DNA of 64,000 nt from an uncultured Roseovarius sp. (lineage in GTDB: Bacteria > Pseudomonadota > Alphaproteobacteria > Rhodobacterales > Rhodobacteraceae). The stretch lies in contig OX638333.1 in assembly GCA_951812895.1 (NCBI GenBank), positions 1,726,366 to 1,790,365 on the forward strand. The letters run 5' to 3'. The notes beneath the pieces are model-generated. The model did no database searches. It was given only the letters and a program-made list of their open reading frames with translations, and was not told where the DNA came from. A program made the translations under genes and the position numbers. Shown here one piece after another: positions 1-64,000 of this stretch. Position 1 is the stretch's first letter, and every line of letters begins with the position of its first letter.

Positions 1-660
1 AACTCCGCGCTTTGGACCGCGCTCTATGCGGCCGATGGCGGCACCGGCAGTATGAGTCAGACAATCAACCGCGAAACGACGGCGGATGACACGGGGCTTA
101 TCTTTCAAACTGGTTTTATGACTCGCGCTCTGGCTGGTCTCTTTGGATCTGACGACCTGCGTTTTGCAGTTTCACAGGATGGCACAAGCTTTTTTGATGG
201 CTTGGTGATCGACGGTGCCACCGGCATTGTGAGTCAGCCAAACCTGCCCCGCTTCTCGGGTGCTACGAATTACGACAACTACGGCGCCGCAGACAGCTGG
301 ACCAAGATCGCGATCAACGATCTGGCTTACAATGATCAGGGTACATTTAATGCCTCAAGCAATGTGTTCACCGCCCCAACAGATGGGCTGTATCACTTTG
401 GTGGTCATCTGCTCTTCAAAATCGATTCAAGCGCACTGGCGCGAATGACAATTCGAATGGTCAAAAACGGCACAGATCAGGTTCCGGGCTCATTTGGTCG
501 CATCACCGGTGATCATCAGGATGGATATACATTTGTGAAATCCCAGGCCGTCACTCCCTTGCTTTCAGGAGACACGATCGAGCTGCAGGGAATGTTCGCA
601 GACCATTCGGCCTTTTTTCAGGCGGATGAGACAACGTTCTGGGGCTACAAAGTCGGCTAG
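1..660 (+). CDS. DUF2793-type phage/GTA-like protein with C1q-like C-terminal domain, 3' part
   Basis: The frame is open to the left edge, so this is the 3' part of a longer gene; an internal ATG at 52 is unlikely to be the true start. The first visible third (NSALWTALYAADGG, then a beta-rich stretch ending in a VDGATGIVS-like turn) resembles the DUF2793 proteins found in phage and gene-transfer-agent-like clusters of Rhodobacteraceae. The last ~130 residues look like a C1q/TNF-type jelly roll: an FTAPTDGLYHF strand, a LLSGDTIELQ strand and a terminal FWGYKVG. Such ends are usually surface-exposed or receptor-binding. A strong terminator follows. Role as a tail or attachment protein is inferred; upstream genes are outside the window. 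Confidence 0.6.
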   Translation, partial: NSALWTALYAADGGTGSMSQTINRETTADDTGLIFQTGFMTRALAGLFGSDDLRFAVSQDGTSFFDGLVIDGATGIVSQPNLPRFSGATNYDNYGAADSWTKIAINDLAYNDQGTFNASSNVFTAPTDGLYHFGGHLLFKIDSSALARMTIRMVKNGTDQVPGSFGRITGDHQDGYTFVKSQAVTPLLSGDTIELQGMFADHSAFFQADETTFWGYKVG

Positions 661-687
661 ACCCGACCAAATTTTTAAATCACCAGA

Positions 688-720
688 CCGCCTCGGAGTT
701 TTCCGGGGCGGTTTTGTTTT
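688..720 (+). terminator. Rho-independent terminator after the DUF2793-type gene
   Basis: A 10-bp G+C-rich stem (CCGCCTCGGA pairing with TCCGGGGCGG, one T-G pair) closes a GTTT loop at 688-711 and is followed by a T-rich run. It lies 28 bases after the stop codon at 660. Confidence 0.85.
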
Positions 721-798
721 GGGCGATTGCAACGCTGTTCCACCGACGCAACGAGCGGCCTGTTAACTTCCACGCACCAAGCAATGTGTATGCCACCC

Positions 799-831
799 GG
801 TGTACGGGGGGTGTACAGGGGGTGCACACAT
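799..831. repeat. Three tandem 11-bp imperfect repeats
   Basis: GGTGTACGGGG, GGTGTACAGGG and GGTGCACACAT follow each other without spacing between two convergent genes. On the minus strand the GGGGGTG/CACCCCC arms of this stretch (with bases up to 840) can fold into a 7-bp hairpin without a T-run, so it might also end transcription of the RTX gene. Confidence 0.5.
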
Positions 832-871
832 ATCACCCCCCTAATACGGCAAATCAGAGATGGTTAACGGG

Positions 872-1261
872 TCAGAAGATAAAATCGTCTGCTCCCAGAT
901 CACTGATCTGAATGCCGCTCAACAGAAACGAACTCTCGTCACTTGTGACAATCCTCACCCCGGCCCCAACTTGTGTTGCGGCCCCCTCAGACCCGAACAC
1001 ATCATTGATATCGTTCAACGCACTGACCGCACTCAGATCAATCAAATCGCCCCCGGGTCCCACATCAAAATCTTCAACCCGGTCATAGCTGTGACCATCG
1101 GAAAATACGAAAGTATCTGCCCCCAGCCCGCCGGTGACCGTATCCTTGCCGCGGCCACCATCCAGGCTGTCCTGACCATCCCCACCATCCAGAACATCCC
1201 TGCCTTTGCCGCCCAGCAACCTGTCATCGTGCTCCCCCCCCCAACAGGGTATCGTCCCCAC
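872..1261 (-). pseudogene. C-terminal part of the RTX protein, separated by a frameshift
   Basis: This frame continues the calcium-binding repeats of the upstream RTX frame (DDRLLGGKGRD, LDGGDGQDS, LDGGRGKDT, then GADTFVFSDG) and ends in a typical RTX C-terminal region (VEDFDVG, LIDLSAV, FLLSGI, ADDFIF), which in this class acts as the type I secretion signal. The two frames meet at a run of nine C on the plus strand (1234-1242); eight would join them seamlessly. Without the join, the main protein lacks its last ~120 residues and its secretion signal. The ATG at 1261 lies before the frameshift point and is not a believable independent start. Confidence 0.7.
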
Positions 1262-3236
1262 GGCCCCCTTTCAGGAAATCCCGGTCAAACGTCCCATCCA
1301 ACAGATCATTGCCGTCACCGCCTTCCAGCCTGTCCTTGCCCTTTCCGCCATTAAGCTTGTCATCCCCCTCCCCGCCATACAGCCGATCCCTTGCTGAACG
1401 ACCCCGCAGATCATCGTCCCCCGAACCGCCGTAAAACCAGTTCTGATCATGATCGCCTAACAGCAGATCGTTATAGGGCGTCGCGATCAGTTCCTCGATA
1501 GAGTCCAGAGTATCGTCGCCTGTCTCTGCGTCGCTCTTGTCGGGAAACAAAAGATCGGTTTTGATCTTCTGGCTAAACTCTTGGTAGGAAACAGTGTCCT
1601 GGTTCTGCCCCCCTGAATACCGGTCAGAGCCCGCACTTGCGACAAAGACATCCAACCCGACATCACCAACCAGATCATCATCACCTGATGTGCCGTAATG
1701 CATGTAGGTCTGGTTCGGATCGACAGGTTCCGAAAGGATAAGCGTGTGACTAAGATCAATCTTGATATGCGCTGTGACATCTGCAGCATCAAGATTGCTG
1801 CCATCAACTGAATTGACCTTGATTTTTCGTGTGCCAAGGGAAATGTCCAGCCGACTGCCCTTTTCCGAAAAAGTGAGCTGGCTAACATCATACAGCATGG
1901 GCCAACCCGACAGATCGATCCAGTCTTCCGCCGGATCGAAATCCAAAATGCTTCCATCCTCGCTGTTTCCAAAAACGAACAGATCAGCACCTGCGCCACC
2001 GCTTAGCTGGTCATTTTCGCTTCCGGCGACAAGGATGTCATCGCCACCTTGCCCAAACAGGTCGTCCTGCCCCCCGCTGCCGCCATACAGAACATCATTC
2101 ATGTCTGCACCGGTCAATGTGTCGTCCACTGCGCTACCGGCTTCCGTCTGTCCCATGGGCCCCACATCAAACGTGATCTCTGCAATTCCGGTTTCAGAGC
2201 CACTGGCCGCGTAGACATACAGCACACCATCTTCGACAGCCCCGCTCAACGCCGAAACCTTGGCTAGTGGGAGCGTTTCGGAATCCGCCATCGAAGTATG
2301 ATGAAGCAACGTTCCGCCGGGCAACAATTCCAACAGGCTGATCCCATCATCATCACCTGCTGCCAACACAAGTACCCGCCCGTCAGCAGATACCGTGCTC
2401 AATTCTGCTATCTGCGAAAATCGCGTACCGCGCTCATCAAACACATGATCGGTCGCAGTCAGTGACCCGTCAGGCCCAAGCTTCAGAATACTTATCGAAG
2501 AACTTTTTTGAGCGGCAACAATTGCAAATGTCTCGCCCCCTGTCGTCACGACTTCAAGCATCGATGGCTGGTTGATGCCCAAACCGTCATCGGCGCCGAT
2601 TGTACTTGCTTTAGTGAGTGCGCCATTGCCGGACGCTAGGTAAGAAACAACGGCGTCGCTGCCGGCCTCAGCCGTCACAACAATTCCTGTCCCGCCAACA
2701 GATGCTGTTGCAATCGAACTGACCGAACTGTCAGTAGACAAACTTTGCACATGGCTGATACCCAGATCATCAGACAGGGCATGCACACTAAACCCCTGTT
2801 GTCCCATCTGCGTGGTCAACAGATAATCCTGACCATTTATGGCGAAGGTGTCCGTTGACAAAATAGCAGTGTTCAGCCCCGATGCGGGCTGGAGGCTTAC
2901 CGAGGTCTCAAAGCGCCCGCCGTCTGATATCTGATAGGCCGCAAACCCAAAATGCGACGGACCGGTCATCACTGCAAAAAGGTCTGGTCCGGCACCAACG
3001 AATTCCAGCCCTGTTGCCGGAACACTGCCCCCCGCGATCGGTTGCAGGTCGACAATTTGCCCCGGAGTACCCGATCCCATGACGCGGTAATTTGTAACGG
3101 CGCCCTGAACCCGATCCGTCGCGAACAGTTGCCATTGGCCGTTATGATAGATGAGGTCAAGATCACTCACCCCGATCACCGGAGACGTTCCTGTATCTCC
3201 AAACGCCAACTCCGAAAGGGGATGTAAAATAGCCAT
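1224..3236 (-). CDS. RTX calcium-binding protein with N-terminal beta-propeller-like domain (frameshifted)
   Basis: Residues 1-~370 form repeated four-strand-like blocks (LDLIYHNGQWQLFATDR, FAIVAAQKSSSISIL, VLVLAAGDDDGISLL) that suggest a beta-propeller. Nonapeptide GGxGxDxLx repeats follow in two groups, about residues 375-430 and 530-670, the last reading GGRGDDTLLGG before the frame is lost. No Sec signal is present, as expected for type I secretion. I start it at the ATG at 3236, preceded by TTGGAG, rather than at a TTG five codons upstream. It is divergent from manC, so a matrix or adhesion role with the polysaccharide is possible but is inference only. See the adjoining entry for the frameshift at 1234-1242. 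Confidence 0.8.
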   Translation of the reverse strand: MAILHPLSELAFGDTGTSPVIGVSDLDLIYHNGQWQLFATDRVQGAVTNYRVMGSGTPGQIVDLQPIAGGSVPATGLEFVGAGPDLFAVMTGPSHFGFAAYQISDGGRFETSVSLQPASGLNTAILSTDTFAINGQDYLLTTQMGQQGFSVHALSDDLGISHVQSLSTDSSVSSIATASVGGTGIVVTAEAGSDAVVSYLASGNGALTKASTIGADDGLGINQPSMLEVVTTGGETFAIVAAQKSSSISILKLGPDGSLTATDHVFDERGTRFSQIAELSTVSADGRVLVLAAGDDDGISLLELLPGGTLLHHTSMADSETLPLAKVSALSGAVEDGVLYVYAASGSETGIAEITFDVGPMGQTEAGSAVDDTLTGADMNDVLYGGSGGQDDLFGQGGDDILVAGSENDQLSGGAGADLFVFGNSEDGSILDFDPAEDWIDLSGWPMLYDVSQLTFSEKGSRLDISLGTRKIKVNSVDGSNLDAADVTAHIKIDLSHTLILSEPVDPNQTYMHYGTSGDDDLVGDVGLDVFVASAGSDRYSGGQNQDTVSYQEFSQKIKTDLLFPDKSDAETGDDTLDSIEELIATPYNDLLLGDHDQNWFYGGSGDDDLRGRSARDRLYGGEGDDKLNGGKGKDRLEGGDGNDLLDGTFDRDFLKGGRGDDTLLGGGAR

Positions 3237-3471
3237 ATGCCCATGCTCCAACCATCAAAGCCGGGCACATTACGCGCCTCAACGCGGGCATTGACGTTGC
3301 CGCTTTGGGGCAATTTCGCGCCTCTCCCGGAAATTTTTTGCTTATTTTTCGGGATTAGGTTTTTTGACGTTGAAGTAAGCCGATCATCCTCGCCGAACAA
3401 TGCTGTTCAACCATCGAAATAGTGATATTGCTGTGATCAATTCATTGAAAAGACTTCAGGAGAGTCCCTAG

Positions 3472-4914
3472 GTGCCCCAAATCGTTCCTGTCTTGCTCGC
3501 TGGTGGATCTGGTACGCGACTCTGGCCGTTATCGCGCAAAAGCTATCCAAAACAATTCACCAGGCTGATCGGAGATCAAAGCCTCTTTCAGGCCTCTGCC
3601 CTGCGATTGACAGGTCCGGGCTATGATGCGCCGCTGATCGTGACCGGGACCGATTTTCGATTTGTTGTTACCGAGCAATTGCACGATGCGGGCGTCCGGA
3701 ACGCCACAGTGCTGATCGAACCCGAAGGCCGGAATACAGCGCCGGCCGTTTTGGCCGCTGCGACCTGGCTTCAGAATCACACACCTGATGCCCTCATGCT
3801 CATCGCGCCTTCGGATCATATTATTCCCGATGCTGCTGCTTTTGCCGCCGCAATCGAACAAGGTAAGACGGCCGCCGAAGAAGGCAAACTTGTCACCTTC
3901 GGAATCAACCCGACCCGCCCTGAAACAGCGTATGGTTATCTGGAATTGGGCGCACGTCCGTCCGAGGGTGATGCTGGAGCTGTGGCGCTAAAACGTTTCG
4001 TTGAAAAACCGGATCGCGCCACCGCACAATCTATGTTGGAAAGCGGTAATTACCTCTGGAATGCAGGCATCTTTCTGTTCTCGGTCAGCACAATTCTCGC
4101 TGCGTTCGAACAGCATGCGCCTGAAATGGTTACAGCAGTTCGCGAAGCGTTGGACAAAACAAAGCCCGATCTGGATTTCTATAGGATCGACCCATCCACC
4201 TGGGCAAAAGCAGATAGCATTTCCATCGACTATGCAGTCATGGAAAAAGCCGACAACCTTGCCGTTGTCCCATTTGGAGGCGGTTGGTCCGATCTGGGCG
4301 ATTGGTATTCAGTGGGCCATGAAATGCCTCAGGATGATGCAGGTAACGCACTCAAAGGATCGGCTACGGCTCTAGATTGTCAAGACAGCCTGTTACGGGC
4401 CGAAGATGATGGAATCGAAGTGGTGGGCCTTGGGCTGAAAGACACGCTTGTGGTGTCGACCCGCGATGCCGTTCTGGTCGCGGACAAGTCGCGCGCGCAA
4501 GAGGTCAAAACCATCGTCGATCAGTTGAAACAGCGCGATGTTCGACAAGCCACAGAATTTCCCTGGGATCGCCGCCCGTGGGGCATGTTTGAAACATTGG
4601 CCCAAGGTGATCGGTTTCAGGTCAAGCGTATCGTGGTCAAACCTGGCGGTATCCTGAGCCTGCAAAGTCACCATCACCGAGCGGAACACTGGATTGTCGT
4701 GGCCGGAACCGCAAAGGTCACGATCAACAGTGAGGTAAAGCTCCTGTCGGAAAATGAGTCCGTCTACATCCCACTCGGTGCTGTGCATAGAATGGAGAAT
4801 CCCGGCAAGGTTCCGATGGTGCTGATCGAAGTGCAAACCGGCAGCTATCTTGGTGAAGACGATATTGTCCGTCTTGAGGATGTGTATGACCGTGGACAGG
4901 GTGCCAAGGGCTGA
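3472..4914 (+). CDS. manC: Mannose-1-phosphate guanylyltransferase / mannose-6-phosphate isomerase (copy 1)
   Basis: Bifunctional enzyme of about the usual length (480 aa) that makes GDP-mannose from mannose-1-phosphate and GTP and may also interconvert fructose-6-P and mannose-6-P. The pyrophosphorylase signature LLAGGSGTRLWPLSR with its K-Q (SYPKQF) lies at residues 8-29, and IEPEGRNTAPA and FVEKP follow. The C-terminal cupin isomerase domain carries the metal-binding LQSHHHRAEHW block. GTG start, with AGGAG 8-13 bases upstream. First of a manC-gmd-fcl set in the same direction. A diverged second copy lies at 38928-40349. Confidence 0.93.
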   Translation: MPQIVPVLLAGGSGTRLWPLSRKSYPKQFTRLIGDQSLFQASALRLTGPGYDAPLIVTGTDFRFVVTEQLHDAGVRNATVLIEPEGRNTAPAVLAAATWLQNHTPDALMLIAPSDHIIPDAAAFAAAIEQGKTAAEEGKLVTFGINPTRPETAYGYLELGARPSEGDAGAVALKRFVEKPDRATAQSMLESGNYLWNAGIFLFSVSTILAAFEQHAPEMVTAVREALDKTKPDLDFYRIDPSTWAKADSISIDYAVMEKADNLAVVPFGGGWSDLGDWYSVGHEMPQDDAGNALKGSATALDCQDSLLRAEDDGIEVVGLGLKDTLVVSTRDAVLVADKSRAQEVKTIVDQLKQRDVRQATEFPWDRRPWGMFETLAQGDRFQVKRIVVKPGGILSLQSHHHRAEHWIVVAGTAKVTINSEVKLLSENESVYIPLGAVHRMENPGKVPMVLIEVQTGSYLGEDDIVRLEDVYDRGQGAKG

Positions 4915-5048
4915 TCGGTGCCATCTGTTGCACTTTGCATAGGCTTATCCTAAACCAGTCAAACCCTCTGTGGGCGTGTTGATTTCCCGGCTCTGCGCGT
5001 TGCCGCAACCACCGTCAAGACGCTGTTATCTGTAACTGGAACCGATAC

Positions 5049-6173
5049 ATGACACGCAAGGCCCTGATCACCGGCATCACAGGACAGGATGGCTCTTATC
5101 TGGCCGAATTTCTGTTGGAAAAAGGCTATGAGGTGCATGGCATCAAACGCCGCGCCTCATCATTCAATACCCAACGGATCGACCATATTTACGAAGATCC
5201 GCATAGCGATCATTCCAAGATGATTTTGCATTATGGTGATCTGACTGACACGTCAAACCTGACCCGCATTTTGTCGGAGGTGCAGCCGGATGAGGTTTAT
5301 AACCTTGGTGCGCAAAGCCATGTCGCGGTCAGCTTTGAATCTCCTGAATACACCGCTGATGTCGACGCTATAGGCACGTTGCGCCTGCTCGAAGCGATCC
5401 GGTTTCTTGGATTGGAAAAAAAGACCCGGTTCTATCAAGCCTCCACATCTGAACTTTACGGGCTGGTGCAGGAAACGCCGCAAAAAGAAACCACGCCATT
5501 TTATCCACGCAGCCCCTATGCGGCAGCCAAACTATATGCCTATTGGATTTGCGTAAACTACCGCGAAGCATATGGCCTCTATGCCTGCAACGGTATCTTG
5601 TTCAACCACGAAAGCCCCCGCCGGGGCGAGACGTTTGTAACCCGCAAAATCACCCGTGGTCTGGCGAACATCGCGCAAGGGCTAGAGCCCTGCCTTTATA
5701 TGGGCAATATCGATGCACTGCGCGATTGGGGTCATGCCAAGGATTATGTGCGCATGCAGTGGCTGATGCTGCAACAGGATCAGCCAGAGGATTTTGTAAT
5801 TGCCACGGGTCAACAGCATTCTGTGCGGGATTTCATTAATTGGTCCGCCGCTGATCTGGGCATCACATTGCGGCTTGAGGGTGAAGGTGTTGACGAAATC
5901 GGGATCATCGACAGTGTGACAGGCGATGCCGCACCGGGCGTGAAGCCGGGCGATGTCATCCTTCGCATTGACCCAAGATATTTCCGCCCTGCCGAAGTTG
6001 AAACACTGCTGGGAGATCCGACAAAAGCGCGTGAAACCTTGGGTTGGGTGCCAGAGATCACAGCAAGAGAGATGTGTTCAGAGATGGTCGCAGCTGATTT
6101 GAAAGCCGCGAGGCGTCACGCCTTGCTCAAAGAGCACGGGCTTGACGTGCCGGTCAGCACAGAACACGGGTAA
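5049..6173 (+). CDS. gmd: GDP-mannose 4,6-dehydratase
   Basis: Short-chain dehydrogenase/reductase-fold enzyme that converts GDP-mannose to GDP-4-keto-6-deoxy-mannose, the first committed step to GDP-L-fucose (also used for GDP-rhamnose or perosamine). The NADP-binding GITGQDG is at residues 9-15, the STSE active-site block at 132-135 and catalytic Y157-x3-K161. It has the [12 protein letters not shown] region typical of Gmd. Full length at 374 aa. It sits 134 bases after manC and 8 bases before fcl, so gmd and fcl are surely co-transcribed. Confidence 0.95.
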
Positions 6174-6181
6174 ACAGCAAA

Positions 6182-7141
6182 ATGCGCAAAATCTACATTG
6201 CAGGTCATCGCGGTATGGTGGGTGGGGCCATCATGCGGCGGCTTGAACTGGTGCCGGATGTTGAGCTGATTACCCGGACACATGCAGAACTGGATCTTAC
6301 GGATCAGGGTGCAGTGCGCTCTTTCATGCAGGATATCAAACCCGATGGCGTCATTCTGGCCGCTGCACGGGTGGGCGGTATTCAGGCCAACAACACATAT
6401 CCCGCAGACTTCATTTACGAAAACCTGATGATCGAATGCAATGTGATCCATCAGGCCTTTGCCGCCGGAGTTCAAAACCTGCTTCAGCTGGGTTCGAGCT
6501 GTATTTACCCAAGGGCCGTGCCCCAGCCGATGCGCGAAGATGCGTTACTGACCGGTGTGCTGGAGCCTACAAATGAACCCTACGCGGTGGCCAAAATCGC
6601 CGGCATCAAGCTGTGTGAAAGCTATAACCGGCAGCACGGAACTGATTACCGCAGCGTCATGCCAACCAACCTTTATGGACCCGGCGATAATTTTCACCCG
6701 GAAAATTCCCATGTGTTACCCGCACTTATCCGACGGTTTCACGAGGCGAAAGAAACAGGCCAGCAAGAGGTTGTGATTTGGGGCACCGGGAAACCCCGCC
6801 GCGAATTCCTGCACGTGGACGACATGGCAGAGGCGTCTTTGTTCGTGCTGGATTTACCAAAGGGCGATTATGACGCCAACACTGATCCGATGCTGAGCCA
6901 TATCAACGTCGGCAGCGGAACGGATATTTCAATATTGGAACTGGCGCAGAAAGTGGCCGGTATCGTAGGCTTCAAAGGCAAGATTTCCAATGATACCACC
7001 AAGCCTGACGGAACGATGCGCAAACTGATGGATGTTTCGCGACTTGCGCGGATGGGCTGGCAGGCAAGGATCGAGTTAGACGATGGATTAGCCGAAACCT
7101 ACCAATGGTTTCTGGCCAATCAGGAAAACTTTCGCGGTTGA
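6182..7141 (+). CDS. fcl: GDP-L-fucose synthase (GDP-4-keto-6-deoxy-mannose 3,5-epimerase/4-reductase)
   Basis: Takes the Gmd product through epimerisation at C3 and C5 and reduction at C4 to GDP-L-fucose, with NADPH. The cofactor motif GHRGMVG is at residues 8-14, the GSSCIYP active-site block at 104-110 with the family's cysteine at 107, and Y134-x3-K138. [19 protein letters not shown] is a hallmark of the family. Full length (319 aa). It ends the manC-gmd-fcl set and is convergent with hslU. Confidence 0.95.
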
Positions 7142-7227
7142 ACCTGAACGTAGAGTTTTTGTGCAATGTGCCAAAATGTACGCAGGTTTTTTTCAAACCT
7201 GACAACAGCAAAACAGAATTGATTAAG

Positions 7228-8535
7228 TCACAAAACGTAGCGTGACAGGTCCGCTGACTTCATCAACTCACCCAGATTGTCCTCGACAAATTTTGCGTCA
7301 ATAGTGATCTCATCTCCGGACCGGTCGGGCGCGGTAAAGGACAGCTCTTCGAACACCCGTTCCATCACGGTATAAAGCCGCCGGGCGCCAATATTTTCAA
7401 CCGATTGATTCACCTGAGCCGCAATATGCGCCAGAGCCGCGATTCCGTCATCCGTAAACGTCACGCTCACCTCTTCCGTCCCCATGAGTGCGGAATACTG
7501 ACGGGTCAGGGCATTGTCGGTCTCCGTCAGAATGCGAACGAAATCCTCTTCCGTCAGGGCGCGCAGCTCAACCCGAATTGGAAGCCGCCCCTGAAGTTCC
7601 GGCAACAGGTCGGAGGGCTTGGCGATGTGAAATGCACCCGAGGCTATGAACAGGATGTGATCTGTTTTCACCGGCCCATGTTTGGTGGACACAGTTGTGC
7701 CCTCGATCAAAGGCAGCAGATCGCGTTGCACGCCTTCGCGGCTGACATCGCCACCGCGGGCTTCGGAACGGGCACAGACCTTGTCAATCTCGTCCAGAAA
7801 AACGATGCCGTTTTGCTCAACCGCATCCAATGCCGCCTTGTTCACTGTTTCATCATCGAGCAGCTTGTCAGCTTCCTCGCCCAACAAAATCTCATAGCTT
7901 TCGGCGACGGTCATTTTGCGACGCACTGTGCGGCCGCCGAAGGCTTTGCCAAACATATCCCCAAGGTTCATCATGCCCATCTGGCCACCGGGCTGGCCGG
8001 GGATGTCCATCATGCCGAGCGGATTGGAATTATCTGCCAGGTCCAGCTCGATCATCGTATCATCCAGCAAGCCGTCTTTGAGCTTTTTGCGGAACATGTC
8101 GCGGGTACCTTCGCGGGCATCTTCGCCTGCAATGGCTTCGATGACGCGATCCTCGGCGTTTTGGCGGGCATTTGCGCGTACATCGTCACGCATCCATTCT
8201 CGGGTCTGGGCAATCGCAGAATCGACCAGATCGCGCACGATCTGTTCAACATCACGACCTACATAGCCCACCTCGGTAAACTTTGTCGCCTCGACCTTGA
8301 TAAACGGTGCACGGGCCAGCTTGGCCAGCCTTCGGGAAATCTCAGTCTTGCCCACACCAGTGGGCCCGATCATCAGGATATTCTTCGGATAAACCTCATC
8401 ACGGATGTCATCGGGCAGCTGTTTGCGCCGCCAGCGATTGCGCAGGGCAACAGCCGTTGCCCGTTTTGCATCGCTTTGACCGATAATGAAACGATCCAGC
8501 TCGGACACAATTTCGCGCGGAGTGAGGTCGGTCAT
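7228..8535 (-). CDS. hslU: ATP-dependent protease HslUV, ATPase subunit HslU
   Basis: AAA+ unfoldase that feeds substrates to the HslV peptidase in the cytoplasm. Walker A GPTGVGKT is at residues 57-64 and Walker B ends in FLDEIDK; a variable I-domain lies between them with Gly/Met-rich stretches. The C-terminus LSRYVL matches the tail that inserts into HslV and activates it. Length (435 aa) is normal. hslV is on the same strand at 9150-9707, so the pair is not adjacent: a convergently oriented DM13 gene lies between them. Confidence 0.97.
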
Positions 8536-8698
8536 TCAAGTCTCCTGAAACAATGGTTCTGGCGGAACCTAAGCATGGGTGAAGAAAACGCAAGCTCTGA
8601 CGCAAGTTCACGCCTGTTGAGAAACCTGTGAGAACAGGTGTCAACTGCAGGTTTGATTGATAAGTTCGTCACATTCAATATTTGCAGGAGCAAAATCA

Positions 8699-9088
8699 AT
8701 GACCAACCGCAGACAATTTTTGATGGGATCAGCCTCGGCTGTTGCCGCGATGGCAGTTTCCGGCGTTACCCCGGCCTTTGCCGGCGGTCATGGCCGCATC
8801 GGTGAGTTTTCCGGACTGAGCAATCATATTACAACAGGCCGTACCGAAGTTCTTCAGAACGAAGTTGTTCTTCTGGGTGACTTTGAATTCGATGGTGCGC
8901 CTGATCCGCGCGTGGGCCTTGGCATTGATGGTCAATATATTCCGGAAACCGATATGGGCCCATTGAACAACAATTCAGGCATGCAAACCTATGAGGTTCC
9001 GGCTGGTATCAATACCGGAGATTTCAACGAAGTTTACATCTGGTGCCGCAAGTTCAGTGTTCCATTGGGTGTGGCAGTGCTGCCCTGA
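8699..9088 (+). CDS. Tat-exported DM13-domain protein
   Basis: About 130 residues. The start at 8699 has CAGGAG upstream and gives an N-terminus with a twin-arginine motif (NRRQFLMG), a hydrophobic stretch and a TPAFA cleavage site near residue 28; an earlier in-frame ATG at 8657 would put 14 residues before it. The mature part resembles the DM13 domain: GDFEFDGAPDPRVGLG, YEVPAGINTGDFNEVYIWC and FSVPLGVAVL, with the single conserved cysteine in the VYIWC strand. DM13 domains have been proposed to take part in electron transfer; the Tat route fits a periplasmic protein folded before export. It lies alone between hslU and hslV in the opposite direction. Confidence 0.75.
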   Translation: MTNRRQFLMGSASAVAAMAVSGVTPAFAGGHGRIGEFSGLSNHITTGRTEVLQNEVVLLGDFEFDGAPDPRVGLGIDGQYIPETDMGPLNNNSGMQTYEVPAGINTGDFNEVYIWCRKFSVPLGVAVLP

Positions 9089-9117
9089 TCACCAAGGCGC
9101 GTTCATATTAACGCATT

Positions 9118-9145
9118 CGGGCCTGCAACTTCGCAGGCCCGTTTC
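9118..9145 (+). terminator. Terminator after the DM13 gene
   Basis: A perfect 9-bp stem (CGGGCCTGC with GCAGGCCCG, loop AACTTC) followed by TTTCAGTTT. It lies between the stops of the DM13 gene and of hslV, so it may serve both directions. Confidence 0.75.
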
Positions 9146-9149
9146 AGTT

Positions 9150-9707
9150 TCAGCTTTTGATTTTTTCGACCGTCAGATTGCCATTGGTATAAACGCAAAT
9201 GTCCGCAGCAATCGCCATTGCGTCGCGCGCCACCTGTTCTGCAGATTTATCACCATCCATCATACCGCGCGCGGCAGCGAGGGCAAAGTTTCCACCGGAC
9301 CCGATAGCTGTCACATCGTGCTCAGGCTCTAGAACATCACCGGCACCGGTAATGACATACAGCTCCTGCCCGTCGGAAACGATCAACATCGCCTCTAACT
9401 TTTGCAGATACTTGTCAGTGCGCCAGTCTTTGGCCAGTTCCACGCTGGCACGCTGAAGCTGCCCGGGTGTTGCCTCAAGCTTGGATTCGAGACGTTCCAG
9501 AAGTGTAAAGGCATCTGCCGTAGAGCCCGCAAAGCCCACAAGAACATCATAACCACCAGGCGAGATGCGCCGCACTTTGCGCGCTGTGCCCTTGATCACA
9601 GTCTGGCCAAGGCTCACCTGCCCGTCGCCCGCGATGACCACTTCACCACCTTTTTTTACGCCGATGATCGTAGTGCCGTGCCAGCCGGGGAATCCATTCT
9701 TTGCCAT
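9150..9707 (-). CDS. hslV: ATP-dependent protease HslUV, peptidase subunit HslV
   Basis: Proteasome-like threonine peptidase. After a short propeptide the mature chain should begin at T12 ([12 protein letters not shown]), giving the N-terminal nucleophile. The blocks [12 protein letters not shown] and [16 protein letters not shown] are typical. Full length (185 aa). It acts with HslU, which lies ~0.6 kb downstream on the same strand beyond the DM13 gene. Confidence 0.96.
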
Positions 9708-9771
9708 GCCGTGCTCCTGTTGCTTGCGCTGTCTATATGGATTTTTGCCCGGGTCTGCGCAAGGGCCACGA

Positions 9772-9794
9772 AAAAGGGCGCTCTTAGGCGCCCG
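9772..9794 (-). terminator. Terminator after trxA
   Basis: On the minus strand a GGGCGC/GCGCCC 6-bp stem with a 6-base loop is followed by five T. It lies between the trxA stop and the hslV start, so the two genes are separate transcripts. Confidence 0.75.
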
Positions 9795-9819
9795 ATTTCA
9801 AACGTCATATTGCAAAGAC

Positions 9820-10140
9820 TCAGATTGATTCTTCGATCCAGCTTTGCAGCGCGGCCTTGGGCGCAGCGCCGGCGCGGTTCGAGATGACTTCGCCATCTTT
9901 AAAGATGAACAGCGCCGGGATGCCACGGATGCCCATGGCAGCGGCAGAATTGGGATTGGAATCCACGTCAACCTTGGCAATTTTCACGCGGTCGCCCATT
10001 TCGGCCGAAATCTCTTCGAGCGCGGGGCCAATCTGTTTACAGGGGCCACACCACTCGGCCCAGAAATCCACCACAACGGGGATATCGGAATTTTTCACTT
10101 CGGTGTCGAAGGTATCGTCGGTGACGGCAACAGTGGCCAT
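9820..10140 (-). CDS. trxA: Thioredoxin
   Basis: Cytoplasmic dithiol reductant of the classic 106-residue size. Active site WCGPC at residues 30-34, followed by the buried-helix region and the cis-proline in GIRGIPALF. It follows addA by 60 bases on the same strand, an arrangement common in Rhodobacteraceae. Confidence 0.97.
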
Positions 10141-10200
10141 TTTGGTTCTCCCAGAGAGGTCAGGTTCGGGATCGCAACGTATGTAGCCCAGGGCGGGGCG

Positions 10201-13200
10201 TCAAGGTATATAGGTGCGCTTTAGGGCGTTGGTTACAATATCGTGTGGTAACATCATAAGAGTTGCGGTGCGGGTCCACAGCAATGCGGCCTGAATTTCA
10301 CGATCGGGATAGAGTGTGGAAAGCGCGTGGGAATAGGCCCCCATCTGACGCAACAACCCATCGGGACAGTCGGCGGGTGTGTCCGGAACGGCGGCGTTTG
10401 TTTTGAAATCGACAGCCAGAACCCGTTCGTGGTTAATGACCAACCGGTCGATTGTACCATGGACCCGCTGCCCGCCCAAAGCTTCAACAGGCGCTGAAAC
10501 GGACACCTCGGCCAAAGCATCCGGCGTAAAAAGTGGTGCAAGCGTTGCACGGGTCAGAACCTTATCCGTCTCGGCCAATAGCAGGGCCAGCTCTTGTCCG
10601 GTGGCTGCATCCGGCCCTTGACCAAGAAGGCGGGCGGCGGATTCCGGCCAATCAGCGCGATTGTATTGTGGCAGAAATTCCAGCAATCGGTGAATTTGGC
10701 GTCCACGGCGGAGTGCGGCATCTTCATCCAGACCCTCTTCACCGGGCAAAGCCTTGGCGCCACCGAGGTCTGATGGCCGCAGTGTTGCAGTTGTTGGTCC
10801 CACTGCAGGCGCAGGCGATAGGTAAAGCTCTGGAATGGACACTGTATCAGCCTGAACTGGCGCTTCTGCCTCGATCGGCAAACCGTTCCAACCTCCTTTT
10901 TCCAGCCTTAGCCCGACACCCCCATCGAAACTGTGATCAGCAGCATTAGATCGGACTAATCCATCGTGGATCATGTTGTACCAACTTTCTCCACCTTTGC
11001 CCGGATCGCCTGCACAGGCAACGATCAGCCATTTTTCTGCGCGGGTCATTGCGACATATAAAAGCCTGTCACGTTCTGCCTGAGCCTCCGCCTTGGCCTC
11101 TTGGTCAAGCGCTTCCAATGCGCGGGGCGTTTCATCCTTGTTTGTGCGCCAAAGAACGGTGTCAGAGGAAACGGCCAACGGATCACGCAAGACGAGCGGG
11201 CGCTTTGCGGTGTCAGGCAGGATGACAATGGGCGCCTCCAACCCCTTGGCACCATGAACGGTCATGACACGGATCAGGTTGCCGGCGCTGTCGATCTGAC
11301 GCTTGATTTCCAGCGCATCGGTTTCCATCCACACCAGAAATCCGGTCAGGCTGTCGATGGCATTGCGCTCATAACTCATCGCCTGCGCTAAAAAGGCGTC
11401 GATACCATCTTCGGCCTCTGGCCCAAGACGCGCGAGCAATGCGTCACGGCCATTGTGGCGGGTTAGAATTCGTTCAATCAGATCATAAGGCCGCAGAAAA
11501 TCTGCCTGATCGCGCAGGTCCCGCAAGATAGCGAAGGTATCGGGAAATTCTTCCGCTCGGTCGCGCAGCTCTGCCCAGAGGTATTTCTGTTTTCGGCCAT
11601 GCGCCAAACCAAACAGATCACCTTCGGACCAGCTAAAAAGAGGGGAGCGCAATGCGGTGGCCAAGGACAAGCTGTCTTCGGGCGTGGCCAGGAATGACAA
11701 AAGCGCGGCAAGATCACGAACTGCAATTTCCGCTCCAACGCGAAGCCGGTCGGCGCCAGCGACGGGCAGGTCAAGCCGTTTACATTCGCGGATGATCTCG
11801 TGAAAGAGATGTGACCGCCGCTGAACCAGAATGAGAAAATCACCGGCTTGAATAGCGTGGGCGTTTTCGCCGGATTCATCCGGGAGCGGTTGGCCCAGCA
11901 TCTGTTTGATTGTCGTCGCAATCTGCCGTGCCAGGATCGTCGAGGGATCATTTGCCGTTTTGATGTCTACAGGACGAAACCACTCGGGATCATCCTCAGA
12001 TGTTGGCTTTTCAACAATTGGCCAAAGATCAACACGACCGGGCATGTCCGTGTAAAAAGCATTGTGACCCTGTTCCGCAGAGAATCCGCTTTGTTCCCGA
12101 TTGGCAAAGGTTTGATCCACCAATGACAAGATGGCTGAAGATGAGCGGAAAGAGTGCGTCATCTCCAGGTCCTGAAGCGGGCGATCCGCTTCGGTAAGCC
12201 GGTTGGCGAAATCCTGTTTCATCCGGTCGAATTCGCGTGGATCGGCACCCTGAAACGAATAGATCGATTGCTTTTTGTCACCCACCACAAAAATCGTGCG
12301 CAGAATATCCGGGCGGGCGCCTTCACCGCTGGTGAATTCCTGGGCCAATTTTTCAATTACCTGCCATTGTGCCGGGCTGGTGTCCTGCGCTTCGTCCACG
12401 AGGATGTGATCAATCCCACCATCCAGCCGGTATAGCACCCAAGCCGCAACTGCGGGATCAGTCAGCAGATCACGGGCACGCAGGATCAGGTCGTCAAAAT
12501 CAAGCCAGCCGCGCAGTTGTTTGGCCTCTTCATATGCAGGCAGAAAAACAGACGCGAATTCGTGAAGAGCACTGGTTTTTCGCATGGCTGAAAGTGCAAT
12601 GCGAGCCTCTCTCGCCAATTCAACTCGTTTCATCCATGCCTCGATCTCAGGCATATGAGCGCTAAGGTTTTTCTGGCTCGCTTTCGATGGGAATGAGCCT
12701 ATTTTGGCTGAAAATGGCTCTTTTGCGCCCGCTTGAGTCAGGAACACGGATTCGAGTAGCGGGAGTGTTTTAATATCCAGACTTGATATTCCAGCCAGCT
12801 TGGCCGCCGCGCGTTGGTCTTGAACCCCTCCCATGTTCAAAACCGGGATCAATGACTTAATTAGATCGGTTTCTCGGCCCACGAAGGCCATTGAGAAAAT
12901 CGCAGTCTCATCCAAATCCTGAGATTGTCCATAAAGAGCGGCAATTTGAGCTGCATCAGGCCGCCCGGCAAAGACGGGACCGTGACGCACAATCGCGGCG
13001 GTCAATTCTTCGAGGGCTTCGCCGGTGTAATGTCGTACAAGCGCATAAAGGCATTCTGCTTTGGGGCCGCTGGCGATCTGTTCGACAATTTCCGTCCGTA
13101 GCAACGCTGCTGCACGTTCTTCCATTTCTGAAAACTGTGGTGTGATCCCGGCCTCTAACGGAAAGCGGCGCAACAGCGCGCTGCAAAAGGAATGGATCGT

Positions 13201-13563
13201 TTGAATTTTCAGGCCACCGGGTGTTTCAATCGCGCTGGCAAACAACCGACGCGCCTGGCGCAGTAATTCAGCGTCTATTTCGCCCTGATAGCCCAGTTCG
13301 GTTAGCTGAACCGACAGACCCTCATCCCTAAGCATTGCCCACGCACCAAGCCTGCGAAACAACCGATTCTGCATCTCTGATGCGGCGGCCTTGGTGTAGG
13401 TCAGACAAAGGATATGCTGTGGGTTGATCCCGTCGAGTAACAGACGGGCAACCCGGTCAGTCAGCACCTTGGTCTTGCCCGAACCTGCATTTGCGGAAAG
13501 CCAGGTTGACCGGTCCGGACGTGATGCCGAGATCTGGCGCAGGGTGGCGTTATCGCGTGCCAT
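10201..13563 (-). CDS. addA: Double-strand break repair helicase-nuclease AddA
   Basis: Large subunit of the AddAB (RecBCD-like) enzyme that processes double-strand ends for RecA. UvrD-type helicase motifs are visible: Walker A ANAGSGKT at residues 24-31, motif II ILVDEAQDT, motif III GDKKQSIYSFQGADP, and motif V/VI VMTVHGAKGLEAP and LYVAMTRA. The C-terminal PD-(D/E)xK nuclease domain has VLAVDFKTN. The length of 1120 aa is normal. The start overlaps the addB stop as TAATG, so translation is probably coupled. Confidence 0.96.
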   Translation of the reverse strand: MARDNATLRQISASRPDRSTWLSANAGSGKTKVLTDRVARLLLDGINPQHILCLTYTKAAASEMQNRLFRRLGAWAMLRDEGLSVQLTELGYQGEIDAELLRQARRLFASAIETPGGLKIQTIHSFCSALLRRFPLEAGITPQFSEMEERAAALLRTEIVEQIASGPKAECLYALVRHYTGEALEELTAAIVRHGPVFAGRPDAAQIAALYGQSQDLDETAIFSMAFVGRETDLIKSLIPVLNMGGVQDQRAAAKLAGISSLDIKTLPLLESVFLTQAGAKEPFSAKIGSFPSKASQKNLSAHMPEIEAWMKRVELAREARIALSAMRKTSALHEFASVFLPAYEEAKQLRGWLDFDDLILRARDLLTDPAVAAWVLYRLDGGIDHILVDEAQDTSPAQWQVIEKLAQEFTSGEGARPDILRTIFVVGDKKQSIYSFQGADPREFDRMKQDFANRLTEADRPLQDLEMTHSFRSSSAILSLVDQTFANREQSGFSAEQGHNAFYTDMPGRVDLWPIVEKPTSEDDPEWFRPVDIKTANDPSTILARQIATTIKQMLGQPLPDESGENAHAIQAGDFLILVQRRSHLFHEIIRECKRLDLPVAGADRLRVGAEIAVRDLAALLSFLATPEDSLSLATALRSPLFSWSEGDLFGLAHGRKQKYLWAELRDRAEEFPDTFAILRDLRDQADFLRPYDLIERILTRHNGRDALLARLGPEAEDGIDAFLAQAMSYERNAIDSLTGFLVWMETDALEIKRQIDSAGNLIRVMTVHGAKGLEAPIVILPDTAKRPLVLRDPLAVSSDTVLWRTNKDETPRALEALDQEAKAEAQAERDRLLYVAMTRAEKWLIVACAGDPGKGGESWYNMIHDGLVRSNAADHSFDGGVGLRLEKGGWNGLPIEAEAPVQADTVSIPELYLSPAPAVGPTTATLRPSDLGGAKALPGEEGLDEDAALRRGRQIHRLLEFLPQYNRADWPESAARLLGQGPDAATGQELALLLAETDKVLTRATLAPLFTPDALAEVSVSAPVEALGGQRVHGTIDRLVINHERVLAVDFKTNAAVPDTPADCPDGLLRQMGAYSHALSTLYPDREIQAALLWTRTATLMMLPHDIVTNALKRTYIP

Positions 13564-16499
13564 TACCCGACATCCTCGGGCGCTGGCTCATCCGCGATGT
13601 CCCATTCGCCAAAGCGGGCGAGCTGGTCATAGTCGCCTCTGTCGGTGGATTTTTGCAATGCGCGGCGCGAAGTAAATCCTAGATCGCGCTGCAGATATGC
13701 GGTGATCAGTTCTTGAAACTCGGCCCAGATTTTTTCCGGAGACTCTTCTTCAATCGGGGCATCCACCTCAGATCCACCGCTGGCCAAACCGATGAAAACA
13801 GCGCGGGCGACTGTTGTTGGATCAATTTCGCCAAAGCCAGAAATTTGCGCCAGAACCGACTCTAACAGCAGCTGTTTGTCGAAAATATTCTGCTGCTTTT
13901 TTGTTGGTGGCGTGCCGGTTTTGTAGTCATAGATATGCAGCTGGCCAGTTTGGTCGATGTCAATTCGATCGGCCTGGGCAGTCAGTGTGAAATCAAGGTT
14001 GGGCAGGCTTGCCGCACTTTTCGCTTCGAATGCTATCGGTTGCATAAGCGTTCGGCGTGCAAGCTCATTCTCAATGAACCAGTCCGCGACACGTTCCATG
14101 CGGGCCAGCCAGAGTGCTCTTGCTTCGGCCCAGGGGACGTGTTCCGCTAATACAGAGCCTGTTGTGGCCATTAGCCGTTCTTTAGTGATTGCCGGTACAT
14201 CATCCTTGGTTTCGCGAACAAACTTTTCCAGCACGCTGTGCAAAACGATCCCGCGCAACAGCGCATCAGGCATCTTCATCAACGCATCAAGCGGGCGCAA
14301 GCCGAGGGTATGCCGTGCGTAGATCGCGTAGGGGTCGCGGATAAGTCGCTTGATTTCAGTGACCGACAGCTGTCGAGGTCGGGCCTCTGCCGGCGGTCTG
14401 GGGGAAGGGCGGTTGGAGGCGGGAACGGGTTTTGGTGTTTCCAACGCATTCGCAAGTGAAAGCCAATGCCGGCCACGGCCATGCATATCTTCGAGTGCCT
14501 GCACCCCTGCCTGATCAGGCAATCCAGCAAGCAGGTTTTGCAATCGGTTCAGCCATCGCGACGGGATGGTTTCGGCATCATCCGACCGAATAGATCGGGT
14601 GAGCCAGACCTGGGGCGCCAGAGCTGCCTGTTGAAAATCATGGGCAGACAGGCCGATGCGTCGCTCCGGCAGTAACAAGCCTGCCTGATGGCGCATGGTT
14701 CGATTTAGCCATGGATCCGGGGTCGGGGTCTCGGGCCAGCTTCCTTCGTTCAGCCCGGCAAGGATCATCAGTTCCGCACCATGAACGCGCGCCTCTAACG
14801 TGCCCCAGATCAGAATGTTCGGGTGAGAATCCTGCGGGTTGCGCACCTCTTTGCGTGACAAGATGCTGTGGAACAGGCTGTTGTAATCCCGCGCATTCAT
14901 CGGTGCGCCCGCTTGGGCATATTCCGCAAGTTCCGAAACTGCCTTTGCCGCCTCTGATCCCGCGTCGCCATTCCAAAGGCGGCTTTCCGTTTGTGACAAC
15001 GCCCCGTTTGCGATGAGATTGGCCAGGTCCAAATGATCGCTAATCCGATCTTGCAGTGGCCTCTCTTCAGGATCAGCGCGATCTGTGAAACAGGTACATA
15101 GCCATTCGGCCCAAGTGCTGGCAAATTCATCCTTTTGACTGGCTGCCCAAACGCGAAAATCCTCGGGGGACGGGTATGGTGGCCCATGTCTGCGCAGGTG
15201 CAGTTCAAGCTCTCTGGTCAGCCGGAGGTGTGGACCGCGCCCCTCGCCCGAATGCGCGATTGGATGCTTGAGCAAGGTCAGCAGTGACTCAGCCGTGAGC
15301 GCGCTGCGAAACAGGTCCGCGACATGGCGCAAAAAGCGCCCGGGCGGTGACAGGTGTAGTGGGATACCTGCACTGTCATCTGGGTAGATGTTCCAACGAT
15401 CAAGGGCGGCGACAACCTGTCGGGTGAGTGTGCGGTCAGGTGTTATCAAGGCAGCGATCTGGCCCTCTTCAGCAGCTTGCCGTAGGCGCAGGGCGATGGT
15501 CAGCGCCTCGATCCGGGGCAAGGGGGCCTCGATCAGCGTGACGTCCTGCATTGCGCTGTCAATTTTGGAAAGTTTTGGCCCGGCAGAGAGCCATTGATCA
15601 GTTACCGGTGCGGGCCGCAGCGCCAGTGAAACCACTTTGTTTCGCATCGAATTGGGGGGCGAGGTCGGAGTCCAGGGTTCAACATCTTGAGGGTGTAGGC
15701 CAACATGTCCAGCAAAGGCGGCAAAACGGTATTGTGGATGATCTTCTGAATGCAGTGGATTGCCAAGCATGTCCCAGACATCCGCTGGCATGTCAAAATC
15801 AAATCCCGGTAGAATGACAGCGCCCTGAGGAAGAGTTGACACCGCCTGCATCAACAGTTGTGTTGCCCCGCGTGACCCGGTCGACCCCGCAATAATGATC
15901 GGGTCTTGCGGTGGGTGTCTGTGCCAAGTTTGGAGCAGGTGTTCAACGACCAGTCTTTGACGGGATTCCTTGTCCGGGGCATCGGTGTTGGCCTCGAAAT
16001 AGGGTCGGATCAGGCCCAGAAATGACTTTATACGTTCCCAGTGGCCGGATTGGTCCGAGACATCAAGTGCCTCGATTTGCTCCGGTGTTACGCCCTCGCC
16101 GTGCATTTCATCCATCAGCGCCGCGAGGCTTTCGGACAGGTCAAATAATGTGCTGGGGGGTGCCAGATCAGGTTGTTGATCAAGCATTGCAGATATCAGC
16201 CGGGCAAGCTCAAGGCGGCGCATCAGCGGGGGAACAGGATCTGGGATGTCACCCAATGCCCATAACTCTCCGAGATCGGTGATCAGGCTGATTTTCGGCA
16301 AGAGGCATGCCGATCCCGCATCAAATAACGTTCTGATACGGCGCGCCATTCGGCGTGTGTTAACGATCAGATGTACCCGGGCCAGCGCCTCGGGTGGTTT
16401 GTCTGCATGGCGTTGCAGCAACCCGTCCACCAGTGCCATGGGAAAATCCACGCCGGGATTTACGCCATAAACACGTGGTGAATCAGAGGACTCAAACAT
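13563..16499 (-). CDS. addB: Double-strand break repair protein AddB
   Basis: Partner of AddA, with an inactivated helicase-like body and a C-terminal nuclease domain (HIYDYKTGTP near residue 880). No Walker A is seen, as is usual in alphaproteobacterial AddB. I start it at the ATG at 16499 (MFESSDSPRVYG), matching the usual N-terminus, rather than nine codons upstream; this leaves an 8-base overlap with the preceding nucleotidyltransferase gene. The tsaE, kinase, nucleotidyltransferase, addB, addA series is tightly packed and is probably one operon. Confidence 0.93.
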   Translation of the reverse strand: MFESSDSPRVYGVNPGVDFPMALVDGLLQRHADKPPEALARVHLIVNTRRMARRIRTLFDAGSACLLPKISLITDLGELWALGDIPDPVPPLMRRLELARLISAMLDQQPDLAPPSTLFDLSESLAALMDEMHGEGVTPEQIEALDVSDQSGHWERIKSFLGLIRPYFEANTDAPDKESRQRLVVEHLLQTWHRHPPQDPIIIAGSTGSRGATQLLMQAVSTLPQGAVILPGFDFDMPADVWDMLGNPLHSEDHPQYRFAAFAGHVGLHPQDVEPWTPTSPPNSMRNKVVSLALRPAPVTDQWLSAGPKLSKIDSAMQDVTLIEAPLPRIEALTIALRLRQAAEEGQIAALITPDRTLTRQVVAALDRWNIYPDDSAGIPLHLSPPGRFLRHVADLFRSALTAESLLTLLKHPIAHSGEGRGPHLRLTRELELHLRRHGPPYPSPEDFRVWAASQKDEFASTWAEWLCTCFTDRADPEERPLQDRISDHLDLANLIANGALSQTESRLWNGDAGSEAAKAVSELAEYAQAGAPMNARDYNSLFHSILSRKEVRNPQDSHPNILIWGTLEARVHGAELMILAGLNEGSWPETPTPDPWLNRTMRHQAGLLLPERRIGLSAHDFQQAALAPQVWLTRSIRSDDAETIPSRWLNRLQNLLAGLPDQAGVQALEDMHGRGRHWLSLANALETPKPVPASNRPSPRPPAEARPRQLSVTEIKRLIRDPYAIYARHTLGLRPLDALMKMPDALLRGIVLHSVLEKFVRETKDDVPAITKERLMATTGSVLAEHVPWAEARALWLARMERVADWFIENELARRTLMQPIAFEAKSAASLPNLDFTLTAQADRIDIDQTGQLHIYDYKTGTPPTKKQQNIFDKQLLLESVLAQISGFGEIDPTTVARAVFIGLASGGSEVDAPIEEESPEKIWAEFQELITAYLQRDLGFTSRRALQKSTDRGDYDQLARFGEWDIADEPAPEDVG

Positions 16500-17181
16500 G
16501 CGGATATCCAAGCATGCCCTCGGCAAGTTGGATACCTTCAGGCGTGCCTACATCGCACCACTTGCCAGAGTAGGTCGCAGCGAAAAGCCGCCTCTCTGCC
16601 AGCATTTTATCCCACAGTAGATTGAGCGAAAACACAGTATCGGGAATGTCGTAAAGTATATCCGTCTTGATGATCTGAAGCCCGGAATAGACATCGCCCG
16701 GGCCACGTCTCGCCTGCCCTGATTTTTCGAATTCAAAGTCACCTTGACCCGCGTGGCCAATGGCTAGATTTCTCTTGATGCACAGCAACAGGGCGTCCAT
16801 CCGGTCCGGATCCCACAACTGCGTCAACTGATCCAGCGGATTTGGACCCAACCACACGGCATCGGTGTTCATGGTAAAGACAGGACCAGACCCGAGAAGC
16901 GGCAACGCTGCCCTAAGACCGCCACCTGTTTCGAGAATTTCATCTTCGTGCGAGATCAGGATCTCAGTGCCTTTCAAGTGGCTAACCAAATGGTCGGGGC
17001 GATAGTGGGTATTGATGACAATCTTCTCCGGACCAATTGCGTTCACTAATGCCAACGCGTGGTCGATTAACGGTTTGCCTGCTACACATACCATCGGCTT
17101 GGGCCGATCCGCGGTAAGAGCACCCATGCGGGTGCCAAACCCGGCGGCGAAAAGCATTACTGATCCGGGGCTTTTGCGCAT
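16492..17181 (-). CDS. Nucleotidyltransferase, MurU-like (MurNAc-1-phosphate uridylyltransferase candidate)
   Basis: A 229-residue sugar-nucleotide pyrophosphorylase fold: LFAAGFGTRMGALTADRPKPM near the N-terminus, then IVINTHYRPDHL and a TMNTDAVWLG metal/nucleotide block. The immediate upstream gene is an AmgK-like sugar kinase; in Pseudomonas the AmgK/MurU pair recycles MurNAc to UDP-MurNAc, by-passing de novo synthesis and fosfomycin. Function is inferred from this pairing. An ATG at 17157 would overlap the kinase stop as TAATG and is a possible alternative start. Confidence 0.82.
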   Translation of the reverse strand: MRKSPGSVMLFAAGFGTRMGALTADRPKPMVCVAGKPLIDHALALVNAIGPEKIVINTHYRPDHLVSHLKGTEILISHEDEILETGGGLRAALPLLGSGPVFTMNTDAVWLGPNPLDQLTQLWDPDRMDALLLCIKRNLAIGHAGQGDFEFEKSGQARRGPGDVYSGLQIIKTDILYDIPDTVFSLNLLWDKMLAERRLFAATYSGKWCDVGTPEGIQLAEGMLGYPHV

Positions 17182-18182
17182 TTGGATTTAATCAGGTTAA
17201 GAATGGATTCATCCGGAGCTGGCAGGGCATCAATGATGCGGGATTTGATTTCACTAAGAGCAGGATGCTCGAGATCACGCATCAGCAGACCCCAAACTCT
17301 TGGGATCAGGTCGACATAATGCGCTTTGCCATCGCGTACACAAAGCCGGGCGAAGACACCAAGAATTCGCAAATTTCTTTGTACACCCAGTACATGATAG
17401 GCGGCACGAAACGACTCTTCGGGTAAATTGTTCATTACAATATACCGGCCAAGCATAGCTTGTTCTAGGTCTGGGCTAACATCCCGGCGAGCATCCTGTA
17501 GCAATGAGACCAGATCGTAGGCGCGATGCCCTGTCATAGCATCCTGAAAATCAAGCAATCCTACTCGCGAAATTCCGGCGCGGTCAGGCAGCCAGAGCAG
17601 ATTCTCCGCGTGATAATCTCGCTGAATAAGGACATCCATTTGTGGGGCGTGAAGTTCGAGAATTTTCTGAAAAGCCGTCTGAAAATCAGCACGTAGGTTT
17701 GCGCTCGCACGTCCTCCGGCGGCCGGCAAGTACCAGTCAAATGCAAGTCCGGCAAGATCAGCCATCACCTTCGGCCCATAGGTGGACAGACCGGCCGGAG
17801 ACGGATGTGTGTGTAGCGTCGACAGCAAATCAATGGCGCAGGAATAGAGACTGAATTCTAGTTTTAAATCGCTTACAACGACGCGCGCAAACAGGTCGTC
17901 GCCCAGATCTTCCAGCAATAGAAACCCCAATGTTGCATCCGAACTTATGATTTCCGGGGCGCTCAGCTCGAGTGATCTTAGGTGATTTGCGATCTGTACG
18001 AATGGGCGGACATCTTCTCCCTTATCCGGTGGTGCGTCCATTAGAACTGCCGTGTCACCATTGGCGCGGGACAGACGCAGATACCGGCGATTTGATGCGT
18101 CACCTGCAAGAGGGGCGTGAACGGCGCCTGCCCAGCCGCAATCAATTACAAATTCCAATAGGGCAACCGCGCGATTAATCAT
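17157..18182 (-). CDS. Aminoglycoside phosphotransferase-fold kinase, AmgK-like (anomeric MurNAc/GlcNAc kinase candidate)
   Basis: 341 residues with the APH fold. The catalytic-loop region reads RDYHAENLLWL (H-x-x-N) and the metal-binding LLDFQDA follows, then GHRAYDLVSLL. Position between tsaE and the MurU-like gene is the usual one for the alphaproteobacterial AmgK-type kinase, which phosphorylates MurNAc at C1. It overlaps tsaE by 8 bases and the MurU-like gene by up to 25. Substrate is inferred. Confidence 0.82.
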   Translation of the reverse strand: MINRAVALLEFVIDCGWAGAVHAPLAGDASNRRYLRLSRANGDTAVLMDAPPDKGEDVRPFVQIANHLRSLELSAPEIISSDATLGFLLLEDLGDDLFARVVVSDLKLEFSLYSCAIDLLSTLHTHPSPAGLSTYGPKVMADLAGLAFDWYLPAAGGRASANLRADFQTAFQKILELHAPQMDVLIQRDYHAENLLWLPDRAGISRVGLLDFQDAMTGHRAYDLVSLLQDARRDVSPDLEQAMLGRYIVMNNLPEESFRAAYHVLGVQRNLRILGVFARLCVRDGKAHYVDLIPRVWGLLMRDLEHPALSEIKSRIIDALPAPDESILNLIKSKCAKAPDQ

Positions 18183-18651
18183 TGGATAGCCCGCGGAGTT
18201 TGCTGTCCCATTTGTTGTCAGACCATGACATCGTCAGATTACGGGTGTTTTCATCTGCGCCGTCGGTGAAGGTCGAATGCAATGCATCAATTGGCGCCAG
18301 ATCGCCAAGCCTGTCCGGCCACTCCACAAGGCAAATCGCCGCTGCAAAGGCATCAACGAGGCCAAGCTCTATAACTTCGGCTACATCACTGAGGCGATAA
18401 AGATCTGAGTGCCAGATTTCACCGTTGTGGCCATGATAGGTCTGGACCAGTGTAAATGTGGGTGAAGGGATATCCTCGGGATGGTCGAGCAGAGTGAGAA
18501 TAAGACTTCTTGCGAAATGGGTTTTGCCGGCTCCGACATCTCCATGCAGTAACAGAACGTCACCCGGCATCAGCCGTGGAGCCAGCTTTTGGGCAAATTC
18601 CGAGGTTGCGCCAGGGCTAGGGAGGGAGAGTGTTAACGTCTTCTGCGACAT
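18175..18651 (-). CDS. tsaE: tRNA threonylcarbamoyladenosine biosynthesis ATPase TsaE
   Basis: P-loop ATPase of the TsaBDE complex needed for the t6A37 modification of ANN-decoding tRNAs. Walker A GDVGAGKT is at residues 37-44, then IPSPTFTLVQTYH and the HSDLYRL block, and LVEWPDRLG near residue 110, all diagnostic. 158 aa is normal. First gene of the likely tsaE-kinase-nucleotidyltransferase-addBA operon. Confidence 0.95.
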   Translation of the reverse strand: MSQKTLTLSLPSPGATSEFAQKLAPRLMPGDVLLLHGDVGAGKTHFARSLILTLLDHPEDIPSPTFTLVQTYHGHNGEIWHSDLYRLSDVAEVIELGLVDAFAAAICLVEWPDRLGDLAPIDALHSTFTDGADENTRNLTMSWSDNKWDSKLRGLSND

Positions 18652-18691
18652 GGGGCGACACTACACGCGCCATTGTCAATCGCAACAGGGT

Positions 18692-20188
18692 TCAGGTGGA
18701 TAATTCGAGGGTGCGGGTGGTGTTCTGCTGGGAAACCGGATGTAAGGTGAGCAATGTCTCACCGTTCGATATTGGCACCAAAGAACAATCGATATCAGTT
18801 TCATGTTCGTTTATCGTTGTGATTATCGGTTTGCTCAGGCTTTTTGCACGGATCGCTTCGAACGCATCATCCCAGAAATTCGATTTAGGGAATGTCTGAG
18901 CACAAATTTCCAGCAGCTCCCGCACAGTCACGTCTTTGAATTTTTCAGTGTCGACTTTGAGAACCTGGGCAAGTCTGTCATTGCTGAATATCAGCGTGCC
19001 ATTTGTTCCAAAGACTGCGATCGCAAGTTGCAAATGATTCAGAACGGATTGGCGTAACTCCAGCTGGGCGCGAAAGCGCCGGGTGAGAGAAATGTCATCG
19101 GTTTTATTCTCGAACAAAAACGCCACTGCCCCATCTGGATGAGATCGCCCCATCACACGATAGGTTCGGCCGTCCGGCAAGAACCAGTTTTCAAGATAAA
19201 CGCCACCTGTAGCTGTCTGGATCATCGCGTTGATTTGCGAGCGCCAGTCAGGATAATTTTTAGGTTCAGGCAGAATGTGGCGATCGCGAAGCTGATCAAA
19301 GAAGCTGAACAAATCTGGCTGTGCGCTCAGAAACGGAGCGCTTAAAGTCGTTAGGTCAATAAGAGCCGGATTGAACAGGGAAAGCTGTCGTTTGCGGTCA
19401 AATATAGCAAGACCAGTAGTCAGATTGGCGAATGTTTTCGTAAAGGTCTGAACAAATTCACGGCTAATGGTTTCAGCTTGTACAGCTCGCGACACGTCGG
19501 TGATGTAGTGGAAATTCTGTTTCAGCGCGGCGACTGTCCGCAGCTCAAAATCTTGGCGATCCTGCCCTGTGCCAAAACCGAATGAAATGGGCGCATCTGT
19601 GCTGTGGTCCGTTATGTCGAGAATCTTTCGCACCTCATCGGGCGAAAACTTGTCGAACAGAGAATTGCCCCATTCAAACCGGCCAACGGAATCTGTGACG
19701 CAGATCGCGCATGGGGCATTTTCGAGGGCTGCATGATGTGCTTCATAGGATCTTGCCAGAGCGTTCGTTTGGTGTCGTGCCACAGGGCTAATGAAATCCG
19801 GGTCGGAGAGGGTTATACGATGTGTGTTGTCATCAGACGTGATGGTAAGCGTCGCCTGATCATCCGTTGGAATTGCGGATATCGTATGAGGTAGCTCACG
19901 CTGAAACTGCCCTAAATCGATTGGTAGATTGCCGAACCGACCATCAAGCCAGGACCGCAAATCAACCCATGTTGTCAGATTGGCCAGATCTGCAGATTGC
20001 GTGTTTTGCCCTGCGTCCATGTCCACCAGCAGTTCATCCCTGAACAGGAAATAGATTGAAGATGTTTGGGTCGATAGCGGCGAACGACTGGTACGAAGTG
20101 GGGCAGAGATGAGCAGCAGGACCAAAAAAGAAATTGCTGCTACCACAATTGGTATCAACAATATTTGCCAACCCTGTACGCTACCCAT
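18692..20188 (-). CDS. Membrane-anchored PAS-domain protein without a kinase domain
   Basis: 498 residues. A single hydrophobic N-terminal segment (~residues 8-29) anchors the protein. Two or three PAS-like modules follow: CAICVTDSVGRFEWGNSLF (~155), TTGLAIFDRKRQLSLFNPAL (~260) and LAIAVFGTNGTLIFSNDRL (~395). No histidine-kinase, GGDEF or EAL domain follows; the chain ends soon after the last PAS. It lies beside regB on the same strand, with a CtrA-type box ~50 bases before the start. It could sense a signal and pass it to a partner, or be what remains of a larger kinase; the role is unknown. Confidence 0.75.
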   Translation of the reverse strand: MGSVQGWQILLIPIVVAAISFLVLLLISAPLRTSRSPLSTQTSSIYFLFRDELLVDMDAGQNTQSADLANLTTWVDLRSWLDGRFGNLPIDLGQFQRELPHTISAIPTDDQATLTITSDDNTHRITLSDPDFISPVARHQTNALARSYEAHHAALENAPCAICVTDSVGRFEWGNSLFDKFSPDEVRKILDITDHSTDAPISFGFGTGQDRQDFELRTVAALKQNFHYITDVSRAVQAETISREFVQTFTKTFANLTTGLAIFDRKRQLSLFNPALIDLTTLSAPFLSAQPDLFSFFDQLRDRHILPEPKNYPDWRSQINAMIQTATGGVYLENWFLPDGRTYRVMGRSHPDGAVAFLFENKTDDISLTRRFRAQLELRQSVLNHLQLAIAVFGTNGTLIFSNDRLAQVLKVDTEKFKDVTVRELLEICAQTFPKSNFWDDAFEAIRAKSLSKPIITTINEHETDIDCSLVPISNGETLLTLHPVSQQNTTRTLELST

Positions 20189-20237
20189 TCGCAGGCCCTG
20201 CTTGTTTTCAAATCAGGCCCAGCTTGGATTTCTTTGG

Positions 20238-20252
20238 TTAATCAGACGTTAA
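20238..20252 (-). promoter_or_regulatory. CtrA-type full site
   Basis: TTAA, seven bases, TTAA, with C after the second half on the minus strand, matching the alphaproteobacterial CtrA consensus TTAA-N7-TTAAC. It lies 50 bases upstream of the PAS-protein start and in its orientation. Confidence 0.6.
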
Positions 20253-20273
20253 TGTGCGTATTTTGCCGATGGT

Positions 20274-21668
20274 TTAAGAGCGGATGGGTTGGTTCAATCC
20301 CAATGGTGATTGCGTTCTGTTTGTACCTGCATCAATTGCTGCGCGTGGCCAGATGACTTCGACAAAGGCACCGGTACGGTCCGCATATGCAGCGCGGTTA
20401 CGGAAGGAATCAGATCCATTCGCGAAACTCAGATCTGCGCCAGACCGTTCCAACAGCGTTTTAGCAATGAACAGGCCCAAGCCCATCCCTTTGTATTCCG
20501 GGCGCCTTGGGTCAGGTGTTGGATCGCGCCTGCGCACAAAGGGATCACCGATGCGCCCCAGAACTTGTGATGGATAACCGTGCCCGTCATCCATGATGCG
20601 GATGGCTATTTTGTCTGCTGACCAAGAGCTTTCTACCCAGACATTTTCCTGCGCAAAATCCACCGCGTTTTGAATTAGGTTCCGCAACCCGTGAATAATC
20701 TCAGACTGGCGAAAAATGGCTGGCTGTGTGTCGGCAGCCTTCTCTTCTGGTTGGTGATTGAAATGAAGCGACTTACCTCTGTCGATGTGAGGTTCTGCGG
20801 CCTCTTCCAGAACGGCAGACAAGGGCGCGGTGCGTAAATGTAAATCATCTTTGCCGGCGCGGCCCATAGTCTGCAAAATATCGCGACACCGATCTGCCTG
20901 CTCTCGGATAAGCATGGCGTCAGAATGCAGTTCCTCGTTATCGGAAAGCTCTTCGGCAAGTTCAGCGCTGGCAAGCTTGATCGTGGCCAATGGTGTGCCC
21001 AGCTCATGCGCCGTTGCGGCAACAACGCCGCCCAAATCGGTAAGCTTTTGCTCACGGGCGAGTGCCATTTGCGTTGCCTGAAGCGCCTCTGACATCGCGC
21101 GCATTTCGGATACAATCCAACGCGCGTAGACCCCCAAAAAGATCACGCCAATGACAATGGCAATCCAATTGCCGAACAAAAATATATCAGGCACGCGAAG
21201 AATGGTTCCCTGTTCCGTATGAAGTGGCAGATGAAACACGATCAGGATCGAAGCGATAAGGATGGCCGTCGAGCCAAGGAAAATGGTTGAACGCGATGAC
21301 AGCGCGGCGGCAGAAACGGTAACCGGGCCAACAATTAGGATCGAAAACGGGTTATGAAGACCACCAGTCAGATACAGCATCAACGCGAGCTGAATCAGGT
21401 CAAATGTTACAATGGTCAGGGTCTCTTTTTCCGAAAGACGTTTATTTTCGGGAAATATAAATGCGGCTACCAAATTGCTGATTACTGAAACGCCAACCGT
21501 CAGGTAACATAGCCCAATCTCAAGTGTCAGATTGTAAAGTCTTTGCGCAATGATGAGCGCCGCAACCTGCCCGATGATCGCGCCCCATCGCAACAACACC
21601 AGCGTTCGCAACCTGATCCAGTTGTCGCTTCTGCGGGTGAGTCTGTGGCCAAAGCCGTGATCAGTCAT
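20274..21668 (-). CDS. regB: Redox-sensing histidine kinase RegB/PrrB
   Basis: Inner-membrane sensor of the RegBA system that sets photosynthesis, respiration and carbon/nitrogen genes by redox state in Rhodobacter. About six membrane segments, with the ubiquinone-linked GGLHNPF at residues 102-108 in one periplasmic loop. The H-box AHELGTPL carries H221; the redox cysteine corresponds to C261 in ADRCRDIL; both are four residues off R. capsulatus H225 and C265. The GHGYPSQ and GLGLFIAKTLL ATP boxes follow. I start it at the ATG at 21668 (MTDHGFGHRL); a start 25 codons upstream would add an unusual tail. Divergent from senC, as in Rhodobacter. Confidence 0.95.
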   Translation of the reverse strand: MTDHGFGHRLTRRSDNWIRLRTLVLLRWGAIIGQVAALIIAQRLYNLTLEIGLCYLTVGVSVISNLVAAFIFPENKRLSEKETLTIVTFDLIQLALMLYLTGGLHNPFSILIVGPVTVSAAALSSRSTIFLGSTAILIASILIVFHLPLHTEQGTILRVPDIFLFGNWIAIVIGVIFLGVYARWIVSEMRAMSEALQATQMALAREQKLTDLGGVVAATAHELGTPLATIKLASAELAEELSDNEELHSDAMLIREQADRCRDILQTMGRAGKDDLHLRTAPLSAVLEEAAEPHIDRGKSLHFNHQPEEKAADTQPAIFRQSEIIHGLRNLIQNAVDFAQENVWVESSWSADKIAIRIMDDGHGYPSQVLGRIGDPFVRRRDPTPDPRRPEYKGMGLGLFIAKTLLERSGADLSFANGSDSFRNRAAYADRTGAFVEVIWPRAAIDAGTNRTQSPLGLNQPIRS

Positions 21669-21761
21669 TTGTGAATGCGCCAACCGTTGCAAGTTCTGGT
21701 TCCGATGATAGATGTGCCACAGAGCGGGTGTGAAGCCCAGCACTGAGGAAAGGTTAGAAAT

Positions 21762-22376
21762 ATGCGTGCCATTGCGATTGTAGCGACGCTTGCTGCCCTT
21801 GGGATGCTGGGTGGGGTGTATTTTCTGACAATGCGAGGATCAGATGATCAGTTTGCCAGCTGCCGCGCAGGTCAAATTGCCGGTGGAACAAGTGTTATAG
21901 GCGGCCCTTTCACACTCGTTGACCACACCGGTGCGACGGTTACTGAAAAAGAGGTAATTGACCAGCCTTCGCTGATCTACTTTGGCTACACCTTTTGCCC
22001 CGATGTATGCCCGGTGGATGCCGCCCGAAATGCAATCGCGGTTGAGATTTTGGAGGAGCGCGGTGAAATTGTGAAACCAGTGTTCATTTCGATAGATCCG
22101 GAACGCGATACGCCAGAAGTATTGGCCGGCTTCATAGAAAACATGCATCCACGGATGGTGGGATTGACTGGTAGCGATGATCAGGTTTCCGAGGCCAGCA
22201 AAGCCTATCGTACATTTTACCAAAAGCAGGAAACCGGAGATGAATATTATCTGGTGGATCATACAACACTGACCTATCTGAGCCTGCCGGAAACCGGATT
22301 TGCAGAGTTTTTCCGCCGCGAGGCTTCACCAGAAGACATGGCGGACACCGTCCAGTGCTTTATTGACGCGAGCTGA
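21762..22376 (+). CDS. senC: SCO1/SenC/PrrC family copper chaperone / thiol protein
   Basis: Membrane-anchored periplasmic thioredoxin-fold protein that helps load copper into cytochrome c oxidase and links oxidase activity to RegB signalling. One N-terminal hydrophobic anchor (residues 3-24), copper-binding C79-P-D-V-C83 in YFGYTFCPDVC, and the third ligand H167 in VDHTTLTYL. 204 aa is normal. It lies between divergent regB and regA, the conserved order. Confidence 0.94.
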   Translation: MRAIAIVATLAALGMLGGVYFLTMRGSDDQFASCRAGQIAGGTSVIGGPFTLVDHTGATVTEKEVIDQPSLIYFGYTFCPDVCPVDAARNAIAVEILEERGEIVKPVFISIDPERDTPEVLAGFIENMHPRMVGLTGSDDQVSEASKAYRTFYQKQETGDEYYLVDHTTLTYLSLPETGFAEFFRREASPEDMADTVQCFIDAS

Positions 22377-22454
22377 CCTCAGCAGAGCGTTTGACGGTCA
22401 TTTCGACGCAGGATACACATCTACCTAGCATTGAATGCCAACTGGAGGGGCGGA

Positions 22455-23006
22455 ATGGCCACAGATTTGCGCGAAATCGGTGAAGATAAGTCCCTGTTAC
22501 TGGTCGATGATGATGAACCGTTCTTACGGCGACTAGCGAAAGCCATGGAAAAGCGTGGGTTCGAAGTTGAGACCGCGGCATCTGTAGCGGCAGGAAAGGC
22601 CATAGCAACCGCGCGCCCACCTGCATACGCCGTTTGCGATTTGCGGCTCGAGGATGGCAATGGCCTGGATGTAGTCGAGGTGCTGAGGGAAAAGCGCCCC
22701 AGTTGCCGGGTTGTGGTGTTGACCGGCTATGGGGCAATTGCGACGGCAGTTGCAGCGGTCAAGATCGGTGCCACGGATTACCTGTCCAAACCCGCAGATG
22801 CGACCGATATCACCAATGCATTACTTGCATCCGAGGACGAGATGCCCCCGCCACCAGAAAATCCGATGAGTGCGGACCGCGTGCGGTGGGAACATATTCA
22901 GCGGGTCTACGAGTTGTGTGATCGGAATGTGTCCGAGACTGCCCGCAGGTTGAATATGCATCGCCGGACGTTGCAGCGGATTCTGGCGAAACGGTCACCG
23001 AAATAG
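22455..23006 (+). CDS. regA: Redox response regulator RegA/PrrA
   Basis: DNA-binding response regulator partnered with RegB. Receiver domain with acidic pocket VDDDE, phospho-acceptor D62 (CDLRLEDG) and the conserved K in LSKPAD. A proline linker (PPPPENP) leads to a Fis-type helix-turn-helix (VSETARRLNMHRRTLQRIL) at the C-terminus. The start at 22455 has GGAGGGG just upstream and gives 183 residues, about the family's usual size; an ATG eight codons earlier lies before that ribosome site. The 54-base gap to senC suggests co-transcription. Confidence 0.96.
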   Translation: MATDLREIGEDKSLLLVDDDEPFLRRLAKAMEKRGFEVETAASVAAGKAIATARPPAYAVCDLRLEDGNGLDVVEVLREKRPSCRVVVLTGYGAIATAVAAVKIGATDYLSKPADATDITNALLASEDEMPPPPENPMSADRVRWEHIQRVYELCDRNVSETARRLNMHRRTLQRILAKRSPK

Positions 23007-23015
23007 TCAGCTTTC

Positions 23016-23501
23016 TCAAAGGTCAAAGCGTTTCTTGATCTTGCTCACAATGGTTCCATCATCAAGCTTGGCGCGCTCAATTCGATCATAGGTTTCGAAT
23101 CCCCGGCTTTGATAATAGGCCAGTCCACCTGCATTGTCGGCACGGATTGTGGCATTGATCCAACGATACCCAAGACTGATTGCGGCCTTTCTTGTCGCTT
23201 CAAACAGCGCGGAACCGACACCAAGCCCCGAGTGCCCCAACCGTGCATATGTCGCGATGTCAACTGCGTCTGCTGTCAGGTTGACATGTGGCTCGATCCA
23301 CTGAAACCCCAAGGGCAATCCGTCACCATCTTCAGCGAGGTGCCACGCAGATTTACCATCGTATCGCTCTACCCACTCGGTCAATGTTGCCCGGGAAACG
23401 GGAGTTGTTTTTGCGGTGGTTCCACCCTTCGCAATGATCTCATTAAGAAGATTTGAAAGTACGCCCGCATCAAGCGTTCCTGCGCGGCGAACGTGAATCA
23501 T
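23016..23501 (-). CDS. GNAT family N-acetyltransferase
   Basis: 161 residues with the GNAT fold. Acetyl-CoA motif A reads LGHSGLGVGSALFEATRKAA, followed by INATIRADNAGGLAYYQSRGFE, the usual motif B. Closest in look to phosphinothricin/methionine-sulfoximine-type acetyltransferases, but the substrate cannot be read from sequence. It overlaps the upstream HD gene by four bases (ATGA), so the two are translationally coupled. Confidence 0.85.
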   Translation of the reverse strand: MIHVRRAGTLDAGVLSNLLNEIIAKGGTTAKTTPVSRATLTEWVERYDGKSAWHLAEDGDGLPLGFQWIEPHVNLTADAVDIATYARLGHSGLGVGSALFEATRKAAISLGYRWINATIRADNAGGLAYYQSRGFETYDRIERAKLDDGTIVSKIKKRFDL

Positions 23502-24091
23502 GCTGTTTCATCGAGTAATGTCTGGAACCGCTCAAGATAGTCCACACGAACCTCTGTTGGTGGACGCAAAAGCAAGTCCAAGCCTTCGATTATCGAAAGG
23601 TCTGGCGCACCGAAAAATCGGTTCGCTTCGGGCACTGAAAATCCAGCAATATGGGTTGCTTCTATCCAGGCGCTGATCTTGTCCGCTTTCTTAATCTGTT
23701 TTTTGACGTTTGACGGAATCGCCGCTGGCAGACCAAAGCGGATGTGAATTGCTGCCGCGAGTCGCTTGTCCAGCTCATCATAACCCGGTCCGACCGCTGC
23801 CTTGACCGGGGAAATCATGTCGCCGATGACATATTCAGGTGCGTCATGTAGCAATGCGGCCAGCTTCCATTTGGGCTCAGCTCTTGGATTCAGCATGGAA
23901 TAGAGTCTTTCAACCAGTAAAGAGTGCTCAGCAACCGAATAGGGAAAATCACCGTCTGTCTGCCCGTTCCAGCGGGCAACAAAACTTAACCCGTGAACGA
24001 TATCTTCAATTTCGATATCGACAGGTGTCGGATCAAGCAGATCGAGCCTGCGACCCGAAAGCATTTTTTGCCAGGCGCGCGATTTGGGCAA
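23498..24091 (-). CDS. HD-domain hydrolase (YfbR-like)
   Basis: 197 residues with the metal-dependent HD fold: SVAEHSLLVERL (H), LAALLHDAPEYVIGDM (HD) and a later KKADKISAWIEA (D). The arrangement matches the YfbR/5'-deoxynucleotidase-like branch that dephosphorylates small nucleotides. The exact substrate is inferred. Forms a two-gene unit with the GNAT gene downstream. Confidence 0.85.
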   Translation of the reverse strand: MPKSRAWQKMLSGRRLDLLDPTPVDIEIEDIVHGLSFVARWNGQTDGDFPYSVAEHSLLVERLYSMLNPRAEPKWKLAALLHDAPEYVIGDMISPVKAAVGPGYDELDKRLAAAIHIRFGLPAAIPSNVKKQIKKADKISAWIEATHIAGFSVPEANRFFGAPDLSIIEGLDLLLRPPTEVRVDYLERFQTLLDETA

Positions 24092-24139
24092 GTGACCTCC
24101 GGTAAATTGTTCCTCGCTTAGCCAGTGATAGCGGCGCTA

Positions 24140-25051
24140 TCAGGGATTTGCAAAATCTTGGATGATCGCGGCAAGGAGAGGTGAATCTCGCCGTGCGGCG
24201 AGAAAGTTGTATCCTTTGTATCGGTCGGTTTTGGCCGACTGAATCTCAGAGATATCTGTCAATTGATGAAGTCCATTTTCGATGGAATAGAGACTTATAT
24301 TCGGAAGGTTTAGCAAATGCGCACTAGGACCACAGGTCTGATCTGATCCATGATCTTCGTAGATCAATAGGCTCCCTTCTTCTAACGTGCGCATTGCGCC
24401 ATTAATCGCCGATATTTCCGCTCCTTCGACATCAAGCTTAATAAGTGCTGCAGCGTTGTTGGGGACCAAATCATCAATGGAAAGAGTCTTTACGTTTTCA
24501 GTAGAGCCAGGTGGAATTACTTCATTTCTTGATGCAAGTCGGGCGGATGCATGACTGTTGTGCGTGTTTACAAATGTAAAAACCTCACCTGAATGGGTGT
24601 GTATCGCGGCCTTATGAAGAGTTACATTATTGAGACTTCGGGTGTTTTCACACAGGTATTTGAATGTTTCAGAAGCAGCTTCGACCGCATGCACGTTTTC
24701 GAACAATCCTGATGCGCGCACTGACCAGTACCCTTTGTTTGCACCTAGATCGCAAAAAAGATCTGTGTGTTGAGCAGAGGCGCGTAGCACCTGGTCAACC
24801 TCTGGCTCATAATTTCCTACGAAAAGAGCGAAGCGGGTCCAGTACGTATCATCAAGATAGATTTTGAACCGGACACCTGAATCCAAATTCTGAAACACGG
24901 CATTGTCGGATCCGAAAAGGCGGGCAAGATTGCGTGCAAAAATGCCAAACAAGTAACGATTAACTGCGAGCCGGTACAGCAACATGAGCAATGCGTATTG
25001 TACCCGTGCAGCTCTGCTGCTGAAGGAAAGTTGCGCGTTTTTAGGTTTCAT
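24140..25051 (-). CDS. FkbM family methyltransferase
   Basis: SAM-dependent O-methyltransferase of the FkbM type: LFCDLGANKGYWSVRASG is motif I and ALIKLDVEGAEISAINGA is the diagnostic D-V-E-G-A-E block. About 303 residues from the ATG at 25051 (MKPKNAQLSF); an in-frame start 42 codons upstream gives a low-complexity extension that I reject. FkbM proteins often methylate glycans or glycolipids, which fits the polysaccharide locus starting at 27.4 kb, but this gene lies outside it beside core genes. Confidence 0.85.
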   Translation of the reverse strand: MKPKNAQLSFSSRAARVQYALLMLLYRLAVNRYLFGIFARNLARLFGSDNAVFQNLDSGVRFKIYLDDTYWTRFALFVGNYEPEVDQVLRASAQHTDLFCDLGANKGYWSVRASGLFENVHAVEAASETFKYLCENTRSLNNVTLHKAAIHTHSGEVFTFVNTHNSHASARLASRNEVIPPGSTENVKTLSIDDLVPNNAAALIKLDVEGAEISAINGAMRTLEEGSLLIYEDHGSDQTCGPSAHLLNLPNISLYSIENGLHQLTDISEIQSAKTDRYKGYNFLAARRDSPLLAAIIQDFANP

Positions 25052-25342
25052 GGGTTCTGGATTTCGAGAAATGTGATCAACAGGTAAGGCCCACCCAGCC
25101 AAGGCACAATGACAATCGCGACTCTGTGATTGTGACCATTGTGCCACTCCCAATTTGGGGTGCCACGATTTTGCCACAATTCAGGCGCAGCATGAACGCA
25201 TCGCAGTTGATTGCTGCCAATTTGATCCGGCTGGTGAATTACGAGTGAAGTGCCGGATCATTCAACAAGCGATTTCTTGGGGGGCGCTGATCGGCTTCTC
25301 CCTCCGCTTGCGCCCCTCACCAACGAGTGAAAGGAGCTTGAT

Positions 25343-25657
25343 ATGTTCAGGCATCTGATGGCGGCAAGCATAATATTCGGCGCGATCATGATATCGTTAC
25401 CGGCACATGCCGCAAATTGTGCCGCCCGTGATCTGGTCGTTGAACGGCTCAAAATTAGGTATGACGAAAGCTTTGCCGCGGCAGGGCTTCAATCTATGCG
25501 CGAAACACAAACCATGGTCGAAGTTTGGGCATCACAAGAAACCGGGACATTTACGGTCATGTTGACTACGCCGGAGGGTTTAAGCTGCATCGTCGCGACC
25601 GGCACAGACTGGCATCAGGTCACGATGGATGCGGAAAAGCCGGAACAGAGCAGCTAA
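25343..25657 (+). CDS. Small secreted protein of unknown function
   Basis: 104 residues with a clear Sec signal peptide (hydrophobic residues 6-20, cleavage after AHA near residue 23). AAAGGAGC lies 10 bases before the ATG. The mature part has two cysteines (NCAARDLV and LSCIVATG), which may form a disulphide. No family recognised. It is transcribed towards ahcY, 116 bases away. Confidence 0.65.
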   Translation: MFRHLMAASIIFGAIMISLPAHAANCAARDLVVERLKIRYDESFAAAGLQSMRETQTMVEVWASQETGTFTVMLTTPEGLSCIVATGTDWHQVTMDAEKPEQSS

Positions 25658-25703
25658 ATCTTACGATCGGTTCAGAATCTGATGATGGGTGTGTGACCCG
25701 CTA

Positions 25704-25766
25704 AAACACGCATTGCCCAATAGCTGGTTGGGTGTTATCTGCCTTGCAAAATTGAAATGCAAGGAG
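25704..25766 (+). promoter_or_regulatory. Structured ahcY leader with sequestered ribosome site
   Basis: Two hairpins are visible. The first pairs CCCAA (716-720 of the 25 kb block) with TTGGG and extends, past a bulge, through AACA with TGTT (25705-25736). The second pairs CCTTGCA (25742-25748) with TGCAAGG (25758-25764), burying the AAGGAG ribosome site of ahcY. Such a layout can control translation initiation, perhaps in response to SAM or SAH; I could not match it to a named riboswitch consensus. Confidence 0.4.
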
Positions 25767-25773
25767 CCGTTTT

Positions 25774-27159
25774 ATGGCAAAGGATTATGTGGTCAAGGAT
25801 ATTGACCTGGCCGCTTTTGGGCGCAAAGAACTTGATATCGCGGAAACTGAAATGCCGGGCCTGATGGCTCTGCGCACAGAGTATGGTGAATCAAAGCCTC
25901 TGACAGGTGCCCGGATCGTTGGCAGCCTGCACATGACCATCCAAACCGCCGTTCTGATCGAGACGCTGGTTGCATTAGGCGCAGACGTGCGTTGGGCGTC
26001 GTGCAACATCTTCTCGACACAAGACCATGCCGCTGCAGCGATTGCCGCTGGTGGCACGCCGGTTTTCGCGATCAAAGGTCAGACACTGGAAGAGCATTGG
26101 GATTACCTTGATAAATCCTTTATGTTCCCGGAAGGCGCGAACATGATCCTCGACGATGGCGGCGACGCCACGCTCTACATCCTGCTGGGTGCGCGTATCG
26201 AGGCGGGTGAAGAATTCGGCGTACCAGGTTCCGAAGAAGAAGAAGTCATTCAGGCGCAGATCAAAAAGCGTATGGCGGCATCGCCTGGTTGGTTCACCAA
26301 GACCCGCGAAGATATCCAGGGCGTTTCCGAGGAAACCACTACCGGGGTTCATCGTCTTTATGATCTGCATAAGAAAGGTCAGCTGCCATTCCCAGCGATC
26401 AACGTGAATGATTCTGTGACCAAGTCGAAGTTCGACAATAAATACGGTTGTAAGGAATCGCTGGTAGACGGCATCCGCCGCGCCACTGACACCATGATGG
26501 CTGGCAAGGTTGCCGTTGTTATGGGTTACGGCGATGTTGGAAAAGGCTCTGCCGCATCACTGCGCGGTGCCGGTGCACGTGTGAAAGTTACCGAAGTTGA
26601 TCCGATCTGCGCGCTTCAGGCCGCGATGGACGGTTTCGAAGTCACAACCCTTGAAGATGAAGTTGCCAGCGCTGATGTGTTCATTACCACAACAGGCAAC
26701 AAGGACGTGATCCGCATCGAGCACATGCGTGAGATGAAGGACATGGCAATCGTTGGCAACATCGGCCACTTTGACAACGAAATTCAGGTTGCTGCGCTGA
26801 AAAATCACATATGGACCAACATCAAAGAACAAGTCGACATGATCGAGATGCCTTCGGGCAGCCGTCTGATTCTGTTGTCTGAGGGACGTTTGCTTAACCT
26901 TGGTAATGCGACGGGTCATCCTTCGTTTGTGATGTCCGCCAGCTTTACCAACCAGGTTCTGGCGCAGATCGAACTTTGGACCAAAGGCGACGAGTATCAG
27001 CCAGGCGTCTACATCCTACCCAAGCATCTGGACGAAAAGGTTGCACGCCTGCACCTTGGTCGCATCGGTGTGAAGCTGTCACAGATGACCAAGGAACAAG
27101 CTGACTACATCGGCGTTCCACAGGAAGGCCCCTACAAACCCGAGCATTACCGCTACTAA
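25774..27159 (+). CDS. ahcY: Adenosylhomocysteinase
   Basis: Cytosolic NAD-dependent enzyme that splits S-adenosylhomocysteine into adenosine and homocysteine, relieving inhibition of methyltransferases. Substrate-site blocks [30 protein letters not shown] and the NAD site [13 protein letters not shown] are present, ending in the conserved KPEHYRY. Full length at 461 aa. AAGGAG ribosome site 8 bases upstream, inside a hairpin. The regBA-ahcY neighbourhood is seen in Rhodobacter. Confidence 0.97.
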
Positions 27160-27413
27160 GCAAATCGCGTCGAAAAAGCGGGCGTCGAGAGTTTACCCTC
27201 TTCTAGGGTGTAAATTCGACCAAGATAAAGGCGTCTATAATTCTCGAATTTGAGACACAAAGATCAGCTCAATAACGCAATCTGTACTTCAATACTACCA
27301 AGGCGTGATCGCCCAATGCAAACTGTCCGGGCGACTCAAACCAGTGTTAGCCAATAGCCTCCAACCGGATTGTTGGAATGAGAATGAAAATACGTCATGC
27401 GGAGCGAAACGTA

Positions 27414-28268
27414 ATGAATGAAAACATAGATAACGTACTCAATGAATTGTGGGAGGAAAATTTAAAAAAATTTCCTTTCAAGGGCTATATCAATCCCGCA
27501 AGAAAATCAGCGTATTGCGCAATGTCGAAAATGCTGCATCCGCATGTGCCTGCGAATTCAAAAATTTTAGATTTTGGATGTGGGCCGCTGGATAAAACTT
27601 TTATGTTTAAGAGCCTCAGCAATGATCTATACGCATTCGATACGCTCGAGGATATCTGGCACACGGTTGATGGTAACGATTCGACGATCAAGAAGTATGC
27701 TAAGGATTCTGGAATCAACTTTATCGACAACTTCAATGATATTAAAAACCATCAATACGATGTGATCATGCTACACGATGTTGTAGAGCATTTTCACATG
27801 TCGCCGAAAAGCCTGCTGAACGAACTCATTGGGTATCTGAAAGACGGTGGGTTGCTGGTCCTCACGGTGCCGAATGCCGGCAACATACGCAAACGGTTTC
27901 ACTTGATGAAGGGCAAGACCAACTATCCGCGTTACGAGTATTTCTATTGGTACCCAGGAAAGTGGGATGGGCATGTGCGAGAATATGTAAGGGGAGACTT
28001 GGACTCATTGGTGCACTTTCTCGGTCTAAATAAGGTTGAACTGCACACTTTTCACATTCACCTGGATGCCTTGTCCAAGGTAGCTCGGCCAATTTGGAGA
28101 GCAGTCTCAACGCTCATTCCTAACACCCGAGATTCCTTCTATTTGATTGCGCGAAAGCCAGATGGCTGGATCCCCAGACATAAACCCACGAAAGAAGAGT
28201 TCGAAACAGCATTTGGTCGACAGTATTTCTCAAGATTGCTCGATCAAGAGAAGCTGAAATGGGAATGA
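27414..28268 (+). CDS. Class I SAM-dependent methyltransferase
   Basis: About 284 residues. Motif I ILDFGCGPLDKT, post-motif acidic residues, VIMLHDVVEHF (motif II/IV) and KDGGLLVLTVPNAGNIRKR mark a Rossmann methyltransferase of the kind found in polysaccharide loci. I start it at the ATG at 27414 (MNENIDNVL), with CGGAG upstream, and not 12 codons earlier. First gene of the A+T-richer polysaccharide region; it follows ahcY by ~250 bases that hold no gene. Its target sugar is unknown. Confidence 0.8.
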   Translation: MNENIDNVLNELWEENLKKFPFKGYINPARKSAYCAMSKMLHPHVPANSKILDFGCGPLDKTFMFKSLSNDLYAFDTLEDIWHTVDGNDSTIKKYAKDSGINFIDNFNDIKNHQYDVIMLHDVVEHFHMSPKSLLNELIGYLKDGGLLVLTVPNAGNIRKRFHLMKGKTNYPRYEYFYWYPGKWDGHVREYVRGDLDSLVHFLGLNKVELHTFHIHLDALSKVARPIWRAVSTLIPNTRDSFYLIARKPDGWIPRHKPTKEEFETAFGRQYFSRLLDQEKLKWE

Positions 28269-28400
28269 TTACAAACTTTCAAAGTCGAATCTAAACGAAA
28301 GTACGGATACCTATATCTTCTAGTCGGCTACAATTGGACAAATGTAAAAGATTCCGAATTTTGCTGCTAACCAAAACCAAATCGTTTGAAAGGCGTAACC

Positions 28401-29135
28401 ATGAAAGTATTGAACTTGGGATGTGGCATCAAAACAAGCGACAAGCCCAATGTTGTTAACATCGATTGGTCTCCGTATCTTCGTGTGTCCAAAAGCCGAG
28501 TCGGAAGTTTTTTGGCCCCCTTGGTCCTTGACAAGAGTAGGCTCAAAAGGTTCCGCTCAATCCCCCAAAATATTATGGTGGCAAATTTGGCGAAAGGGAT
28601 CCCCTTTGGAGATGAAACGGTAGATGTCGTTTATCACTCTCATGTTCTTGAGCATCTCGACCGACCTGTTGCTCTAGCATTTTTGAAGGAGGCGTTCCGC
28701 GTTTTGAAACCAGGCGGGATCATTCGAATCGTTGTACCAGATATAGAAATGTTGACTCGAGCTTACTTGGATCATCTAGAACTATGCAAAAAGGAGCCTT
28801 CTGCGATACTAAATCATGAGGATTATCTTGCACCGATGATTGAACAATGCGTGCGCCGGGAAGCAGATGGTACCGCCCATCAAACGGGAATGCGCAGATA
28901 TGTGGAAAATAGATTGTTAGGTGACGCTCGCCAAAGAGGAGAAACTCACCAATGGATGTATGATCGTTTCATACTTCAGGCTGCTCTTCAAAGGGCAGGA
29001 TATCGAGATACACAAGTATGCCGGTTTGACGAAAGCTGGGTCGAAGGTTGGAATGGTTACGGTTTAGATTTGAATGAAGACGGCAGCCAATACAAAAAAG
29101 ATTCTCTCTATATGGAGGGGAGAAAAGGCGAATGA
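28401..29135 (+). CDS. Class I SAM-dependent methyltransferase
   Basis: About 244 residues. KVLNLGCGIKTSD opens the chain and VVYHSHVLEHLDRPVALAFL with LKPGGIIRIVVPDIE follows; the H-x-L-E-H block and PGG turn are typical of glycan-cluster methyltransferases with compact ends. The ATG at 28401 lies seven bases after AAAGG; the TTG five codons earlier is rejected. The next gene starts 10 bases after the stop. The acceptor is unknown. Confidence 0.8.
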   Translation: MKVLNLGCGIKTSDKPNVVNIDWSPYLRVSKSRVGSFLAPLVLDKSRLKRFRSIPQNIMVANLAKGIPFGDETVDVVYHSHVLEHLDRPVALAFLKEAFRVLKPGGIIRIVVPDIEMLTRAYLDHLELCKKEPSAILNHEDYLAPMIEQCVRREADGTAHQTGMRRYVENRLLGDARQRGETHQWMYDRFILQAALQRAGYRDTQVCRFDESWVEGWNGYGLDLNEDGSQYKKDSLYMEGRKGE

Positions 29136-29145
29136 GGGATTCGGA

Positions 29146-30078
29146 ATGAAAATCCTGATTGTTGGAGATCCGAACGGTCGCGATGACGAGGGGATGAAAC
29201 GGGTCAACAGCCATCTTAGATCAGAGCTCATCGCACTCGGACATCATTGTACCATCGACAATGGTCTGTCCTTGAAGGCCAATTGGGCGTCCTGGGACAA
29301 GATAGTGTTTACTGCGGGACCGACCCAAAACACGTTGCACAAAATTGCGGCCATGAGAATTATTCATCAGAGATCAGAAATCATTCTTACCGGGTTGATG
29401 CCTAGTATAACGGCCAAACGCAGTTTTGTACTCAGACGAAGCGTTGACAGGATTGTGTCCGAAAATCCTCAGATGCTGGCAATCGCTAAACTCAATGATG
29501 TTCCAGTCGTGCAGCAAGCAGCAGCTACATTTTCATTTCAAAAATTCGTGCGCGATCGTGATCGAACCAAACCGAAACGCGCCGAAGGACCACTTCGGGT
29601 ATTGCATGTGGGACACCTAAACGAAAAACGCAATGTAAATGAGCTCGCCACGCTTTGCAGGAAATTAGGCTACTCGATCACATTTCTGGTAAGCAGTACA
29701 GTAAAGGAAGAACTCGAGGAACGTCGACGCTTGGAGGCTCTGGGCGCAGAAATCATCTCAGAATATCAAGAAGATTTGTATGAGTTCTACAGGAAATTTG
29801 ATCTTTATGCCTTTCCTGTGAAACGTTCTGACGCAGCCATTGCGATGCCGCTCAGTATTATTGAAGCTCTGTTGTCAGGATTGAATGTCCTGACAACAGA
29901 CTTCGGAGAAGTATCGGCAAACTTTGGATATTCTTCGTGCGTACATATCACCAATGCCCTCGACAAAGTAACGGCGGCCCAACTTGAAGACCTTGCAAAT
30001 CGCCCAGTGATGAAAATCGAAGAACTCCGAAAATATGATACCAGACAACTTGCCCAAATAATCACCGGTCGGCCATGA
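29146..30078 (+). CDS. Glycosyltransferase, GT-B fold (GT4-like)
   Basis: About 310 residues from the ATG at 29146 (MKILIVGDPNG). N-terminal Rossmann half with a GRDDEGMKR loop; the C-terminal half has VLHVGHLNEKRN, EDLYEFYRKFDLYAFP and AIAMPLSIIEALLSGLNVLTTDFGE, the E-x7-E-type nucleotide-sugar site. It transfers a sugar to a growing lipid-linked repeat unit, donor unknown. It overlaps the next gene by four bases, so the two are coupled. Confidence 0.8.
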   Translation: MKILIVGDPNGRDDEGMKRVNSHLRSELIALGHHCTIDNGLSLKANWASWDKIVFTAGPTQNTLHKIAAMRIIHQRSEIILTGLMPSITAKRSFVLRRSVDRIVSENPQMLAIAKLNDVPVVQQAAATFSFQKFVRDRDRTKPKRAEGPLRVLHVGHLNEKRNVNELATLCRKLGYSITFLVSSTVKEELEERRRLEALGAEIISEYQEDLYEFYRKFDLYAFPVKRSDAAIAMPLSIIEALLSGLNVLTTDFGEVSANFGYSSCVHITNALDKVTAAQLEDLANRPVMKIEELRKYDTRQLAQIITGRP

Positions 30079-30680
30079 TTGTTACAATCAACGGTGTTGA
30101 CGGCAGTGGTAAGAGCACAATCCTAGAAGCAATTCGCGAATCTACGAAAGTTGAATTGTGCCATTACCATTCGCGACCCGGGCTCGTAATTCCGAAGAAC
30201 AACGCTAAAAAATACAACAAATACGTCGACCGACCAAATGAAGTTCCAAAACGTAGGCGCCACATGCAACTGGCAAAATTGGCATTGTTTTTATTCGAAT
30301 TTCAGCTCTTGGCGATTTGGCACAGGATTACATTTCAGCAAAAATTGGTGATCCTAGAGAGAAGTTTAATTGATCTATATGTCCATCCAGCACGATACGG
30401 TTTGGAATCTGGGCTCGTAGAGAGAACCCAGACGTTGTTGATGGAATGGTATGTAGATTTGAATATTTGTTTGACGGGTGATCCGCGGACAATTGCAGAT
30501 CGGAAACAGGAACTTGATGAACCTGAAATTTCTGACCTAAATAATCGATATCTGGAGATTCTTTGTCGTTCAAAAGAGAAACTGCTGGTCATTGACACGA
30601 CGACAGAGTCCGTTGCTCATGCCGCCGAAAGGATGAATGAGCGGTTGCGAAAAATGTCGAATGGGCGAGTTGTTAGATGA
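30075..30680 (+). CDS. P-loop kinase of the thymidylate-kinase-like type
   Basis: 201 residues. Walker A GVDGSGKST at residues 7-15, a Lys/Arg-rich insert (residues 45-65), LVILERSLIDLY where thymidylate kinases have the D-R-Y/S block, and a lid-like DPRTIADRKQELDEPE. The fold is that of dTMP/nucleoside kinases but the nucleotide-binding region is unlike housekeeping Tmk, and the setting is a polysaccharide locus. It may phosphorylate a sugar, lipid or chain end; function unknown. Coupled to the glycosyltransferase upstream (4-base overlap) and followed by a nucleotidyltransferase-fold protein. Confidence 0.7.
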   Translation: MIVTINGVDGSGKSTILEAIRESTKVELCHYHSRPGLVIPKNNAKKYNKYVDRPNEVPKRRRHMQLAKLALFLFEFQLLAIWHRITFQQKLVILERSLIDLYVHPARYGLESGLVERTQTLLMEWYVDLNICLTGDPRTIADRKQELDEPEISDLNNRYLEILCRSKEKLLVIDTTTESVAHAAERMNERLRKMSNGRVVR

Positions 30681-30759
30681 GTAACACATCTCGACTCATT
30701 ACAGGAATTGCCTGAATTGGATGGTGATTTAGTGGTTTCAGAAACGTTTTGGATGTGAC

Positions 30760-31644
30760 ATGACGCCAAACAGATTTTTGCAAAAACATGTTCACGATCT
30801 GCATGGGCTGCAGGTAGATTATGCCTTTCTCAGGAATTCTCAAGGTTATCCTGAAATCCTGACCGGTGATATCGACTTACTGGTAAAAATCACAGATTTG
30901 AATGAAGTCTACCAATACTACAAAAAGCTGCGCCGTGAAGAGATTCGTGTAGTCCAAATTATCAAAAGGCGTCGCGACCTTTATGTAATGCTATTTTTTC
31001 CGCAGGGTGGAGAGCGGAAATTTCTTGTGCTTGAGTATTACACGGGCATTGTCTTTCGGGGGCAGGTGGTCGTTCCAGGCGAACGATTCCTTAAAACCTG
31101 CGACGTTGATGGTGTCTGGAGACGGCTTTCGGATAGCGTGTCAATTTCCTACACTTTTTTTCACTATATTCTCTACAAAGGTTACCTTCCCTCGAAATAT
31201 CAAGAGGCATTCAACAAGCATACATTGGATGTGGGCATCATTGCCGAAGTTTTTTCCTTTATTGATGTTGCCCCAGATTCCGCTGAATCAAAATTAGTGT
31301 TAAAATCACCTGCCATCCTGCGAAGCCGCATCCTGAAGAAAATTTCCAGGATTGGGACGATTTTCAGCTATGCTAGGCAGTTTGCGGGGTTACGTCGAGA
31401 AGGCCTCGGCTGTGCGTTAAAGGTTAATCCCGCTGATACACAGGCGGTGATGGAGTTCGCTGATAAGTTTCACTTGTATCGTCCAGCGCATCGATATGTG
31501 GTAAAAAGTAACCGGTTTTTCTCGGCGCTCACGGCCTTTTTGATCTATATTCTAGGTGGGTTGGCGGTTCTACCAGATCCCAAGATAGTCAGGCGCGGCT
31601 CTGCTGAATTATACTTCGAGGAGAAAGTGGCCAGCTTGGGCTGA
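30760..31644 (+). CDS. Nucleotidyltransferase-fold protein (minimal GDxD), function unknown
   Basis: 294 residues. Near the N-terminus YAFLRNSQGYPEILTGDIDLLVK has the G-D-x-D of nucleotidyltransferases (G36, D37, D39), with an upstream YAFLR strand. The middle carries a RKFLVLEYYTGIVFRG stretch that could supply the third acidic residue. The C-terminal part is helical with a hydrophobic patch near residues 250-270. A kinase gene lies just upstream. A role in adding or removing a nucleotide or phospho group on the glycan is inference only. Confidence 0.6.
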   Translation: MTPNRFLQKHVHDLHGLQVDYAFLRNSQGYPEILTGDIDLLVKITDLNEVYQYYKKLRREEIRVVQIIKRRRDLYVMLFFPQGGERKFLVLEYYTGIVFRGQVVVPGERFLKTCDVDGVWRRLSDSVSISYTFFHYILYKGYLPSKYQEAFNKHTLDVGIIAEVFSFIDVAPDSAESKLVLKSPAILRSRILKKISRIGTIFSYARQFAGLRREGLGCALKVNPADTQAVMEFADKFHLYRPAHRYVVKSNRFFSALTAFLIYILGGLAVLPDPKIVRRGSAELYFEEKVASLG

Positions 31645-31660
31645 TCGAAACTCTACAATT

Positions 31661-32896
31661 ATGAACTCCAACAAGAAAATGACCACAGCCGCAGCGCTCG
31701 GTTGGATCGGGCGAAAACTACGTCTCAATCTCGTGCTGCGTGCTGATCCAGCGATATTGGACTCTGCACTGGCAAGTGCAATGAATCTGTTGTCGGTACT
31801 TGCAATTGGTGCAATCTACGGCGTTTCGACTCTTGGTGAGTTCTCTCTTGTTCTGATCTATTCGTCCTTAGTCTACCTTTTTGCGTACAATTTCATCATA
31901 ATCCCGGCGACAAGCGCTTCTTGGTCGATTTGCAAAGTCGAGTTTGCACAAAAAGTCTTAGTGATATCGGTGATTACGTTTACGCCCCTAACTCTGATGT
32001 TGTTGGCGGTCGATGAGTTTGTATTAAAATTCTCAGAACAAAACGTTTTTTTAACGTTCTTTTACATCGTTTCACATAACGCGTTCTTGACCTTGCGACG
32101 AATCGTACTTCACCTACGAATGTCGCGATACCCGACGCTGATTCCGCTTCTCTCTCTTAGTTTGATAACTTTGTTTTCTTGGCTGGAAATCTTTTCTTAT
32201 CAATGGTTTGTTCTGAGTTATTCTCTGTCCTTTGTCGTAATGATGGCGACCACGGTACTTGGGAAGTCAGCGCACGGTCTAATGTTAGATATCGCGCTTG
32301 CCATTCAGTTCTTGAAATTTTCAAGATGGATGGCTTTTGGTATTTGGTTTCAATGGTTGTCAGGAAATTTGGTGCAGCTATTTGTTCAGTACCATAATGG
32401 AACAGCGGCTTTGGGCGAACTGAGAATCTTGCTGTCGTCTTTTGGATTTTTGAGCTTCTATTTTCAATACCAAGAGATTGTGCTTGCAAGAGAGTACGGC
32501 AGTGAACCCAATCCTCGTTTTAGTTTGGCTTCTGTATTTGAGTTACGTAGGTATTTAGTACCAAGCCTGCTAATTCTCTTATGTCTGCCAATATACGCTA
32601 CTTACTCATTTGTCGTTGGTACGCCTTCATTTCTGGGTCCAGCACTTTTGTATGCGGTGTATCAGTTTTTTGTATTGGTTTCGATAATCATGCGAGTCTA
32701 CCTGCGTCTCATGAATGACATGCTATATTCATCCATCGGATACTTCACGATGGTCTTGGTTTTGCTTATGGCGGATTTCATTTATGTGGGCCCATTTCAG
32801 ATGAAAACTGCGGCATTCTTGTATTTTGTAAGTATTATCGCGATGGTATTTACACTTGCACTTGGTCTGACTCGCGTTTCGAAAAGGCAGATTTAG
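31661..32896 (+). CDS. Wzx-like polysaccharide flippase (MOP superfamily)
   Basis: 411 residues, almost all hydrophobic, with about 11-12 predicted membrane helices starting near residue 36 and few charged loops. Size, helix count and position just before a Wzy-like gene fit a Wzx translocase moving undecaprenyl-linked repeat units across the inner membrane. Wzx proteins conserve little sequence, so the call rests on topology and neighbours. The next gene begins four bases after the stop. Confidence 0.7.
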   Translation: MNSNKKMTTAAALGWIGRKLRLNLVLRADPAILDSALASAMNLLSVLAIGAIYGVSTLGEFSLVLIYSSLVYLFAYNFIIIPATSASWSICKVEFAQKVLVISVITFTPLTLMLLAVDEFVLKFSEQNVFLTFFYIVSHNAFLTLRRIVLHLRMSRYPTLIPLLSLSLITLFSWLEIFSYQWFVLSYSLSFVVMMATTVLGKSAHGLMLDIALAIQFLKFSRWMAFGIWFQWLSGNLVQLFVQYHNGTAALGELRILLSSFGFLSFYFQYQEIVLAREYGSEPNPRFSLASVFELRRYLVPSLLILLCLPIYATYSFVVGTPSFLGPALLYAVYQFFVLVSIIMRVYLRLMNDMLYSSIGYFTMVLVLLMADFIYVGPFQMKTAAFLYFVSIIAMVFTLALGLTRVSKRQI

Positions 32897-32899
32897 GCA

Positions 32900-34033
32900 A
32901 TGCGTCTAGAATTACAACACGCCGTAATTTTGTTCTTTGCAATGGTTTTTGTCGACTTTCTTGTTTTTGTGTTCAGTGGAGGTGAAAGCTATTATTCTGT
33001 GGGAGGTTTCGCTACTACCGGTTTTCTGGTGGTTCCCGCAGCTATGTACCTTTTGGCTTGTTTTGTATTTGCCTCTTCGACGCTACGCTTGATCGATAAG
33101 ACGTACGTGCCAAAACACACAACAACGGACAGACTGCTACCTTGGGTCTTGGTAATTATAGTGGTTTTGCTGGTGACCGGGGTTTCTGGGGAAGCCTTTT
33201 TTTCTATTGACGCACTAAGTCGTCAGGTGTTGTTCCAAGAAAATCAATGGATTCCGATGATTGTTTTGTTTACGCTGCCCATGGCCATGATGGCTGTTAT
33301 CTGCGCCACTTCTTGGACCCGGCTCATAATGTTTGTTTTCCTGGTAAGCTTTTTTTCCCTGACCGGTAGCCGAATTCATGTCATGGCGCTTATTGTAGCC
33401 CTTGTCGCAGCTCATTCAGACCGCAAGGTTAAATTGAGACATCTCATTTTCGTGGGCGTGTTAGGTATTTTTATTCTCGATTTCCTGGCTACTCTGCGGG
33501 AATCCGCGATGCAAAAAAATGATATTGGGGCGGGTCTAATTCAAATGTTTTCGACGGGGCACTATGCGACCTTTGACATTCAGACCTTGCTAATGCATCC
33601 AGATGAATCGTTAGCTTTGAGTCCTTGGTACGTGCTGATCGCATTGATCGGACCGCTTCGACAAGTTTTGGGATTGCAGTGGGTCCTGTCTTCGTCAGAG
33701 TATTTTACGGCAACAATGGATCCCGGGCGATATTATAGCAGTTTCAGCGCAGCGACGGTTGGTCTGAGCGGGGAATTGTACATGATTGTAGGCTGGTTTG
33801 GCGCCATCCTGATAGGTGTATTCACCGGGTTGGTCGCACTGCTAAAACGTTTTCTTGAATGGTTGTCTAATTTCAATCAGCAAATGCAGGTACTGCTGAG
33901 ATCCTTGGGTTTTTTGTATTTGTTTCTATTGCTGCGCTCTGATATGTGGATTTTTTTCGTCTATTTGTGGATTCAGTTACCCGTGTTAACCATCTTAGCT
34001 TTGTATTTCGCTAAAGCCAGGTCACGGCGCTAG
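32900..34033 (+). CDS. Wzy-like polysaccharide polymerase
   Basis: 377 residues with about 10-11 membrane helices and one larger loop near residues 225-295 (LLMHPDESLALSPWY, YYSSFSAATVGLSGELYM), as in O-antigen/EPS polymerases. It would join repeat units on the periplasmic face. SRIHVMALIVALVAAHSDRK precedes a helix, a common Wzy layout. The call rests on topology and on lying directly after the Wzx-like gene. Confidence 0.68.
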   Translation: MRLELQHAVILFFAMVFVDFLVFVFSGGESYYSVGGFATTGFLVVPAAMYLLACFVFASSTLRLIDKTYVPKHTTTDRLLPWVLVIIVVLLVTGVSGEAFFSIDALSRQVLFQENQWIPMIVLFTLPMAMMAVICATSWTRLIMFVFLVSFFSLTGSRIHVMALIVALVAAHSDRKVKLRHLIFVGVLGIFILDFLATLRESAMQKNDIGAGLIQMFSTGHYATFDIQTLLMHPDESLALSPWYVLIALIGPLRQVLGLQWVLSSSEYFTATMDPGRYYSSFSAATVGLSGELYMIVGWFGAILIGVFTGLVALLKRFLEWLSNFNQQMQVLLRSLGFLYLFLLLRSDMWIFFVYLWIQLPVLTILALYFAKARSRR

Positions 34034-34053
34034 TTATTTTAGGCTCAAACGCG

Positions 34054-35130
34054 ATGAAAAAGTTCATGGTTTTCTCCTCCGAGTTCGATTCCGAGAATGG
34101 CCAAGCGGTGGTTACTCGAAGGGTTGTGCAGCAGGTTCTTCCTGGCATCAGAGACGCCGAGACTTGTATCTATGCAGCCGGCTGCCGACCGAGGAGTATC
34201 CTCTCGTGGATAATGGCGTCGATAAAGCTTTGGCGTGTGTTGACTATTTCGGGTTCTGGCACAATCTACGTGGTGTGCTCTCGAACGATACCAGGTTTTA
34301 TCCGAGATCTTCCTGCATTGGTGTTAGCATTGCTTGGAAATCGCGTCGTTGTTCATTGTCATGGGTCTGATTTTTTCGATCTCCTGACCCAGAATCGCCT
34401 GTCACGTCTTGTGCGGTACTTCTACCGACGTTGTGAAGTCATTGTGCCATGTCGACACTTGAAGGATAGGGTAGAGAGCTTTGTGCTAAAAGTCCATGTC
34501 TGCGAGAATTTCTTTAACGACGCCGTCCCTTTGAAAACCGACCCCGTTGAGACCGACGCGTTGAGCGCGCGACTGATAGTGGTCTGGAACTCTAACATTA
34601 TGGCGAGCAAGGGTTTCTTTGACGTTGCAGGCGCCATTGATATTCTTGCGCGCGCGGGTCATTCGATTACATTTGTTTGTTTTGGGAAAGTACTGGGGGA
34701 TGAGGAAAAATCCGCGAGTGATGTCGAGCAGGAATTGTCAAGATACATGAATTGTCCGTGGTTTAACTATCTGGGGCTAGTTGAGCATTCACGGGCGGTT
34801 GCCGCACTGCAAAACTGTGATGTAGTAGCACTACCATCCCGTTATCGGTCAGAGATGCAACCGCTTGCTATCATTGAAGCTATGTGTGCTGCCAAAAGGA
34901 TCGTTGTCTCGGATAATCCAAATTTGCGAGTTACCGTTGGAGGTTATCCCGCGGATTTTATTCCAGCGAATGACATCTCGGCGGTAACGGAGTGTCTTGA
35001 GAAGCTTTGCAAAGAAAAGCATGAAAATTCGAATCAATTTATCACAAAAAATTTTGCTGCTGCGAAAGATGCAAAAACCCGCTTCTCGGCGGCGCGTTTC
35101 GATGTTGAAATGGCAGATATTCTGCTTTAG
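34054..35130 (+). CDS. Glycosyltransferase, GT-B fold (GT4-like)
   Basis: 358 residues. N-terminal MKKFMVFSSEFDSENGQAVVTRRVV is a typical acceptor-domain opening; VVVHCHGSDFFDL follows. In the C-terminal half, LIVVWNSNIMASKGFFDVAGAIDIL and CDVVALPSRYRSEMQPLAIIEAMCA carry the GT4 E-x7-E-like donor site. Donor and linkage are unknown. It starts 20 bases after the Wzy-like gene. Confidence 0.8.
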   Translation: MKKFMVFSSEFDSENGQAVVTRRVVQQVLPGIRDAETCIYAAGCRPRSILSWIMASIKLWRVLTISGSGTIYVVCSRTIPGFIRDLPALVLALLGNRVVVHCHGSDFFDLLTQNRLSRLVRYFYRRCEVIVPCRHLKDRVESFVLKVHVCENFFNDAVPLKTDPVETDALSARLIVVWNSNIMASKGFFDVAGAIDILARAGHSITFVCFGKVLGDEEKSASDVEQELSRYMNCPWFNYLGLVEHSRAVAALQNCDVVALPSRYRSEMQPLAIIEAMCAAKRIVVSDNPNLRVTVGGYPADFIPANDISAVTECLEKLCKEKHENSNQFITKNFAAAKDAKTRFSAARFDVEMADILL

Positions 35131-35283
35131 GGAACCGCTTAACATCAAGACATTGTTTTCCCTTCTGATTTGTCGTGATCGTGCTTGTACTACAGAATTC
35201 CTGCTATTGAGCAGTCATGTCGCGTACCCGCATGGTCCCATTTAAGATGGCGGAAACATTTCAATTTAATAGGAGTAGCAATC

Positions 35284-36270
35284 ATGAAAAAGACAGCACT
35301 TGTTTGTGGTGCAGGCGGGTTCATCGGAGGACACCTCGTAACCCGATTGAAATCGGAGGGTTTCTGGGTTCGTGGTGTTGATCTTGAGTTCAATAAGTAT
35401 CAGGAGAGCGACGCCGATGATTTTGCTATCGGCGATTTGCGCGACCAAAATGTAGTAGCTCGGGTTGTAGATAGGAAATTTGACGAGGTTTATCAGCTGG
35501 CAGCAGACATGGGTGGGGCAGGTTACATATTTACGGGTGAGAATGACGCAAGCGTCATGCACAATTCGGCAACAATTAATCTAAATGTTCTGGACGCTTG
35601 TCACAAAAGGAACATCAAACGAGTTTTCTACAGTTCCTCTGCGTGTATGTATCCTGAGTACAATCAGTTAGATCCAAACAATCCCAATTGCTCAGAGGAT
35701 AGTGCATACCCTGCAAACCCTGATAGCGAGTATGGCTGGGAAAAACTGTTTTCGGAACGACTGTATCTTGCTTACAATCGAAATTTTGGAATGGAGTGCC
35801 GAGTAGCGCGCTATCACAATATATTCGGCCCCAAAGGGACTTGGACCGGCGGAAAAGAAAAAGCACCCGCCGCAATTTGTCGTAAGGTTGCAACCTCTAA
35901 GGATGGTTCTTCAATTGAAATTTGGGGAGATGGCCTTCAAACAAGATCTTTTTTGTTCATAGATGAGTGCCTTGAGGGGACGACTCGGCTGCTCCGTTCC
36001 AGTTTCGAAGGGCCCGTAAACATTGGCTCAGAAGAAATGATTTCAATCAACGATTTGGCCAGAATGGTGATTGATATGTCTGGGAAGAATCTGGGCATTA
36101 ACAATATTGACGGTCCCGAGGGCGTACGAGGTAGAAATTCCGACAATCGATTGATCGCGGAAATGCTAGACTGGAAACCATCTCAAAAACTCCGGGATGG
36201 AATACAATTGACCTATGATTGGATAGCGTCAGAAGTAGGCCGCCGCCACAATCAACTTGATGGCGCATAG
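35284..36270 (+). CDS. GDP-mannose 3,5-epimerase (GME-like)
   Basis: 328 residues, closely resembling plant GDP-D-mannose 3,5-epimerase, which makes GDP-L-galactose and GDP-L-gulose. NAD site GAGGFIG at residues 9-15; SSACMYPEYNQL with the catalytic cysteine at 121, Y150-x3-K154, and GGKEKAPAAICRK with the catalytic lysine near 193; IWGDGLQTRSFLFIDEC and GPEGVRGRNSDN are hallmarks. The ATG at 35284 has AGGAG upstream; an ATG 33 codons earlier lacks a family-like sequence. The plant enzyme is slightly longer at the N-terminus. It draws on the GDP-mannose made by the two manC genes. Confidence 0.87.
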   Translation: MKKTALVCGAGGFIGGHLVTRLKSEGFWVRGVDLEFNKYQESDADDFAIGDLRDQNVVARVVDRKFDEVYQLAADMGGAGYIFTGENDASVMHNSATINLNVLDACHKRNIKRVFYSSSACMYPEYNQLDPNNPNCSEDSAYPANPDSEYGWEKLFSERLYLAYNRNFGMECRVARYHNIFGPKGTWTGGKEKAPAAICRKVATSKDGSSIEIWGDGLQTRSFLFIDECLEGTTRLLRSSFEGPVNIGSEEMISINDLARMVIDMSGKNLGINNIDGPEGVRGRNSDNRLIAEMLDWKPSQKLRDGIQLTYDWIASEVGRRHNQLDGA

Positions 36271-36276
36271 GCAACG

Positions 36277-37569
36277 ATGGCGAAAGATAAGGTCAGGTAT
36301 CCGACTTGGAACAAGCGGTTCACAGATGGGGAGCGGAAGCCCCGAGTTGCGATCCTATACCACTACATGTATCCCGACGATGTAATTAGTGCTCAACATC
36401 TAGATGGTTTAGCCGTCGATCTAGCAGCTATGGGATGGGAAGTTGAAGCGTTGTCGTGCAATCGTGGGTGTCGTGATGAATCGAAGAGATATTGCCTTTC
36501 CGAGACCTATGAGGGTGTACACTACAATCGAATTTGGCGCCCGCGATTTAGGCAGGCTACCTTTGCTGGTCGCTTGGCAAATTCGCTATGGATGACAGTG
36601 GCTTGGATCAGTTTGGCGTTGCGGTCAAGCAGGCGTCGACCCGATGTTGTTGTTATCGGTACTGACCCTATCTTTGCAGTTGCCACTGCTATCCCTCTCA
36701 AACTCTTCGCTCCCAAAATATCAATTGCACATTGGTGTTTTGACTTACATCCTGAGGCAGTGATTGCCAGCGGTGTAATATCTTCCTCCAATTCAGCCGC
36801 TCGCCTTGCGCGTAAAATTATGCGCGCTGGCTACTTGAGATGTGACATCATCGTTGATATCGGTCCGTGCATGAGGTCACTGTTGCGGCAGTATAAGCAC
36901 CGTGCTCGGGAAGCTGAATTGATACCTTGGGCATTGAAAGAGCCTCGGAAACCTGCGGAGGTCGACGCGGATACACGTAAGGAACTGTTTGGCGACGCTA
37001 AACTTGCAGTTTTGTATTCTGGTAATTTTGGAGAAGCGCACAGTTTCGAAGAAATCTTGGCCGTGGCGAGAAACCTCAAGGATGTTCCTGAAATTCACTT
37101 TTGCTTTGCGGTTCGTGGTAACAAGGCTGACAAATTGAAAAAGGCCATCGGCGCTCAAGATCGGAACATTAGCTTTGCCGGGTTTGCATCAATCGAAGAT
37201 CTTGAAAAGAGGCTTGGTGCCGCAGACATTCACATGGCATCACTTAGACCGGAATGGTCGGGTATAGCGGTACCGTCGAAATTCTTTGGGAGTCTTGCAA
37301 TGGGAAGGCCGGTCCTTTTCGCTGGACCAAGGGAAAGCGCTATCGGGCAATGGATTGAAAAGTTCGACATTGGTTGGGTTGTAAGGCTCGAAAATTCAGA
37401 CCAAATTGCTGAAAAACTGCGCCGCCTGGTTGATGCTCCAAATACCATTAAAAAACTACAGCAACGTTCACACGCTATTTACACGACAAAATTCTCCCGA
37501 AGCTCAACAACAGAAGGCTGGGATATAGAACTTAAAAAACTTCTTACGGATAGAGTTGGAGTGCAGTAA
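36277..37569 (+). CDS. Glycosyltransferase, GT4-like (WbuB type)
   Basis: 430 residues. RVAILYHYMYPDDVISAQHLDGLAVDL opens the acceptor domain; VLYSGNFGEAHSFEEILAVARNL, FAVRGNKADKL and AADIHMASLRPEWSGIAVPSKFFGSLAMGRPVLF make the donor half, the last being the WbuB-type P-S-K-F block. These often transfer L-FucNAc or related sugars, but the donor here is unknown. It starts six bases after the epimerase stop, so co-transcription is likely. Confidence 0.85.
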   Translation: MAKDKVRYPTWNKRFTDGERKPRVAILYHYMYPDDVISAQHLDGLAVDLAAMGWEVEALSCNRGCRDESKRYCLSETYEGVHYNRIWRPRFRQATFAGRLANSLWMTVAWISLALRSSRRRPDVVVIGTDPIFAVATAIPLKLFAPKISIAHWCFDLHPEAVIASGVISSSNSAARLARKIMRAGYLRCDIIVDIGPCMRSLLRQYKHRAREAELIPWALKEPRKPAEVDADTRKELFGDAKLAVLYSGNFGEAHSFEEILAVARNLKDVPEIHFCFAVRGNKADKLKKAIGAQDRNISFAGFASIEDLEKRLGAADIHMASLRPEWSGIAVPSKFFGSLAMGRPVLFAGPRESAIGQWIEKFDIGWVVRLENSDQIAEKLRRLVDAPNTIKKLQQRSHAIYTTKFSRSSTTEGWDIELKKLLTDRVGVQ

Positions 37570-37797
37570 ATTAGAAGAGCACAGTTTGGCGATTCATCAA
37601 GAATTTCCTAAGGTGATATACTAGAGCCTTCAACTTGAAATGGTTTGCTCTCTGAAAAACGAAGCGAGAATATCCAATCGCCAAATTCGGTAGCTAATGA
37701 TCTAGCAACAACATGATACGATGTTCCCTTGAAGGTTCAAGGGTTGGATCTCCCAAAGTCAGACATACAATGAAATTAACAGGAAGAGCTTGTAACA

Positions 37798-38514
37798 GTG
37801 AAAAATGCTTCAGAATTCAAGCCCAACGATGGTACGTTGTACTTCTACGGCATCATCAGTTCGATTATAGAAAAGGACATGACTTATCTTGATCTTGGCG
37901 CTGGCCGTGGAGCATGGTTTGAACAAGACACACCATTCTACCGTCGCAAGCTGAGGCTGATGCGAGGCAAGGTTCGTGAGATGATAGCTGCCGACGTTGA
38001 TCCGATAGTATTGGAAAATCGATCATCTGACCGGAATGTTCTGATCAATGAGGGTAAAATCCCCCTTGAAGATAGTAGTGTAGACATCATTGTCGCGGAC
38101 TACGTTGTTGAACATATTGATGATGCTGAACAGTTCGCTACTGAAATCAACCGACTGCTCAAGCCTGGGGGCTGGTTTTGCGCCCGTACCCCTCACAAAC
38201 TAAACTATGTCGCCATAGGTGCACGAATTTTGCCGGATAAGGCTGAAGATTGGCTGCTTTCAAAACTTCAACCAAAACGTCAAAGCCGGGATGTATTTCC
38301 CAAGGCATACAGGCTTAACACTCTATCAGAGATCAGAGTTGCTTTCCCAGACTTTGCTGATAACTCCTTTATCTTTCGTTCCGAACCAGGCTACACTTTC
38401 GGAAGCCGGCCAATTTACTCTGTGATGGATTTCATCCACAGAATCCTGCCAAGTGTTGCGTCGGGAAATATTTATGCTTTCTTACGCAAACCCAATTCGG
38501 ATTCAAATCACTAA
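37798..38514 (+). CDS. Class I SAM-dependent methyltransferase
   Basis: 238 residues from a GTG start, with AGGAAG about 11 bases upstream. Motif I TYLDLGAGRGAWFE, then IIVADYVVEHIDDAEQFATEI and LLKPGGWFCARTPHK. It follows the WbuB-like gene by ~230 bases with no gene and is the third methyltransferase in the locus. The acceptor is unknown; an O-methyl on the polysaccharide is a reasonable guess. Confidence 0.8.
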   Translation: MKNASEFKPNDGTLYFYGIISSIIEKDMTYLDLGAGRGAWFEQDTPFYRRKLRLMRGKVREMIAADVDPIVLENRSSDRNVLINEGKIPLEDSSVDIIVADYVVEHIDDAEQFATEINRLLKPGGWFCARTPHKLNYVAIGARILPDKAEDWLLSKLQPKRQSRDVFPKAYRLNTLSEIRVAFPDFADNSFIFRSEPGYTFGSRPIYSVMDFIHRILPSVASGNIYAFLRKPNSDSNH

Positions 38515-38927
38515 CTGCGACGCAAGTTGAAGTCACGTCCGCTAATACAATGGCGTGGGAAACATAAATCTCGTGTTTAATTGTATACAAATTTTCTGAT
38601 ACGTTCCAAAACAATTTTGGAGAATTCAAGATCAGCAAATTCTATGTCGACTTTTTTTCTTGATGAACAAACCAGAATGTATGTACAAAACCAAATTACT
38701 ATTGTGTGTAAAATGTCAGCAAATTTGTTTCTAGATAAACAATTTCAGATCAATTTTGCCGGCTTCGCCTCGCACACAGATGGGAAGGACGATTTATGTC
38801 TCCGGTGTCTTTTGATGCTTAAGTTGAAATACATCTCGCTCTCAGAATTTTACTTTACAACGACATTAGTGACGACTCAAAGAGTGGCGCCAAATTATTC
38901 AACATCAAATAGACTAGAGATTTCTTC
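38515..38927. other. Intergenic stretch before the second manC
   Basis: A+T-rich and without a convincing gene; a 116-codon open frame here has no ribosome site and no recognisable domain. It may hold the manC promoter, but no clear -35/-10 pair stood out. Confidence 0.5.
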
Positions 38928-40349
38928 ATGATCACACCTGTTCTGCTGTGCGGCGGCTCTGGCACCCGACTATGGCCTCTGTCACGCAAATCATTTCCCA
39001 AGCAGTTCGTTCCGCTGGTCGGCGAAACAACACTCTTCCAAGCATCCGCTCAACGGATGGCCGGTGAAGGTTTCGCCGCCCCAATTGTCCTTACAAATTC
39101 TGAGTTCCGCTTTATCGTTGGCGAGCAATTGGCGGAGATTGATGTCGATCCTAATGCCATTCTAATAGAGCCTGAGGGGCGCAATACCGCGCCTGCTGTT
39201 TTGGCCGCCGCGCTTTGGCTTGAACAATCCGATCCTAGTGGTCTTTTACTCGTTGCACCGTCTGATCACGTGGTGCCGGAAGCTTCGGCGTTTTGTGCGG
39301 CAGTTCAGGCAGGGACTGATGCAGCACGGGCGGGACAACTCGTAACATTTGGAATTATTCCAGACTATGCCGAAACCGGTTATGGTTATCTTGAGTTAAG
39401 TGAAGCGCCAAGTACTCAAGAAATGACTACCGTTCCGCTCCACCGCTTTGTCGAGAAACCCAATACCGCACAAGCTGAAGAGATGATCACTGCCGGAAAC
39501 TACCTCTGGAATTCAGGAATTTTTTTGTTTTCCGTCAAGACTATTATCGAGGCGTTCAAGCGTCACGCTCCGGATTTGATCTTGCCAGTGAAAACCGCTG
39601 TGGAAAAAAGCAAGCCCGATCTTAACTTTTTGAGGCTCGATTCTAAAGCTTGGACAGATGTCGATGATATTTCAATCGACTATGCCGTCATGGAACGCGC
39701 GGACAATCTGTCGGTTGTTCCTTTTTCAGCTGGATGGTCAGACCTAGGTGGCTGGGATGCTGTCTGGCGCGAATCCGAGCATGACCACCGAGGTGTCGCT
39801 ACATCTGGTCCAGCCACAGCAATCGACTGTGAAAATTCACTTCTTAGGTCTGAAGATAGTGGACTGGAGGTTGTCGGCATCGGACTTAAGAATATCATCA
39901 CCGTTGCAATGTCCGACGCAGTTCTTGTGGCCGACGCATCTCGCGCTCAAGAAGTTAAAAACGCAGTTTCCGTTTTGAAGGAAAAGCAAGCGAACCAAGC
40001 TGTCGCCTTTCCTAAAGATCATCGCCCTTGGGGCTGGTTCGAAAGCCTTGTGGTCGGCGACCGGTTTCAGGTGAAGCGTATCGTCGTGCACCCAGGCGCA
40101 GCTTTGTCATTGCAGAGCCACCACCACCGGGCCGAACATTGGATCGTTGTTGAGGGAACCGCAAAGATAACAATCGACGAGCGCCAACAGCTGGTAACTG
40201 AAAACCAATCGGTCTACATCCCACTTGGCGCTGTTCATCGCATGGAAAATCCTGGAAAACTTCCGATGGTTCTTATCGAAGTCCAGACAGGTTCTTATCT
40301 CGGTGAAGATGACATTGTCCGATATGAAGATACCTACGCGCGCGATTAA
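38928..40349 (+). CDS. manC: Mannose-1-phosphate guanylyltransferase / mannose-6-phosphate isomerase (copy 2)
   Basis: 473 residues and clearly homologous with the protein at 3472-4914 over its whole length: LLCGGSGTRLWPLSRK at the N-terminus, IEPEGRNTAPAVLAAA, GNYLWNSGIFLFS and the C-terminal cupin block LQSHHHRAEHWIVV. It should also make GDP-mannose. Many scattered differences show an old paralogue or separate acquisition, not a recent duplication. It lies among the sugar genes that use GDP-mannose, so it may be the locus-dedicated copy. Confidence 0.93.
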   Translation: MITPVLLCGGSGTRLWPLSRKSFPKQFVPLVGETTLFQASAQRMAGEGFAAPIVLTNSEFRFIVGEQLAEIDVDPNAILIEPEGRNTAPAVLAAALWLEQSDPSGLLLVAPSDHVVPEASAFCAAVQAGTDAARAGQLVTFGIIPDYAETGYGYLELSEAPSTQEMTTVPLHRFVEKPNTAQAEEMITAGNYLWNSGIFLFSVKTIIEAFKRHAPDLILPVKTAVEKSKPDLNFLRLDSKAWTDVDDISIDYAVMERADNLSVVPFSAGWSDLGGWDAVWRESEHDHRGVATSGPATAIDCENSLLRSEDSGLEVVGIGLKNIITVAMSDAVLVADASRAQEVKNAVSVLKEKQANQAVAFPKDHRPWGWFESLVVGDRFQVKRIVVHPGAALSLQSHHHRAEHWIVVEGTAKITIDERQQLVTENQSVYIPLGAVHRMENPGKLPMVLIEVQTGSYLGEDDIVRYEDTYARD

Positions 40350-40807
40350 AATCACCTGACATTTATCAGCGGGTGAAAATCTCCTTAGTTCCAAAAACTT
40401 ATGGTTCTTTGTGGAAATTTACATGACTTTCACAAAGAATAATATTTTTAGATACTACAAAATAAAGCCAATGCTCAACGCCATCGGGAATATCCACTGG
40501 ATGGGTTGGCAAACTCACGCAGCGATATCAGACGAAAAGGCGGCAAACGCTCCTTCAGATTGGTAAATGGTTGGGTAAAAGCACACTATCAAATTGAGAA
40601 AGACCAAAAAACCTGGTCAAACGAGAGAAACACGAATGCAAGTGCAATTCCCCGCTCGGGCTTTGGTTATTACTTGACGTCAGACAACATCAGGTCAGCT
40701 CTGCGTCATACATTCTCAAAAGTAGTTGATATCAAGTGAGCAAAAGCAATATTGAAGATCTGCGTCTACTATCCATATCTAAGGCTACTCAAACATAAAA
40801 AAATCAA
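40350..40807. other. Intergenic stretch with no convincing gene
   Basis: A+T-rich. A 77-codon frame at 40506-40739 has no ribosome site and odd composition. A promoter for the CapD-type gene is likely somewhere here, but no specific motif can be supported. Confidence 0.5.
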
Positions 40808-42706
40808 ATGCTCCTTCAACCTCATCACCGATCACATAACTCAACCCAATTGTACACATTGTTTGTTGAGTTGACTCTAGTCCCTGCTAGTCTAATCGTG
40901 GTACTTATACTTCGCACCAGTGCAGATATTTGGACTGCACTATCCTGGCTTCTTTTTGCGTTTCTTGTTCTTGTTGGCGCATTAGTCCTAGTCCTCCGCT
41001 ACGTTATCAAGTCAAGATCTCAAATCACGCGCGAAAACTCACCCTTGAGAGCAGGTCTTCTTGCAATTGTTTTATCTATTACAACAGCGGTGCTTGCGCA
41101 CATTTTGGAACTGCCTGTCGTCCATTCTGATTCAGCCGTTGTAGGACTAGTCTTTTTTGCGAGTTCCATCATTACGCGGTTTGTGATCAATGAAGTTTCT
41201 TCACATACTAGATTTTACATTGACGGGCGAGAGCCGGTTTTAATCTACGGCGCAGGTGCCGCCGGAATACAACTCGCGTCGGCGCTAAATCAATCTCGAG
41301 AAGTACGCCCAATTGCATTTATTGATGACAATCCTAACTTGCACGGCCTTAGTGTCGCTGGTCTTACTATTCATTGCGCCACGGAAATCGATGCACAGGT
41401 AAGAAAATTTGGTATTGGAAGAGTACTAATCGCAATGCCGAGTATCGCAAAGTACCGTCAAAATGAGATTACAGAATTTCTGTCACAGCAGGGCCTCAAA
41501 GTGCTTGTCCTACCTTCATATATCGAAATGATGGCAGCAAAGGATGCGAACATGACTTTGAGGCCAATTGCTCCCGATGAATTGTTAAGCCGCGATAGCG
41601 TAGACTTGAGTGACGATCATGTCGCCAATACCTATGCAGGAAGGGTGGTGTTAGTAACAGGCGCAGGTGGATCAATTGGATCAGAACTTTGTCGGCAGTT
41701 GCTCGATTGCCAGCCTGCTAGAATTGTTTTGTTTGAGCAAAGTGAATTCGCGCTTTACTCAATTGATAGAGAATTGCGAGCACAGTCCGAATCCGCCGGG
41801 ATTTCTGTAACGGGTAGGCTTGGGTCAGTAACAAACAGTGCGCGTATCTCAAAAGTCCTCAAAGATGAAGGAGTTGAAATAATTTTGCACGCCGCGGCGT
41901 ACAAACACGTACCCCTTGTAGAAATGAACCCGACAGAAGGCGCCCGGGTAAACGTATTAGGAACTCAAATTGTTGCAGAAGCAGCGGCAGATGCAGGTAT
42001 CGAACGATTCATACTGGTTTCCACAGACAAGGCCGTGCGCCCCACAAACATAATGGGAGCCACAAAGCGTATGGCTGAGTTGGTCATACAGGATCTACAA
42101 ACCCGCTCCGAAGGGACCAAATTCTCTATGGTTCGGTTTGGCAATGTTTTAGGTTCGTCCGGCTCTGTCCTGCCACTATTTCAACAACAGATTGAGGCCG
42201 GTGGCCCTGTGACGGTAACGCACGAAAAAGTCACGCGCTTCTTCATGACCATTCCCGAAGCCTCACGCTTAGTTCTGCTGGCCGGCGCATATGCGCAAGG
42301 TGGCGATGTGTTTGTATTGGATATGGGCAAACCGCAGAAAATAGTAGATATTGCTCGTAAAATGATCACGTTGTCCGGGCGGACAATTAGAGATCCTGAA
42401 ACTGGTGTCGGCGATATTGAAATAAAATTCACCGGACTCCGCCCCGGCGAGAAGCTTTACGAAGAACTGTTGATTGATAACAATAGCCTAGTATCCACTC
42501 CACACAGCAAAATTCTTAGGGCTTCCGAGAATATGCTCAGTCAAATTGAAGTCGCCCGAATGATACGTGAAGTACAGGCGTCAATTGCAACGGATAACAC
42601 CGAAAGACTTCATCAACTGATTGAAACAAGTGTAGAAGGTTTCCAGTGGCGCGATATAAACGTTGAGTCTTCGGAAAGAGTGGCCCACTCCCTTCAGCTA
42701 CCCTAG
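40808..42706 (+). CDS. CapD/WbpM-type membrane NDP-HexNAc 4,6-dehydratase
   Basis: 632 residues. Four hydrophobic segments in the first ~135 residues anchor it to the inner membrane. A CoA-binding-like Rossmann domain (VLIYGAGAAGIQLASAL) follows, and then the catalytic SDR domain with VLVTGAGGSIGSELCRQLL, HAAAYKHVPLVE, STDKAVRPTNIMGATKRMAEL and GLRPGEKLYEELL. The M-x3-K in place of Y-x3-K is as in WbpM, which turns UDP-GlcNAc into a 4-keto-6-deoxy sugar. The product would feed QuiNAc, FucNAc or Bac branches; which one is not readable. Confidence 0.9.
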   Translation: MLLQPHHRSHNSTQLYTLFVELTLVPASLIVVLILRTSADIWTALSWLLFAFLVLVGALVLVLRYVIKSRSQITRENSPLRAGLLAIVLSITTAVLAHILELPVVHSDSAVVGLVFFASSIITRFVINEVSSHTRFYIDGREPVLIYGAGAAGIQLASALNQSREVRPIAFIDDNPNLHGLSVAGLTIHCATEIDAQVRKFGIGRVLIAMPSIAKYRQNEITEFLSQQGLKVLVLPSYIEMMAAKDANMTLRPIAPDELLSRDSVDLSDDHVANTYAGRVVLVTGAGGSIGSELCRQLLDCQPARIVLFEQSEFALYSIDRELRAQSESAGISVTGRLGSVTNSARISKVLKDEGVEIILHAAAYKHVPLVEMNPTEGARVNVLGTQIVAEAAADAGIERFILVSTDKAVRPTNIMGATKRMAELVIQDLQTRSEGTKFSMVRFGNVLGSSGSVLPLFQQQIEAGGPVTVTHEKVTRFFMTIPEASRLVLLAGAYAQGGDVFVLDMGKPQKIVDIARKMITLSGRTIRDPETGVGDIEIKFTGLRPGEKLYEELLIDNNSLVSTPHSKILRASENMLSQIEVARMIREVQASIATDNTERLHQLIETSVEGFQWRDINVESSERVAHSLQLP

Positions 42707-43033
42707 ATCTACTAGCAAATCTTACGCCTCCTTGAGCTAAGGCCCTCCACTAATTCGTACGTTTAGATAGTTTAGTATAGCAACTTGCAAGTTTCGCCTT
42801 CCGGCGTATTAGCCTTGCGGTCATTCAATGGTGATTTAAGCGTCTTAAGGCGATACACAGGAGAACATCAAACTATTCTATTGTGGTATGCCGCGTTCAA
42901 GTAGAAGCGTAAATTTTACTCTGTCTCTACAGAAAAGTAGTGTGTCAAAACTTACATTTCACTGTATGCGTTGGTTTGTGAACGATTCCAGATAAGTGAT
43001 TATCTACGACTTGATTCAAGATGAGGAGTTCGG
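42707..43033. other. Intergenic stretch before the acyltransferase gene
   Basis: No open frame worth calling and no repeats seen. The end carries GAGGAG (43023-43028), the ribosome site for the TTG start at 43034. Confidence 0.5.
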
Positions 43034-45037
43034 TTGATTTATCGTTCCGAAATTGATGGGTTGAGAGCTGTCGCTGTTCTCCCAGTAATATTGTTTCATG
43101 CTGGTTTTGAATTCTTCAGCGGTGGCTACATTGGCGTAGATGTTTTCTTCGTCATTAGCGGCTACCTGATTACAACAATTTTGGTCGAAGAAATTGAACA
43201 CGGCAAATTCAGCCTTCTCCGATTTTATGAGCGAAGAGCGAGGCGAATTCTGCCAGCACTATTCTTTGTGATGCTTTGCTGTTTGCCATTTGCTTGGATG
43301 TGGATGTTACCAGGCCAAATGAAGGATTTTTCCCAAAGTTTGGCCGCAGTGAGTCTTTTTATTTCGAACATTTTGTTTTGGAGGCAAACTGGATACTTTT
43401 CATTGGCCTCAGAAGAAAAACCTCTACTTCATACTTGGAGTTTAGCTGTGGAGGAGCAGTATTACCTGCTCTTCCCTGTCTTCTTAGTTCTAGTGTGGAG
43501 GTTTGGTAGAGGTCGAGTTTTTTGGAGTATTATTTTGCTTTTCGCGATTAGCCTTGCCTTGAGTGAATGGGGATGGCGCAACAAACCTACTCCCAACTTC
43601 TATTTAGCGCCAACACGGATCTGGGAGCTGCTTGCGGGTTCAATTGCCGCGTTTATTGCGAGCAAAAGCGTTGTTAAAAAGAGCGATTCTTTATCAATGT
43701 TGGGTTTAGGTGCAATTGTAATCTCCATTTTTGCATATGATGAGAGTACCCCGATCCCTAGTTTATATGCTCTTGCCCCTGTTTTAGGTGCAGTGTTCGT
43801 TATCCTCTTCGCTCAAAACGGGACAATTGCAGCGAGACTGTTATGTGCTAAGCCACTGGTCGGAATAGGATTGATTAGCTATAGCGCTTACCTTTGGCAC
43901 CAACCAGTTTTTGCCTTTGCACGAATTAGAAGCATCAATGATCCAAGTAGTTTACTAATGGCGAGCGCAGCTTGTCTTTCTCTGATATTGGCCGTTTTTA
44001 GTTGGAAGTATGTCGAGCAACCGTTTCGCAACGGGAAAAGGACAATTGTTAAAAAACGATCATCTGTTTTTGCGATAAGTGCGTTGGGTTCCCTTGCGTT
44101 CTTGGGTTTTGGCTTATGGGGGAATGCACAGCAGGGAATAAGTTGGAGAATTGATAAGCAGGTTCTACAAATTCTCTCTGAGGCAAATAGTAAAGCGAGC
44201 GATAAATGCCTCTACTCACCGGTGAAACCCTTTCCGGTTCCCTTGGCAGGGTGTGAGAGTTTGGTGTCGAACGACAATGGGAAAGTGCTACTTCTTGGAG
44301 ACAGCCACTCAATGTCTATTTCTTCAGAAGTTTCCAACGCGCTAAATGCGGCAAACTTTAGTGCTTTTCATGCGTCATACTCAGGTTGCATACCGTTTGT
44401 TGGATTTCGTAGATTTGACCGAGGCCGGGATCATAAGTGTTCTGAATTTGTTGAAAGTGCCCTAGTCTACGCTCAAGACAATAACATCGACACCCTCATC
44501 TTTACGGCCCGCTTCCCTTGGTATTATTTTGGGAATTACTATGACAACGGCGAAGGAGGGCATGAACCTGGGAACGATATCACATTAGATGTAGAAAGTG
44601 TTTCATCGTCTTTTCCTGATAGCAGATCGCGCAGAAATAGAGTCCTTTCAACTTTAGAAGAACGGATTGTTGAACTGTCACAAAACTACAAAGTTGTGTT
44701 AGTGGCACCTGTACCTGAGAATGGTTGGGACGTCATTACTATTGCCGCGAAGCGTGCAATGTTCAATGGTTTGAATGATACTGAAGTTACGTCTAGTTAT
44801 GATCGATATTTGATACGCACTCTACCTATTCGGGAATTGTTTGGTGGGTTGGCAAGTGAGCTCGGCAATGTAAAAGTTGCCGAAATTCAGAATGGTTTCT
44901 GTAGTACGAGAACCAGACGGTGTAAGGCATTCACCCAAGGTAGATCTTTGTACTTTGATGATGACCATTTATCACTTAGCGGTGCTCGTATCGCGGCAGA
45001 GATTATTTCTTCAGTAGTTGTCGATTTGCATAAGTAA
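43034..45037 (+). CDS. Acyltransferase-3 / SGNH two-domain glycan O-acyltransferase (OafA-like)
   Basis: 667 residues. The N-terminal ~370 residues make about ten membrane helices of an acyltransferase-3 domain (YRSEIDGLRAVAVLPVILFHAG, with the catalytic-type H in LFHAG, and GGYIGVDVFFVISGYLIT). The C-terminal periplasmic SGNH hydrolase domain has LLLGDSHSM near residue 422 and DDDHLSLSGARI near the end. Such proteins O-acetylate polysaccharide or LPS sugars. TTG start five bases after GAGGAG; it matches the family's N-terminus exactly. Confidence 0.88.
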   Translation: MIYRSEIDGLRAVAVLPVILFHAGFEFFSGGYIGVDVFFVISGYLITTILVEEIEHGKFSLLRFYERRARRILPALFFVMLCCLPFAWMWMLPGQMKDFSQSLAAVSLFISNILFWRQTGYFSLASEEKPLLHTWSLAVEEQYYLLFPVFLVLVWRFGRGRVFWSIILLFAISLALSEWGWRNKPTPNFYLAPTRIWELLAGSIAAFIASKSVVKKSDSLSMLGLGAIVISIFAYDESTPIPSLYALAPVLGAVFVILFAQNGTIAARLLCAKPLVGIGLISYSAYLWHQPVFAFARIRSINDPSSLLMASAACLSLILAVFSWKYVEQPFRNGKRTIVKKRSSVFAISALGSLAFLGFGLWGNAQQGISWRIDKQVLQILSEANSKASDKCLYSPVKPFPVPLAGCESLVSNDNGKVLLLGDSHSMSISSEVSNALNAANFSAFHASYSGCIPFVGFRRFDRGRDHKCSEFVESALVYAQDNNIDTLIFTARFPWYYFGNYYDNGEGGHEPGNDITLDVESVSSSFPDSRSRRNRVLSTLEERIVELSQNYKVVLVAPVPENGWDVITIAAKRAMFNGLNDTEVTSSYDRYLIRTLPIRELFGGLASELGNVKVAEIQNGFCSTRTRRCKAFTQGRSLYFDDDHLSLSGARIAAEIISSVVVDLHK

Positions 45038-45126
45038 AGTGTGCGCCTTGAGATGCCCCTAGATTTGTAGACGCTTTGCTTGGTAACTTTGGAAGCAAAG
45101 GAAGACGCAAATGTCAGGGCAAATTC

Positions 45127-45153
45127 TGGACCTGTCACGGTTTCGTGCCGCTC
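45127..45153 (+). repeat. IS3-family left inverted repeat
   Basis: Begins TGGACCTGTCACGGTTT and pairs with the reverse complement of 46542-46568, with three mismatches in 27. Confidence 0.75.
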
Positions 45154-45399
45154 GACGTGCTCGTTTAGGCCATTTTCCGTTCGAAGGCGACCGGGCTTTT
45201 CCAGCCCAGTGCTGAGTGGCGGCGTCGCGGATTGTAGAAGCCATTGATGTACTCAAATATCGCCATCTCAGCCTGCCGTCGTGTCTCCCATGATCGTCGC
45301 CAGATCAGCTCGGCCTTGATCGTCTTGAAGAACGTTTCAACGGCGGCGTTGTCATAGCAATTTCCCTTGCCGCTCATTGATACCATTTTCAAAACTGAT

Positions 45400-46050
45400 G
45401 TAAGCGGTGCGCCGTTCACACGGTTGCGGCGTAGTTCCAGGGTAGCAATTCTTGGATATCCGTTTGTTTGTGTCCGCCAGCAATGGCTGTGAGCACGCCG
45501 CACAGATATAGGCCATCACCAGCCCGCTGCCGTCCCAATAGATAAGCTTCAGCCGATCTGCCCGCTTGGCGCGGAACACATAGACCGACCCATCAAACGG
45601 CTTCTGGCGCAACTGGCTCTGCACCAAAGCCGCCAGCCCGTCATGGCCTTTGCGGAAGTCCACAGGATCGCTGGCCAAAAAAATCCGGACATTATGAGAG
45701 AGCGCGATCACGTGGCCATGGCCCGCGCGATCTCAGCGATCCGCGCCGCTGGCGTCGCTGCATCAAGACGCACGGTGACATCGCCATTGATCACATCAAG
45801 CGTGTTGGAGGATGTAGCGAGCAGAGGCTGGGCGACAGGTGCAGGTGCCTCGATCTCAACTGACACAAAGTCCATGCCCCCCAAATTTGGCAGAACCAGC
45901 TTGCCCTGTCGCGCCATCCGCCGCCAATCAGACACCGTGCTGGGGATCAGTTCATACCGCTTGGCAACCGCGTTGACTGTCTCTCCTTCAATCAACGTCT
46001 CCGCCACGATCCACGCCTTCAACTCAGGCGACCATCCGTGGCCTGCCATA
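45400..46050 (-). mobile_element. Internally deleted IS66-family fragment
   Basis: The low end keeps an IS66-like terminus starting GTAAGCGGTGCG at 45400. Next to it, in the minus strand, is the last part of a TnpC transposase (IQELLPWNYAATV, stop near 45416). TnpB follows only as its first ~69 codons, and the first gene is nearly whole but lacks the outer IS end. So most of TnpC and the end of TnpB are gone, and the far end was lost with part of the host IS3 element. Confidence 0.7.
45505..45711 (-). pseudogene. IS66 TnpB (Orf2), truncated
   Basis: MIALSHNVRIFLASDPVDFRKGHDGLAALV and VYVFRAKRADRLKLIYWDGSGL are the usual opening of the small IS66 Orf2 protein. The match stops at about residue 69, where the frame runs into TnpC-end sequence. 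It overlaps the upstream Orf1 by four bases. Confidence 0.8.
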
Positions 46051-46091
46051 GCTGCCCAGGCTGAGACGGGACTGTTCCTTGATATGTGCAA
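45708..46091 (-). pseudogene. IS66 Orf1 (TnpA-like) fused to IS3 sequence
   Basis: GHGWSPELKAWIVAETLIEGE and AKRYELIPSTVSDWRRMAR form the helix-turn-helix of IS66 Orf1. The first ~17 residues come from the surrounding IS3 element, so the natural start is missing. A run of alanine-rich residues ends the chain. Confidence 0.75.
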
Positions 46092-46229
46092 GCGTGATCA
46101 GGTCAGTCCGTTGCCTGCGACTGACAGGGCGGTTGCGGAAAGCACGCAATCCTCGACTGCTGACATCTAAAACCTCGCACAGACGTGTTGTTGAAAACTC
46201 AACGCAGTGTTATTCAGCGAACCTAAACC

Positions 46230-46505
46230 TCATGGCTTTTGGCTCGCGAAGAAGGCTGTGGCCTTTTTTAAGTTATCCCTCTCCTCCTTTAGAATGCGGT
46301 TCTCACGTCGAAGCCGATCATTCTCTTTGGCGAGATCTAAATCCTCTTTCGAAACCACATCACCGTCTCGGTGCGCCGTGATCCACTTGTTCAGCGTAGA
46401 CATGCCGACACCCCGATCGTCAGCCACCTGTTTGCGTGTCAGCCCACTGGTCAGCGTGATCCGCACCGCATCTTTGCGAAATTCGTCCGTCCGTTTCAGT
46501 CCCAT
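46230..46505 (-). CDS. IS3-family OrfA
   Basis: 91 residues. DEFRKDAVRITLTSGLTRKQVADDRGVGMSTLNKWI is the N-terminal helix-turn-helix; a leucine-zipper-like LAKENDRLRRENRILKEERDNLKKA follows and ends at the usual OrfA/OrfB frameshift region. GGAGACT lies before the ATG. Intact, but the partner OrfB is broken. Confidence 0.88.
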   Translation of the reverse strand: MGLKRTDEFRKDAVRITLTSGLTRKQVADDRGVGMSTLNKWITAHRDGDVVSKEDLDLAKENDRLRRENRILKEERDNLKKATAFFASQKP

Positions 46506-46541
46506 CGTCAGTCTCCTTTGTTTCAGTAAATGCTATCAAAG

Positions 46542-46568
46542 GAGCGGCATCAAACCGCGACAGGTCCA
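46542..46568 (-). repeat. IS3-family right inverted repeat
   Basis: On the minus strand it begins TGGACCTGTCGCGGTTTG, matching the left end at 45127-45153 with three mismatches. Confidence 0.75.
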
Positions 46569-46626
46569 AACTTCATAGTTTAAAAGTTTGATCGAAGTAG
46601 TGCTATGCGGGAATACCGCAGCCGTT

Positions 46627-48246
46627 TCAATTGAAGATAACAGCGAGTTCATTTTTGAATGTTGAAAATAGAGAGCCTGAGCGAACTTGGCTCTTTTCTG
46701 AGGGCGCATCTAGCAATGAATTGTCATAGTGATTTCTAATCCAATTGGGATCAAAGCCCATCAAGAAGAGTATGGTGGGAAAGATTTGAAAATGTGAGAA
46801 GCCGTTTCTATGTTTCAACGCGTGCTCCCTAAACAACATTTCTATCTTAAGATTTTCCGATACTAGAATTAGCGGAACCAGGCCTTCTCCGACATCAACA
46901 TCAAATAAATTGCAATGCGGACTACGCTTTCGATCACGGTCAAAGCGTTGACCATGATCTGAAGTATAGATTATGACTGAGTTGTTGAACTGAGCGTTCG
47001 CGAAAAGCATCTGAAAAAAGCGGTCGACTGACCATCGCAAAGCTTGTGTGTACACACTAGGTAACTCCAAGCTACTCGAAGAAGCTTTGTAGAAACTTTT
47101 CTTTTCAAAGTCGTAGCTGAACTGAGAAGGAAAAGTGGATTCGTACGGTATATGGGTTCCAAATTTGTTTACCAAAATGAAAGTCGGTTTTTCGGACTTC
47201 AGAAGTTCTTTGATACGGCTAGCAAAAGTGTGATCTCGATGCATTGCACTCTGGTCTGCAGCCGTAATTACTTCATCAATTTGAGAAAATTCAACCTCGT
47301 TCATGTAGCTGTGCAGTCCAACTTCTGGAATCCAAGCATCAAACAAAACGGTTCTGTATCCAGCCAATTGTGCAAACTGCCAGATCGTTGGGTTTTTTAG
47401 AGATCTTTGAGCTAAGTCGGGCACTTGGTCCATTCGCAATCCAGAACGCAAAATTATCCGACTTTGTTTGGAGCAATTCCAGGCGGAGGTCGCCACGCCA
47501 AAGTTGATTAGCTTTTCACCAACGCCGCTGAGAAAGGGCGTAGTGTCCGTGGGACCACCATTAATACTTAAGGAGTCCCCACGGACACTTTCATCTACAA
47601 TCAGAACAATATGCTTGATTCTAGGTGAGATCTCATTTTCATAGTCGACGGATTCTCTGGGACCGTCGTACAAATCATCAGTTACAGCTTTGAAAATCTT
47701 AGCCCAGCTAGAATAAAATGATGGTAATGCTAAGTTTCTGTTTTCAGAATAGAATGAAACAGAAAAAACTAGGATTGTAGCGATTATTGGAACTATCACT
47801 AAAAAATTTCGTGACTTTGGTTCCAACTTTGAAGGCATACATAGTATCGTTGCAAACAAAAGGGCATTTAGCCCGAATGTGACTATCGCACCAGGGTAAT
47901 AGATTACTACTTGACCGACCAATGACAAGTTTTTGAACATGAGGCGTGCTGTTTCAAAGGTGAGTGTGGAACCTAGAAAGCTTCGAGCTGTAGTATCAAC
48001 TGCGTAACCTGCTATTAAGAACAAAACAACAGGGCCGCGCAACCATAGGGAATGCAGAGTTAGAGCGACAAAAAATCCGATCCAAGCTAATAAAAAGACT
48101 ACGAAATATATAAATGCATAGTGAAAGTTTCCAGTAGAAAACCAGAAATTTACACCATCTGCGAGTTTTGTTAAGTCTTTAGGAAGTAGTGAAAATAAGA
48201 GATAAAGAATTCCTGCAGCTTTGATGCTACTCGGTATCCAATTCAT
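46627..48246 (-). CDS. EptA/sulfatase-superfamily membrane transferase (phosphoethanolamine transferase-like)
   Basis: 539 residues. Four or five membrane helices occupy residues ~5-165, then a periplasmic alkaline-phosphatase-fold domain: HIVLIVDESVRGDSLS (metal ligand near E219), TSDHGQRFDRDRKRS and a late L-x-H-C-N block. The nucleophile region reads ATSAWNCSKQSRIILR near 252-267, unlike the G-T-x-T-A of EptA, so the acceptor residue (T253, S254 or C258) is uncertain. It probably transfers a phospho-alcohol headgroup to a surface glycan or lipid A. Head-on to the polysaccharide genes and next to the Wza-like gene. Confidence 0.78.
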   Translation of the reverse strand: MNWIPSSIKAAGILYLLFSLLPKDLTKLADGVNFWFSTGNFHYAFIYFVVFLLAWIGFFVALTLHSLWLRGPVVLFLIAGYAVDTTARSFLGSTLTFETARLMFKNLSLVGQVVIYYPGAIVTFGLNALLFATILCMPSKLEPKSRNFLVIVPIIATILVFSVSFYSENRNLALPSFYSSWAKIFKAVTDDLYDGPRESVDYENEISPRIKHIVLIVDESVRGDSLSINGGPTDTTPFLSGVGEKLINFGVATSAWNCSKQSRIILRSGLRMDQVPDLAQRSLKNPTIWQFAQLAGYRTVLFDAWIPEVGLHSYMNEVEFSQIDEVITAADQSAMHRDHTFASRIKELLKSEKPTFILVNKFGTHIPYESTFPSQFSYDFEKKSFYKASSSSLELPSVYTQALRWSVDRFFQMLFANAQFNNSVIIYTSDHGQRFDRDRKRSPHCNLFDVDVGEGLVPLILVSENLKIEMLFREHALKHRNGFSHFQIFPTILFLMGFDPNWIRNHYDNSLLDAPSEKSQVRSGSLFSTFKNELAVIFN

Positions 48247-48398
48247 TTATAATGCAGAATGGCGTCACTGGGAAAATTTATTGCTGTTTCCAACATATCC
48301 TAAAATTTCCTATCTTAGAATTCGACGCAATGCGCGCTTGTTCAACAAAATGAATAAATTCGCCTCATTATCCAACTGTCTACTGCAGTTATTGTATC

Positions 48399-49763
48399 TC
48401 AATCCGCTGCAATCGCCGCGCCGCCAGTGATTAGAGATGGTGTAATTTGTGAAATTGTACGGCCCCAACGTGTAACGGGCTGCTCTGCGACAAAAATCAC
48501 ATCATCCGGTCGCATTTCAAACCGAGTTGCCAGGGAAAAATTTGCGGCATTTCGGGCGTTCAGGTGCCAAGCTGTGATTGCACCAAATTCGCGAGGATCG
48601 GATGATGCTCGCAAAACATATATCTGCGTAACATCACCAGTTTCTTTAGCAATGCCTTCAGATTGATCAAACAGTGCATCAGCTAGACTGGCTGTTCTTT
48701 CAAATGGCAAAGCAAACCGGGATTGACGCCCAACTTCACCTGCAAGGTAAACATAATCTCTATTATCGGCGCCAAGTTCTCGGCGCAGCTGATAATTTGT
48801 TCGTGCTTCTTCTAGTTGGCCGCGGCGGATGGAAACTTCTGTCTGCAACTGGGCTAATGCATTGGCACGAGCATTGCCGCGGGCATTCACAATCGCGATT
48901 TGTTGTTCGAAATATCTCTCAGCCTGGCTCAATTCATACTCAGTATCCACAAACACAGCATCACCATTCAGCAAACGGGTCCGCTTCAAACCTGAGCGGG
49001 AAAACAACTCGGTCAATGGGATCTGGTAGAGGTTTCCGCCACGATAAAGCCGCACAGAAGCGAAATCCTGATCTTCGACTGTAATCCCACCAGTCGCCGC
49101 GAGAGCTTCATCAAGATAAAGCGGAGTCAGCGTGACGGGCACAACAGCCGGATTCGCAACAGCACCACCGATGGAAACTTTCTGTGAGTTGAACTCCGCG
49201 ATCTCAAGACTGAATGTTGGGTCGATCTGGTTTTCCACGAGACGCTGGAACATGCGAGCCTCAGCATCTTCTATGGTCAGACCAGCGATCCGAACGCGGC
49301 CGACGTTTGGAATGTTGATCGAGCCGTCATCCTGAACTGTATAGCCCTGCCGAGAATTTTGAGCCGCAAGAAGACCGGAAAGCTCCTCCACTGTCGAACC
49401 AGCTGATGGTGTCGCTAATAACACCACATCGCCAATACCAATCATATAGGGCCCCGGAGCCACTTCTGGTGGCAAGCGCAGCTCAAGCCGTGTCGGGCGT
49501 TGCTCCGGAACAACCGGAGGCTCGGGCAACGCCCCTACCCCGCGCAAACCAGATCCTGTTCCAGCCGTCAGCGAGAATATCGCTGGTAGCGTTTTTGGCG
49601 TATAGGATGATCGGTTCGCCTGTACGACACTTTCTGCCGTCATCTTCAATACGCGGACCTTGCTCGCCCCATCGGTTCCGGGCACCACATCGGAACTGCG
49701 GTAAATTGTGCTGCATCCAACCATGATCAACATAATGGACAGAATTGTTGTCAGTCTAAGCAC
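48399..49763 (-). CDS. Wza-like polysaccharide export outer-membrane lipoprotein
   Basis: 454 residues. A lipoprotein signal ends at C17 (IMVGC). The polysaccharide-export domain (PGPYMIGIGDVVLLATPSAGS, IPNVGRVRIAGLTIEDAEARM) is followed by SLBB-type repeats (VSIGGAVANPAVVPVTL, TGGITVEDQDFASVRLYRGG, YVYLAGEVGRQ). Two inserted helical stretches lie around residues 270-320. It would form the outer-membrane export channel. Last gene of a yjbH-yjbF-wza-like run on the minus strand. Confidence 0.9.
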   Translation of the reverse strand: MLRLTTILSIMLIMVGCSTIYRSSDVVPGTDGASKVRVLKMTAESVVQANRSSYTPKTLPAIFSLTAGTGSGLRGVGALPEPPVVPEQRPTRLELRLPPEVAPGPYMIGIGDVVLLATPSAGSTVEELSGLLAAQNSRQGYTVQDDGSINIPNVGRVRIAGLTIEDAEARMFQRLVENQIDPTFSLEIAEFNSQKVSIGGAVANPAVVPVTLTPLYLDEALAATGGITVEDQDFASVRLYRGGNLYQIPLTELFSRSGLKRTRLLNGDAVFVDTEYELSQAERYFEQQIAIVNARGNARANALAQLQTEVSIRRGQLEEARTNYQLRRELGADNRDYVYLAGEVGRQSRFALPFERTASLADALFDQSEGIAKETGDVTQIYVLRASSDPREFGAITAWHLNARNAANFSLATRFEMRPDDVIFVAEQPVTRWGRTISQITPSLITGGAAIAAD

Positions 49764-49814
49764 AGGCTCTTACCTCCGGTTGGCCCCCAGGCCGAAAATC
49801 ACGCGAAACTTGGG

Positions 49815-50450
49815 TCATTTTTCAATCACCTGCGTCGCAATATCGCCAATGAACTCTCCTGTCCACTGGCGTGTCTGTACGATAGTGCCGCCCTCAACCC
49901 AATAAAGGTTAAAGAAGGATTGATCGAGACTGCGGCACGTCTCTCTCATGAGTTGTGTTTTTGCAACCCTTTTTCCGAGGGTCAGTTCACGATCACCGTT
50001 GTTTTTGATCTCACAGCGATAGGTTCTGGTGAGGGCCTGATTGTCGCCCATCAGATAGGTATGCAGGCGGTCAGAAAACCCTTCTCGCCGGCCGAGGACC
50101 ATTGCCATCGGCTGAGAGATATCGACCGAGATCAGTTCGACGCCGAAGCCCCGAGTGCCCCGCAGCATGCTGTTCTCCAGGATCAGCGCTTTGTCATCGG
50201 GGCCGATCCAGGTGTCGATTCCGTCCCGTCGCGCTTCACGCAGCATGATGGTGTTTTGTTCAAGATCGATAAAGCCAACCTGAATGGCCGAAGCTTCTGC
50301 GGTTTGCAGTGCCGTGAACCGAGCGGAAAATGCTGATTTCTTACCAAGAAGACCAACCAGTTGACCTGCAGCAGATTCGTCGCCCCCAGACTGGGTGCAC
50401 GCGTTGAGGCCAAGACAAGCCAGCAGCATGAAGGTCAAGCGCATGATCAT
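49815..50450 (-). CDS. YjbF/GfcB-like outer-membrane lipoprotein
   Basis: 211 residues with a lipoprotein signal ending at C18 (LGLNAC). The body resembles YjbF/GfcB: TTMLREARRDGIDTW-like sequence, LENSMLRGTRGFGVELISVD and YRCEIKNNGDRELTLGKR. In E. coli yjb and group 4 capsule clusters this family works with the Wza-type channel and the YjbH/GfcD barrel. It overlaps the upstream yjbH-like gene by four bases; the wza-like gene begins 51 bases later. Confidence 0.82.
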   Translation of the reverse strand: MIMRLTFMLLACLGLNACTQSGGDESAAGQLVGLLGKKSAFSARFTALQTAEASAIQVGFIDLEQNTIMLREARRDGIDTWIGPDDKALILENSMLRGTRGFGVELISVDISQPMAMVLGRREGFSDRLHTYLMGDNQALTRTYRCEIKNNGDRELTLGKRVAKTQLMRETCRSLDQSFFNLYWVEGGTIVQTRQWTGEFIGDIATQVIEK

Positions 50451-52546
50451 CTCAGATACCGCCCCCAGCCATCTTCCAGCTCGTTAGCACGATAGTCGCG
50501 GGTCAGGCCAAAAAGTCTGTTGTTCACTTCCAGACGCGCGCCACCGTCACGTGTGGTCGGTCGAATGGTCTGCGCCAGAGTTTTCTTGGATGGTCGGCCG
50601 GTCATCCAGGCCACCGGGATTTCCAGAGTGATCCCTTTGTCAAACGAGCCCTCCCCGAAGGTTGAGAATGGAACATCTGTAAGGGTAAAGAACCCGCCAA
50701 CCCGGAACCCGTTGTCGAATTCGCGGGTCACAGTCATGGTCGCACCCCAGTCACCGGCAAGATACCTTCCGGCATCTACCTGGCCAAGGAAACCCCCGCC
50801 AAAATCGTAATAGGCAGACACATGGCCCGTCACCACATCGTAGTTCTGGAACCCAAAGAGGATATCAAAATCGCGCTGCTGCGCCCAATTCACCTCGGCC
50901 CCAAGCGCCAATCGGCTGTCAACCGGATACCAGAGCAATTCACCCGATACGCCGCCAAACATGGATTCCAGATATCCCGCAGTGACCCTGCCGAACAGAT
51001 CTTTGCCTGGACGGAACATATACTCGGCAGTCATGACGTTGACCTCGAGATCTGATTGCTGTGCGTACAGAACTCCGTTAGATCGGACCCTCGGCAACAA
51101 CGAGTTTGAGCCGCGCCCAGAATCAATGTCTCCCGAAATCGGATAGGTGAGTTTCGTCGCAAATGTCAGTCCCGGGCTGGGTCGAAACACTAAATTTAGC
51201 TCTGGGCCAAACTCATACCGCAACGGTCTGTCAGGATCAAAATAGGAAAATCGAGTGAAAGGCGTCAGCCCCCATTCGAATTGAGGAAACGCATTGCCAA
51301 ATTCTCCTTCGCGACCGACCCCTGATGCATCCTCAATATCGGCGCGCGCAAATGTTCGCCATGGCCCATCGTAATCGTTTTCCAACTCATAAAGATCGGA
51401 CCGGTTGGTCGTGATCTTGGTGATAGGAACACCATTTTCCTGGAACACAATTGTAAACTTCTCAACCTCAGGTGCCAATGTATTTGCCATCACCCGCGCG
51501 GCCCTACCCGCCGCCTGTGCCTCCGCACCCCAACGATTATTCCGGACCCGGATGGTAGCTGACCTTGACCCAATCACAGCCCCTTCCAGACTGATCCCCT
51601 CTTGTTCCAGACGCGCCTGAAGAACGCCTTCTGGGGTGCCTTTGGCGGCAGTACTTTCCGGCAAGTTCCAACTCGCGGCTGCAAGTGAGTCTCGGGGCAG
51701 TAGCGCTGCAGCTGAGGTTTCCAACCCGCCGGGTACCTTAGTTTTGCGGGGATCGATCACGCGGGTAAACTGAAAACCCAGCTCAGTGCCACCGTGCAAA
51801 AACGCACCCAGTTGAATTCCGTTTTTAAACCGATAGTCTACTCCGATGTTAATTGGTGTATCTAAATCAATTTCGCCCACTATTGTTTCTGCCGGATAAA
51901 CATCGGATGAATATTCTGCCTTAAACGTTAACCTTTCGTTTACTTGCCAACTTACACCACCAAAGAAGGCGGCATCGCCCCTAAACCATGTGTCAGTTTC
52001 GAGTTGGCCGCCTGGACCGGCAAATCCCCCAGGTCTCGTGTCGAACCTGCTACTAAAAATTCCAAGCGGGTTATCGAAACTGTTTCGTCCACCCAAGCGC
52101 CCCCAACCGATACCACCAGTGAATTTCAATCCAGGTGACAATGTTTTGGTTGCAACAACATACTCACTGCTGAATACGCCAGTACCGCCAAAATCTCTCA
52201 GGCCAAATGCCAATGCAGGTCTACCATTTTTTTCTTGCGCTATTTGGATATGAACATCAAAATTGCGGTCAAATAGTGGGGAACCCGTTGTGGTTAACCC
52301 TTCAATTCGATTGTAGCGAAACGAACCTGTCAGCCATGGGAAAACTTGGAATGCCATCGTCCCACGCGTCGTCGGTCCAAAATGGCTCACCGAAAACGCC
52401 AGGTTCCCATCGTTCATCACCTCAGCCGTCGGCATATCAATCAGGCCAGGAGTACCATAAACAGAAATCGTTTCAGATTGGGTCGGCGCAGACAGAAATA
52501 AGCTAAAGCAGGAAGCCATAGCCGCAATTTTGCTGCCTTTCCGCAT
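50447..52546 (-). CDS. YjbH/GfcD-like outer-membrane beta-barrel protein
   Basis: About 699 residues. A signal peptide (KIAAMASCFSLFLSAPTQS) is followed by the YjbH opening ISVYGTPGLIDMPTAEVMNDGNLAFS. The chain is rich in alternating, aromatic-ended strands and carries a short AEAQAAGRAARVMAN helix near the middle, as in this family. YjbH/GfcD proteins are outer-membrane partners of polysaccharide secretion. I start it at the ATG at 52546, which has AGGGA eight bases upstream; an ATG six codons earlier has none. First gene of the export run. Confidence 0.87.
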   Translation of the reverse strand: MRKGSKIAAMASCFSLFLSAPTQSETISVYGTPGLIDMPTAEVMNDGNLAFSVSHFGPTTRGTMAFQVFPWLTGSFRYNRIEGLTTTGSPLFDRNFDVHIQIAQEKNGRPALAFGLRDFGGTGVFSSEYVVATKTLSPGLKFTGGIGWGRLGGRNSFDNPLGIFSSRFDTRPGGFAGPGGQLETDTWFRGDAAFFGGVSWQVNERLTFKAEYSSDVYPAETIVGEIDLDTPINIGVDYRFKNGIQLGAFLHGGTELGFQFTRVIDPRKTKVPGGLETSAAALLPRDSLAAASWNLPESTAAKGTPEGVLQARLEQEGISLEGAVIGSRSATIRVRNNRWGAEAQAAGRAARVMANTLAPEVEKFTIVFQENGVPITKITTNRSDLYELENDYDGPWRTFARADIEDASGVGREGEFGNAFPQFEWGLTPFTRFSYFDPDRPLRYEFGPELNLVFRPSPGLTFATKLTYPISGDIDSGRGSNSLLPRVRSNGVLYAQQSDLEVNVMTAEYMFRPGKDLFGRVTAGYLESMFGGVSGELLWYPVDSRLALGAEVNWAQQRDFDILFGFQNYDVVTGHVSAYYDFGGGFLGQVDAGRYLAGDWGATMTVTREFDNGFRVGGFFTLTDVPFSTFGEGSFDKGITLEIPVAWMTGRPSKKTLAQTIRPTTRDGGARLEVNNRLFGLTRDYRANELEDGWGRYLR

Positions 52547-52712
52547 CACGCTGTCCCTACCCATTTTATGCGGCGGATCTTTACAATCCTGCCCTGCCTG
52601 CTCAATAACTTCACCGTTCTACCAATTTCGCTTTCAAATTGAACCACACCGCGTAATAAACGCGGACGACCTGAGCCTAAATTGCAACATTCACAACCCG
52701 GTATTTTCCGCC

Positions 52713-53441
52713 ATGTTCCGCAAACTCTTCGGCCCAAAGAAAAAAAAGATCGTCAGCTTTCCGCCCATCGCGCCGGATGAGCCTTTTGCCGTCATCGGGG
52801 ACGTGCATGGGCGCGCAGATCTGCTTGAAAAACTGCTCAAGGAACTGGGCGATTCTATCAAAATCCTCGGTATTGGCGACTATATCGACCGAGGAGAAGA
52901 CAGCGTTCAGGCATTGTTAATGATGAATTCCCGCAAGGACATCATTTGCCTGAAGGGCAACCATGAAAAGATGATGCTCGATTTCCTTCGCAACCCGCTG
53001 GAAAAAGGCCCGCGCTGGCTCAAATACGGCGGGCTTCAGACACTGGCGGCCTTCGATGTCGAGGGCGTGACTGAGACCACCGCACCTGACCTGCTTATCA
53101 AAGCACGGGATCACATGATGGAGTCGATGGGCGAGGAGATCCTCGATTGGTTCGCCACACTGCCCACCTCCTGGCAATCGGGCAACGTCGCCGTGGTTCA
53201 TGCCGGTGCGGACCCTGCCCTTCCGATTGACGAACAATCAGAGCGCACTCTCGTTTGGGGTCACCCGGAATTTGGAGAAACCCCTCGGGAAGATGGCGTC
53301 TGGGTCGTGCACGGCCACACCATCGTGGATCAGCCCGTCGCAAAAGACGGCATCATTTCCATCGATACTGGTGCCTATGTCACCGGCCGCCTGACCGCAG
53401 CGATTGTGACGTCAGATGGGGTAGAGTTCGTTTCGACCTAA
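52713..53441 (+). CDS. Calcineurin-like metallophosphoesterase (Ser/Thr phosphatase type)
   Basis: 242 residues with the PPP-type motifs in order: GDVHGR (residues ~30), GDYIDRG, GNHE and the later HAGAD and HGHT. The metal-binding D/H/N residues are all present. Size and motifs fit the bacterial PrpA/diadenosine-tetraphosphatase-like group; the substrate is unknown. The ATG at 52713 begins a good N-terminus (MFRKLFGPKKKK); a longer frame upstream to 52530 lies over the divergent yjbH-like gene's leader. Confidence 0.87.
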   Translation: MFRKLFGPKKKKIVSFPPIAPDEPFAVIGDVHGRADLLEKLLKELGDSIKILGIGDYIDRGEDSVQALLMMNSRKDIICLKGNHEKMMLDFLRNPLEKGPRWLKYGGLQTLAAFDVEGVTETTAPDLLIKARDHMMESMGEEILDWFATLPTSWQSGNVAVVHAGADPALPIDEQSERTLVWGHPEFGETPREDGVWVVHGHTIVDQPVAKDGIISIDTGAYVTGRLTAAIVTSDGVEFVST

Positions 53442-53855
53442 GACCCAGATTGGCAGAAAATTGATGGATGGCCCGTCGATTGTAATACATTTGTTGTTCC
53501 TGCCACCGGTTTCGACAGCTGCACCCTGCCCCGCATATCACCCTTCTCGTCGGCGACGCACCAGTAGACCTGGCTCACCGTGATCCCAACGCTTAGAGAG
53601 CGTATTCACGTCCGCGCCCGCCGCATGCCGTCGCGCCAGCTTCTGGCACTTTTCAATCATCAAACGCTTACGCTTCTTCTGCGCCGCAGGACCTCACTGA
53701 CATAATGTGAAAACATTAGGCATATCCTGCCAATGTCATTCGTCTCTTCACCCCTTCGCTAACCCCTAATGTTCCATAAAAAGACGGGGCAGAACTGACC
53801 CTGTGACCTGAGTTTTAGCCGTTGCCGCAATCCACACAACGAATGACACCCAGCC
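53442..53855. other. Decayed DNA with a helix-turn-helix-like remnant on the minus strand
   Basis: No intact gene. On the minus strand about 53690-53460, two frames joined by a frameshift read RLMIEKCQKLARRHAAGADVN then TVSQVYWCVADEKGDMRGRV, which looks like a dead helix-turn-helix protein or phage/plasmid gene. Elsewhere nothing is supported. Confidence 0.35.
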
Positions 53856-54640
53856 CACGTAACACCCGCCCATTGATCCACCCGGCCAAGCGTCCACCCT
53901 TCACCCTGCCATTGACACCGGATCAAATGTCCGGTCGTCACAAACGGCAGGCACTTCTCAATTTTCCAGAACGATTTGCACGGACCGATTTGCCGGGGTG
54001 CCGAGGCTTACGTGATCAATCGGACTCTTCAGCGTGTTCAGTCAGCAGCATGCTCACCGGCCCGGTGGATCGCACACCCACAACATAGACACGCCATCTG
54101 CCCCTTTGTGCCCGCACGCACTTAAACGTAGCTTTGCATCGCCTAGGCCTAGAAATCCGCGATTGGAATAGCTGCCAACTTCTCATCAAACGGCACCAAC
54201 TGATCGTGATCATTGAGAACAATCCATTACACAAAGCTTTCCTACCCTGACACCAGATTCATGCGCCATCACCAAAGCGAAACATATGCAACAACTCCCG
54301 CGTGATCTGATCCCAGTCTCGGCCTCAAATCCGTAGCCCCGCCCCCCGGCGCCAGGACCAGGTCGAACGGCAATGGGATATATTTTACATAAAGGCTAGG
54401 CCGCACCGACCCTGCAACCTGCGTCTTGGTCATTGCGGCAATCTTGTCCACCCTACCCGCCCACGGAACCATGTTTGAATAGCCCGCGATGACAGTCGGC
54501 CTCTCCAGAGCCTACAGTACCTCTGCCACGGTCTGTTCTGCCCTGTGGCTGTTATAGGGCCAAGGCCTTGGATATGGCCGAGACGGCTCAGACCCGCCCA
54601 CCTTCTAGCTGAAGGGGTACGGTCAGAATGGTGCGCCAGG
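53856..54640. repeat. Diverged segmental repeat, copy A
   Basis: 53856-54086 and 54261-54640 correspond to 56165-56345 and 56343-56730 (copy B), in the same order and orientation. Copy A carries ~174 extra bases (54087-54260) at the point where the two parts touch in copy B, and an extra ~60 bases near its left end. Identity is clear by eye but broken by many point changes. The two copies bracket the small secreted protein gene and the IS630 remnant. Confidence 0.75.
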
Positions 54641-54681
54641 AAGAACAAACTGGATTTCAACCCGTTTCGTTGCCATGGCAT
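54269..54681 (-). pseudogene. Dead copy of the endonuclease/exonuclease/phosphatase gene, 3' part
   Basis: Matches the last ~120 codons of the gene at 56351-57205 in two frames: MVPWAGRVDKIAAMTKTQVAGSV to the RLGSDHAGVVAYVSLW end is in one frame, and the part before it (towards 54640) in another. The 5' two thirds are missing. Frameshifts and stops show it is not expressed as a protein. Confidence 0.75.
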
Positions 54682-54769
54682 ATGAGGTTCAAGCGTTGGG
54701 AAAATTGCTGATCGGGTTGGTCAGCATTTGAACCAAGGGATTGAAAATCAGAGAGCGAAGATACCCGTA

Positions 54770-55126
54770 CTAATTGTGGCAGCCAAAGTTACCGCTGCCA
54801 GCGTCGCTACTAATCCATGATGTAGATCCATCACATACGGCCCAGCTGACGCCATTCCCTTGAGTGTACAAAATTTGAGATCCGAGAGGCGCTATACCTG
54901 TGGAGTGTGTATAAAAAGGGTTAGTGCTGTCATTATTTCGACCACACGTGTTACCTCTCATACAGAAAAAGATCACAACTGAATGGCTACAATTATTGTA
55001 CGCTTTGTGATTGTTACCCAGGCGCTGAACCTCGACACAATGCTGGGCGGCGCCAGCGCTAACCATTTGAGGGAATGGTGAAACAAGTGTGGCGATAAAA
55101 GTAAACACTAGCGGAAATTTTTTCAT
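54770..55126 (-). CDS. Small secreted cysteine-rich protein of unknown function
   Basis: 118 residues. A Sec signal peptide (KKFPLVFTFIATLVSPFPQMVSAGA, cut near residue 24) is followed by a mature part with six or seven cysteines (QHCVEV, YNNCSHS, FFCMRGNTCGR, WAVCDG, FGCHN). The even Cys spacing fits disulphides and an extracellular role. No family recognised. It has no near neighbours in its direction and sits inside decayed DNA between the two repeat copies. Confidence 0.65.
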   Translation of the reverse strand: MKKFPLVFTFIATLVSPFPQMVSAGAAQHCVEVQRLGNNHKAYNNCSHSVVIFFCMRGNTCGRNNDSTNPFYTHSTGIAPLGSQILYTQGNGVSWAVCDGSTSWISSDAGSGNFGCHN

Positions 55127-55203
55127 TTCATAGCCTCGGGTAAATTCAAACTTTCTGAATGCGTGATGCGCGATCTAGTTAGGAATGTCTAATTACTGGC
55201 TTT

Positions 55204-56068
55204 TCAACAGTGTTTGAGCTTGGCGAAGGCTTGTTCTATCGGGTTCAGGTCCGGACTGAAGGGCGGCAGGAAGAGCAGATGCGCCCTTGCTGTGCGGATC
55301 GCTTGTCGTACAACTTGGCTTTTGTGACTGCCGAGATTGTCCTTCACCACCACATCACCGGATCTGAGCGTGGGAACCAGCTCATGTTCAACATAGGTCC
55401 GGAAGATATCACCGTTCACGGGCCCGTCGAAGACCCACGGCGCGTCGATCCTGTCATGACGTAGGGCGGCGATGAAGGTGGAGGTGGTCCAATGCAGAAA
55501 CGGCGCTATGCCAGGCAACCGTTCACCCTTGGATGCCCAACCCCGAAGCGGTGCCATGTTGGTCTTCACCCAGGTCTCATCCGGTGCCCGGCAGGCGATT
55601 GCATCGCAATCTGCCGAGAGGGGATTAAGACCAGCCGCTTCGGATCGATCCGGTGCTGATCGCGTTGCCACCTCTCCCGGCGGCGTTTCACGCCTAGGCG
55701 GTCGCGCTCATCAGCGACCAGCGTCTTTTTTTGAAACTGAACCCGAAGCCGCGCAGGAACCGCCAGACGGTATCGTGGCTGACCTTGACACCGCGCTCGG
55801 CCAGCTTCTCCTGCAACCCCGACAGCGTGATGTGCGGACAGACCTGCACCTGATCCAGAAGCCAGCCCCGGTGTGGCTCCAAAAGCGACCGACGGTGGCC
55901 ACCCATCTTCGCCGAGCTTACCTAACCGGTCCGCGCAGCACGCTGCATCCATTTCACAACGCTCGGCGGTGCAACTCCAAATCGGGCCGAAACAGAGCAG
56001 CAGCTCTCTCCCGATTGCATCGCCGCAACAACACGCTTCCGAATGTCATTCGAATAAGGTTTCGTCAT
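55204..56068 (-). pseudogene. IS630-family transposase, several frameshifts
   Basis: Read in minus order across several frames: MTKPYSNDIRKRVVAAMQSGE and ARFGVAPPSVVKWMQR (helix-turn-helix), then LSGLQEKLAERGVKVSHDTVWRFLR, RIDPKRLVLI, DETWVKTNMAPLRGW (first D of the DDE), GDVVVKDNLGSHKS and HLLFLPPFSPDLNPIEQAFAKLKH (E). The joins need several frameshifts and a ~40-base insertion before DETWV, and the last ~40 residues are missing. Inactive. Confidence 0.85.
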
Positions 56069-56164
56069 CCATGCTGGCCTCCTCCACCGGTATGGATTCT
56101 GAATCACAATTGGCTCAAAAGGGAATCCCAAATCGATTCAGACAAAAACTAAGCCGCTCTAGCT

Positions 56165-56730
56165 CACGTATCACCCGCCCATTGATCCACCCGGCCAAGC
56201 GCCCGCCCGTCACACACGGCAGGCAGTTTGCAATTTTCTAGAACGATTTGCCGGGGTGCTGAGGCTTACGTCATCAAGCGGACTCGTCAGCGTGTTCAGT
56301 CAGCTGCAGGCTCTCCGGCCCCGTGGACCGAACACCCACAACATGCGCCATCACCAAAGCGAAACATATGCAACAACTCCCGCGTGATCTGATCCCAGCC
56401 CCGGCCTCAATACCGTAGCCCCGCCCCCCGGCGCCAGGACCAGGTCGATCGGCAAGGGGACATGTTTTACATAGAGGCTGGGCCGCACTGATCCTGCGAC
56501 CTGCGTTCTCGTCATTGCGGCAATCTTTTCCACCCTGCCCGCCCAGGGGACCATGTTGAAATCGCCCGCGATGACAACCGGTCCCTCCAGAGCCGACAAC
56601 ACTTCTGCCACGGCCTGTTCCGCCCTGCGGCTGTCATGGGGCCAGGGCCAAGGGATATGGGCTGAGACGGCCCAGACCCGCTCGCGCTCTAGCTGAAGCG
56701 GCACGGCCAAAATAGCGCGCCGGTCGGAGC
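56165..56730. repeat. Diverged segmental repeat, copy B
   Basis: Same order as copy A at 53856-54640 (without A's extra bases). The right part of copy B lies in the 3' end of the intact endonuclease/exonuclease/phosphatase gene. This makes B the parent layout and A the decayed copy. Confidence 0.75.
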
Positions 56731-57205
56731 AGATCGGATCACCGTCGAAGGGGTGTCTTGACAAAACCGCGATTCCCATCCTCCCGGAGAATCTGCACAG
56801 ATGCTGGTGGGGAAAGCTGGCTGACAACAGGCCCAGAATTGCGGAATTCTGGGTGGAAACCTCCTGAAGCATCACCACATCGACATCGCTGGCCTCGATA
56901 TCGGCCGCGACAGACGCGAATTGCATGTTTCGGTACCAAAGGTTCTTGGAATAGACGCGCAGATCTCCACCGGAGTCTTGGGGCAGCAGAAACACCGCGA
57001 CTGTGTAGAGCGCGTAGAGGGCGGTTGTGCCGAGGAACAGCCGGAGCCAGAGCATTCTGGCCGCGAAGACACCGAAGAGGCAGATCAGTGCTAGTGCCGG
57101 TCGCCCGATTGCGATGGAATCTGCGGCGCGGTGGATGTGATCGAGCGTTCCGGCAATGATCAACAGGGCCGACAAAACTGCGGCACCCACCAGAAATCTT
57201 CGCAT
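56351..57205 (-). CDS. Endonuclease/exonuclease/phosphatase family protein, membrane-anchored
   Basis: About 284 residues. Two or three hydrophobic segments occupy residues 4-85. The EEP fold follows with VVMLQEVSTQNSAIL (catalytic E), VVIAGDFNMVPW (D-x-N) and the terminal LGSDHAGVVAYV (D-H). These proteins cut phosphodiesters in nucleic acids, inositol lipids or other substrates; the substrate here is unknown. The ATG at 57205 is preferred to a GTG four codons earlier because the GGGGAG site fits it better. A dead partial copy lies at 54269-54681. Confidence 0.82.
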   Translation of the reverse strand: MRRFLVGAAVLSALLIIAGTLDHIHRAADSIAIGRPALALICLFGVFAARMLWLRLFLGTTALYALYTVAVFLLPQDSGGDLRVYSKNLWYRNMQFASVAADIEASDVDVVMLQEVSTQNSAILGLLSASFPHQHLCRFSGRMGIAVLSRHPFDGDPICSDRRAILAVPLQLERERVWAVSAHIPWPWPHDSRRAEQAVAEVLSALEGPVVIAGDFNMVPWAGRVEKIAAMTRTQVAGSVRPSLYVKHVPLPIDLVLAPGGGATVLRPGLGSDHAGVVAYVSLW

Positions 57206-57424
57206 GACCTGTTCCACTCCCCTGATCCGGCGCGGGCCGTTGTCACCCGGTGTATGTGGAGGCCGCTGTCGTGTTTCGCAATGGACTGCCGCATTCTTTT
57301 TGGGGTCGCATACGGCTCAGTGCAGTATGAAACCGTGAGGTCGGGTAAGCGGACAAAGCTGCCTTCGTTTTAGTTATGGGCAAAGTCCGCTAAGGCAGTA
57401 CTAGCTGGCTGGCAAACGATGAAC

Positions 57425-58555
57425 TCAAACTCCCTGATCTTCGTTTTGGAACCGTTCCGATGCTTGGCCGACCACATCGCGATTGAGGTTCAGACCCAAT
57501 CCCGGCCTTCCATCTAGTGAAAGGCGACCTTTGACTGGTGCGATATCGGGACCATCCAAAATGTTGTCTTGCAAGAGCTGCCACATGATCTGGTTCCCGT
57601 CGTCCAGATTTGGAATAGCGCGGCCAACGTGATGTTCCGCAACCGTAGTGATTCCTGTTGTCATAGATGAATGGATGCAGAGCTTCATTCCAGCGGCTTC
57701 TGCGATCCCCGCTGCTTTCATCATTGGGCGAAGCCCGCCCATCTCACGTGGGCCAACCGCAATCATATGTGCATGGCCACCGCCAATCGCACGATAGGCC
57801 TCGTTTAAGGTGAACACGGATTGATCCGCACCAATCGGGATTGGGCTTTGCCGTGTGACTTGTCCCAAGGCTTCCAGCGACGTCGAAACGGTCGGTTGCT
57901 CAATATACTCAATATCGAACGACGCAAGACGGGAGATCATCCGTAATGCTGTGGCGGGGTCCCAGGCCTCATTGGCGTCCAGCCGCAGACGTGTGTCGCC
58001 AATAGCCTCTCGTACGGCCTTAGTCGCTGCAACGTCACGATCAGGATCAATTCCTACTTTCAGGTATATGATTGGATGGCTTCGGGCGACCGCTACCTTC
58101 GCATCCGCTACAAGCTCTTCGATGGACTGGCCCTGTAAGAAGTAAAAGTAACCGACATGTTCACGCACAGCCCCGCCAAGCAAATCCCACACGGGACGCC
58201 CTGTTGCCTGTCCCTGTAAGTCCAGCGCTGCCATGTCAAAGCCACACATCAATTGATTGGCATAGCGTGGCATGTTGCCTCCAAACACTAAAAACTGACC
58301 GCGATAGGCCTCGGCCAGGATTTGAGAGGCTTCGAAAACCGAGCGCCCTACAAAACGCGCGCCTATTTTACGTAAAATAATCGCCTGCGCTCCGGCATCT
58401 GGCGCGGTTGTGGTTTCTCCGATGCCTATGCTGCCATCCTCGCCAACCAGTTCGATAAGGTTGACACAAAACACGTCCTCGACCCCTTGCGACCAAACAT
58501 AAGGTGCCTTCAGGGGCAGCATCATCGGCGTGACCCGAACTTCGGTGATTATCAT
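57425..58555 (-). CDS. Enolase-superfamily enzyme, mandelate racemase/muconate lactonizing type
   Basis: 376 residues with an N-terminal capping domain and C-terminal barrel. Barrel motifs: YLKVGIDPD (K-type base), RLDANEAWD (metal D), YIEQPT (metal E), GADQSV (third ligand D/Q) and the ICHSS-like LCIHSSMTTGI end. Its reaction class is proton abstraction next to a carboxylate; substrate unknown. The stop of the isochorismatase-type gene lies 11 bases upstream, so the two form a unit. Confidence 0.88.
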   Translation of the reverse strand: MIITEVRVTPMMLPLKAPYVWSQGVEDVFCVNLIELVGEDGSIGIGETTTAPDAGAQAIILRKIGARFVGRSVFEASQILAEAYRGQFLVFGGNMPRYANQLMCGFDMAALDLQGQATGRPVWDLLGGAVREHVGYFYFLQGQSIEELVADAKVAVARSHPIIYLKVGIDPDRDVAATKAVREAIGDTRLRLDANEAWDPATALRMISRLASFDIEYIEQPTVSTSLEALGQVTRQSPIPIGADQSVFTLNEAYRAIGGGHAHMIAVGPREMGGLRPMMKAAGIAEAAGMKLCIHSSMTTGITTVAEHHVGRAIPNLDDGNQIMWQLLQDNILDGPDIAPVKGRLSLDGRPGLGLNLNRDVVGQASERFQNEDQGV

Positions 58556-58566
58556 TTGGAAGTTCC

Positions 58567-59262
58567 TTAGAGCTGATCGTAAAAGTCGGTGATGGTATCA
58601 AAGTCGAAGCGGAGCGGCACCGGATCAACAATTTGCCAGACGTTGGTGGTACCACCGTTCAGCATCGTTGCGGCGCGTGCTGTGTCGCATATGCCTCCGC
58701 CGTAAAGCCTGTTGGCCAGATTAAGAATTGCCGTTTCATGCATGGTCTTGCTTCCACTTCCACACGCGTCCTTTACCAAAAGAACGCGATATCCATTGGC
58801 AATCCCATCCCGCACAGTCGCTGCTATGCAAGCCTCCGTCCAAACACCGCAAATGATCAGCCATTCGGCCTTGATATCCTTCAGCCAGCGGTCGAGATCA
58901 GTGCCTCGAAATGCAGAGGCATCGTTCTTGACAAAGACTTGCTCCTCCCCAACCGGAGCAACCTCTTTACAAATCGCAGCTAGGTAACCCGCGGCATCAG
59001 AGAAGGTCGGCGAACCATCTGGGCGGGTTGCCTCGAATGGTCTCGGCGGTTCGACAGCAAAGTCCCGCACATAAGTCGCATGGGCGACATGGAACGCGTT
59101 CGAGCGAGATGTATCAAGGAGCCGGGATGCATTTGCAAGAACCTGCTCAAAACCGTGCGTATAATAATCAGGATCAGTCCGCTGCTCTTCTTGAAGGTCT
59201 ACCAACAGAAGCGCACATTCACGGTTGGAAAGGTTCAATTGTTTAAGGACGGGCAAACGCAT
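58567..59262 (-). CDS. Isochorismatase-type cysteine hydrolase
   Basis: 231 residues. CALLLVDLQEEQRTD carries the catalytic D, VFVKNDASAFRGTDL the K, and IICGVWTEACIAATVRDGI the nucleophile cysteine of the C-G-x-x-T-E-x-C block. Members cleave amides or vinyl ethers of small molecules; the substrate is unknown. Together with the enolase-superfamily enzyme it may form a short catabolic path. The 397 bases upstream to parB hold no gene but one parS-like palindrome. Confidence 0.88.
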   Translation of the reverse strand: MRLPVLKQLNLSNRECALLLVDLQEEQRTDPDYYTHGFEQVLANASRLLDTSRSNAFHVAHATYVRDFAVEPPRPFEATRPDGSPTFSDAAGYLAAICKEVAPVGEEQVFVKNDASAFRGTDLDRWLKDIKAEWLIICGVWTEACIAATVRDGIANGYRVLLVKDACGSGSKTMHETAILNLANRLYGGGICDTARAATMLNGGTTNVWQIVDPVPLRFDFDTITDFYDQL

Positions 59263-59659
59263 GGACGATCCACTGGTTGTTCTTGGCGTCGATCATACCT
59301 GTAAGCTGGAGAGGGGATCGTCAATTCACGACAAGGCAAGGCCATACAGGCGACATAAGTAAAGCTGCCATTCGTGCGCCCTGCAGCATCGATCAATTTG
59401 GGCTCCTTGCTAACATTCTAGGTTTTTGTAAACGAGGGTTGAGAGACCAACCCAAAACAAGTGATTACACCCCCCTGCCCTCTTTCTAATTCGCTTGAAT
59501 GGCCTGGCGCGCAAAGTTAGGCAGATTGTTGCGAAATATGGCTATATGCTTAGAAAAAGGTCGCGATTTCTGACCTATTTTCAAAATAGCCCTCCCCTGC
59601 CCTTTTACATCGGTTGGGGCTAGGTTTCGCGTGCGAAACCTATGCGGGGCGACCTGCAA
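59263..59659. other. Intergenic stretch with a parS-like palindrome
   Basis: No gene supported. It holds a 22-base near-perfect palindrome at 59621-59642 (own entry). Confidence 0.6.
59621..59642. promoter_or_regulatory. parS-like palindrome 1 (downstream of parB)
   Basis: A 22-base palindrome with GTTTCGCGTGCGAAAC at its core and only the two centre bases unpaired. It lies just after the parB stop codon and matches the palindromes inside parB and parA, as a ParB binding site would. Confidence 0.6.
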
Positions 59660-60751
59660 TCAGTCAATCTTTTCCAGCAAATGCCGGATGTGGTCCATCA
59701 CCTGATCCACCAGTTCGCTGTTCACATTCGCCCCGTGGAACTGGATCGCGTACCCGTCTGCCCGGTCGATCCTCTGGATTGAGATACCGTTGGCCAGCGG
59801 CACCTCCCTGCCCTCGCGGGTTTTAGCCTCTTTCCTGGGTCGCCCCCCGCGGCTGGGGTCAGGGGCGATGCCCTCGGCCTTGGTTACCAGAGGCTCCAAC
59901 ACCGCCCATTCGGCCTCTGGCGTGTCCGTCACATGATCATCCAGCGCCACGCGGATCTCACCCCCCTGCCCTGCCCTGAGTGCTGCGGCAAGGCGCAGGC
60001 ATTGGCGTTCGCTCAGATGAGTGGCGTGGCTGAGCATGTCGCCCAGTTCCTCGTGCACCAGGGCAAAGGATTTGACCTTGGAACGCTTCGCCTTTGACGC
60101 TGAGCCGAACAGGGTTTTCACCGCATCCTCGATCGTTGCGAACACCCCCTCGTGCACAGCGATGGCGGCCACCCTGCCCCGCTCGTACTGGCTTAGCCCT
60201 GTACGGATTTCGTTTTCCTCAACCATCGCCACCAGCGTGTCGGCAATGCTGCCCGGCTGGCGGATGAAGCATGGGATGGTCTGGTACTTTTCCCCCGCTG
60301 TCAGCGTGTTCAGGCGGCGGTAGGCGGCGAGACGCCGAAAGCCCGAGATCAGGGCGAATTTGCCGGCAGTATCAGGGTTCGATGGCTCGAACACCTCGAT
60401 GGGCAGGCGCAGGCCGTTGGCCGAGATTGAGGTGCAAAGTTCGGTCAGTTCATCCTCGTCCATCGCCATACGGTCGCGGGTCAGGGCATCGGCGGTGATC
60501 TCATGAATGGGAATTTCGCGGGCGATCAGGCCCTTGCCATCAGCTTCGCGCAGGCGCTCTGCATCGGCCTTATCCCGGGCCAGTTCCTCGCGATCAGCCT
60601 GGGGCAGGGGGGTTGACCGGATCGCGGCATCGGCCACCACATCGGCGATTGGCGGGCGCAGGCCAGGGGCAGAGGTTTCGCGCGCGAAACCCTGTTCCAT
60701 TTCCTTCAGCGCCTCGGGTGAGGGAACCTCAAGCTGTTTCCGCTTGGCCAT
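59660..60751 (-). CDS. parB: ParB-family plasmid partition protein
   Basis: 363 residues. The ParB/Srx-like domain has GLRLPIEVFEPS and FALISGFRRLAAYRRL (ParB box II). A helix-turn-helix follows: LSQYERGRVAAIAVHEGV and MLSHATHLSERQCLRLAAALRAG. The C-terminal end (RIDRADGYAIQFHGANVN, then a helical end) is that of plasmid RepB/ParB proteins. It binds the parS site and loads the ParA partner. It overlaps parA by 23 bases. Confidence 0.9.
   Translation of the reverse strand: MAKRKQLEVPSPEALKEMEQGFARETSAPGLRPPIADVVADAAIRSTPLPQADREELARDKADAERLREADGKGLIAREIPIHEITADALTRDRMAMDEDELTELCTSISANGLRLPIEVFEPSNPDTAGKFALISGFRRLAAYRRLNTLTAGEKYQTIPCFIRQPGSIADTLVAMVEENEIRTGLSQYERGRVAAIAVHEGVFATIEDAVKTLFGSASKAKRSKVKSFALVHEELGDMLSHATHLSERQCLRLAAALRAGQGGEIRVALDDHVTDTPEAEWAVLEPLVTKAEGIAPDPSRGGRPRKEAKTREGREVPLANGISIQRIDRADGYAIQFHGANVNSELVDQVMDHIRHLLEKID
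60674..60691. promoter_or_regulatory. parS-like palindrome 2 (inside parB)
   Basis: GGTTTCGCGCGCGAAACC, a perfect 18-base palindrome inside the first codons of parB. It fits the published GTT-N4-GC-N4-AAC form of repABC parS sites. Confidence 0.6.
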
Positions 60752-62135
60752 GCTCTGCCTCCTTTTCGTTCAGCTGTTCATCGCGCCACCAGGAACCGAT
60801 CAACATCTCCTTGAATTCGGCATAGGTGCGGTCAAATGTTTCGCGGCCACGAACATAGGTCTCGCGATTGAAATCGCGGTAATCGGCCTCGTAAATGCCT
60901 GACACGCTTTCCCCGGCCTGTCCGACCATGGCGGTGTATTCCTGCCGGTAGGCGTTGGTCATATCGCCGAAATAGGCCTGGATCACATTGGCCAGATCGG
61001 TTTGCTGGCTGGCGTCAAAGCGGGTGATGATGGCGCGGACCACGTCCCATTCGAACTTCATTTCCGGCAGACCCGCCCGACGGCGGGCGGCGTTTTCACC
61101 TTCTTCAATAGAGGCGAAGGTGGAATAGAGCATGTCGAAGAAGCGGCCGGTTGAATCGAACTCAAGGAAGGACGCGCCGAGGGGTACCAGAATGATATCC
61201 GCGGCGGCCAGCGCATTGATTGTCAGATAGCCGAGGGCAGGGGGGGTATCGAGCAGGATGACATCGTAGTCATCCAGCGCGCCACCCTCCTCCAACGCCG
61301 CAGTCAGCGCGTCCCAAAGCGGCCAGTTGCGCAGACCCATGCGCCAGACGGGGATCTGAAATTCGGCCCAGTAAAGGTTCAACTGAGCGCCGATCAGATC
61401 AATATTGGGCCAGTGGGTTTTCTGGACCACGTTTCGCAGCGAAACCTGCATTGCCTCTGTCAGGGTTTCATCCATTGCCAGCTCCAGATCGCCCGCCGCC
61501 GCCCGCACCCGGTTTTCCGCCGAAAGATGCGTGGCGTAATCACGGGCCAGAAGGGGGAAGACCGTGCTCCATTCATCCGGGACATCGCCCCCCATGATCG
61601 ACGTCATCGAGCCCTGACTGTCGAGGTCAATTACTAAGACTTTGTAACCATCCAGTGCGGCGCTCATCGCCAGATGCGCACAGGTCGAGGTTTTGCCGAC
61701 CCCGCCCTTGAAATTCGCTACAGCAGTGATCTTGGCCGGCTGGCCCTTGGGGCGGTAGGGGCGGTATTCCTTGGTGCTGACCCCTTCTTCGGCGAAATGA
61801 TCGCGCAGGATCAGGATATCTTCGAGACTAAACCACCTTGAATTGCCCTCTCCTTCGCCCTGGGGCAAGTCCGCATTTTTCTTCAAAACCCGCCGCAAAT
61901 GGGCCGGGGCTACGGGAATCAGATAGCGGCAAACCTCCCACGTGGAAAAGCGGCGCAGCTTTTTCTTGCCATCCGGCGCGTATCCCCGCTTGGCCAGATC
62001 ATCGCGCCCCCGCCCTGCAAAGGCCGCGGCGCGGGCGAATCGGGCGGTATCCACCGGATCGCCCAGCTTGGCGGAGGCAGATTCGGGGTTTAGTTTGAAA
62101 TAGGGGGGCAGGGGGGTGTCTGATTTCCTGTCCAT
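60729..62135 (-). CDS. parA: ParA-family partition ATPase with N-terminal helix-turn-helix
   Basis: 468 residues. The first ~110 hold a winged/MerR-like DNA-binding region (FSTWEVCRYLIPVAPAHLRRVLKK), so it may also regulate its own promoter, as type Ia ParA proteins do. Walker A KGGVGKT is at 143-149, the VIDLDSQGSMTSIMGG and ILLDTPPALGYLTINAL blocks follow. Its length and layout match RepA-type ATPases of large alphaproteobacterial plasmids. It moves the ParB-parS complex along the nucleoid. Confidence 0.92.
   Translation of the reverse strand: MDRKSDTPLPPYFKLNPESASAKLGDPVDTARFARAAAFAGRGRDDLAKRGYAPDGKKKLRRFSTWEVCRYLIPVAPAHLRRVLKKNADLPQGEGEGNSRWFSLEDILILRDHFAEEGVSTKEYRPYRPKGQPAKITAVANFKGGVGKTSTCAHLAMSAALDGYKVLVIDLDSQGSMTSIMGGDVPDEWSTVFPLLARDYATHLSAENRVRAAAGDLELAMDETLTEAMQVSLRNVVQKTHWPNIDLIGAQLNLYWAEFQIPVWRMGLRNWPLWDALTAALEEGGALDDYDVILLDTPPALGYLTINALAAADIILVPLGASFLEFDSTGRFFDMLYSTFASIEEGENAARRRAGLPEMKFEWDVVRAIITRFDASQQTDLANVIQAYFGDMTNAYRQEYTAMVGQAGESVSGIYEADYRDFNRETYVRGRETFDRTYAEFKEMLIGSWWRDEQLNEKEAEHGQAETA
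61432..61446. promoter_or_regulatory. parS-like palindrome 3 (inside parA)
   Basis: GTTTCGCAGCGAAAC, a perfect 15-base palindrome around a single centre base. It shares arms with sites 1 and 2 but is one base shorter. Confidence 0.5.
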
Positions 62136-62251
62136 GATATGCTTACCTCATTCATGTCACCCTTTTTGGGTGTTATCCGGTAAATCATCGCACATCTTGG
62201 GCGCGTTGTGAATCACTAAGAATGGAAGGATCAGATTGGTGGTTATTCCGC

Positions 62252-62266
62252 GTTTTGCCGCGAAAC
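62252..62266. promoter_or_regulatory. parS-like palindrome 4 (between parA and rep), weaker
   Basis: GTTTTGCCGCGAAAC; the arms differ by one base from a perfect palindrome. Confidence 0.35.
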
Positions 62267-62385
62267 TGCTTATTCTTCATTATATCACAAAGAAAAACAC
62301 GACTCTATATGTTGTGAATCTTTTGAGTCTTTAAGAGTCTTTAAACCTGAGGAATACTGTTATCTCAGGTAGTTACGCCTAGTTA

Positions 62386-62601
62386 GGTACCGATTCCCGG
62401 GTTGAAGGGCACCCGATTCCGGGACAATAGGTACCCGTTCACGGTATTAACGGTTCCGATTCGCAGGGGCAGGGGGCCCAGGATTCGGTATAGACTCTAT
62501 TTCGGGTAAAAATGGCCAATCAAGGTCCTGTTCCCTGCAATTCCCGCGTGTGAAGGTACCGTAAACCCACCGCGCTGTGTGTTAAAGTACCCGTTTACGG
62601 G
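62386..62601. repeat. Iteron-like direct repeats
   Basis: Five related 16-mers in one orientation: GGTACCGATTCCCGGG (62386-62401), GGCACCCGATTCCGGG (62408-62423), GGTACCCGTTCACGGT (62430-62445), a partial GGTACCGTAAACCCA at 62555-62569 and AGTACCCGTTTACGGG (62586-62601). The first three are spaced 22 bases apart start to start, two helical turns, as iterons usually are. Confidence 0.65.
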
Positions 62602-62725
62602 AAGGGTGTATCCTGTAGATGGGTGCCTATAGAAAGATTGAGCACGGGTGCCTTTTGCGGCATACTAGGCCAGAGAGCAGAGCGCCGAAAGAAAAAACCA
62701 AATCCGGCGCAAGAGGGCAGGGGTC

Positions 62726-64000
62726 ATGGACCAGTTGGATATTCCAAAAGAAAAGCTGACCGGGGCGTTGCGGCGGCCATCGGTGAAAAAGAATGTGGCG
62801 GCGATACATGTGTCGGGCAAGCTGACCCTGTTACAGCGCAAGCTGTCGAATGTGCTGCTGCTGAATGCTTATGACACGCTGGTGTCGAAACCGATGCACC
62901 AGATTGACGCGCAGACGCTGTGCCTGATGGTGGGGTATAATTCCAACGATATGGCGACGCTGAAACAATCCCTGCGCAGCCTGGCAGAAACCACGGCAGA
63001 GTGGGATATGCTGGACGAGGACGGGCGGCAGGAATGGGGGGTCAGTGCGCTTTTGTCCTATGCCAAGCTCAAAAGCGGCGTGTGTGAATATGCCTATTCG
63101 CCGGCATTGGCGGAAAAGTTGCATGATCCCAAGGTATTTGCCCTGATCAACCTGAACATTCAGCGGCGGTTTACCAGCGGGCATGCGCTGGCGCTCTATG
63201 AAAACTGTTACCGGTTTGTGCGGACCGGCAGCACGGGTTGGTGGCCGATCGACCTGTTTCGCCGGCTGATGGGGGTGGATGGGTCGAGCTATTACGAGAG
63301 TTTTAAGCATCTCAATGCCAAGGTGATCAAACCGGCGGTGGCGGAGGTGAACAAGACGTCGAACATCCTGGTGACACCTGAGCTGCGCAAGATGGGGCGG
63401 CAGGTGAGCGAGATCCGGTTTCTGATCAAGGAGAACCCGCAGTTGGCGATGCTGGACATCGACGATGGCGAAGGCGTGCGGCAGGGGGATGTGTACCGGC
63501 GGCTGGTCGAGGTGGGTGTCAGTGACCGGCTGGCGCGGCAGTGGATTGCCGAGCATGGCGAGGCATATGTGGCTGAAAAGCTCGATTATCTGAAGGGCAG
63601 GGCAGGGGTGGAAAGCCCGGTGCGGTACCTGACGGCGGCTTTGCGCGACGATTACAAGGAGGCAGAGGCGCCAGCGCCCTCTGCCGAGGCGGTCGAGGCG
63701 GCGCGGGAGCGGGTGGAGGCGGCACAGGCCGAAGATGCGGCGCGTTTGGCACGGGAGGCTGCGGCAGAGCAGGAACGGCGCCAGCGGGCCGCTGTGATGG
63801 CCCGTGTGCGGGAATTGGCCGAGGCGCGCACACCTACGCAGCGGGATGCAGATAAGCGGCTGTTCCTGGCGGGGCTGGAGGATGAGGTCGCGCGGGCCGA
63901 ATTTGCCCGGCTGGGCTGGGGTGCTGCGTTTTGTGCGGATGATATGCGGGTGTTCTGGGAAGAAATGGTACCGGGGGCGTTTGAAAGAAAAAGCAAATAA
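62726..64000 (+). CDS. Plasmid replication initiator, Rep_3 superfamily
   Basis: 424 residues, stop codon at the last three bases of the window. The N-terminal ~230 residues have the two-winged-helix Rep_3 layout (LTLLQRKLSNVLLLNAYDTL, LKQSLRSLAETTAEW, FTSGHALALYENCYRFV, LFRRLMGVDGSSYYESFKHLN and VNKTSNILVTPELRKMGRQV). Residues ~250-300 have the QWIAEHGEAYVAEKLDYLKGR block common in roseobacter initiators; an Ala/Glu-rich helical part ends the chain. It binds iterons and recruits host replication proteins. Divergent from parA. Confidence 0.85.
   Translation: MDQLDIPKEKLTGALRRPSVKKNVAAIHVSGKLTLLQRKLSNVLLLNAYDTLVSKPMHQIDAQTLCLMVGYNSNDMATLKQSLRSLAETTAEWDMLDEDGRQEWGVSALLSYAKLKSGVCEYAYSPALAEKLHDPKVFALINLNIQRRFTSGHALALYENCYRFVRTGSTGWWPIDLFRRLMGVDGSSYYESFKHLNAKVIKPAVAEVNKTSNILVTPELRKMGRQVSEIRFLIKENPQLAMLDIDDGEGVRQGDVYRRLVEVGVSDRLARQWIAEHGEAYVAEKLDYLKGRAGVESPVRYLTAALRDDYKEAEAPAPSAEAVEAARERVEAAQAEDAARLAREAAAEQERRQRAAVMARVRELAEARTPTQRDADKRLFLAGLEDEVARAEFARLGWGAAFCADDMRVFWEEMVPGAFERKSK

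Follow-up and report, generated by a model that had tools for sequence, protein, structure and literature searches.

The window, by which we mean the whole 64,000-nucleotide stretch of DNA from the uncultured Roseovarius sp. analysed here, carries a polysaccharide locus in which the pair and its immediate neighbours lie on the forward strand. A glycosyltransferase gene (29074..30078), the product of which matched Pfam Glyco_trans_1_4 (group 1) at 33.7 bits against a cut-off of 27, is followed by a gene for a 201-aa TMK-like P-loop kinase (30075..30680). The ATG of the kinase gene overlaps the glycosyltransferase stop by 4 nt, in agreement with the initial annotation, which regarded the two genes as coupled. 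After a 79-nt gap comes a gene for a 294-aa NTase-like protein with a GDxD motif (30760..31644; hereafter the GDxD protein); both this ORF and that of the kinase are intact and lie at the coordinates given initially. Farther downstream, 31661..32896 and 32900..34033 each encode a polytopic membrane protein in which 9 hydrophobic segments were counted. The former had no match in Pfam or NCBIfam at E<=1 and the latter matched DUF6040 weakly, and we infer that they are Wzx-like and Wzy-like, respectively. The window also carries a ManC-like gene and an epimerase gene, and three methyltransferase genes were found in the same polysaccharide locus. The GC content is 0.435-0.472 at 28-44 kb as against 0.49-0.60 over most of the remaining window, as in an acquired polysaccharide locus. 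Nothing in the window matched Rfam at gathering scores.

The kinase possesses the P-loop GVDGSGKST (residues 7-15; 30093..30119). Two further segments were recognised by alignment to the kinases that we call type II (see below), namely ERS (residues 95-97; 30357..30365), which is aligned to the DR(Y/F/H/W) of most type-II kinases, and DRKQEL (residues 142-147; 30498..30515), which matches their prevalent RK.EL. The closest PDB sequence in a single-sequence search was a thymidylate kinase (E 0.19), and the fold is predicted to be TMK-like because a profile made from ten related kinases matched many thymidylate kinases among PDB sequences. Nevertheless, by profile the window kinase does not look like a housekeeping dTMP kinase. 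It is a TMK-fold P-loop kinase like bacterial Tmk, but lies far under the family cut-off (23.6 bits with TIGR00041, cut-off 83.25; 21.9 bits with Pfam Thymidylate_kin, cut-off 27), and the genome holds a separate and better Tmk candidate, which scored 145.7 bits with phrog_761 versus 44.9 bits for the window kinase. A type-II kinase profile, constructed from 9 related kinases with the window kinase left out, gave the latter 75.9 bits (E 9.8e-22) among 4605 ORFs, and housekeeping Tmks (best 30 loci) reached at most 46.3 bits. A tree computed from 57 kinases placed that of the window with type II at a support of 94/88, which is below the program's mark for a firm branch, and separated 10 Tmks with support of 100/99; the smallest well-supported set containing the window kinase includes these 10 Tmks too. 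Its branch in the tree is long, and the row most similar to it is a Tmk, at 23% identity.

The GDxD protein yielded no match in Pfam, NCBIfam or PHROGs (each at E<=1), the Pfam search giving none to LicD (PF04991) either, and no match among PDB sequences at E<=10. Its motif GDIDLLV (residues 36-42, with D37 and D39; 30865..30885) was identified in the sequence and in alignment. The motif alone was ruled out as a marker of NTases, as the pattern GD[ILVMA]D[ILVMA]2 occurred in 17 of 1696 ORFs of >=150 aa, a set that includes family members. The standing of the protein above chance comes from a type-II NTase profile, which was built from 8 NTase-like domains fused to, or located near, such kinases elsewhere, the window protein being left out. 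This profile matched the window protein weakly, at 17.6 bits (E 6.7e-4; 4605 ORFs, filters off). The other ORFs at E<=0.01 were family members, their fragments or a retrieved copy of the gene in the window, the best outsider was an antisense ORF (E 0.34 among the 4605 ORFs), and none of the 780 ORFs in 30 Tmk loci and an E. coli stretch was matched. Thus, the nucleotidyltransferase core proposed in the initial annotation gains a weak profile match in addition to its GDIDLLV segment, although the GDxD motif from which it had been read is weak evidence by itself.

The alignment with the type-II relatives extends over residues 7-152, and the two Asp residues corresponding to D37 and D39 are invariant in it. 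As for the third acidic residue of the fold, an acidic residue does stand at the aligned place, but it is Glu (E92, in LVLEYYTG, residues 89-96; 31024..31047), whereas Asp is found in 7 of 8 relatives; in L084, an Asp lies close to this column, by eye only. An AF2 model of the window protein, computed with 14 N-terminal domains, was poor (mean pLDDT 49.3; pTM 0.42). It begins with a helix at 3-16, a strand at 21-23, the GDxD strand at 37-43 and a helix at 44-60, and continues with strands at 63-70, 73-79 and 88-95, the last of which bears E92. This order of elements would be that expected of an NTase core, but the model is too poor to serve as proof. With profile A8 (six NTase-like domains, the window protein included), two PDB sequences were detected at E<=10, both nucleotidyltransferases (E 0.033 and 0.33). 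One of six NTase-like members matched NTP_transf_5 in Pfam (E 0.0025), and there were unspecific matches for others. In a tree of NTase-like domains, the place of the window protein was unsettled. By the profile match, the GDxD protein is a remote relative of the domain fused to type-II kinases, the relationship being weak but specific.

Single-sequence searches did not lead to relatives. With either window protein, no match was found past its own genome in 100 relatives each, and no true relative among 295 family genomes, where a match in G330 (E 0.0097) was ruled out because it falls in an unrelated ORF. Likewise, nothing beyond the own genome was found for the kinase in 292 order genomes (E<=1e-6) or for the GDxD protein in 385 class genomes and a scan of genome contigs, and no relatives were detected in plasmids and viral contigs (both proteins) or phages (kinase). 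Relatives were reached through profiles. phrog_761 retrieved second TMK-like genes in family genomes, one of which (L040), located in a polysaccharide locus, encodes a fusion of a TMK-like kinase with an N-terminal GDxD domain. Further fusions of this kind, here called type I, came from one Chelatococcus plasmid and, three in number, from phylum genomes, 4 of 299 of which matched, two of these with kinases only. Judging from the record titles of the matches listed, type-I fusions occur in Alphaproteobacteria, Gammaproteobacteria, Acidobacteria, Anaerolineales, Gemmatimonadetes and Paceibacterota. An alignment scan of genome contigs gave at least 24 loci, more type-I fusions among them, and led to L081 (Omnitrophota), a distinct fusion, type II, that resembles the window proteins by eye. 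With L081 as a query, 10 plasmid records were matched, 8 of which were examined, and nothing was found in phages or viral contigs. Of 335 family genomes searched with profile A6, which was built from six type-II fusions, 4 had a match at E<=1e-8, namely the window's own (the kinase at 68.5 bits, E 9.6e-19), G377 (a fusion), G156 and G268. L036, L039 and L041 were rejected as carriers of the pair after their loci had been inspected; L039 contains a 451-aa ORF (6535-7890) with two consecutive TMK-like regions in a non-polysaccharide neighbourhood. We also rejected a conserved membrane segment joining the two domains, as hydropathy shows no conservation, and did not count single-sequence links to the type-I profile, which were too weak (E 0.0012 among 44 sequences, residues 7-51 only).

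To count the pairing, we took the retrieved loci outside the window in which a type-II kinase scored E<=1e-15. They number 12 (L075, L081-L089, L096 and L097, with L083 and L089 closely related) and, being products of the searches, are no random sample. An NTase-like domain is present in 8 of the 12, fused in seven (L081, L082, L083, L084 with a short N-domain, L087, L089 and L097) and split in one, and absent in four (L075, L085, L086 and L088). The tally is positive by construction, in that all 8 positive loci seeded the type-II NTase profile; the NTase-like domains of L081 and L089 are also matched by the independent type-I profile. A count of 8/13 would be equally fair, if G268 (L046/L093), which scored E 2.8e-10 with A6, under the cut, and had no NTase match, were included. 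Thus, recurrence of the kinase together with an NTase-like protein, for which a survey of other loci had been suggested, was indeed observed, and at the sequence level the contrary outcomes named in the initial annotation were not encountered. The plasmid fusions come from Agrobacterium leguminum, Legionella adelaidensis (where the N-domain is short) and two plasmids of Leisingera. Type-II kinases free of an NTase-like domain were found on a Streptomyces plasmid and on two haloarchaeal plasmids, from Halomarina and Haladaptatus (L086 and L088), where they are outside polysaccharide loci.

Type-II fusions, annotated as ‘hypothetical protein’ (e.g., WP_304984087.1 of Agrobacterium leguminum and WP_164982826.1 of Leisingera), share with the window pair the same two domains by profile as well as the polysaccharide-locus setting. 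They differ in being fused with the NTase-like domain first; in the window, the two are separate genes with the kinase in front, and they have diverged very far. The split pair of L096, in G156 of the window's own family, comprises a kinase (9163-9771), a polytopic protein (9768-10961), an NTase-like protein (10965-11663) and then a second polytopic protein. It resembles the window in having the kinase upstream, the NTase-like gene downstream and polytopic proteins alongside, but a polytopic gene intervenes between the pair and an APH-like gene (6257-7228) lies near; neither the APH-like nor the NTase-like protein of L096 had a Pfam match at E<=0.001. On the Leisingera plasmids (L083 7299-14739; L089 7299-14393), the fusion lies upstream of genes for a glycosyltransferase, rfbC, rfbB, rfbD and rfbA. 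These plasmids may correspond to roseobacter biofilm plasmids with a rhamnose operon.

An APH-like gene or domain is common, albeit not universal, beside type-II kinases. It was found in 8 of the 12 loci, a count that is partly circular, as seven of the eight are seeds of the APH profile and L097 alone is independent. Five APH-like neighbours carry the outside annotation ‘phosphotransferase’, and the Leisingera protein is narrowly over the Pfam APH cut-off (23.8 versus 23.2 bits). On a Hymenobacter plasmid (L087 4171-6642), a single 823-aa ORF combines APH-like, NTase-like and TMK-like parts; its APH-like N-terminal part was recognised by motif and by our own profile, and Pfam shows no APH in it. 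We failed to find an APH-like gene among the ORFs of the window, either with the APH profile (E<=0.01) or with the motif pattern.

For the type-I sister family, 28 loci from several phyla, some with short flanks, were examined. These fusions likewise combine NTase-like and TMK-like domains, and many are in polysaccharide loci. They differ from the window pair in that the third acidic position is mostly His, by eye, and nucleotidyl transfer is thus no safe assumption. An APH-like gene was found in 3 of the 28 loci (two of Mesorhizobium and one of a close relative; one is a seed). A second P-loop protein is encoded near the fusion in 18 of 28, eight of which seeded its profile; it is often directly downstream, as in L049 (10463-11230) and L051 (2999-3796), and in L080 a single ORF consists of a type-I-like kinase followed by another P-loop domain. 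With the type-I kinase profile, YghR, YghS and YghT of E. coli K-12 reached 119-147 bits, and in the kinase tree they lie nearer to type I. Their genes (L098 11342-14824) are annotated as putative ATP-binding and adjoin yghQ, a putative transport protein gene; no NTase-like domain was found in the yghRST stretch by profile search.

Altogether, the two window genes appear to be the split version of an NTase-like/TMK-like enzyme of two domains that occurs in polysaccharide loci. Judged from the predicted proteins, common ancestry with the fused forms is shown strongly for the kinase and in a weak but specific manner for the NTase-like protein, and the comparisons also show the pairing to be repeated and the setting among glycosyltransferase and flippase-/polymerase-like genes to recur. 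The two are very probably a real functional pair, and we have nearly as much confidence that the pair has a role in the glycan of the window locus. As to what that role is, we tentatively favour a LicD-like, phosphate-linked decoration of the repeat unit, a proposal made by analogy and still open to considerable doubt. Instead of dTMP, the kinase would phosphorylate a small acceptor or a glycan. The NTase-like protein would then form a phosphodiester with the kinase product or its activated form, so that a single substrate would be handled by both proteins in turn, at the stage of the repeat unit. By LicD-/FKRP-like chemistry, the lipid-linked repeat unit would receive a phosphate-linked substituent ahead of its flipping; elsewhere, the pair is often accompanied by an APH-like kinase, and none was found in the window. 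Decoration is favoured because members of the LicD family, which belongs to the NTase superfamily and occurs in capsule synthesis, carry out such chemistry, CpsC being a polyol-phosphate polymerase of this family (PMC11666461). The window protein is like the LicD/fukutin family in the proposed chemistry only, and differs in having no sequence match to it. We count against this reading the missing LicD match, the gaps in the pairing (4/12, two of them outside polysaccharide loci), the Glu as third acid, the failure to find an APH-like gene in the window, the weak NTase match with its unsettled tree place and poor model, the kinase-tree set shared with the Tmks, and the type-I domains, mostly devoid of the third acid.

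It is attractive to speculate, with the same reserve, on a widespread and as yet undescribed phospho-glycan system that acts on lipid-bound Wzx/Wzy repeat units. In it, a kinase derived from TMK and a nucleotidyltransferase of the Pol beta-like type, either fused or split and in many cases joined by an APH-like kinase, would phosphorylate the repeat units and then nucleotidylate or phosphodiester-link them, with yghRST of E. coli as one branch of the kinase family.

Alternatively, and rather less plausibly, the pair may synthesise a donor. X-phosphate would be made by the kinase, alone or together with the APH-like kinase, and NDP-X by the NTase-like protein, for use by a glycosyltransferase of the locus, X being an unusual sugar or polyol. 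Routes to activated donors usually run from a kinase to a nucleotidyltransferase, an APH-like gene accompanies two-thirds of the counted type-II kinases (8/12), and the two acidic residues plus Glu are retained in the window protein, all of which would suit this alternative. Nevertheless, known sugar-1-phosphate nucleotidyltransferases are mostly of a different fold, the window already has the ManC-like gene and the epimerase, and we know of no TMK-fold kinase that acts on free sugars. It is also unlikely, though only slightly more so, that the NTase-like protein is non-catalytic and merely binds a substrate or partner, leaving the chemistry to the kinase. The His usual at the third acidic position in type-I fusions, the Glu at this position in the window and the four type-II kinases that occur without an NTase-like domain would be understandable in that case, but the invariance of two Asp in type II and the retention of the third in 7 of 8 relatives argue against it.

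That the kinase is a nucleotide monophosphate kinase, supplying or recycling nucleotides for the locus, is improbable: its TMK-like fold by profile would permit such a function, but the genome holds the better Tmk candidate, profile scores separate the window kinase from Tmks, and it recurs with the NTase-like domain. The initial annotation had offered, as an example, a capping step that would fix polymer length through modification of the chain end by the pair. We regard this idea as very improbable, even though the kinase gene adjoins a glycosyltransferase gene and three methyltransferase genes are in the locus, since kinase/methyltransferase caps are known from ABC-exported polymers, while the next two genes here read as Wzx-/Wzy-like and the relatives lie near flippase and polymerase genes. 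Least credible is a chance neighbourhood of two proteins with separate functions, to which the 79-nt gap, the weak NTase match and the 4/12 kinases without an NTase-like domain might point, given that fusions occur in seven loci and a split pair in one more outside the window.

The folds and general chemistry discussed for the favoured phosphate-linked decoration are already known; what appears to be new is the module of polysaccharide loci in its fused, split and triple-fused forms, of which no description was found in the literature searched, a body that covered few subscription journals. A separate, recurrent enzyme module may stand behind the labels ‘thymidylate kinase’ and ‘hypothetical’ given to proteins of polysaccharide loci, and if it adds phosphate-linked groups, part of glycan chemistry is missed by present annotation. 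The fused, split and triple-fused forms allow a direct test of whether the parts act sequentially on one substrate, and related kinases without an assigned role, yghR, yghS and yghT, are present in E. coli K-12, an organism whose genes are readily deleted.

Two further observations concern the surroundings of the pair. A sulfatase-family protein (87.8 bits) is encoded on the minus strand at 46627-48246, in the same polysaccharide locus and ~43.2-kb unit as the pair. Phosphoethanolamine transferases are members of the sulfatase family, and the gene would fit a phosphate-bearing glycan, albeit it is no proof of one. The ~43.2-kb unit, with the entire polysaccharide locus, is present twice in tandem (contig positions 1752125-1839949; 25760-64000 in the window), the copies being 99.997% identical over the 38.2 kb compared. 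This may reflect two copies of an integrated plasmid, or else an assembly error. The unit carries a Rep3 gene and a rep/parAB region resembling those of Leisingera and Phaeobacter plasmids, and beyond the tandem units the ahcY stretch occurs a third time (99.3%).
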